Positions 1 through 28,401 of a stretch of 28,401 nt of DNA are shown here, one piece after another. The DNA lies in the IMG/VR virus record IMGVR_UViG_3300046559_000652, positions 1 through 28,401 of that record; one strand, written 5' to 3'. Source of the stretch: a virus. Made by a program: the position numbers and the translations under genes. How positions within the stretch are numbered: the stretch's first letter is position 1; every line of letters starts with the position of its first letter. The notes beneath the pieces are model-generated. The model made no database searches and was not told the DNA's origin. It saw only the letters and a list, made by a program, of their open reading frames with translations.

Positions 1-525
1 AACCCGTGGCCCCTGGAGTTCACCTGTCGATTTGGTTATCCAGCAATCAATATCGAGCTTGCACTTCATAGCGAGCCTATCGAATTCATGGCCGGGCTGG
101 CCGCCGGCAAGCCGCCGAAGTCACGGCGATTGAATGAGGTCGCGGTCGGGGTCGTCATGGCCCTCCCGCCGTATCCGTTCGGCCATGAACGCCCGGATGA
201 GGTTGTAAACGTCCCCATCTGGGGGGTAACCCCAGGCATTGAGGACAGCCTTCACTTTTGCAATGTCGCGATGGGCAGCGTACCAAACCTCGGCGGCGGT
301 GGGCTCGCGAACGCTTCTCATCTGGTCACCTCCGGTTCGTACGTGCTGGTCTCCACCGGCACGGGCGAGAGCGTCGCCGAGGCGCGCGGGAAGGCGTATC
401 GCGTGCTGGACCGACTGACCATTCCAGCCTCGCCTTTTTTTAGAATTGATATAGGTCAAAGGCTCCGCGGCCAACTTCCTAAACTTCAGAAGGATGGATA
501 CGCTACCGGGCTTTATTACGCCTAG
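1..525 (+). CDS. PurD-like ATP-grasp ligase, C-terminal part (5' end outside window)
   Basis: The frame is open from base 1, so this is the last 174 residues of a longer protein. It aligns by eye with the end of phosphoribosylamine-glycine ligase (PurD, GAR synthetase), which joins glycine to phosphoribosylamine in purine synthesis. Residues 6-13 (EFTCRFGY) correspond to the metal-binding EFNARFGD of PurD. VAVGVVMA near 40-47 matches the PurD GVVMA strand. The end, with VLVSTGTGESVAEA, KAYRVLDRL and the FFRIDIG segment, matches the canonical C-terminal domain ending in FYRxDIG. Oddities are Thr for the metal-ligand Asn and Tyr for Asp in the EFNxRFGD motif, and an extension after the usual end. 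It may be a real PurD or a phage ATP-grasp ligase with another substrate. It converges on the methyltransferase at 537. Confidence 0.75.
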   Translation, partial: NPWPLEFTCRFGYPAINIELALHSEPIEFMAGLAAGKPPKSRRLNEVAVGVVMALPPYPFGHERPDEVVNVPIWGVTPGIEDSLHFCNVAMGSVPNLGGGGLANASHLVTSGSYVLVSTGTGESVAEARGKAYRVLDRLTIPASPFFRIDIGQRLRGQLPKLQKDGYATGLYYA

Positions 526-551
526 ATGTCGTCACTTCATTCTGCGACATC
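525..551. terminator. Possible hairpin between convergent genes
   Basis: GATGTCG at 525-531 and CGACATC at 545-551 form a perfect 7-bp stem with a 13-base loop. It lies where the rightward PurD-like gene and the leftward methyltransferase meet. There is no clear T-tract on either side, so a bidirectional terminator is only a guess. The CGACATCGG half recurs about 30 bases further on inside the methyltransferase end. Confidence 0.25.
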
Positions 552-1607
552 GGGAATCTCCATCGTGTCGATTGCGACATCGGCGAATAGCGGGCCATCG
601 CGGTAGATGCGGCGCTCCGACATGTCGGCATATAGCGGGTTGAGTTCGATCAGGATGGCGTCACGGCCGAGCCGGTCGGCGACAAGGCCGGCCGTGCCAG
701 CGCCGCCGAATGGGTCCAGAACCGCGCCCCCTCTCGGGCAGCCGGCCAGGATGCAGGAATCAATTAGGCCAACAGGGAAAGTTGCGAAATGCGCTTCAGC
801 GTATGGATTGGTAGCTACGGTCCAGACCGAGCGTTTATTGCGCGTTTCCGGGCATGCTTGGTTCCAGTCAGCGAGCCCAATTCGGGTGCGCCGGTCGTTC
901 GTCTCGGATACGTCCTGCCGGTCTTTTGCCGCCGTGCCGTAGCTGTGGAGTACCTGGCCGGCCTTGACTGCCGGTTCCGCAATCGCCGCCGCGTCGTAAT
1001 AGTACCGCTCGCTCTTGCTCAGCAGGAACAGGTATTCGTGCGCCTTGGTGCAGCGGTCGGTGACGCTTTCGGGCATCGGGTTTGGCTTTGACCATATGAT
1101 GTCCTGGCGCAGCCACCAGCCATCGGCGCGCAGCGCGAAGGCCAGCATCCACGGGATGCCAATCAGGTCTTTTGGTTTGGTGTCGCCAAAATTGCGGCTG
1201 CGGCGTGCCTGCCTGGTATTGTAACTATCGCCGATATTCAGCCAAAGCGTGCCATCCTTCCGCAGCACGCGGCGCACCTCGCGGAACACCGCCACCAGCG
1301 CCGCGATATAGGCGTCCGGCGTCGCCTCAAGCCCGATTTGGCTGTCAATGCGAGTTGCGCCACATATACGGCATCGGCTGGCGTCTACGCCGGGCCGGAC
1401 CCCACTGACGATAGCGCGGGGCGCTTTATTGTCTTGAACTTGGCCTCCGATGCTGTGGGAGCAATTTTGCTCGCCGCCTTGCCATTGCGCCGTGCCGTAA
1501 TCGCGCAAACCGTAGTACGGCGGCGAAGTCACGCAGCAATGCACGCTCTCGGCCGGCAGCCGCCGCAACTGGTCGAGCGCGTCGCCGACGATCATACGGA
1601 CGCTCAT
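537..1607 (-). CDS. DNA methyltransferase, beta-type (N4-C or N6-A)
   Basis: This 356-residue protein transfers a methyl group from S-adenosylmethionine to an exocyclic amino group in DNA. The catalytic motif TSPPY is at residues 27-31, near the N-terminus, and the SAM-binding motif DPFGGAGT is at 298-305, near the C-terminus. That order defines the beta class, which includes N4-cytosine and N6-adenine enzymes; TSPPY is common among N4-cytosine enzymes. A Cys-rich insert with CSHS and CRIC (roughly residues 49-86) may hold zinc. It is the last gene of the leftward early operon, and its ATG overlaps the TGA of the 9-codon ORF upstream. No cognate restriction gene is seen, so it probably protects phage DNA or regulates. 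The specificity matters if the genome really contains base Z. Confidence 0.9.
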   Translation of the reverse strand: MSVRMIVGDALDQLRRLPAESVHCCVTSPPYYGLRDYGTAQWQGGEQNCSHSIGGQVQDNKAPRAIVSGVRPGVDASRCRICGATRIDSQIGLEATPDAYIAALVAVFREVRRVLRKDGTLWLNIGDSYNTRQARRSRNFGDTKPKDLIGIPWMLAFALRADGWWLRQDIIWSKPNPMPESVTDRCTKAHEYLFLLSKSERYYYDAAAIAEPAVKAGQVLHSYGTAAKDRQDVSETNDRRTRIGLADWNQACPETRNKRSVWTVATNPYAEAHFATFPVGLIDSCILAGCPRGGAVLDPFGGAGTAGLVADRLGRDAILIELNPLYADMSERRIYRDGPLFADVAIDTMEIPDVAE

Positions 1608-1633
1608 CGATGCACCCGCTCGTCGATGCTCAT
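1604..1633 (-). CDS. Nine-codon relay ORF before the methyltransferase
   Basis: A mini-ORF encodes MSIDERVHR. Its ATG overlaps the TGA of the hydroxylase-fold gene (1630-1633, ATGA) and its own TGA overlaps the methyltransferase ATG (1604-1607, ATGA). AGGAAGGA about 6 bases upstream is a strong ribosome-binding site. It looks like a translational relay that carries ribosomes across the 22-base gap between the two genes. Whether the peptide itself has a role cannot be judged. Confidence 0.5.
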   Translation of the reverse strand: MSIDERVHR

Positions 1634-2142
1634 GGTGGTTCCTTCCTGCAAAAGTCGAGCGACAGCCAGATCGCCGGGTGCTCGCCGAGGTTGATCGCGC
1701 TCTGCACGACCCGGTGGTTGACCACGGTCAGGAGCCCGATGACGGGGGCCCAAGACTCGACGCCCGAGTACAGCATGACTCCTGGGTTGGTGCGCAGCGG
1801 CAGGACCGCGCGGCTGAAGCGGTCGTAGTAGGGGCCGCTCTCCATGTCCCACGGCAGGGTGGCGCCGGCTTTGAGCATTTGCAGGGCGACACGCCCGAAG
1901 TCAGCGCCGCCTAGCTGATCGCCGATGCGCTTCAGCCGGGATATCGTGGTCTTTGCCTCGACCCAGGCGTGCTTGTATGTCCCGAAGGCCAGATCGTCGT
2001 CGGGATCGTCGGCGTTCGCCCTCGGACCCCTAATCGGGATGGACAGAAGGCCATCGCCATAGGGTTTGAACAGCCCCATCTTCGTACGCAGCGAGGCGGT
2101 CAAATCGAACGTGTCCACGAAGGCGATCGGCGCGAAGTTCAT
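1630..2142 (-). CDS. Asp/Asn beta-hydroxylase-fold protein, apparently lacking iron ligands
   Basis: The 170-residue protein resembles small aspartyl/asparaginyl beta-hydroxylase-like 2-oxoglutarate oxygenases. The recognisable core is in the second half: SGPYYDRF, LPLRTNPGVMLYSG, then NHRVVQSAINLG and a final hydrophobic strand ending LDF. In the family, the segment before LPL normally reads RxHxPL with an iron-binding His; here it is RAVLPL. The second His (RVHSVxN) appears as Gln in RVVQSAIN. The protein may therefore be a non-catalytic relative. The start is set by ATGA overlap with the upstream TGA (2139-2142); the longer reading frame lies inside the upstream gene. The family assignment is by memory of the pattern and needs a profile search. 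Confidence 0.4.
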   Translation of the reverse strand: MNFAPIAFVDTFDLTASLRTKMGLFKPYGDGLLSIPIRGPRANADDPDDDLAFGTYKHAWVEAKTTISRLKRIGDQLGGADFGRVALQMLKAGATLPWDMESGPYYDRFSRAVLPLRTNPGVMLYSGVESWAPVIGLLTVVNHRVVQSAINLGEHPAIWLSLDFCRKEPP

Positions 2143-2546
2143 GCTGGGTCGGCCAGATTTGGACCGTGGCACGTCGGGCAGAAGCCATCTATCACGACCT
2201 GTTCAGGGTGACGCCAGCAGCGGTTTCCGATGATGCTAGGCTTATCCTCAGCCTGGGTATGCGCCGCCAGCGACCCGAGGCCGCGGTTTACCAGCGAGAA
2301 GACCGGGGCCTTCGGCCCGTTACCCTCGACCACCTTCAGCGCGTGCCGCAGCCAGTCTTCGCCGATCGGCTGCACGCCGTATGCGACAAGCCGCTTGTCG
2401 GTCTGCCGGGCGGCATCTACCGACACCAGGGCCAGCGCCAGCATCGCGTCCGGGGCCAGATACGTCGCGGTGACGATCGGGCCATCCTCGAACACGAGAC
2501 TGACGGCGAAGGCGGATAATTTATTCGCGGATTTATTATCGCTCAT
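2139..2546 (-). CDS. Hypothetical protein with C-terminal zinc-ribbon-like motif
   Basis: A 135-residue protein of unknown family. The first 100 residues are mixed and soluble, with an Ala/Leu-rich helix (LAPDAMLALALVSVDAA). The C-terminus has RCWRH followed about 12 residues later by CPTCHG, which could bind one zinc ion. The start is the ATG overlapping the ERF gene stop (ATGA at 2543-2546), and the stop overlaps the next gene's start in the same way, so it is translationally coupled on both sides. Its place directly after the ERF recombinase suggests an accessory role in phage DNA metabolism, but nothing in the sequence shows it. Confidence 0.7.
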   Translation of the reverse strand: MSDNKSANKLSAFAVSLVFEDGPIVTATYLAPDAMLALALVSVDAARQTDKRLVAYGVQPIGEDWLRHALKVVEGNGPKAPVFSLVNRGLGSLAAHTQAEDKPSIIGNRCWRHPEQVVIDGFCPTCHGPNLADPA

Positions 2547-3295
2547 TGGTCGAACCCGAACGGCTTGAGGGAGCCGATCAGGCCCTCCCGCCGTTTGGCG
2601 GCCCGGGAGACCAGCATGGCGATCGTCTCCGCCTGCGCAGCCGGCGTCACTGCCCGCTTCAGCACCTCGTCCAGCTCCAGGAGCTGCGGCCACTCGGCGA
2701 AGCGCAGCAGCAGCTCGGCATCGTCGGTGGCGTCGATCGCGTCCATCAGTTCGCGGACCTGCTGCTTCGCGTCCCGTTGGTCGGGTCCGACAGCTGCGGC
2801 ATCCTGGCGGCGCGGGACGGTACGAAGTCCATTAGCTCCCCACTCTTTGGCTTGGGGCGCTGGGCGGCCCACCGCAGCCTCGCCGTCGTCGTCGTCAGGG
2901 GCGACGCCCGCCATTGCCGCAAGGCTGTACCGTCGCAGGTAGGTGATGACGGAGCCGACGCCCTGCGCATCAAACTTGGTCGGTTGCGCGAACACCGTTC
3001 CCTCGATCCACTGCCCGCTCTGGTGCGCGAACAGCGTCACGATCCCGACGTTCGGCCCATCATTGACCGGCATCTGAACGACCGCTATCCCGGCGGCCGT
3101 CAGAGCGTCCCAGCACGCCTCTTTGACCGAAGCCAGGTCAGCATAGCGCGACTTGAAATGCGGGTTCTGGCTGTCCTTCACGGCGTTCTTGATGTTCGCC
3201 TGCGCCTTCGCCAGCGCGCCGAATATCTCGCCTGCCGGGTTGCTCCAGCGGCGACCGATACCGCCAACCTCGCCCGTCTCCTGATCTATGGTCAT
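2543..3295 (-). CDS. erf: ERF-family single-strand annealing recombinase
   Basis: This 250-residue protein belongs to the ERF superfamily (P22 Erf type), which binds single-stranded DNA and promotes annealing during phage recombination and genome circularisation. Typical signatures are NPHFKSRYADL at residues 44-54 and the GVGSVITYLRRYSL helix at 112-125, followed by an acidic PDDDDG stretch. The C-terminal third is charged and helical, as usual. The start is the ATG at 3295 because AAGGAGAA lies just upstream; longer in-frame readings overlap the KTSC gene. It is encoded with YqaJ exonuclease in the same operon, giving a Red/RecET-like exonuclease plus annealase pair. The terminal ATGA overlap couples it to the next gene. 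Confidence 0.92.
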   Translation of the reverse strand: MTIDQETGEVGGIGRRWSNPAGEIFGALAKAQANIKNAVKDSQNPHFKSRYADLASVKEACWDALTAAGIAVVQMPVNDGPNVGIVTLFAHQSGQWIEGTVFAQPTKFDAQGVGSVITYLRRYSLAAMAGVAPDDDDGEAAVGRPAPQAKEWGANGLRTVPRRQDAAAVGPDQRDAKQQVRELMDAIDATDDAELLLRFAEWPQLLELDEVLKRAVTPAAQAETIAMLVSRAAKRREGLIGSLKPFGFDQ

Positions 3296-3516
3296 GAAAT
3301 TCTCCTTGATGGTGCGTTGCGCAGCCAGCGGGCCACATAAGACCCGGGCGACGGGTTGTTGACCAAATCCTCGTAGGCGCTCCGCCCCTGGTTGGGGTAG
3401 GCGTAGACGGACGAGCCGGTCTTGTTGGAGAACTCCACCAGCAACTCGTCGGCCTCCTCGTCCCAACCGACGCGCGCCACAGTGCTCGATCGCACGTCGC
3501 GCCATTCAATTGCCAT
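3292..3516 (-). CDS. KTSC-domain small protein
   Basis: A 74-residue protein made almost wholly of a KTSC-type domain. The pattern is SSTVARVGWD, LLVEFSNKTG, VYAYPNQGRSAYEDL, then PSPGSYVARWLRN. KTSC domains occur in many phage recombination clusters as free-standing small proteins, and their role is unknown. The start is the internal ATG at 3516, preceded by GGGAGAGAAGAA. The upstream in-frame extension overlaps the HNH gene and lacks a better ribosome site. The gene overlaps the end of the HNH ORF by a few bases and abuts the ERF gene, so it is part of the same leftward transcript. Confidence 0.8.
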   Translation of the reverse strand: MAIEWRDVRSSTVARVGWDEEADELLVEFSNKTGSSVYAYPNQGRSAYEDLVNNPSPGSYVARWLRNAPSRRIS

Positions 3517-3955
3517 TTCTTCTCTCCCGATCTCGCCTTCTTCTACATTCAAGGCAAATGCGTCGCCCGTATTTGTCAATTTTAAGATTTGGCGGAGCAA
3601 ATTCGTGCCCCACTATGCAATGCGTTCGCGCCCGCATTCTTCCCCCGTTAACCTCTCCAGAGATGCCGCGTCGAACATTCTCGGCGTGAGTTACTGGCTC
3701 TAGATGATTCGGGTTGACGCAGCATCGCACGCGGCATTGGTGGTCCAACTCCAGTCCGTCGGGAATTGGTCCGATGAACCTTTCGTAGGAATATCGGTGG
3801 GCCGAGGTTGATCGCCAGCCCGTGGGCCGGCCACCATCTCTAATCCACAGCTTCCCATATCCGCCGTGATTTAGTGTTCCCGTCCATAGCCAGCAGCCGC
3901 TGTTGGGCTCAGGCTCAAAGGAATCATCGAAGTCGAATTTCACCGGCCTACTCAT
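3506..3955 (-). CDS. HNH homing endonuclease
   Basis: A 149-residue HNH endonuclease. The N-terminal part (CWLWTG, then GYGKLWI, then AHRYSYERFIGPIPDG) is the usual lead-in of free-standing phage HNH_3 proteins. The catalytic core is ELDHQCRVRCCVNPNHLEPVT, with the HNH residues and zinc cysteines. A C-terminal C..H plus CLECRR segment may be a second zinc site for DNA contact. It sits between yqaJ and the KTSC/ERF genes, a typical insertion of a selfish endonuclease into a phage operon. Its codons are visibly richer in A and T than the neighbours. It starts at 3955, 3 bases inside the yqaJ 3' region. Confidence 0.93.
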   Translation of the reverse strand: MSRPVKFDFDDSFEPEPNSGCWLWTGTLNHGGYGKLWIRDGGRPTGWRSTSAHRYSYERFIGPIPDGLELDHQCRVRCCVNPNHLEPVTHAENVRRGISGEVNGGRMRARTHCIVGHEFAPPNLKIDKYGRRICLECRRRRDRERRNGN

Positions 3956-4847
3956 CAGACGCCTCCGGCTTGTCTAGGGTTATCACCACTCCCCTGCCGT
4001 CGCGGCGCTGTTTGACCAAGCCAAAGCTCACCAAGCCAACGTCTTCTGGCACGAGCCCCGACATATCCTTGCGAGTGATGGCGTGCAGGTCGGCTGATGC
4101 TTTGGTGCTGGCGAACTTCGAGGCCAGCGAGATCCACTGTCCGGCCCAATTCGGCCAGTCTTCGCCGCGCATCTGATCCAGCATTACGTGGCGCAGCTTC
4201 GGTTGCGGCTTTGGCGGCGCCTTAGGCACCACGAGATCGGTCGGCTCCTCGTTTCTGGTCACATAGCCCCAGAACTCGCGCTCGGTCGAGATCAGCATCG
4301 CTTGATATAGCGGGTCAACGGCTTGCTCGATCCATTCCCACTTGCCGTTGCCGATGAAGACCGATAGGCCCCAATAGTCGAAGCCCAGGATCGTCGCGTT
4401 GTGAACGCCCTGCGGCGTGTGGCGCAGCACGAACGCTTCGTCTGCGCGGCCGGTCCACTTCGCGTCCCAATAGCATGACTGCCCTCTCGATGTCGTCGTG
4501 ACACCATCGAGATGCCCGCCCATAAAGGCGTATGGGTCAGAAGCGGTGACCCATTCGCTGCGGCGCTCGACGTTCCGGCCGGTCTGCTTCTCGTACCAGA
4601 AGGCATTAAGATCCTCGGTTGCGTGGCCCAGCAGGCGGGTCAACTCCAGCCGTTCGCGGGTGAAGTGCTTCAGCACATGATAGTCCAGCTGCGGCGACAG
4701 CTTGTCGTACAGGTCCGGCTCCTCGATGAGGCCAGTCTTGATCTTCCACAGCTGTTTCCAGTTGCCCGCCATCACCTCGGCGGCATCCGAGCCGCAGACG
4801 TAGCGCTTGCGGTAGGCCAGCTGGTCAGGGGTCATCCCGCCGTTCAT
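3948..4847 (-). CDS. yqaJ: YqaJ-family viral exonuclease
   Basis: A 299-residue YqaJ/lambda-exonuclease-type nuclease of the PD-(D/E)XK superfamily. It would resect double-strand ends to make 3' tails for the ERF annealase. CGSDAAEVMAG at 18-28 is the conserved N-terminal signature. GHLDG at 111-115 and DAK at 128-130 supply the acidic and lysine residues of the active site. The C-terminal region is variable, with KAPPKPQPK as a linker. The ATG at 4847 overlaps the stop of the upstream gene (ATGA), which fixes the start. It is paired in one operon with erf, separated only by the HNH and KTSC genes. Confidence 0.85.
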   Translation of the reverse strand: MNGGMTPDQLAYRKRYVCGSDAAEVMAGNWKQLWKIKTGLIEEPDLYDKLSPQLDYHVLKHFTRERLELTRLLGHATEDLNAFWYEKQTGRNVERRSEWVTASDPYAFMGGHLDGVTTTSRGQSCYWDAKWTGRADEAFVLRHTPQGVHNATILGFDYWGLSVFIGNGKWEWIEQAVDPLYQAMLISTEREFWGYVTRNEEPTDLVVPKAPPKPQPKLRHVMLDQMRGEDWPNWAGQWISLASKFASTKASADLHAITRKDMSGLVPEDVGLVSFGLVKQRRDGRGVVITLDKPEASDE

Positions 4848-5023
4848 CGCGCGGCATCCCTATCGGAGCGCACCAGCTCCGCGCCCCAATGAGCGCAGGC
4901 CGAGCCATATCGGCATATGACTGCGTTAAGCTCCTGGACCCGCTCGAACGACAGCGCGCCATCTCCTTGCAGCCGGGCAATCACTCCCAGCATTTCCTCG
5001 AAAGCCTCGTCCCGTGTCATCAT
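4844..5023 (-). CDS. Hypothetical small protein
   Basis: A 59-residue soluble, mostly helical protein of unknown family (MMTRDEAFEEM at the start, VQELNAVICRYG in the middle). The start at 5023 is chosen because its ATG overlaps the upstream TGA (ATGATGA at 5017-5023 region read leftward). An ATG 12 bases further upstream is also possible. The stop overlaps the yqaJ start. Position suggests only that it is made together with the recombination enzymes. Confidence 0.65.
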   Translation of the reverse strand: MMTRDEAFEEMLGVIARLQGDGALSFERVQELNAVICRYGSACAHWGAELVRSDRDAAR

Positions 5024-5340
5024 CGCGACCACCACCCGAGCAGGCCGCGTATCTTTGCCCTCTCGTCCTTTTCAGCCCGTTCGATCGCCTTGTAACGTTC
5101 CGTCATGGCGGCGAAGCGCTCGACATCCAGCAGGAAGATCGTGCCGTCGCGGCACTCCGTCCCCCTATTACCGATGCCGGCGTTGGTGTAGCGAACCAGC
5201 AGCCGCTGCCCGTCGAACTGGCCCAGCACCTCGACCTTGCCGCCGCGGTCTATGCCGCAATGGTCGCCGTAACGGTCCTCGTTCTTGACATCGACCCATT
5301 CCCACGCCGGAACGGTCGCCTTGTCGCCAATCTCTGCCAT
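5020..5340 (-). CDS. Hypothetical protein, first gene of the leftward early operon
   Basis: A 106-residue protein of unknown family. A beta-rich first part (KVEVLGQFDGQRLLVRYTN) looks like a small SH3-like barrel, followed by a charged helix. The ATG at 5340 is chosen because GGAGGTGG lies just upstream. An ATG four codons earlier would place that ribosome site inside the gene. It is the promoter-proximal gene of the leftward recombination operon and is divergent from the HTH regulator at 5439. Confidence 0.75.
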   Translation of the reverse strand: MAEIGDKATVPAWEWVDVKNEDRYGDHCGIDRGGKVEVLGQFDGQRLLVRYTNAGIGNRGTECRDGTIFLLDVERFAAMTERYKAIERAEKDERAKIRGLLGWWSR

Positions 5341-5438
5341 CACCACCTCCAATTTCTCCGCCGCCCGGAATACGCTTCACGGCCGGCCATTGCAACAACT
5401 TTCTTGAATCGCCAGAAAATAGCGCCTACGATGCCGGC
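5341..5438. promoter_or_regulatory. Divergent early control region
   Basis: About 98 bases separate the leftward recombination operon from the rightward HTH gene, so both promoters must lie here. The stretch around 5390-5430 is locally A+T-richer, with TTGCAA and TTGAAT as loose -35-like elements on the + strand, but no convincing -10 box follows at proper spacing. The HTH protein next door is the obvious candidate repressor. No clear palindrome is visible. Confidence 0.4.
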
Positions 5439-5705
5439 ATGGAAACGAGCTTTCACCGCTGGCTGACCGAGCGCGGCCTTGCCGTTCACGTCTTTGCCCG
5501 TGAGCACGAGCTTCCGCGTGGCCAGATTTACAAGTTGGCCGGCATCGCGGCGGCCGAGGCGTCGATGCAGGTATCGTTCCCGGTGGCGCTTCAGGTGTCG
5601 CTCATGACGGGCATCGGCCTGGAGACGCTGGTGCTGGAGGCCGAGGAGGCCGCCCCGGTGCCGCCGCGCAAGTACAGCCGGAAGATCGCCGATGCAGCCG
5701 AGTAG
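5439..5705 (+). CDS. Cro-like HTH transcriptional regulator
   Basis: An 88-residue protein with a compact helix-turn-helix in the first 65 residues. TERGLAVHVFAREHELPRGQIYKLA reads, in pieces, as helix 2 - turn - recognition helix of the Cro/Xre or YdaS type, and LQVSLMTGIGLETL resembles the last helices of such folds, where a residue pair chooses the operator. The tail is Pro/Lys-rich. It is the first rightward gene and is divergent from the recombination operon, the usual place for a phage early switch regulator. Its end overlaps the rusA start by 14 bases. Confidence 0.65.
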   Translation: METSFHRWLTERGLAVHVFAREHELPRGQIYKLAGIAAAEASMQVSFPVALQVSLMTGIGLETLVLEAEEAAPVPPRKYSRKIADAAE

Positions 5706-6108
5706 CGTGCGGCTCGTGCTGCCGCCGCCGCCTAGCACTAATGCGCTGTTCACGCACCGCTTCGGCTCGCGGCAAAGGATCAAGACCGACGCCTATCGTC
5801 AGTGGATCGCCGACGCGGGCTGGCTGGCGCGGTCGCAGAACCCCGGCAGCATGCCCGACCGGGTGCCGCTGTCGGCCTCGATGGAGTTGCCGTTCTCGCG
5901 CCGCCGCGACATCGACAACGCGAAGGCGATTGCCGACCTATTAACCCATCTCGGCATCATCGGCGACGACCGTTGGATTGACGAGTGGCACATCAGGCGG
6001 GTGCCGGTGGGTCAGCCGCTCGTGGTCGAGGTTCGGGAATTGGAGGAGAAGGATGGCAGGAGCGCAGAGGCCGACGCCGCACCAGGTCGCGATGTTGCGG
6101 CGGATTAG
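5692..6108 (+). CDS. rusA: RusA-family Holliday junction resolvase
   Basis: A 138-residue RusA-type endonuclease that cuts four-way DNA junctions. The N-terminus (LVLPPPPSTNALF) matches the family. RRDIDNAKAIADLL at 71-84 contains the catalytic D73 and D75. GIIGDD at 88-93 gives the third acidic position, equivalent to D70, D72 and D91 of E. coli RusA. The last 20 residues are a variable, low-complexity tail. It follows the HTH gene with a 14-base overlap and complements the ERF/YqaJ recombination genes across the divergent region. Confidence 0.93.
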   Translation: MQPSSVRLVLPPPPSTNALFTHRFGSRQRIKTDAYRQWIADAGWLARSQNPGSMPDRVPLSASMELPFSRRRDIDNAKAIADLLTHLGIIGDDRWIDEWHIRRVPVGQPLVVEVRELEEKDGRSAEADAAPGRDVAAD

Positions 6109-6280
6109 CACCGGCAGGCTGATCGTAACCATGCAAGAGGGGCGGCGAGGCTTTGCCTACGACGACGGCACGCCCGTCTCGCGGGCCGATGCCGAGCGGC
6201 TGATCGCGAGGGGCTGGGTCAAGCCCGAAAGCCAGGGACTGTTCCGCGAGGAGCCGCAGAGCTATGTGGTGCCGCGATGA
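6053..6280 (+). CDS. Hypothetical small protein
   Basis: A 75-residue basic protein of unknown family. TPHQVAMLRRISTGRLI and then SRADAERLIARGWVKP look like a small winged-helix type arrangement, but no catalytic motif is visible. The start at 6053 has AGGAGAAGG immediately upstream and overlaps the rusA end in another frame. Its stop overlaps the next gene (ATGA at 6277-6280). Confidence 0.7.
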   Translation: MAGAQRPTPHQVAMLRRISTGRLIVTMQEGRRGFAYDDGTPVSRADAERLIARGWVKPESQGLFREEPQSYVVPR

Positions 6281-6537
6281 CGCCATTGCAGGTCGCTAAG
6301 GTTGATCTAGAGGGCGGCCTCATGGCCATCGTCAGCGCCGCGCTGGAGCAGGCGTGCGTGCTGCGCGAGCAGCTAGCAGCCGAGGGGTCGCCGGCGATCG
6401 GCGCGTCCCTCGTGGTTCAGACGCTGGCCGAGGGCTCTGTGTGGGCCGAGCGGTATCGGGCCTGGCGCGAGGCGCAATGGGCTGAAGCCGACATCGAGCC
6501 TCCCGAGGACGCGCTGGAGCGGTATTTGAGAGGGTGA
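6277..6537 (+). CDS. Hypothetical small protein
   Basis: An 86-residue, mainly helical, acidic protein of unknown family. It starts by ATGA overlap with the previous gene. No domain is recognised. Ala-rich helices dominate, and the C-terminus (EPPEDALERYLRG) is charged. Confidence 0.7.
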   Translation: MTPLQVAKVDLEGGLMAIVSAALEQACVLREQLAAEGSPAIGASLVVQTLAEGSVWAERYRAWREAQWAEADIEPPEDALERYLRG

Positions 6538-6542
6538 AGGCC

Positions 6543-6626
6543 ATGAGAAGACGACCGACATACCTGACGCAGTACTGGTTCGACGCGCTGCTGCGGCGGC
6601 GGCGCGGGCGGCAGCGGCGGCGATGA
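6543..6626 (+). CDS. 27-residue arginine-rich peptide
   Basis: ATG at 6543 opens a 27-codon frame, beginning MRRRPTYLTQYW and ending with a run of Arg. A GAAGG ribosome site precedes it, and its TGA overlaps the ATG of the next gene (6623-6626). Eleven of the 27 residues are Arg, so it could bind nucleic acid, or simply be a coupling ORF. Confidence 0.5.
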   Translation: MRRRPTYLTQYWFDALLRRRRGRQRRR

Positions 6627-7339
6627 ACCACATCGTGGCGATCTCGGGCGGCAAAGACAGCGTGGCTATGGCGGTCATGCTGGCCGAGCAGCACCCCGAG
6701 ATTGAGTTCACCCGCGTCTGCACGCCGACCGGGAACGAGCCGCCGGAATGGTACGCCCACATGCGGGCGCTGCGCGACAGGATAGGCCCCATCACCCCAA
6801 TCATGTATCCGGGCGGGCTCGGCGGGCTGATCGAGCAATGGGCGGCGTTGCCCAACTGGCGGCAGCGATGGTGTACTCGGGTGCTCAAAATAGAGCCGTT
6901 TGCCGCCTACCTGATGGAGCACTCGCCCGCGCGTTTCTATGTGGGGTTGCGGGCAGACGAGGAAATCCGCGAGGGCGGCGACTACCAAGAGGTGCCAAAC
7001 GTCGAGATGGTGTTCCCGCTCCGGGATGCCGGCATGAACATCTCGGATGTGCGCGAGTTTCTGGCCGTCCGAGGCATAGCCATCCCGCGCCGCACCGACT
7101 GCATGGTCTGCTTCTTTCAGCGGCTGATCGAGTGGTGGGAGCTTTGGCAGAACAATCCTGACGCCTACGCCCAAGGCGAGGCGTGGGAGGCCGCGACGGG
7201 CCACACGTTCAGATCGCCCAGCAGAGACAGCCAGCCCGCCAGCCTGCGTGAGTTGCGCGAGAAATTCGAGACGGGCTGGGTACCGCGCGACACACGCGAT
7301 CCGATCAATGCGATGCAGTGCCGAGTTTGCCGCCTGTGA
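6623..7339 (+). CDS. PAPS-reductase-family protein (ATP pyrophosphatase fold)
   Basis: A 238-residue protein of the phosphoadenosine-phosphosulfate reductase family. SGGKDS at 8-13 is the PP-loop. WCTRVLKIEPF at 83-93 is the family's conserved Cys/Lys segment. Two CxxC pairs, C160/C163 and C233/C236, could bind a metal or an iron-sulfur cluster, and classical PAPS reductases lack this arrangement. Phages carry many such proteins; proposed roles range from sulfur metabolism to DndC-like DNA modification, and the sequence does not decide. It is coupled to the Arg-rich ORF upstream and followed by a helicase, so a DNA-related role is plausible. Confidence 0.85.
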   Translation: MNHIVAISGGKDSVAMAVMLAEQHPEIEFTRVCTPTGNEPPEWYAHMRALRDRIGPITPIMYPGGLGGLIEQWAALPNWRQRWCTRVLKIEPFAAYLMEHSPARFYVGLRADEEIREGGDYQEVPNVEMVFPLRDAGMNISDVREFLAVRGIAIPRRTDCMVCFFQRLIEWWELWQNNPDAYAQGEAWEAATGHTFRSPSRDSQPASLRELREKFETGWVPRDTRDPINAMQCRVCRL

Positions 7340-7421
7340 TGCAGGCAATTCATTTGACGCCCTCTCCGCTGCGGGAGGACGCTGTGTTAGGTAGCGGACA
7401 ACGATCAATGGGGGATCGGGC

Positions 7422-8285
7422 ATGGCGGCGATGGCGGGGCCTGATGTCGCGTATCTGCGCGAGCTTGGCAAACCAACTGGCGACGATCTGGGCTGGATCA
7501 GTCCGGGTCAGTGGGAGGGCAGGGAGCCGCCGCCGCGAGATTGGATGCTGCATGGCTGGATGGCCGCTGGCACGGTCGCCATGCTGTCCGGCGACGGCGG
7601 GCAAGGCAAAAGCCTGATAGCCCAGCAGTTGTGCACGTCGGCCGTACTTGGCCGGCTTTTTTTTGGCCTCGCCTGCAAGCCGGGCCGCGCGCTCTATCTT
7701 ACTGCCGAGGACGATGCGGAGGAGTTGTGGCGTCGACAGCGCGACATCTGCCGGATGATGGGAACGACGATGGCGGATCTGGACGATGCCGGGTTGCGTC
7801 TCGCGCCGCGCATCGGCCGCAACAACGCGCTGGCCACGCTCGACCGCAAGGACTGGCGCATGGTGCATACCGATTTTCTCGCCAGGAACTGCCGGCGCTG
7901 CCTAGACGAGGGAATAAATTGGGTGGTCATCGACACCGCGACGCAGACGTTTTCGGGCAATCAGAATGACGAGCAGCAGGTCATTCAGTTCTGCAACATC
8001 CTGAGACGATGGGCCGTATTGATGCGCGGGGTGATTCTGCTCATTAAGCACCCGAGCGTTGCCGGCCGGGCTCTCGGCACTGGCGAATCGGGCTCGGTGG
8101 CGTGGCAAAACAGCGTGCGAGCCCGCATGTATCTGCACAAGAACAAGGACGGGGGGCTCGGGCTTGAGCTTATGAAGTCGAACTATTCCAAGGCCGGAGA
8201 GCGTTTGCCGGTCAGGTGGGAAAAGGGCTGTTTCGTGCAGGACATTCCGGCAGCATCAGCACATTACGGCTACCGCGACGATTAG
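7422..8285 (+). CDS. RepA-like hexameric helicase / AAA_25 ATPase
   Basis: A 287-residue RecA-fold ATPase resembling plasmid RepA helicase and the AAA_25 family. The Walker A motif GDGGQGKS is at 57-64. ALYLTAEDD follows the P-loop strand, as in RepA. INWVVIDTATQTF at about 158-170 is Walker B, and LLIKHPS around 205 is the sensor strand with the conserved His. It probably acts in phage DNA replication, as the helicase or helicase loader. The start at 7422 has GGGGGA upstream; a second ATG three codons later is also possible. The next gene follows after a few bases. Confidence 0.85.
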   Translation: MAAMAGPDVAYLRELGKPTGDDLGWISPGQWEGREPPPRDWMLHGWMAAGTVAMLSGDGGQGKSLIAQQLCTSAVLGRLFFGLACKPGRALYLTAEDDAEELWRRQRDICRMMGTTMADLDDAGLRLAPRIGRNNALATLDRKDWRMVHTDFLARNCRRCLDEGINWVVIDTATQTFSGNQNDEQQVIQFCNILRRWAVLMRGVILLIKHPSVAGRALGTGESGSVAWQNSVRARMYLHKNKDGGLGLELMKSNYSKAGERLPVRWEKGCFVQDIPAASAHYGYRDD

Positions 8286-8294
8286 GAGGCCGAC

Positions 8295-8489
8295 ATGGCC
8301 GACATTGACGAGCAGCACAGCTTGATATCGCTAGCCTCGATGGACGAGGTAGCGGGCGCCAAGTCGATTGACGAGGGGACCGGGGTTGCGACCTGTACGC
8401 GCAAGAACCCGGTCAGCGGCAATATGGAGGACGTGCAGGTGCCGCTTGGTTTCGGCGGCTGGCGCATCGTGCGCCGCGGGAGATATTAG
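8295..8489 (+). CDS. Hypothetical small protein
   Basis: A 64-residue acidic protein with no recognised family. A strong site, TTAGGAGG, lies 5 bases before the ATG. It ends with a TAG at 8487-8489, after which the same frame stays open for 31 more codons (see the membrane peptide at 8517). Confidence 0.7.
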   Translation: MADIDEQHSLISLASMDEVAGAKSIDEGTGVATCTRKNPVSGNMEDVQVPLGFGGWRIVRRGRY

Positions 8490-8516
8490 CGCGACGACTT
8501 AGACGCGGCCCGCGGG

Positions 8517-8585
8517 ATGGTCTGGTGGGGCCTCATCCCGCTTGCCGTCTGGCTTGCCGTAGGAGTTGCTTGGGTGCTTATTTAG
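8517..8585 (+). CDS. 22-residue hydrophobic peptide
   Basis: ATG at 8517 encodes a single predicted membrane helix (MVWWGLIPLAVWLAVGVA, then WVLI). The ribosome site is weak. The codons before the ATG, in the same frame after the TAG at 8487, read RDDLDAARG, which resembles the N-terminal part of common small phage membrane proteins. The real product may therefore be longer, for example by readthrough of the TAG. It converges with the gene below, and their stop codons overlap. Confidence 0.45.
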   Translation: MVWWGLIPLAVWLAVGVAWVLI

Positions 8586-8896
8586 ATGCCGGCTATGACG
8601 GCGGTGAGCGCCACCAGCCCAAGGCCCACCAGGAAGGCGACAAAGCGCTCCTGCCACTCGGTCATGGCTTTACCCTTTCGGTTGAACGCTCGATCGCAGG
8701 CGTCCTTGATAATCTGTCGCCGCCGCGCTTCGTCGTCCGAAATCGCGTCGCCTGGCTGGTTGTTCTCCCATTGCATCGCGTCAGCAACGCTCTCAAAGGC
8801 CCAAAAGCCGCCTTCGCACTCTAAGATTTCAGCCGCCCAAGGCACGCGTCTCCAAGCCTCATCGAGATCGTCTGTATCGATAAACCACCTAATCAT
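8582..8896 (-). CDS. Small protein with C-terminal membrane helix
   Basis: A 104-residue protein. The N-terminal 75 residues are soluble (IDTDDLDEAWRRVPWAAEI; WAFESVADAMQWENNQPG). The last 22 form a membrane helix (FVAFLVGLGLVALTAVIAGI). The ATG at 8896 overlaps the upstream TGA. An internal ATG at 8665, preceded by AAAGGG, could give the 27-residue membrane part alone. It is the last gene of the leftward block and converges with the rightward block. Confidence 0.65.
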   Translation of the reverse strand: MIRWFIDTDDLDEAWRRVPWAAEILECEGGFWAFESVADAMQWENNQPGDAISDDEARRRQIIKDACDRAFNRKGKAMTEWQERFVAFLVGLGLVALTAVIAGI

Positions 8897-9450
8897 TGCT
8901 CCGACTCCTGCAATGCGTCCAGATAAGCATATCCCAGGTCGCGCGCCGCATCTCCCACGCGCAAAATCAGGTCGTCGCGCTCGGGCTGGCGCCAATCTTC
9001 GGCCGCTTCCTGCACTTCGTCGGCCAGGTCGCACAGGCCCGCCTGGCACAGCAGCATCGCCGCGTCTTCGATGAGCCATCCCGCTTGCGTCTTGGTGCGC
9101 TCATCGGCGGCGCGCGAGAGGAAGGAAGCCGCGCGAGCGGCTTTCTCCCAGCGTTCAAGCGCGGTCATCGGTTCAATATGGTGGTATTGCGCAACGGTGC
9201 ATACATCGATCTGCCTTGCGAGCCTCGCGGCATGCTCGCCCCAAGCGACGCGTTCGCCAGCAATTTGCACATAGCAAGGGTAGTCTAGGCGCGCGTCGAT
9301 GCCTTCGTCGCGCGCTAGTCTCGCTGCCTCGTGGTCTGTCATAGCGCCATTGCCGCAGCATGCGTCGCAGCGCTCCACCGCTAGGAACCCATCGTCACGC
9401 TCAGAAATCCGGTATTTCGCCCCAGCGCAGTATCGGCAAGGATCGCTCAT
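8893..9450 (-). CDS. Hypothetical protein with N-terminal zinc finger
   Basis: A 185-residue protein. CRYCAG at 4-9 and CDACCGNG around 27-34 form a DnaJ-like four-cysteine zinc knuckle. The rest is helical, with an ARAASFLSRAADE segment and a long acidic C-terminal helix, without a known domain. The ATG at 9450 is chosen because GGGGAGA lies 7 bases upstream in the leader shared by three genes of this block. An ATG five codons earlier is in frame but would bury the ribosome site. Confidence 0.7.
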   Translation of the reverse strand: MSDPCRYCAGAKYRISERDDGFLAVERCDACCGNGAMTDHEAARLARDEGIDARLDYPCYVQIAGERVAWGEHAARLARQIDVCTVAQYHHIEPMTALERWEKAARAASFLSRAADERTKTQAGWLIEDAAMLLCQAGLCDLADEVQEAAEDWRQPERDDLILRVGDAARDLGYAYLDALQESEQ

Positions 9451-9466
9451 TGTATCTCTCCCCATG
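9448..9466 (-). promoter_or_regulatory. Shared ribosome-binding leader, copy 3
   Basis: Read leftward, CATGGGGAGAGATACAATG ends with the start codon of the 185-residue zinc-finger gene. The same 19-base leader precedes two other genes of the block. Confidence 0.7.
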
Positions 9467-9481
9467 GGTGCGAAGGCCCCA

Positions 9482-9712
9482 CTACGCCTCTACCTCATCG
9501 AGGCCGCAATCTTCCAGTGCCTCGATGTCATAGATGTCATCGAACGACGGATCGAAGGTTACCCCGCAGGCGATCTCCGGCTCTCCCCAGATGTTATCGG
9601 AGGCCGCAATATCCTTTGCTCGCTGCCACGCGGCATCTTCGTTATCCGCCTCGATGGTCACGCAGGCGTAGGCGCGCACGTTGCCTGCCAGTGTCACGTT
9701 GAACTTTGCCAT
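9482..9712 (-). CDS. Hypothetical small acidic protein
   Basis: A 76-residue protein with a beta-strand start (MAKFNVTLAGNVRAYACVTIEA) and an acidic C-terminal half (FDPSFDDIYDIEALEDCG). No family is recognised. The start at 9712 uses the shared leader GGGGATAGATACAATG. It is in the leftward small-gene cluster. Confidence 0.7.
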   Translation of the reverse strand: MAKFNVTLAGNVRAYACVTIEADNEDAAWQRAKDIAASDNIWGEPEIACGVTFDPSFDDIYDIEALEDCGLDEVEA

Positions 9713-9728
9713 TGTATCTATCCCCATG
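9710..9728 (-). promoter_or_regulatory. Shared ribosome-binding leader, copy 2
   Basis: Read leftward, CATGGGGATAGATACAATG. It differs by one base from the copy at 9448 and ends in the start codon of the 76-residue gene. Confidence 0.7.
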
Positions 9729-9769
9729 AGTACTATTCGCCGTAGTAGAGCAGGCCCGCGAACCACATT

Positions 9770-10282
9770 CTAGGCCGCTACGAGCTTCACCATCGCGTCG
9801 CGGCCCGCCTGAGCCGCTTCGTCAACAAGCTCGCGCGCTACCTCTTGAAGGTATGACGGCTCGCTGTCTTCGACGCCCCACAAGCTCGCGGCGTGCTTGT
9901 CGAGCATCACGCCATTGCGCGAAACCGACAGGATGACGCCGACGTAGTGCCAATCGTCGTTGCACCATGATTGCAGGTAGCGAAAATCCGCCTCTACCGC
10001 GCGAACGGAGCGCTCGCCCCTAGTCCCAGCGTCATACGGTGGCGAGTCCCAACCATCGCGCTTGGCGGTTTCGACGGCACCAGCAAAATCGTAGTAGAGA
10101 CGACGGTGCGAACGATCAGAGGCAATCACACGCTCGCCGGGGCGCTTGTCGCGCGTCGTCCACTCCGAAACCGCACCGTGCCCGTCTTCGCGCTCCCACG
10201 GTGGCGTGGCGTCGTCGTCGTATTCGGTGCGCGCTTCGATCGTGAAACCGTCTACCTCGAATGTCGCAAAAGCGTCGCTCAT
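9770..10282 (-). CDS. Hypothetical phage protein
   Basis: A 170-residue protein of a type often seen in phage accessory blocks. It has a conserved-looking centre (RYLQSWCNDDWHYVGVILSV) and a C-terminal helix (YLQEVARELVDEAAQAGRD). I recognise no activity. The start at 10282 uses the shared leader GGGGAGAGATACGATG. A longer in-frame reading to 10381 would overlap the upstream gene in another frame. Confidence 0.7.
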   Translation of the reverse strand: MSDAFATFEVDGFTIEARTEYDDDATPPWEREDGHGAVSEWTTRDKRPGERVIASDRSHRRLYYDFAGAVETAKRDGWDSPPYDAGTRGERSVRAVEADFRYLQSWCNDDWHYVGVILSVSRNGVMLDKHAASLWGVEDSEPSYLQEVARELVDEAAQAGRDAMVKLVAA

Positions 10283-10298
10283 CGTATCTCTCCCCATG
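10280..10298 (-). promoter_or_regulatory. Shared ribosome-binding leader, copy 1
   Basis: Read leftward, CATGGGGAGAGATACGATG, one base different from copy 3. A weaker relative, GATGGGGACTACCGATG, precedes the first gene of the block at 10518. Confidence 0.7.
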
Positions 10299-10308
10299 AG
10301 TGCGTTAA

Positions 10309-10518
10309 TCAGCGACAGCGCCGCACCGTAGCGCGAGCAATCCAAGCTGAACTGTCGCACATATGTGCATCGCGCACGCACTCCTTAGCTATCGCTAAAG
10401 CTTCATCGCGCGAATTGACGTAAACGTCTATGCCGTCGCTTGGCCGTCTCTTGCCCGCCGCATAGAATGATATGATGTAGGCTTCTGAGCCTAAAGCTGT
10501 GTATTCAGATACGGCCAT
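10309..10518 (-). CDS. Hypothetical small protein, first gene of the leftward small-gene block
   Basis: A 69-residue protein with an alpha/beta look (AYIISFYAAG, GIDVYVNSRDEALAIAKEC). Such short folds occur in many phage accessory proteins; none is identified. The start at 10518 has GGGGA upstream. The recognisable promoter at 10547-10575 lies directly before it. Confidence 0.65.
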   Translation of the reverse strand: MAVSEYTALGSEAYIISFYAAGKRRPSDGIDVYVNSRDEALAIAKECVRDAHMCDSSAWIARATVRRCR

Positions 10519-10546
10519 CGGTAGTCCCCATCAGTTGACAGGGCAC

Positions 10547-10575
10547 AATATGGCATCACCCCATATTCTCGTCAA
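10547..10575 (-). promoter_or_regulatory. Sigma-70-like promoter for the leftward small-gene block
   Basis: Read leftward: TTGACG (10575-10570), a 17-base spacer, then CATATT (10552-10547). The -35 matches the consensus at 5 of 6 and the -10 at 4 of 6. It points to the gene starting at 10518, about 30 bases downstream, and is embedded in inverted repeats. Confidence 0.6.
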
Positions 10576-10586
10576 GCAAGAATATG
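10547..10586. promoter_or_regulatory. Overlapping palindromes on the promoter (candidate operators)
   Basis: Two inverted repeats overlap. One is AATATGG (10547-10553) with CCATATT (10561-10567), 7/7 and a 7-base spacer. The other is CATATTCTCG (10562-10571) with CAAGAATATG (10577-10586), 9/10 and a 5-base spacer. They cover both the -10 and the -35 of the promoter, as expected for a repressor or activator site. Confidence 0.55.
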
Positions 10587-10598
10587 CAGGTGGAGCGA

Positions 10599-11225
10599 TT
10601 ATTTTGTATCAGGCTGTTTTTGCTGGTCTTTAAGCCGCTCCAGCAGCTTCACGAGCTCCGTATCGCGCTTTTGCCTAAACGCCCCCTCCGCCGCCCGCAT
10701 GTACAGCTTGCCCGCCGCAACCGCCATGTCGCCGATCAAGCGTTGCTGCTTGTAAGCGGTGATATCCTCGCGCAGATCAAGCGGCTGCTCGATGATGCGG
10801 ATCAGCTGTTGCAAGCCCGACAGAGCCGCACGACCCAACGCATCGCCCGGCCCCAATGTCGATATGTCGCGCACCATCGCATCGGCAGGGACAATCTCCT
10901 GCAACACCGCAATCTCGCCACTGATATGCTCCGCTGACTTTTCAGCCAAGGTCATCACCTTTCCAGGTTTGCGCGGACGACCACCGTACCACGAAAGGCC
11001 AAGCGCTTTGAACAGCGCCAGCTTCACACGATAGCTGACGTTCGCTGGCTTGGTGTTGCGAGGGTGCAAACCTCCGTCGCCGCGGCTCCAGCCGCCATGT
11101 AGATGACAGCGTCGCTTGCCTGCGACCGGCGGCCGCCGGCAACGTGTCGGGTTGCGCTTAGATCGTGCGCCGCAGAACTGTGTGACCCGATGGGATTGGT
11201 TCGTTGCCGCTGAACCCGCGCCCAT
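10599..11225 (-). CDS. HGG-motif phage protein, possible small terminase relative
   Basis: A 208-residue protein. The N-terminal region CGARSKRNPTRC, then RCHLHGGWSRG (to about 49), is the Cys/His HGGxSxG motif common in phage proteins that are often annotated as terminase small subunit-like or HNH-adjacent. The rest is helical and basic, ending in a coiled-coil-like stretch (LVKLLERLKDQQKQ). No other small-terminase candidate lies next to terL, which makes the idea attractive but unproven. The start at 11225 has AAGGA about 10 bases upstream. It is separated from the next leftward gene by the promoter/operator region. Confidence 0.6.
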   Translation of the reverse strand: MGAGSAATNQSHRVTQFCGARSKRNPTRCRRPPVAGKRRCHLHGGWSRGDGGLHPRNTKPANVSYRVKLALFKALGLSWYGGRPRKPGKVMTLAEKSAEHISGEIAVLQEIVPADAMVRDISTLGPGDALGRAALSGLQQLIRIIEQPLDLREDITAYKQQRLIGDMAVAAGKLYMRAAEGAFRQKRDTELVKLLERLKDQQKQPDTK

Positions 11226-11562
11226 CGTGCTAAGTCCTTGTTATTGCCCCCGTTCGGGGAAACCTCGTGCCACCGGGGGAGGGGTCGGGGAAATTGATTC
11301 CACCGATCCGAACCGCGGCCAAATTTCGGAATCGGCGGCCACGCGAACGTCGTCGCCGTTCCGGAACCCGAGCTGTCCTGGCCAGGCCTGCAAAGGCTTA
11401 TCGGTCTGTTCGGTCGCCACGCTGAGCAATCTACACTGTATGGCAATAGTTGTCATGTGGGCATATGCTGGTTCGCGCTGCGCGCCCGTATCTGCACGCA
11501 TGCAAATCTTGCTGCCGCAAGCTTTGATGCCTTGAGCACCTGAGAGGACCTTGCCTCACGAC

Positions 11563-11603
11563 TGCCCAATGTAAACGCGCGCGAGGCGCGTAAACATTGA
11601 GCA
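11563..11603. repeat. Long imperfect palindrome
   Basis: TGCCCAATGTAAACGCGC (11563-11580) pairs with its near-complement ending at 11603; 15 of 18 positions match around a 5-base centre, GCGAG. Mismatches sit mainly in the AAA/TAAA part, so the two arms both keep the direct word GTAAAC. It could be a protein-binding site or a hairpin. Confidence 0.6.
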
Positions 11604-11692
11604 GGCCCTGTGTATCCGTTGGCCTATTCTAAGGCGGCTGATCCGCCTCGGTCCGACCTCGGGCATCTGGCGTGGCGGTTTCGGGTGGCACC

Positions 11693-11714
11693 CCCTACTC
11701 CCGGCACGGTAGGG
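11693..11714 (-). terminator. Hairpin after the SpoVG-like gene
   Basis: CCCTAC (11693-11698) and GTAGGG (11709-11714) form a 6-bp stem with a 10-base loop just beyond the leftward gene's stop at 11722. No T-tract follows, so a terminator role is uncertain. Confidence 0.3.
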
Positions 11715-11721
11715 CAGTGCG

Positions 11722-12048
11722 CTAATTCCGGGCGCTATCCATCATGGTTTGCCGGTAACGCTCGACCGCAGCCAGGGCCGTGTCGTTGAACCGGCGAGCA
11801 ACGTCCTTGTCGGTAAACTCGACGAGCTTCTTGTAAGCCTTTGCCCCGTCGTTCTTGGTGAAGCTGGAGGACGGGAGCGCAATCCAGTCGCCATACTCGC
11901 CGCGCATCCAGGCGCAATCGCGAAACACGAGATGCCAGGCGGGGATCTCCAGGTCGCAGAAGCCGCGCAGCTTGCCCTTCTCGATGACCCGCAGGCTTAC
12001 GCAGGCGATCGGCGGGCCATTATCGAGGTGAACGACCTGTGCAGTCAC
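11722..12048 (-). CDS. SpoVG-like protein
   Basis: A 108-residue protein whose core resembles SpoVG: a strand pair ending GKLRGFCDLEIP, a central VFRDCAWMRGEYGDWIALPS that matches the SpoVG pattern of a conserved strand, a Gly-containing turn and then IxLPS, and an amphipathic C-terminal helix (VARRFNDTALAAVERYR). SpoVG proteins bind nucleic acid and act as regulators in bacteria; phage versions are of unknown function. The start is a GTG at 12048 whose TGA overlap with the upstream gene (GTGA) supports it. The ATG-initiated longer frame overlaps the upstream gene. Confidence 0.6.
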   Translation of the reverse strand: MTAQVVHLDNGPPIACVSLRVIEKGKLRGFCDLEIPAWHLVFRDCAWMRGEYGDWIALPSSSFTKNDGAKAYKKLVEFTDKDVARRFNDTALAAVERYRQTMMDSARN

Positions 12049-12251
12049 TCTACCAGCCTCAGTTCGTCCGCGCGGAACACGCTCTCGCGCAGCCGGTCGA
12101 ACTCGTCGGTCCAGCAGCAGGCGATGAAATCGCTGTCCGTCCGCCGAACCGTCATGTGCAGGCCGCCAGGACCGCGCACCCACCTGCTAACCACGACATC
12201 CCCGACCTTGATCGGATCTTGCTTTTTCTCGGGGGTGAGGTTATCTGTCAT
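12045..12251 (-). CDS. Hypothetical small protein
   Basis: A 68-residue protein with a beta-barrel look: KVGDVVVSRWVRGPGG, then LHMTVRRTDSDFIACCW. This resembles the DUF2158/YodC-type small barrel, in which GDxV.L.sGGP.MTV is followed by a CxW; the assignment is tentative. The ATG at 12251 has GGAGACCGA upstream. It is the first gene of a two-gene leftward unit with the SpoVG-like gene. Confidence 0.65.
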   Translation of the reverse strand: MTDNLTPEKKQDPIKVGDVVVSRWVRGPGGLHMTVRRTDSDFIACCWTDEFDRLRESVFRADELRLVE

Positions 12252-12419
12252 TCGGTCTCCGAGGCGTCGCGAACGCCATTGACGATGACCGAGTTTGGCA
12301 GGTTGTCTCCACTCTGTCAAACGCCCGAGGAAAGGGAAAGCCCCGGACTCCCCATGCCGGGGCTTTTCTTTTGCCCGCATCGGCCTATGATCGGCGAGAA
12401 ATTGGAAAGTGGGGGAATC
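12252..12419. promoter_or_regulatory. Divergent leader between leftward and late rightward genes
   Basis: This 168-base gap separates the leftward 68-residue gene from the first gene of the rightward block. TTGACG occurs near 12275 without a good -10. The main element is the intrinsic terminator described separately. Confidence 0.4.
12337..12372 (+). terminator. Intrinsic terminator in the late leader
   Basis: AAAGCCCCGG (12337-12346) and CCGGGGCTTT (12357-12366) form a perfect 10-bp stem with a 10-base loop. It is followed by TTTTCTTTT on the + strand. It would stop rightward transcription 50 bases before the first rightward gene. Confidence 0.85.
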
Positions 12420-12548
12420 ATGAAAGAGAATAAGGCGATCGCGCTGCGCTGCCGCTGCGGCGCGGACGGCAGCCCGATCCGATGCGTTGGTGGCTGCGAA
12501 TACCTGTGCCAACGTCTGGCCGAAAAGAAAGCGGAGAAAACACAGTGA
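12420..12548 (+). CDS. Small cysteine-rich protein
   Basis: A 42-residue protein with a CRCG, then CVGGCEYLC pattern, likely a small zinc-binding knuckle with a basic tail. GTGGGGGAATC precedes the ATG. Its stop overlaps the next gene's GTG (12545-12548). No function is known. Confidence 0.65.
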   Translation: MKENKAIALRCRCGADGSPIRCVGGCEYLCQRLAEKKAEKTQ

Positions 12549-12853
12549 ATTACCGGATCGAGCTGCTTTTTATCGGGAAAGCGCCCGCGAGCGAGCTGGA
12601 GCGCGCCAGAATCCTGGCCAGCGCCGAGGTGACGCAGGCCATCCAGGCCCTGTCGAAAGCACTGGAGGGGGCTGGGCTCCCGCATGCGGTAGATTGTCGC
12701 GCCGTGCGCGAAGCGGTGGGCCGGTCGCGCAAGGTTGTGGTTGGTCCGGTGGATGTGGGTTTCGTGCCGGATGTGCCAAGGGCGGCGGTGCCGGACGGGG
12801 GTGATCCGCTCGATGAGGTGCGTGATCGCGGGTTTAAGTTTGCGTCGCGGTAG
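12545..12853 (+). CDS. Hypothetical protein
   Basis: A 102-residue protein of unknown family, beginning with a beta-strand (NYRIELLFIG) and a helix (VTQAIQALSKALEGAG), and with a Val/Pro-rich C-terminal half. The start is a GTG in a GTGA overlap with the previous gene. Longer in-frame ATG readings lie inside that gene. Confidence 0.6.
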   Translation: MNYRIELLFIGKAPASELERARILASAEVTQAIQALSKALEGAGLPHAVDCRAVREAVGRSRKVVVGPVDVGFVPDVPRAAVPDGGDPLDEVRDRGFKFASR

Positions 12854-12864
12854 GACGCGGCCGA

Positions 12865-13155
12865 GTGAACGAGGATCCTTGGGCGGTCTACGTCCCGATC
12901 ATAACGGGGCTGTTGCGCACCGTGATGGCGGCGATGGGCGGGGATTGGGCGTTGAGCGCCAATTCGAGCCAAGTGCAGTCGGTCGCCGGGGCCATCGTGG
13001 TGCTGCTGGCGGCCGGCTGGTCGGCCTGGCACAAGATCGACGCTGCCCGCAAATCGCACGCATCCTCGGTGGAGTCGGCCACCCAGTCGGCCGCAGCGAC
13101 TATCCAACAGGGGCGCCCCGTTGCGGTCGTCGCCCCGACCCAAACCGCGGCGTGA
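12865..13155 (+). CDS. Holin-like small membrane protein
   Basis: A 96-residue protein with two hydrophobic segments: about 8-26 (YVPIITGLLRTVMAAMGG) and 36-56 (SVAGAIVVLLAAGWSAW). They are followed by KIDAARK and a hydrophilic tail. This layout fits small phage holins of the Pam3-gp28 type, with the WSAWHK end of the second helix. Such proteins form the membrane lesion at lysis. The start is GTG at 12865. It is followed by a lipoprotein, but no endolysin is adjacent, so the lysis role rests only on topology. Confidence 0.6.
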   Translation: MNEDPWAVYVPIITGLLRTVMAAMGGDWALSANSSQVQSVAGAIVVLLAAGWSAWHKIDAARKSHASSVESATQSAAATIQQGRPVAVVAPTQTAA

Positions 13156-13403
13156 GACACACCTTATATACTGTGCTCTGTGCGGCGCTGCTGGCGGGGT
13201 GCGCCACGGCCGATGTGACGCGCAGCTGCGTCGGGACTCAGGCAATGGCCGCGGCGGTGCGGCCGGGGCTGTCGGCGTCCCCCGAGGCGTCTCTCGCGGC
13301 CGATGCGGTCCTCTTGGGATCGGCGGTGTGCGGCACCCCGCAATACGCGGTGGCGCGCGAGATCGTGCTGGACTGGGCCAGGAGCAAAGGAATCCTGCGA
13401 TGA
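13152..13403 (+). CDS. Small lipoprotein
   Basis: An 83-residue protein with a lipoprotein signal: basic start (VRHT), hydrophobic core and a perfect lipobox LAGC with Cys17. After lipidation about 67 residues remain, with two further cysteines that might form a disulfide. It starts by GTGA overlap with the holin-like gene and ends by ATGA overlap with the beta-helix gene. Rz1-type spanin lipoproteins are small and proline-rich; this one is not, so that role is doubtful. Confidence 0.65.
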   Translation: MRHTLYTVLCAALLAGCATADVTRSCVGTQAMAAAVRPGLSASPEASLAADAVLLGSAVCGTPQYAVAREIVLDWARSKGILR

Positions 13404-14986
13404 AGCGTATTGTTTCGGTCGTGGCCCTGGCGGGGCTCCTGGTCTTCGGCGGCTGCGCGCGGGCCGACATGTTCCAGAACATGAGCAACGCGAAGATCGG
13501 CGCAGTCGTCTCGGCGGTATCTCTTGGCTTCAAGGGCGACGGCGTGACCGACAATACCGCGAAGATGGCGGCCCTGTTTGCCAGGACCGACAGCCCTACG
13601 GTGTACTTCCCGTCCGGCACCTACATGATGAGCTGCCCATCCGGTCTCACCGAGACCTTCTCGGCGGTGTCGCTGCTCGGCGCGGGCGCCGACAGCATCA
13701 TCAAGTTCCCTCCTGGATGCGTTCTCTCCAGCACGATATTTATGTGGTACGGAGCCAATATCGGAGGTACCAGGGTCAGCAACCTGACCTTCGATTTGAA
13801 CACCCCGGCAACGCCAGTCGCGCCGACCATGCTTCTGTACTTCGCGGCCCACAACACGAACATAAACGGCGGCAGCTTCGACCACCTGAATGTCATCAAC
13901 GGCACCGGATTTATGTATCTGTTGTATGCCGAGGCGGCCAACGGGTCATTGCGCAACTTCCATATGGACGACAACTACCTGCACATCGCCGCGCCGGACA
14001 GTGTGCATGGCAACCAGTGTGCCGCGACCTCGATGCAGGCCGCCAACTCACTTATCACGGACATCACGATCGACCGTAACATCTGCGTCAATACCGGGAT
14101 ACAACTGGATGCCGTGAACAGCTCGGTGAGCTTCAACGACATCAGCGGTTACGGGTTTGGTACGGCAATTTTTAGCCCGTACTGGACATCGAACCACCTT
14201 ATGGTAGTCGGCAACCGGATGCACGACAGCGCCCTTACCCGCGACAGCAACAACGTGTTGGCCGGCGGCATGGAGGCGGTAGACAACTCGGTGATCTGCG
14301 AAAATATGTTTTACAATCTTGGCGGGGCCGCAATAAACAATTTTGGCAAGAACAGCCTTATATGCAACAACGTAGCTTACAACAATGGCAGCAGTCCCTT
14401 AGCGGTGGCGGCATCGCCGGAGCAGGCGGCTTTTCACACGATAATATTGGGGGGTCACAAGTTTGGCGAGAACACCCGCTACGTCGGGAACCAAGCATGG
14501 GACGACCGGGTGACGCCAAAGCAGCTTTACGGATATTTTGATTATGCAGGAGATGCTGTCACCGGGATTACGTTCAGCGGTAATAATTTCCACGGTTATC
14601 TTTCCGGGAAGGCTTATGCTATAAATCAGGGAACCAACCCGGACCCGAATGTAGAGATTATGTTGGATTGGGTAACGCTGGGCACCGCTTACGAATACCG
14701 GGTGTCGGAGATCGCGTTTACCGGCATAGATCCCTCGTATACTCAATTCAAGCTAAATTGCGGCGGCATCGGACCCTATCCGGCCGGAACCGTGAAGGTG
14801 CAGTTTGGCACGGGCGCGGGTCCCACCTGGATTTCTGGAGCGACGGATTATCTGACCGGCGGCTCGCAGACCGGATTTACGGTCGGGGCCGTCGCGACGA
14901 CGACATTCAACACCAACAGCAACGGGATGGATATCACCGCGACGCAGTGGGCGCCGGCTACTCGCAGACCAGCAACAATATGTTGA
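13400..14986 (+). CDS. Right-handed beta-helix protein (pectate-lyase-like) with export signal
   Basis: A 528-residue protein. Residues 1-23 form a signal peptide (MKRIVSVVALAGLLVFGGC, then ARA before Asp24). The FKGDGVTDNTAKMAALF segment is the typical entry of pectate-lyase/tailspike beta-helices. The middle has repeated N-rich turns (NNVAYNNGSS, DRNICVNTG, GNRMHDSAL) of parallel beta-helix coils. The C-terminal part is beta-rich. It could be a tailspike or depolymerase, but an export signal is unusual for a virion protein. After residue ~510 the frame runs into TRRPATIC and stops, while the -1 frame continues as plausible protein (see the next entry). It starts by ATGA overlap with the lipoprotein gene. 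Confidence 0.75.
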   Translation: MKRIVSVVALAGLLVFGGCARADMFQNMSNAKIGAVVSAVSLGFKGDGVTDNTAKMAALFARTDSPTVYFPSGTYMMSCPSGLTETFSAVSLLGAGADSIIKFPPGCVLSSTIFMWYGANIGGTRVSNLTFDLNTPATPVAPTMLLYFAAHNTNINGGSFDHLNVINGTGFMYLLYAEAANGSLRNFHMDDNYLHIAAPDSVHGNQCAATSMQAANSLITDITIDRNICVNTGIQLDAVNSSVSFNDISGYGFGTAIFSPYWTSNHLMVVGNRMHDSALTRDSNNVLAGGMEAVDNSVICENMFYNLGGAAINNFGKNSLICNNVAYNNGSSPLAVAASPEQAAFHTIILGGHKFGENTRYVGNQAWDDRVTPKQLYGYFDYAGDAVTGITFSGNNFHGYLSGKAYAINQGTNPDPNVEIMLDWVTLGTAYEYRVSEIAFTGIDPSYTQFKLNCGGIGPYPAGTVKVQFGTGAGPTWISGATDYLTGGSQTGFTVGAVATTTFNTNSNGMDITATQWAPATRRPATIC

Positions 14987-15195
14987 CGGCGCATTTTGCC
15001 GCTATTGGAGGGACGACCGTAGATACGTTCAATATGCGGTTTGAGACGGCGTTTTTGGCAAACACGGGAGCCTATGCGTCGGCGAGCGGCGCCTCGGCTA
15101 CCGGAGTGGTGGCAAATCCGATAACCGCGATCCGCATCCTGTCCGAGGATGCTGGCGCGATCAGCGGCAACTGCCGCTTACAAGGCACGCTTTGA
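14950..15195 (+). pseudogene. Probable out-of-frame C-terminal end of the beta-helix protein
   Basis: In the -1 frame, from about 14950, the sequence reads VGAGYSQTSNNMLTAHFAAI, then GGTTVDTFNMRF, and ends at 15195 with GNCRLQGTL. Composition and pattern resemble the beta-helix region. It may be the true end after a frameshift mutation, a programmed shift or a sequencing error. An ATG at 14980 could also start it as a 71-residue ORF overlapping the previous stop by 7 bases. Confidence 0.5.
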
Positions 15196-15389
15196 GCGGC
15201 CCCGAGGACGAGTTCGACCCCGCGGTCAACGGCGATCCCGACTCGACGACCGGCGAGGAAGACGAGGACGAGCCCAACCCGTTCGACGAGATGGCCGATT
15301 GGGACGAGCCGGATTTTGAGCCGGAAGACGGTGATGAGGACGACACTGAAGGCTGCTGCGGGTTGGGGCGTGTTCGCGAACGAGGATGA
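15192..15389 (+). CDS. Small very acidic protein
   Basis: A 65-residue protein in which about half of the residues are Asp or Glu (EEDEDEPNPFDEMADWDEPD). The start is a TTG in a TTGA overlap with the preceding stop. No fold is likely; it may be disordered or a DNA mimic. The last residues (CCGLGRVRERG) differ in character. Confidence 0.5.
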   Translation: MSGPEDEFDPAVNGDPDSTTGEEDEDEPNPFDEMADWDEPDFEPEDGDEDDTEGCCGLGRVRERG

Positions 15390-15465
15390 CGGCTGCACCC
15401 ACGTCGCGCCGATCTTCGGGCGGCGCCACGTCATGAGTATGGGCTGCTGGTTCGCTGGATACTGA
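15334..15465 (+). CDS. Possible small overlapping ORF
   Basis: A 43-residue frame starting MRTTLKAAAGWGVF overlaps the acidic ORF. It contains THVAPIFGRRHVMSMGCW, which resembles the short phage proteins with an H-x-x-P ... H ... CWC pattern. The ribosome site GGAAGACGG is weak. I cannot tell which of the two overlapping frames is used. Confidence 0.35.
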   Translation: MRTTLKAAAGWGVFANEDDGCTHVAPIFGRRHVMSMGCWFAGY

Positions 15466-15569
15466 GCCGCATCGAGGCGTTCGAGGCAGAGACGGCGCTG
15501 AGCGAGGCGGCATTCCCCGGCCAGGGAAGCCGCCCCCGTCGTAGTTCTCAGCGAAAGCCCTCGCAGGCT

Positions 15570-16373
15570 CTACCGAACCACAGCACTCGGTAGGTTTGCA
15601 CGGGCTCTTCGCTGGGGCAAGGGAAACCTTTGCCTTGCGAAGGAGTGATCCATAGCGGCCTGCATTTCATCCAATATCCGATATGCCGCGTCTCGCCTGC
15701 TCCCATAGGGAGGCTTAATGATTGGCCGCCCAATGACGAGATAGTCTGCTCCAGCCTCTATCGCTTGGGACGGTGTACTCGTGCGATTTTGATCATCGCT
15801 CTGGCTGCCAATTGGCCGCACCCCCGGCGTTACAATTAAGAAATTTGGGCGACCCCGCATCGCTCGGCTAACCGCGGCAACTTCCCTTGGAGAACAAATC
15901 ACTCCATCTGCGCCAGCGGCGGCGGCGATTAAAGCGCGCTTGCACACGAAGTCTTCTACCGTCATGTCATCGGGTGTATTGTACTCTTGCTGCATATCAT
16001 GCTTATCGTGATCGGTCAGCAGAGTCACCGCCAATATATTTGGAATCAAGCGGCCTTCCCGCCCGGCCGCCGCTGCAGCAATCGTCCCGGTCATTCCCAT
16101 TACAGTAATAAATTCAACGCGCAAATTTGCAGCACGGGCAGACATGCGGCGCATCGTGTCGCCAATGTCCACGCTCTTAAAATCTAAAAAGACTTTCTTG
16201 CCTTCTCCAATCAGATCATCCTCTATGAAGCTGATCAAGCCGGTCTCAAATAGGTACGGCCCAACCTTATAATGCGATACCGCATCCCCCAGCTCGGCGA
16301 CAACGGCTCTTGCCTCTTGCAGCCCCGATACATCAAGGGCAACGATCAGGCGCTCGTGCGCTAAGCCGGCCAT
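15570..16373 (-). CDS. pyrF: Orotidine 5'-phosphate decarboxylase
   Basis: A 267-residue OMP decarboxylase that converts OMP to UMP, the last step of UMP synthesis. LIVALDVSG at 9-17 is the first strand; YKVGPYLF carries the phosphate-side Lys. VFLDFKSVDIGDT holds the catalytic Asp-Lys-Asp (DxK..D). GVICSPREV, LIVTPGVRP and DYLVIGRPI are the later conserved strands, and DQNRTSTPSQAI matches the substrate-closing loop. It resembles the archaeal/bacterial type and is about 20 residues longer at the C-terminus than usual. GGGAGA lies upstream of the ATG. It is leftward in a rightward late module and uses A/T-ending codons (GTA, TTA, CTA, ATA) more than its neighbours, which suggests recent acquisition. 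Confidence 0.93.
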   Translation of the reverse strand: MAGLAHERLIVALDVSGLQEARAVVAELGDAVSHYKVGPYLFETGLISFIEDDLIGEGKKVFLDFKSVDIGDTMRRMSARAANLRVEFITVMGMTGTIAAAAAGREGRLIPNILAVTLLTDHDKHDMQQEYNTPDDMTVEDFVCKRALIAAAAGADGVICSPREVAAVSRAMRGRPNFLIVTPGVRPIGSQSDDQNRTSTPSQAIEAGADYLVIGRPIIKPPYGSRRDAAYRILDEMQAAMDHSFARQRFPLPQRRARANLPSAVVR

Positions 16374-16588
16374 AGCCCAATCTCCCTATTCGGGGCCATA
16401 ATGGGATCAGAACGTAGCGAATCGCCTCCCATTCGCGAACCCGCAAAAGATCGCACTCTTAGGATAACCCCCGAAATCTGCGGTTGTCACCGCAAGCCAC
16501 TGAATTGTACACCCAATTATCCCCATACGGAATCGGCAGAATTGCTTAGCTTTTGCTTAGATATCCACTACCAGCCAGCCGATCGGCA
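16374..16588. promoter_or_regulatory. Divergent region between pyrF and terL
   Basis: This A+T-richer gap must hold the pyrF promoter and may hold one for terL. Leftward, GTGACA (16490-16485), 18 bases, then TATCCT (16466-16461) is a possible promoter. A perfect palindrome, TGCGGT..ACCGCA (16479-16494), overlaps its -35. Two direct copies of TTGCTTAG lie at 16542-16549 and 16553-16560, 11 bases apart, just before terL. Confidence 0.4.
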
Positions 16589-16592
16589 ATGA
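16401..16592 (+). CDS. Possible small ORF upstream of terL
   Basis: A 63-residue frame (start MGSERSESPPIREPAKDR) whose TGA overlaps the terL ATG (16589-16592). No domain is recognised, and codon use is poorer in G/C than in the late genes. The overlap favours a coupled leader ORF, but it also covers the putative regulatory sites, so it may be chance. Confidence 0.3.
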   Translation: MGSERSESPPIREPAKDRTLRITPEICGCHRKPLNCTPNYPHTESAELLSFCLDIHYQPADRQ

Positions 16593-18658
16593 GCGACGAC
16601 CCGCGCGCCGGCATTCTGGAAATCCTGGCCGCCGACAAGTGGTTGGCCCATTTCAACCTGTTCGCCCACAGGCACATGCACAACGGCCAGCCGGTGCCGC
16701 CCGCGGAGTTCCACCCTGATCTCGTCGCCGACTTCTGGAGCCGCGATCCCTACTCGATCCGCATGGCGTTCCGCGGTTCCGCCAAATCGACGATCGGCGA
16801 AGAAGACATCGTGCTGGCGGCGTGCCTCAGAATCCACCGCAACATCATCATCATCAGCTCGAACGAGACGCGGGCGGCCGAGCGGCTGGCAAGCGTCAGC
16901 TACGAGCTGACCCAGAACGATCTCCTGGTCGAGCTGTTCGGCGACTTGAAGTCGGACCCTTGGACCCAGACCAAGCTGGTGACGACGACCGGGGTGTGCA
17001 TCCAGGCGATCGGCCGCGACCAGGACATCCGTGGCATCAAGTATCTCGACCACCGCCCCGACCTCGTATTCGTCGATGACGTGGAGAGCCCCGAGAGCGT
17101 GCAGACGCCGGAACAGCGGCGCAAGACATTGCGCTGGTTCCTTTCGGAACTGCTGCCGGCCTGCGCCCCCGAGCGCAAGGTGCGCATCCGGGCGACGCCG
17201 ATGGACGCGGAATCCTTGCCCGTAAAGCTGTGGAAAGAGTGGGGCTGGCCGACCGAGATATTCCCGGTCGAGTACCTGGACGAGGCGGGCAACCGCAAGG
17301 CGTCCTGGCCCGAGGTCTGGCCGCTCGCCAAGATCGACAAGGAGCGCGCCGGCTACGAGAAGGTTGGCGAACTCGCGATCTGGCAGCGCGAGATGATGTG
17401 CCAGGTGTTCAGCGAGGCCGACCGGATCTTCAGCCGCGAGATGATCCGGGTAAACCCCAGAGAGAAAGCGTGGCAGGGGTGCTACGCGATGATCGACCCG
17501 GCCCGCACCGTCGGGCGCAACAGCGCCAGCACCGGCTGGGCCGTGTGGTCGTGGATCAACAACCGACTCGTGGTATGGGCCGCAGATGCGCAGCTTCTAT
17601 TGCCGGATGAGATTGTGGCTCTGGCGTTTGATATTGCCGAGCGCTTCGATCCGGTGTGGGTTGGTGTCGAGCAGGACGGTCTTGAGCAGTTCCTCATGCA
17701 GCCTTTGCGGCACGAGGCTATTAGGCGTGGAGTATTCCTACCGCTGCGAGGCATGCGGGCGCCGCGGGGTAAGCTTGATTTTATCCGAGGCTTGCAGCCA
17801 TTCTTCAGCGCCCGTGAGTGCGAGTTCGCCCAGCCACTCCCGGCGCTCACCGAGCAGCTCTTAAACTTCCCAACGGGGCGCATCGACGCGCCGAACGCGC
17901 TGGCCTACGCGCTCCAGATGCGCCCTGGATTGCCGATCTACGACGGCTTCGGCGCTGACAACATCGCGCCAGACCTCGACCACGATCCGACCAAGCCCCT
18001 GTTCCTGGTGGCGAATGCGACCGCCGGGATGGTGGCGGCGATGCTGGTGCAGCGCCACGACGACCGGCTGATGGTGCTGGCCGACTGGCTGCGCGAGGGC
18101 AGCGCCGCCGAGCATGTTGACTCTATCTATATTGAGGCGACGCTGCTGGCCGACATGCCGCGCGATCACGCGGTGAAACCCGAGCGGTCCTGGGACGCGA
18201 TGCTGAAGGCGCCGCTGCCGGATCGGGTGGTGACGAAGAACCAGCCGCCGACCTGGGTGGTGCCGGCGCATCATGGGGAGAAATACAACAATGTCGGTCT
18301 TATCCAATCTGTTCGCGCCATTCCGGCGGATATCCGAATCGGCGGCGAGGAGAACGCCGGCCAGATTCAGCTGCACGATCTGCTTGGCCGGCAGCATCGC
18401 GGGTTGCCCGCTGTCGTCGTGGGGGCAAGGTCACGTTGGACCCTGCGCGCGCTTTCGGGCGGTTACGCGAGAGCCCTCGTTCGCGGGCGTCTTCAGGACT
18501 ACGCTGAGGAAGGCCCATACCGGCTTCTGATGGAGGGGCTGGAATCCTTCCTCGGGCTCGCCCGTCGGCCGCAGCAGGACGACGAGGAAGACGGCCCGCA
18601 GCCGACGCGCGAAGACCGCTATGGCAATCGTTACAAATCTGCACTACCTTTCCGCTGA
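16589..18658 (+). CDS. terL: Terminase large subunit
   Basis: A 689-residue packaging motor that pumps phage DNA into the prohead and cuts it. Walker A FRGSAKST is at 61-68 and Walker B VFVDDVE at 160-166. The nuclease domain shows CYAMIDPART with Asp303 and GVEQDG with Glu361. This arrangement fits the T7/N4-like TerL group. The protein is longer than the usual 500-600 residues; the extra C-terminal part (from about 470) includes VANATAGMVAAMLVQ and an acidic, Gln-rich end. The ATG at 16589 is set by the ATGA overlap with the small upstream ORF; an in-frame ATG 12 codons earlier has no better site. It begins the packaging and head operon. Confidence 0.95.
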   Translation: MSDDPRAGILEILAADKWLAHFNLFAHRHMHNGQPVPPAEFHPDLVADFWSRDPYSIRMAFRGSAKSTIGEEDIVLAACLRIHRNIIIISSNETRAAERLASVSYELTQNDLLVELFGDLKSDPWTQTKLVTTTGVCIQAIGRDQDIRGIKYLDHRPDLVFVDDVESPESVQTPEQRRKTLRWFLSELLPACAPERKVRIRATPMDAESLPVKLWKEWGWPTEIFPVEYLDEAGNRKASWPEVWPLAKIDKERAGYEKVGELAIWQREMMCQVFSEADRIFSREMIRVNPREKAWQGCYAMIDPARTVGRNSASTGWAVWSWINNRLVVWAADAQLLLPDEIVALAFDIAERFDPVWVGVEQDGLEQFLMQPLRHEAIRRGVFLPLRGMRAPRGKLDFIRGLQPFFSARECEFAQPLPALTEQLLNFPTGRIDAPNALAYALQMRPGLPIYDGFGADNIAPDLDHDPTKPLFLVANATAGMVAAMLVQRHDDRLMVLADWLREGSAAEHVDSIYIEATLLADMPRDHAVKPERSWDAMLKAPLPDRVVTKNQPPTWVVPAHHGEKYNNVGLIQSVRAIPADIRIGGEENAGQIQLHDLLGRQHRGLPAVVVGARSRWTLRALSGGYARALVRGRLQDYAEEGPYRLLMEGLESFLGLARRPQQDDEEDGPQPTREDRYGNRYKSALPFR

Positions 18659-18678
18659 TTCATAGGACGGAGCGCACG

Positions 18679-18918
18679 ATGGCCCGCAGTGTCGAATCCA
18701 GCCCGGATTATGTTGCGCCCCCGCCGCCGATCAACCCGACCCCGCATGATCCGGCCGAGCCCGCCGAGGTCGCGGTGCCGGAAGACCATCCGGTGCGGCA
18801 CGCGATGGCGCTGAACGCGATCCTCGACATACTGGAGGGTGCGCCGGCGTTTGCTGGTTGGCATGCGAAGATCGGCCGGATCCGCGCCGCCCTCAACTAC
18901 GTGCCGCCCAAGGCGTAG
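18679..18918 (+). CDS. Hypothetical small protein between terL and portal
   Basis: A 79-residue protein. The first 40 residues are Pro-rich and probably disordered (YVAPPPPINPTPHDP). The rest is helical (MALNAILDILEGAP, IGRIRAALNYV). GGACGGAG precedes the ATG. Genes here in podoviruses can be small head or terminase-accessory proteins; none is identified. Confidence 0.7.
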   Translation: MARSVESSPDYVAPPPPINPTPHDPAEPAEVAVPEDHPVRHAMALNAILDILEGAPAFAGWHAKIGRIRAALNYVPPKA

Positions 18919-18921
18919 AAG

Positions 18922-21117
18922 TTGTCCGACGCGGCGCCGGCCGAAGCGGAAGACGCCGCGCCCGAGAAGGCGCTGCCGTCGCGCGACCGGGATCTCTTAG
19001 GCCGTCGCCCGCGTGGCGGCGAGCCGAAGGGCGGCATCCGCGCCCATCTCGACAAGCTGTTCGATACGATTGCCAAGGGGTTCGAGGATCAGGCCGAGCG
19101 ATCGGACGCGATCCAGGACTATTGGGACTGCTACAACTGCGAGGCGAACAGCAACCGTTATTACAACGGCATCGCCGACATCTATTTCCCGATCATCCAC
19201 GATGCGGTAGAGGCGCGGGTCACGCGCTTTGTGAACCAGCTGTTTCCGCAGGGCGGCCGCTACGTCCAGGCGATCGACGCCGACGGTTCGTCCGTGCCGG
19301 CGCTGGTGGCGGTGTGCGACCACTACATCCGCCGCGCCAAGATGAAGACGGCAGTGGCCGCGGCGCTGGTTCGCAATGGCGATGTCGAGGGGCAGTACAA
19401 TCTCTACGTCGATTGGGCCGAGGTCGAGCGGCAGATTGTTTCACGTGAAACACACGGGCCCATCGACCCGCAAACCGGCCAGGAAATGCCGGGAGCCGAG
19501 ATCGAGGACATCACAGAAGAAGACGTGATCGAGGGGTTCCCGGTCTACGAGGTGCTGCACGACCCGGACGTGCTGGTGCTGCCGGCGACCTCCGATAGTG
19601 TCGAGGAGGCGCTGTCGGCGGGCGGCTGCGCGGTCGTGGTGCGGCGCTGGACCAAGGAGAAGATGGAGGTCCTGGCCGACGCGGATGCGATCCGCGAGGA
19701 CGAGGTGAAGGATCTCAAGGAGGAGATGGGTCGGGTCGGCCAGGAGAACAAAGACACCGAGTCGAAAATCCTGGCTCATGTCGGCGTCAAGAAGGGCGGC
19801 AAGGAGATATGGGTCTGGGAGGTCTGGGCCATGCTGCCGCTGACCGCCGAGGGCAACTACGCCAAGGACGGCCGCAAGCGCCTATGCCGGATATTCATGG
19901 GGCCGCGCCGCACGATGCTTGGGGCAAAGCGCAACCCGTACTGGAACGACCGCTGCCCATTGCTGAGTTGGCCGGTCAAGAAGATGGCGGGTGCCTTCAA
20001 GGGGCCGAGCCCGATCAAGTATGTGGAGAGCCTGCAATATGAAGCGAACGATGCGGTTAACGAGGGCGCGGATGCCGCAACACTTTCCGCCGCCCCGATC
20101 GTCGCAAGAGATCCTGAAAAGAGCAATGGACCGCTCGTCTATAATGTCGGGGCCGTTTGGGATGTCGCCCCCGGTTCGGTCGAGCTACTTACGTTCCCGG
20201 ATCTTACGCCTCGCGCGGCAACCCGCGTACAGATGGCCCTTCAGGCTATTTTCCAGAGCCTTGGAGTTAATCCCTCGATGCTCCCACAGCAGACGAGCAC
20301 CAGTAAGCGAAATCAGGCGCTGGTGGCTCAAGAGCAAGCCGTGGATCTCCTGACCACGGCCGAATGTGTCTCGGTCATCGAGGAGGGCATTCTGACCCCG
20401 GCGGTCGAGTGGACCGTCGATCTCGACTACCAGTTCCGCGACGCCGACATGCTGGTACGGATGTACGGCGAGGAGGGGCGGCGCGCCGTCATGCAGGAGG
20501 TCGGGCCCCTCCAGAACCGGGCCGGTTTCACCTTCGTCTGGCGCGGCGGCGAGCAGGTCAGGCAGAACGCCATGATGCTTCAGCAGGGCACCGGCATGCT
20601 GAACGTGCTGCGCGGCATGCGGCAGGAATTGATGGCCGAGGGCATGCAACTGCGCCTCGGCAAGGTGCTGACACAGCATGTATCCAATGTCTTTGGCCCC
20701 GAGATCGGGCAATCCATGATTGTCGATATGCGGGACAATCTGACGATCCCGCAGGACCAGGAAAACGGGATGCTGCTGGACGGGTTCGAGGTGCCGGTGC
20801 ATCCGCTCGACAACGACGAGCAGCACATCCCGGTCGCGATGCAGGCAATCCAGCAATCGGGCGATCCGCACGGCACCCTGCGCGTCCATCTCGCGGCTCA
20901 CCTTCAGCAGCGCCAGCAGAAAGCCCAGGCGCAGATGATGATGAAGATGCAGCAGCAGATGCAGGGCGCGGGCGGCCAGCCGCAACCCCAGGGCATCGGC
21001 CAGCCACAGCCTGGAGCCGCGCCCGCCGGCCCCCGTCTGGTGAAAGGACCGCCGGGACAAGTTCACCCGGACCAGATGCCGCGAGCCGGTGGGATTGCTA
21101 TGCCAAGAAAGTTCTGA
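18922..21117 (+). CDS. Portal protein
   Basis: A 731-residue podovirus portal, the dodecameric ring through which DNA enters and leaves the head. The N-terminal helical region (AHLDKLFDTIAKGFEDQ, DYWDCYNCEANSNRYYNG) and IYFPIIHDAVEARVTR are typical. The central part has PVYEVLHDPDVLVLP and the wing-like FMGPRRTMLG and NPYWNDRCPLLSWPVKK, which resemble the P22/N4-type portal order. The C-terminal 80 residues are Gln/Met/Pro-rich. The start is a TTG at 18922, three bases after the previous stop, since no ATG precedes the conserved N-terminal region. Its end overlaps the convergent purZ stop by 20 bases. A perfect parS palindrome lies within codons 172-177. Confidence 0.9.
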   Translation: MSDAAPAEAEDAAPEKALPSRDRDLLGRRPRGGEPKGGIRAHLDKLFDTIAKGFEDQAERSDAIQDYWDCYNCEANSNRYYNGIADIYFPIIHDAVEARVTRFVNQLFPQGGRYVQAIDADGSSVPALVAVCDHYIRRAKMKTAVAAALVRNGDVEGQYNLYVDWAEVERQIVSRETHGPIDPQTGQEMPGAEIEDITEEDVIEGFPVYEVLHDPDVLVLPATSDSVEEALSAGGCAVVVRRWTKEKMEVLADADAIREDEVKDLKEEMGRVGQENKDTESKILAHVGVKKGGKEIWVWEVWAMLPLTAEGNYAKDGRKRLCRIFMGPRRTMLGAKRNPYWNDRCPLLSWPVKKMAGAFKGPSPIKYVESLQYEANDAVNEGADAATLSAAPIVARDPEKSNGPLVYNVGAVWDVAPGSVELLTFPDLTPRAATRVQMALQAIFQSLGVNPSMLPQQTSTSKRNQALVAQEQAVDLLTTAECVSVIEEGILTPAVEWTVDLDYQFRDADMLVRMYGEEGRRAVMQEVGPLQNRAGFTFVWRGGEQVRQNAMMLQQGTGMLNVLRGMRQELMAEGMQLRLGKVLTQHVSNVFGPEIGQSMIVDMRDNLTIPQDQENGMLLDGFEVPVHPLDNDEQHIPVAMQAIQQSGDPHGTLRVHLAAHLQQRQQKAQAQMMMKMQQQMQGAGGQPQPQGIGQPQPGAAPAGPRLVKGPPGQVHPDQMPRAGGIAMPRKF
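19437..19452. promoter_or_regulatory. Perfect 16-bp parS-type palindrome inside the portal gene
   Basis: TGTTTCACGTGAAACA is a perfect palindrome identical to the ParB-binding parS consensus of many bacterial chromosomes. It covers portal codons I172-T177 (ATT GTT TCA CGT GAA ACA), all in frame. The third positions are A or T in a gene that otherwise prefers G or C. Confidence 0.85.
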
Positions 21118-22138
21118 CGCCCAATTCCGTGGCGATCAGAGCGCTTTGCCCAAGCCCAATGAAGTCGATCTTGCGACCGAGACTGCTTTCGATGTTTGAA
21201 ACAGCCGTCATGACCTTGTCCGTCGCGCGGCTATGACGGTGGCTGGTGAGGTCAAAGTAGTCGGCATGATTGAGTACGATCTGAGTGGGACAGTTCGCCT
21301 CTATGGCTTCGATAGGAATTTGCGCATCGAACCGTCCTACGCGGCGGATTTGGTCGGTAACGCTTGTACGTTCGATGAGGCTGGTGTCCCACCCTCCTTC
21401 GTGAGCCACCGTTTCCCAATCGATCTCGTGGGGGAGAGGGCCAGAGTCACCGGGTACTCTGATCGGGAAGGCCCGGAGCACCAAAACGATCTCTCGAACA
21501 TCCAGCGGGCTTAAACCGGCTTCCGCGACGAAGGCGGCTGCCGTAGTGTCTCGGCTCGTTGCCTTTGGGTAGTACCGGGAGTGCAGCAGAGAGAGCCCGA
21601 AGCCCTGTGTGCCCTCGATGATGACGCGCTCGCCGCGATTGAGGGTCGAGCGCAAAAACGAGCGGGCGGGTCTCAGGAACTTTTGCAGGCGCGGATCGTG
21701 TTGAGCGAGGCGCGCCGAGGAACGTCTGATAATCCGCTCAACCACAGCGGCACCTGTGCCACTTTGCGTTGATCCGATGCGTCCACGGAGTCCCCATTGG
21801 CTCTCGGTTTGTTTGTGCTCCTCTGTGATGATGTAGGCGTTCGGGTCGATCAGGAGCCGTTCCGCTGGAAGCTGTGCCACCTTCATTTCCGAAAACAGAA
21901 TATCGACATCGATGTAGGTGCCAGCCGCGAGCACGCAAATCACGTCGTCCAGCAAGGCCGGAGTCGGCAAGACCCGGAAAACGCGGGGTATGCCTTGCCT
22001 GTCGACGGCTGTATGCCCTGAGTTGGAGCCGCCAATCCGGATCGCGACGGTGGCGCGCCGCTCGCGAGCGATGTAGTGGGCGACCTTGCCCTTTCCCTCG
22101 GACCCGAACTGCCCGCCAACAATCACGGTGACCGGCAT
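21098..22138 (-). CDS. purZ: PurZ-type adenylosuccinate synthetase homologue
   Basis: A 346-residue member of the adenylosuccinate synthetase family, of the short archaeal/phage kind. GGQFGSEGKGK at 8-18 is the P-loop; PurA has GDEGKGK, and Ser13 replaces the catalytic Asp13 of E. coli. GGSNSGHT at 36-43 keeps the active-site His. GSTQSGTGAA at 122-131, EGTQGFGLSLLH at 175-186, SVTDQIRRVGRFD at 259-271 and LNHADYFD at 289-296 match further family motifs. The Asp-to-Ser change marks PurZ, which joins aspartate to dGMP to form the 2-aminoadenylosuccinate precursor of base Z. GGGAGGG lies upstream of the ATG. It is leftward between the portal and scaffold genes. Confidence 0.88.
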   Translation of the reverse strand: MPVTVIVGGQFGSEGKGKVAHYIARERRATVAIRIGGSNSGHTAVDRQGIPRVFRVLPTPALLDDVICVLAAGTYIDVDILFSEMKVAQLPAERLLIDPNAYIITEEHKQTESQWGLRGRIGSTQSGTGAAVVERIIRRSSARLAQHDPRLQKFLRPARSFLRSTLNRGERVIIEGTQGFGLSLLHSRYYPKATSRDTTAAAFVAEAGLSPLDVREIVLVLRAFPIRVPGDSGPLPHEIDWETVAHEGGWDTSLIERTSVTDQIRRVGRFDAQIPIEAIEANCPTQIVLNHADYFDLTSHRHSRATDKVMTAVSNIESSLGRKIDFIGLGQSALIATELGVRTFLA

Positions 22139-22149
22139 GGACCCTCCCG

Positions 22150-22422
22150 ATGTTGCCCTTGGCCTTACGCGCCTCTATCTGCGGACACCATATTATCCAA
22201 ATCCAGCATGGCGGCAGGAACCGAAAACGCAACCTAGTTCTCCTCTGCCGGGAATGTCATGCCCTCGTACACAAGGGATTGACATTCTTTCCCTTGACAA
22301 ACGCCAGCAGTAGAGACAAGCCTATCCGTGACCGCAATGCGGTACGTGCGCGCAACGTTAGAGCGCGGGGCCTAAGCGGATCGCCGACTGGCGTACAGCT
22401 TCAGGGAAAAGAGAATGTCTGA
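22150..22422 (+). pseudogene. HNH endonuclease fragment beside purZ
   Basis: The frame encodes CGHHIIQIQHGG, then NLVLLCRECHALVHKG, the second half of an HNH nuclease motif. The usual N-terminal zinc pair (CxxC before HHI) is missing, and the frame is closed by a TGA at 22129. No ribosome site is seen at the ATG. The later residues (from about 50) look random and overlap the scaffold start. It is most likely a truncated homing endonuclease remnant; the remaining gap up to 22414 has no other recognised feature. Confidence 0.5.
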
Positions 22423-23221
22423 TCTACCGGACACCGTCGATGACGGCGGCGAGGAGCTTGACCTTGGCGAAATCGAAGAAGGCGAAGCCGATGATGCCGC
22501 CGAAGGCGGGGAAGACGGCAGCGATGGCGCCGATGAAGAACATGCCGATGATGGCGAAGAAGAAGGGCAAGAAGGCGATGTAGAGCCGCCTCCGCCGCCG
22601 CGACAGGGGCGTAAATCCCAGGCGCAGCGGTGGCGGGAACGGGCCGAGCGGGCCGAGCGGGAAGCCGCCGAGGCTCGTGGGTTTCGTCAGGCGGCGGAAC
22701 ATTTCCAGCAGCGCCAGCCGCAGGTCGATCCGATGGCCGCGGCGAGGGCGCAGCAAGAGCGGGCCGAACGGCTGGCGATGATGAGCCCCGTCGAGGCGGC
22801 AGAGTTCATCGCCAACGAGCGGGCGCAACAGTTTCAGCAGGCGCTGCTGTATCAGCAGCTGCAAACCAGGGACGAGCTTGACCGACGCGATTTCAACCAG
22901 CAGGCCAGAACCTCTCGGCTGCACCAGCAGTACAAGGAGCGGGTCGAGTCGGAATTGGTACGCAAGCGTCAAGCTGGCGATCTCATGGCGAGCCGTGAGG
23001 AAATTCTGCACCGGCTGGTGGGCGAGGCTGCGATGGAGCGCGCCACCCGCGCAGCGCCGGCTCAGCGCCGCGCCGCTTCCCGCAGGGTTGCTGGGCAAAC
23101 GACACGACCGACAAACGCGCGGGGGGATGGCTCCGCTGGAAGGGGGCGGCCGGCACCGGGTTCGGAAGAACACGATGACATGCTGGTCGATGAGTATTTT
23201 CGCAGGGGTGGCAGGCTTTAG
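22415..23221 (+). CDS. Scaffold protein
   Basis: A 268-residue protein with the layout of a phage scaffold. The first 55 residues are very acidic, PPPPPRQGRK forms a hinge, residues 65-200 are long charged, Gln-rich helices with coiled-coil character (WRERAERAEREAAEARG; ELVRKRQAG), and the C-terminus is basic, then ends with DMLVDEYFRRGGRL, a typical short coat-binding helix. It would assemble with the coat and leave the prohead on packaging. The start at 22415 has an AGGGAAAAGAGA site. It is directly upstream of the major capsid gene, as expected. Confidence 0.8.
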   Translation: MSDLPDTVDDGGEELDLGEIEEGEADDAAEGGEDGSDGADEEHADDGEEEGQEGDVEPPPPPRQGRKSQAQRWRERAERAEREAAEARGFRQAAEHFQQRQPQVDPMAAARAQQERAERLAMMSPVEAAEFIANERAQQFQQALLYQQLQTRDELDRRDFNQQARTSRLHQQYKERVESELVRKRQAGDLMASREEILHRLVGEAAMERATRAAPAQRRAASRRVAGQTTRPTNARGDGSAGRGRPAPGSEEHDDMLVDEYFRRGGRL

Positions 23222-23264
23222 GGGGCTGGGCCGCGCCCTCCCCTTGACGCAGGGAGGGTTCTAG

Positions 23265-24611
23265 ATGGCCGTCACGGTAAATACGTCAGCCCAATTTGCT
23301 GGTGCAATCACCCGCAAGATAGACCGAAAGGCGTTGAAGGTTGCGCAGCGCTACCTCGTCCTGTCGCAATTTGCCGACAAACGGACGCTGGATCACGGTC
23401 ACGGCGTCACCTGGACCGCTAACCGCTGGAACCGCCTGCCGTTGCCGATCGCTCCGGTCGCTGAGGGCGTGCCGCCGGCACCGAACCAGCTGACCTTCAC
23501 CCAGGTCACCGGCATCGCCGTCCAGTGGGCCGGCCGCATCGTCTTTACCGATGTCGCGACCGTTGTCGTGCAGGACGATCTTCTAAACATCGCCTCCGAT
23601 CGCCTTGGTATGCAGATCGCGGAGACGAAGGAGCGCAACGGCTGGAACGCGATGATGGCCGGATCTCAGGTAAACTACGTCGCGAGCGCAGGGTCGCGCG
23701 CCGGATTGGTGGCCGGCAACAACCTCGATCCGACCACCGTCACCAGGACGTTCACCAACCTCAAGCTGATCGGCGCGCCGCTGTGGAACGGCCAGACCGG
23801 CGAGACGATCCAGCGCTCGATCGACTACACCGCGAAGCAGGGCGAGATGTCCCCCGGCCGGGCCGAGCATCTGGTCGCGATCACCAACCCGCTCTGCCTA
23901 CAGGACCTGAAGAATAACCCGCTGTGCGTGAACCTCTTTACGTTCAGCGACCACAACAAGATGTACACTAACGAGAACGGGTATTGGGGCGGACTTGTAT
24001 TCTGCGAATCCAACATCCTGCCCAGCTGGACCGGCGTCGCGCAGGTCAACGGCGCCAATGCCGTGGGCTCCTTGGGCACCGCCACCTACACGGTTCAGGT
24101 GACTGGCTGGGATAACCAAAATTTCTACGAGAGCCGGATCTACCAAGTGTCGGCCGATGTCTCGGTCACGACCGGCGGAATCTCGCTGACCACGCCGTCT
24201 ACCCCTGGCTTCACCTATGCCGTCTATATCGGCGTGGGAACTGGCGCGGCGCCGCAGAATCTTGGGTTGACGACATCCGGCCCAAGTAGCGGTCCCTATG
24301 CCGGCCAGGCGATCCAGATACCGCCATCGACCGCGGTTACGATCACTGACATCGGGTTGTTCCAAATCCCGCCGGCCGCTCCAGCGACGGGCGTGACGGT
24401 GTATCCCACCTTTGTATTCGGCAAGGATGCGTTCGCCACGCTGAAGCTGATGAAAGTCGAGTGGAACCGGCTGTACAATGCCGACAAGGCTGACCCGCAC
24501 AACCAGTTGCGGGTGATCGGCTACAAATACATGGAAGGCTGGGTAATTCTTAATCAGCAATTCCTTGCTCGCATTGAGAGCACTGCATCCAACACCGGAG
24601 CCTTCGGCTAA
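23265..24611 (+). CDS. Major capsid protein, N4-gp56 family
   Basis: A 448-residue HK97-fold coat protein of the N4-gp56 group. The N-terminus (KIDRKALKVAQRYLVLSQFAD), WTANRWNRLPLP and LTFTQVTGIAVQWAGRIVFTD are the conserved beginning. The end (FVFGKDAFATLKLMKVEW, then KADPHNQLRVIGYKYMEGWVILNQQFLARIES) is the conserved P-domain and C-terminal strand. Between them, about residues 265-385, a Gly/Thr-rich beta region (TYTVQVTGWDNQ, TYAVYIGVGTG) looks like an inserted surface domain. GGGAGGG precedes the ATG. Confidence 0.92.
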   Translation: MAVTVNTSAQFAGAITRKIDRKALKVAQRYLVLSQFADKRTLDHGHGVTWTANRWNRLPLPIAPVAEGVPPAPNQLTFTQVTGIAVQWAGRIVFTDVATVVVQDDLLNIASDRLGMQIAETKERNGWNAMMAGSQVNYVASAGSRAGLVAGNNLDPTTVTRTFTNLKLIGAPLWNGQTGETIQRSIDYTAKQGEMSPGRAEHLVAITNPLCLQDLKNNPLCVNLFTFSDHNKMYTNENGYWGGLVFCESNILPSWTGVAQVNGANAVGSLGTATYTVQVTGWDNQNFYESRIYQVSADVSVTTGGISLTTPSTPGFTYAVYIGVGTGAAPQNLGLTTSGPSSGPYAGQAIQIPPSTAVTITDIGLFQIPPAAPATGVTVYPTFVFGKDAFATLKLMKVEWNRLYNADKADPHNQLRVIGYKYMEGWVILNQQFLARIESTASNTGAFG

Positions 24612-24632
24612 TCTTAGGCCAGGAGAGAGATC

Positions 24633-24959
24633 ATGGCAGCTAATATGGGCCTTCGGGTTAGCGTTCGGGTCCGGGTTGAGGCGGTGGGTGCCGGCACCGG
24701 CACCTCGACCTTGGGCGGTCTCAACGCGGACGATCCGGCATACGGGCAGAGCCTATCGCCGGGTCAGGCGCCTCTCGCGCAGACGGACTACATCCAGGAT
24801 GCCGAGCAGATCCCCGGCACCCCTGGCTCGTGGACCCTGGCGAACATCAAGACGGCGCTAGACGCCGCCTCGACAACCATCGCTGGGGCGACCGGAACGC
24901 CGCTTATCGACGCTGCGACCCTGGCGATGATTAACGCTTGGGCATCCGGGAACCCGTAA
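24633..24959 (+). CDS. Hypothetical structural-module protein
   Basis: A 108-residue protein downstream of the coat gene with an AGGAGAG ribosome site. The start is Ala/Val-rich (RVSVRVRVEAVGAGTGTS); the C-terminal half (IKTALDAASTTIAGATG, TLAMINAWASGNP) is helical. The position suggests a head decoration or head-completion role; no family is recognised. The next gene follows directly after the TAA. Confidence 0.65.
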   Translation: MAANMGLRVSVRVRVEAVGAGTGTSTLGGLNADDPAYGQSLSPGQAPLAQTDYIQDAEQIPGTPGSWTLANIKTALDAASTTIAGATGTPLIDAATLAMINAWASGNP

Positions 24960-25274
24960 ATGTCAACCAAAACAATGGGAACCGCGGCGACCTCGACGTT
25001 GGTCGCGGTGTCCTTCTCGCAAAACCCGGCGACCCTGCTGCCGGCCGACCTTGAAACCATCAACAACCACATCCGCGACGACAAGACCACCGGAACCCCG
25101 GTGGCTCATATCTCGGGGATCGGCGGGTTGGTGCGCGAGGGCTTCCTGTACGTGCCGAACCGCGGCTACCTCAGAATTTATCCCGGCGACTTCATCGCCT
25201 ATGACCCGGCCACGGGGTTTCCGATCTTGGTGTCGGCGGCTGCTGCGGCGGGCGCAAGTTGGGTTCATAGCTAG
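24960..25274 (+). CDS. Hypothetical structural-module protein
   Basis: A 104-residue protein starting immediately after the previous stop. The C-terminal half (VPNRGYLRIYPGDFIAYDPATGFPILVSA) reads as a small beta barrel, typical of decoration or head-fiber proteins. The function is not established. Confidence 0.65.
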   Translation: MSTKTMGTAATSTLVAVSFSQNPATLLPADLETINNHIRDDKTTGTPVAHISGIGGLVREGFLYVPNRGYLRIYPGDFIAYDPATGFPILVSAAAAAGASWVHS

Positions 25275-26003
25275 ATGCCGAGAGAGTGGACCGATGAGCA
25301 ACGCGCCGCGATTGCCGAGAGGCAGCGGGCGCATCAGGCCCGTCTGAAGGCTGAGCGGGAGGCCGGGCGTGCGGCTCTGGCAGCGGCCGAGCCGGTTGCC
25401 GATCCGTCGCCTTTGGAGCCGGCTCCCGTGATGCCGCCGATGCCGGAGGACGATGGCGGGGGCATGACGCAGCCCGTGTTCGACGAAGAACCGGAGACGG
25501 GCGCGCCCGTATCGCTCGATCCGTTCGAGGTGTTCTTCGGATCGTTGTCGCAGGAAACCCGCGATCTGTTGAGCGAGGACGATCTGCGCGAGGCGTTCGC
25601 CAAGGCGAACGATCAGGCCCGCGAGGAGCGCCGAGCGCAGCTGAGGAAGGCGGCGGCCGAGAAGGCGAAGGCGCATGCGCGAGCATCGGCGGGGCTGGTG
25701 CCGAAGGAGCAGATGGAAGTCTTGGCCTGGCAGGACAAGATGAGCCGAAAGGTCCGCTGGACTCCGATCATGCCGTTCGTTTCCGACACCGGAGGTATCG
25801 CGGACGAGGGACTGTTGGTCGATGGCCGGCGCTACTATCACGGCCAGGAGGTCGAGACGACCTACGGAGAATGGCTCTCGGCCCGCGAGATGATCTGGCG
25901 GCTGCGGCAGCACGAGCTAGACTTCGAGGGCAAGGGCCGGCTGCACCATCTGCGCCGCATGGTCAACGAACGCGGGTTTGACTTCCAGGGAGCGCGCCAG
26001 TGA
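25275..26003 (+). CDS. Hypothetical structural-module protein
   Basis: A 242-residue protein. A charged helix (WTDEQRAAIAERQRAHQA) and a Pro-rich linker (VMPPMPEDDGGG) are followed by a charged helix around 100-145 and a folded C-terminal domain (RWTPIMPFVSDTGG; RRYYHGQEVETTYGEWLS; MVNERGFDF). I do not recognise it. The C-terminal domain could bind another head protein. The start at 25275 directly follows the previous stop, and the end overlaps the next gene (GTGA). Confidence 0.65.
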   Translation: MPREWTDEQRAAIAERQRAHQARLKAEREAGRAALAAAEPVADPSPLEPAPVMPPMPEDDGGGMTQPVFDEEPETGAPVSLDPFEVFFGSLSQETRDLLSEDDLREAFAKANDQAREERRAQLRKAAAEKAKAHARASAGLVPKEQMEVLAWQDKMSRKVRWTPIMPFVSDTGGIADEGLLVDGRRYYHGQEVETTYGEWLSAREMIWRLRQHELDFEGKGRLHHLRRMVNERGFDFQGARQ

Positions 26004-26224
26004 GAGATGGGGAGCAATCCCGCTCCACCATAACGGTTAAAGTGGACAGTCCGGCCCAGGTGTGGGTGCAGCGGCAAGCAATGGACCTGGTTGGGCAGTG
26101 GGTGTCGGTTGGCGATCCGGTGATGTTGCCTGCCGATGGGACCACGACCATCAATTTGGGCCGCTGGGCGTCGCATCCTCTTGAGGGGCCGAATGTGCGG
26201 CTGATAATTGCGGAGAGACAATGA
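26000..26224 (+). CDS. Hypothetical small protein
   Basis: A 74-residue beta-rich protein (STITVKVDSPAQVWVQ; VSVGDPVMLPADGTTTINL) starting at a GTG in a GTGA overlap. It may be a small head or connector barrel. Its stop overlaps the next gene (ATGA at 26221-26224). Confidence 0.6.
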   Translation: MRDGEQSRSTITVKVDSPAQVWVQRQAMDLVGQWVSVGDPVMLPADGTTTINLGRWASHPLEGPNVRLIIAERQ

Positions 26225-26727
26225 GCGAATTGCGTATTACGTACCAGATTCAGCTCGGCGAGGGGCAGGCGATTGCCTACGAGATCGGCGAGGACGCCTC
26301 GATCCCCCGCAAGGATCTGGACGAACTGCTGGATCGTATCGGCTCGGCGGCGGATCGCCGCAAGGCGGTGTTCGATCTGCCGTTCCACCAGGCGAGGCTG
26401 ATGTCGAACCTGGAATTGCTAGAAAAGCTGCGGCGTGAGCTTGATAACGACAATAAGCGCCTATCCAACGCCGAGATCCAGAAGCAGGCGAATGTCGTCA
26501 TTGGTAGCCGCAACCGCAACAGGGAAGTCCCGGCCAGCCCCGCCGATGTCAACGCGGTCGCGCAGTACGCGCAGGCGGTGACGAACCGGGAAAACGAAAT
26601 CCTACAGGTCGAGAACACGATCAAGAGCGACGAGATCCGCATTCCGTATTTGCAGGCGATCATTGCCGGCGATCCGCCGCCCGACCTGTTCCCGGAGATC
26701 AAGCCGCATCTGATGGCGGCAGAATAG
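26221..26727 (+). CDS. Hypothetical coiled-coil protein
   Basis: A 168-residue protein with an extended helical middle (LMSNLELLEKLRRELDNDNK; ENEILQVENTIKSDEI) and a short beta start. It lies between the decoration-like genes and the gp4-like adaptor, so a structural role is likely. No family is recognised. Confidence 0.6.
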   Translation: MSELRITYQIQLGEGQAIAYEIGEDASIPRKDLDELLDRIGSAADRRKAVFDLPFHQARLMSNLELLEKLRRELDNDNKRLSNAEIQKQANVVIGSRNRNREVPASPADVNAVAQYAQAVTNRENEILQVENTIKSDEIRIPYLQAIIAGDPPPDLFPEIKPHLMAAE

Positions 26728-26733
26728 GCTGCC

Positions 26734-27696
26734 GTGCTCACCGCGAGCGAAATCATCGACGAGGCGAAGCAACGAGCCAAGGTGCCAGGTTACGCCACCC
26801 AGGCTCTGCGGAACCTGAACGCGATCCTCTCCGATCTCTGCCAGGATCACGACTTTGCCCTGGCGCGCGGCAAGTACGAGTTCAACTTCAACCCGTCCCT
26901 GTCGTCCATGTATGGCAGTGGTCCTTACCCATTGCCGTTGGATTACCTGCGCACCTCGGGGTCGAGCGGTGCGACGGGCGCCACCAAGTCGGCGTGGTAT
27001 CTCTACCCGAGCCCAGCATTTCCATCTGGCCAGCCGATCTACATGGTGCCGATCGACATCGCGCAGTTCGACCAGTTCCCGCAATTCCCGTCGCAATCGA
27101 CGCCTGGTCTGTGGGCGACGGACATGGGCGGGCCCCTTACTCAGCGCATCGTGCTCTCGACCACGGGGGACATGAGCGGCACTACCGGGGTCGTTTCCAA
27201 TCTGGCCGACACGACGGGGCTGAGGGTCGGGCTTGCTGCGGCGGGCGAAGGCGTTCAGCCCGGCTCGACGATCCTGTCGCTCAACACGAGCATCGGGCAG
27301 GTCACTCTGTCGCTGCCGACGACGGGGGCGATCGCAGGCGCCAGCATCTTTTTCGGCATCGCCCCCAACGCCTATGTGTACCCGCCGCCGCTCGGTTCCT
27401 ACCCGGTGACGGTGCGCTACCAGCGCCAGATGCCGCCGATCGTCTCGCCGACGACGGTGCCGTGGTTCCCGGGCGACGGCTATCTGATCGACGAACTGGC
27501 GTCCCGGCTGTGCGAGATCAGCGACGACGACCGCTCCATCGCGCTGGCGGCGATGGCCTCGAAGCGCCTTGGCAGATATGTCGAGAAGGCTGACGACAAG
27601 ACCAACCGCAGCCAGGCGGTCCAGCTAGACGCCCGCAGCTTCGGCGGCGGTTCGGCATACGGGAACGCCCGTAATACAAAGCACGCGGGTTGGTGA
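26734..27696 (+). CDS. P22 gp4-like head-to-tail adaptor
   Basis: A 320-residue protein (GTG start) whose N-terminal helical region (ASEIIDEAKQRAKVPGYATQ, LRNLNAILSDLCQDHDFALA) and following PLPLDYLRT match the style of P22 gp4-type adaptors, which bind the portal and start the tail. A middle region, about 140-215, is a Gly/Thr/Ser-rich beta insert (GTTGVVSNLADTTGLRVGL; GSTILSLNTSIGQVTLSL) not expected in the short gp4. The end (YLIDELASRLCEIS, MASKRLGRYVEKADDK) is helical, as usual. Confidence 0.6.
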   Translation: MLTASEIIDEAKQRAKVPGYATQALRNLNAILSDLCQDHDFALARGKYEFNFNPSLSSMYGSGPYPLPLDYLRTSGSSGATGATKSAWYLYPSPAFPSGQPIYMVPIDIAQFDQFPQFPSQSTPGLWATDMGGPLTQRIVLSTTGDMSGTTGVVSNLADTTGLRVGLAAAGEGVQPGSTILSLNTSIGQVTLSLPTTGAIAGASIFFGIAPNAYVYPPPLGSYPVTVRYQRQMPPIVSPTTVPWFPGDGYLIDELASRLCEISDDDRSIALAAMASKRLGRYVEKADDKTNRSQAVQLDARSFGGGSAYGNARNTKHAGW

Positions 27697-27699
27697 TCT

Positions 27700-28401
27700 G
27701 TGCCGCTCCGAAACTCGGTGCCGTTCACCTTTACCGGGCGCACGCTTAGCGACTCGACCGATGCGACGATGGCCTCGCGCGGCGTCATGCGCTCGCTGGC
27801 AAACCTGCTGCCGAACCCGGCGACCCCGGGATCGTGGTACTGCCGCCCCGCCGCAGTGGACATCCAGGGTTTCGGGGTATTTGACAATCCGACACAGGTC
27901 ACGGCGCTGGAGGTGGTCGGCGATATTGCCTGGGGCATGGTCTCGACTGCTCGCTTCCCCGGTCACGACGAGCCTTTCGCCTATGACATGGTGAGCCGGG
28001 CGTTCCTGACCGTCGATGGCGTCACCTCAGCTAATACGCCTGTCTCGCCGCCCCTGACCGGCGAGTGGACCCCTCCAATCGTGAAACGGGTCGGCACCCG
28101 CGTCCTCGTTACCCACACCGGCTTCCCCGGCGGCGCTGTCAAGTTCGGCTGGTTCGATATCAGCAGCCTGTCCACCACCGTCACCGGCAACGTGCTGGAG
28201 CAGTTTTCATTCGTCGGCGATACCGTCAATGCGTCCGACCAGATTTACGGCGTGCCGCCAGGGACGCTGCCGGGCGCGGCGCAGATCGGTTTCAGTATCA
28301 CCGGCACCAACATCCCGGCCAACACGACGATCGCCGGGGCTAAGGACACCTCGCAAATCTTTACCGGCGACACGACGATCGGATCCGCGATCATCGCCAA
28401 T
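27700..28401 (+). CDS. P22 gp10-like tail hub, partial (3' end outside window)
   Basis: The first 234 codons of a longer protein, starting at GTG 27700, three bases after the previous stop. VPLRNSVPFTFTGRTLSDST and the Pro/Cys segment PGSWYCRPAAVDIQGF are followed by beta-strand repeats (ALEVVGDIAWGMVS; VKRVGTRVLVTHTG) consistent with a propeller-like hub. Gene order (adaptor, then hub) fits P22 gp10. The last 50 residues here (QIGFSISGTNIPANTTIAG) look like the same kind of insert as in the gp4-like protein. The open end runs off the window. Confidence 0.55.
   Translation, partial: MPLRNSVPFTFTGRTLSDSTDATMASRGVMRSLANLLPNPATPGSWYCRPAAVDIQGFGVFDNPTQVTALEVVGDIAWGMVSTARFPGHDEPFAYDMVSRAFLTVDGVTSANTPVSPPLTGEWTPPIVKRVGTRVLVTHTGFPGGAVKFGWFDISSLSTTVTGNVLEQFSFVGDTVNASDQIYGVPPGTLPGAAQIGFSITGTNIPANTTIAGAKDTSQIFTGDTTIGSAIIAN

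Follow-up and report, generated by a model that had tools for sequence, protein, structure and literature searches.

Does a PurZ-like gene reveal a phage whose DNA is built with 2-aminoadenine (Z)? This question is raised by the window studied here, i.e. a viral fragment analysed over its whole length of 28.4 kb, which encodes an adenylosuccinate synthetase-like protein and which an earlier note, on the strength of the P-loop GSEGKGK, had proposed as a candidate Z-genome phage. The literature consulted treats PurZ as an enzyme of phages that may derive from an archaeal PurA-like ancestor. Our analysis leads to a different emphasis: the purZ-like gene does not show that the DNA of this phage is built of 2-aminoadenine, and GSEGKGK alone is an unsafe criterion for calling Z-genome phages.

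A PurZ-type active site

The reading frame starts with ATG and is uninterrupted; the N-terminus of its product reads MPVTVIVGGQFGSEGKGKVAHY, with GGQFGSEGKGKV near this end. The protein has two matches far above chance level: one to the Pfam family PF00709 (E=1.2e-40), the other, with E=8.3e-68, to PHROG 1211, the phage PurZ family annotated as '2-aminooxy adenylosuccinate synthetase'. Residue positions were numbered on an alignment with PurZ of S-2L, with residue roles taken from PMC8342488. In this alignment, Ser13 of GSEGKGK (S-2L position 23) replaces the catalytic Asp of the PurA motif GDEGKGK, while the catalytic residues H52, T132, R146, Q190 and R280 (S-2L numbering) as well as the R240-V241 pair are retained. 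The intact frame, the PF00709 match and these retained residues confirm what the earlier note had described, namely a GSEGKGK P-loop within an otherwise preserved set of synthetase motifs.

The window residues S13, E112, A130, R222, I226 and T258 are those common to PurZ and PurZ0 and different in PurA, and S-2L position 273 is occupied by the Thr of PurZ and not by the Gly of PurA. Compared with archaeal PurA, the loop following the R-V pair has two additional residues in the window protein, in most of the bacterial cassette proteins described below and in PurZ0, and it is longer still in PurZ. Ser13 is thus not an isolated change, because five further positions and the 2-aa loop insertion are PurZ-like as well. 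At the nucleotide-donor position (S-2L 308), the window protein has Asp as in PurA and PurZ0, whereas PurZ has Gln or Asn (Q308 in S-2L). The best PDB matches of an AF2 model (pLDDT 92) are P. horikoshii PurA, PurZ0 (7vf6) and the phiVC8 enzyme (6fko).

Against a PurZ-type enzyme stands its score of 228.9 bits with the NCBIfam model amino_Aden_PurZ, which is below the curated cut-off of 300, together with a slightly higher score of 246.6 bits with the archaeal-type PurA model, also below cut-off (368). An alternative is that the gene has an auxiliary role of the PurA kind, raising the output of AMP, and that the enzyme works with Ser where PurA has its catalytic Asp. The donor-recognizing Asp is kept, the closest fold match is the archaeal short PurA of P. 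horikoshii (2d7u/5k7x), with which the window protein shares the short form, and the phage also has PyrF-like and PurD-like genes (table 1). This archaeal enzyme, however, has the catalytic Asp that the window protein is missing and is without the loop insertion and the PurZ-type positions, and the tree described below groups the window protein with PurZ and PurZ0, away from PurA. We regard such an auxiliary role as very improbable. By Ser13 and the other diagnostic positions, assignment of the protein as PurZ-type, and not PurA, is supported at the level of sequence.

A third branch of the PurZ family

The known subgroups, according to PMC12884076, are PurZ and PurZ0. A phylogeny, which the earlier note had named as a way to check its PurZ assignment, did not place the window protein among Asp-bearing PurA: PurZ, PurZ0 and the clade of the window protein are split from Asp-bearing archaeal PurA with a support of 100/99. 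The window protein itself falls into a third clade, made up mostly of sequences from bacterial chromosomes with a few from viruses (support 94/90, or 97/98 without L067, with a quick tree being concordant). AU tests reject its placement within PurZ0 (p-AU 0.013) and within PurZ (p-AU 0.0013), with these p-values being somewhat optimistic since the groups were named after viewing the first tree. The PurZ assignment therefore holds for the active site and for the grouping with PurZ and PurZ0 against PurA, but not for membership in either phage clade.

Comparison with the known enzymes gives the same mixed picture. PurZ0 (Wayne, Ghobes; 7vf6) shares with the window protein the P-loop Ser, the PurZ-type positions and loop, the donor-position Asp and a similar fold, but forms its separate clade with 34-39% identity. 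PurZ of phiVC8/VP5 and S-2L shares the Ser, the Thr273-type residue, a lengthened loop and the fold, but is likewise separate, differs at the donor position and is about 28-32% identical. Within the window's own clade, identity to PurZ-like proteins of bacterial cassettes reaches 59%. Because the nearest relatives are thus found in bacterial chromosomal cassettes and not in known Z-DNA phages, the sequence data suggest a third branch of the PurZ family, one that has apparently not been described. PMC12884076 mentions four sequences from archaea, with either Ser or Gly, that are basal to PurZ and PurZ0; these may be related to this branch. GSEGKGK or GGEGKGK is present in dozens of bacteria, and the viral members of the third clade (the window, L004, L005, L006 and L008-L013) are scattered in the tree, with L006 being sister to a Fibrobacteria sequence (support 100/98); this scatter, along with the placement of L006, suggests that several transfers may have occurred. 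The presence of this clade across bacterial chromosomes in conserved cassettes would change the view of how the Z-base pathway originated and what it is used for.

An insertion between portal and scaffold genes

In the window, the junction between the portal gene and the gene for a scaffold-like protein is filled by the purZ-like gene and a small HNH endonuclease gene (table 1). This bears out the location given in the earlier note, with the portal match being weak and the scaffold recognized by position; its 'podovirus', by comparison, has a basis limited to weak portal and SU10-adaptor matches. In related phages, the flanking proteins are readily found: the portal is 73% identical to that of L026/L027 and 58% to that of L030, and the scaffold-like protein is 58% identical to that of L026/L027. 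In L030, the portal-scaffold gap of 118 bp is too small for an HNH gene, and PF00709 had no match in ten related phage records. GC content is 0.597 in the purZ-like and 0.549 in the HNH gene, as against 0.64-0.66 in portal and scaffold genes. An assembly chimera is ruled out, because a separate contig of 4762 b from another metagenome (L003) is 100% identical to window positions 19701-24462. A scan of the window for promoters and terminators as moron signals gave none above chance. Taken together, the purZ-like and HNH genes are a moron between portal and scaffold.

The orotidine 5'-phosphate decarboxylase gene of the window is likely to be another moron. The PurD-like gene at the contig edge looks like a gene of the phage lineage and not like host flanking DNA, because related phages carry a match.

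Table 1. Position of genes in the window and of related features in other loci.
Feature	Position	Strand	Match or remark
PurD (GARS) C-terminal domain	1-525	+	at contig edge; matching gene in related phages
DNA N6/N4 methyltransferase	537-1607	-	unmatched in related phage loci
PAPS-reductase-family protein	6623-7339	+	PADLOC SspD model, E=2e-43
AAA_25 (RepA-type helicase-like) replication ATPase	7422-8285	+	PF13481, E=1e-29
Pectate-lyase-like protein, possible tail spike	13121-14986	+	unmatched in related loci
Orotidine 5'-phosphate decarboxylase family (PyrF-like)	15570-16373	-	PF00215, E=4e-40; GC 0.549; no match in related phage loci
Terminase large subunit	16553-18658	+	phrog_38, E=5e-49
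Portal protein	18922-21117	+	phrog_1216, weak; left flank of insert
purZ-like gene	21098-22138	-	346 aa; GSEGKGK; third PurZ clade
Small HNH endonuclease gene	22150-22422	+	PF01844, E=4e-9; divergent from purZ-like gene, same insert
Scaffold-like protein	22415-23221	+	right flank of insert; identity inferred from position
Major head protein	23265-24611	+	phrog_1357, E=9e-24; 78% identity to L026/L027
Counterpart of the window PurD gene	L031 1135-3408		757 aa
Kinase-PurZ fusion arrangement	L128 8077-10992; also L154-L156		with DUF7002 and mostly YfbR-like HD gene
Conserved protein beside alphaproteobacterial cassettes	L044 10144-10914; also L063, L064, L069, L070		about 250 aa; no Pfam match for the L044 member

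PurZ-like proteins in bacterial cassettes

The bacterial relatives were analysed in 33 loci (L041-L073), of which L073 has a broken frame and some are cut by contig ends. The recurrent run consists of a protein of 625-930 aa (32 of 33 loci), the PurZ-like protein, a protein of approximately 300-435 aa (32 of 33) and a deoxynucleoside kinase matching PF01712 (19 of 33). The first protein combines an exonuclease of the RNase_H_2/YprB type (PHP in L061) with a weakly matching DUF429 and a P-loop kinase, with acidic and Walker-A residues being conserved. The third has the dCTP deaminase/dUTPase fold; the long tail behind it is helical and includes a hydrophobic stretch that we read as a membrane anchor. 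A separate full-length PurA is encoded in 11 of 12 tested cassette genomes, with only a fragment in the twelfth. In the literature searched, which covered few subscription journals and some texts only in part, we found neither a description of such PurZ-like cassettes nor a report of PurZ together with a dCTP deaminase.

Cassette carriage is sporadic: among 399 genomes of one family, eight had the cassette (the query's own genome included; identity 54-100%), and among 58 genomes of one genus it was only the query's own. Some cassettes adjoin genes for type I restriction, a type IIG enzyme or LmuB (Lamassu), and PADLOC matched 78 families among cassette neighbours versus 17 in a control set, a difference that is suggestive only, with nine loci each and redundant models. 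pAgo-type matches were discounted as a defence signal, as they occur in cassette and control neighbours alike. For the PurZ-like protein itself, PADLOC gave no match to any model.

In a second arrangement, a kinase is fused to PurZ in a protein of 530-680 aa, which occurs in two genomes of the Rhizobium genus set and in three of the 399. It is followed by DUF7002 in all five cases and has a YfbR-like HD gene nearby in four of them; in phage VP5, the annotation of the DatZ counterpart notes a similarity to yfbR. In the exonuclease protein of the first cassette, the kinase end is a relative of the fused kinase (E about 1e-6 to 1e-9). The pairing of PurZ-like proteins with a kinase in two arrangements would fit a dedicated phosphorylation of the PurZ-like product. 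A gene with a RelA_SpoT domain lies near the fusion in L128.

A tentative reading, which we consider possible though the less probable side of an even bet, is that these are mobile anti-phage cassettes that make a 2-aminoadenine nucleotide, with phage PurZ and PurZ0 being relatives and the present phage having captured the PurZ-like part. As a component of this reading, held just as tentatively, the putative anti-phage cassette would comprise the PurZ-like protein, a dedicated kinase, a dNTP-hydrolase-like protein and the exonuclease. Rather unlikely, in our estimate, is the further step that the moron serves counter-defence or superinfection exclusion, i.e. that the PurZ-like subunit was borrowed from such a cassette in order to interfere with it or to turn its chemistry on competing phages. 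The clade is mostly cassette-borne and sporadically carried, some cassettes lie near restriction and Lamassu genes, and of the cassette genes the phage carries the PurZ-like one alone, without those for the exonuclease-kinase, the DCD-like protein and the deoxynucleoside kinase. However, the defence role of the cassette is itself putative, its PurZ-like part is without a PADLOC model and the neighbour comparison was small.

Partner genes and the Z-genome reading

In phages, purZ usually adjoins datZ and mazZ. Phages with PurZ0 have DutZ, to which DUF5664 and a PolA are added in Wayne. The window gave no match to PolA, HD_3/YfbR type, dNK, DUF5664, MazG or dUTPase, in a search whose HD_3 and MazG models miss some known partners and which was run without a separate DUF550 search. 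The statement of the earlier note that DatZ, MazZ and DpoZ are not found in the window is thereby borne out at the level of the profile families HD_3, MazG and PolA. This absence is limited to the window, as the record is a fragment: related phage records are 40-48 kb long, a good part of the genome may be missing and partner genes could therefore be elsewhere.

A true Z-genome phage, with adenine being fully replaced and with dATP hydrolase, dGTP pyrophosphohydrolase and Z-polymerase encoded in the missing part, would agree with the PurZ-type active site and with the fragmentary record. Moreover, S-2L does without DpoZ and has PrimPol beside SSAP and exonuclease genes, somewhat like the window. 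However, no PolA was found in six related phage records, and HD_3, DUF5664, MazG and dUTPase had no match in the related records; the purZ-like gene is a lone insert missing from the relatives, and its product lies outside both Z-phage clades. Nor does the Ser by itself prove a Z genome, because bacterial cassettes share it. With its nearest kin mainly in bacterial cassettes and its motif in dozens of bacteria, the Z-genome proposal of the earlier note finds little backing, and we rate it as improbable.

What a lone PurZ-type enzyme could do

The reading that we favour, with moderate confidence and on grounds of sequence comparison, is that the phage has taken up an active PurZ-type synthetase of the third clade as a moron, leading to partial A-to-Z substitution or to a disturbance of the dGMP/dGTP pool, and not to a full Z genome. 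Against an active PurZ-type synthetase speak the Gly in place of Ser at position 13 in eight of 32 aligned bacterial members (24 have Ser) and the PurA-like Asp at the donor position. The enzyme would join aspartate to (d)GMP; from the product, N6-succino-2-amino-(d)AMP, dZMP and dZTP could then be formed by PurB and kinases of the host. The relatives of the enzyme reside mostly in accessory nucleotide-metabolism cassettes of bacterial chromosomes, and the phage would have acquired its gene together with the HNH gene.

According to PMC8342488, the Klenow enzyme of E. coli does not discriminate between A and Z, PurZ, DatZ and MazZ together caused 12% of plasmid adenine to be replaced by Z in E. 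coli, and incomplete sets gave less Z, with the full set being toxic. Therefore, a lone PurZ-type enzyme, without the known partners or a Z-selecting polymerase, could give rise to partial substitution through a non-discriminating host polymerase or, alternatively, disturb the dGMP/dGTP pool. The phage might thereby gain protection against nucleases, damage its rivals or interfere with a cassette of the host. A full Z genome would be possible only with further genes that supply the rest of the pathway. Such a case may be seen elsewhere in the third clade: a viral record of 35 kb (G017, with locus L011) holds a PurZ-like gene together with PolA and MazG, so that in this virus the third-clade enzyme may be part of a more complete pathway, and L011 is a better Z-DNA phage candidate of this clade than the window.
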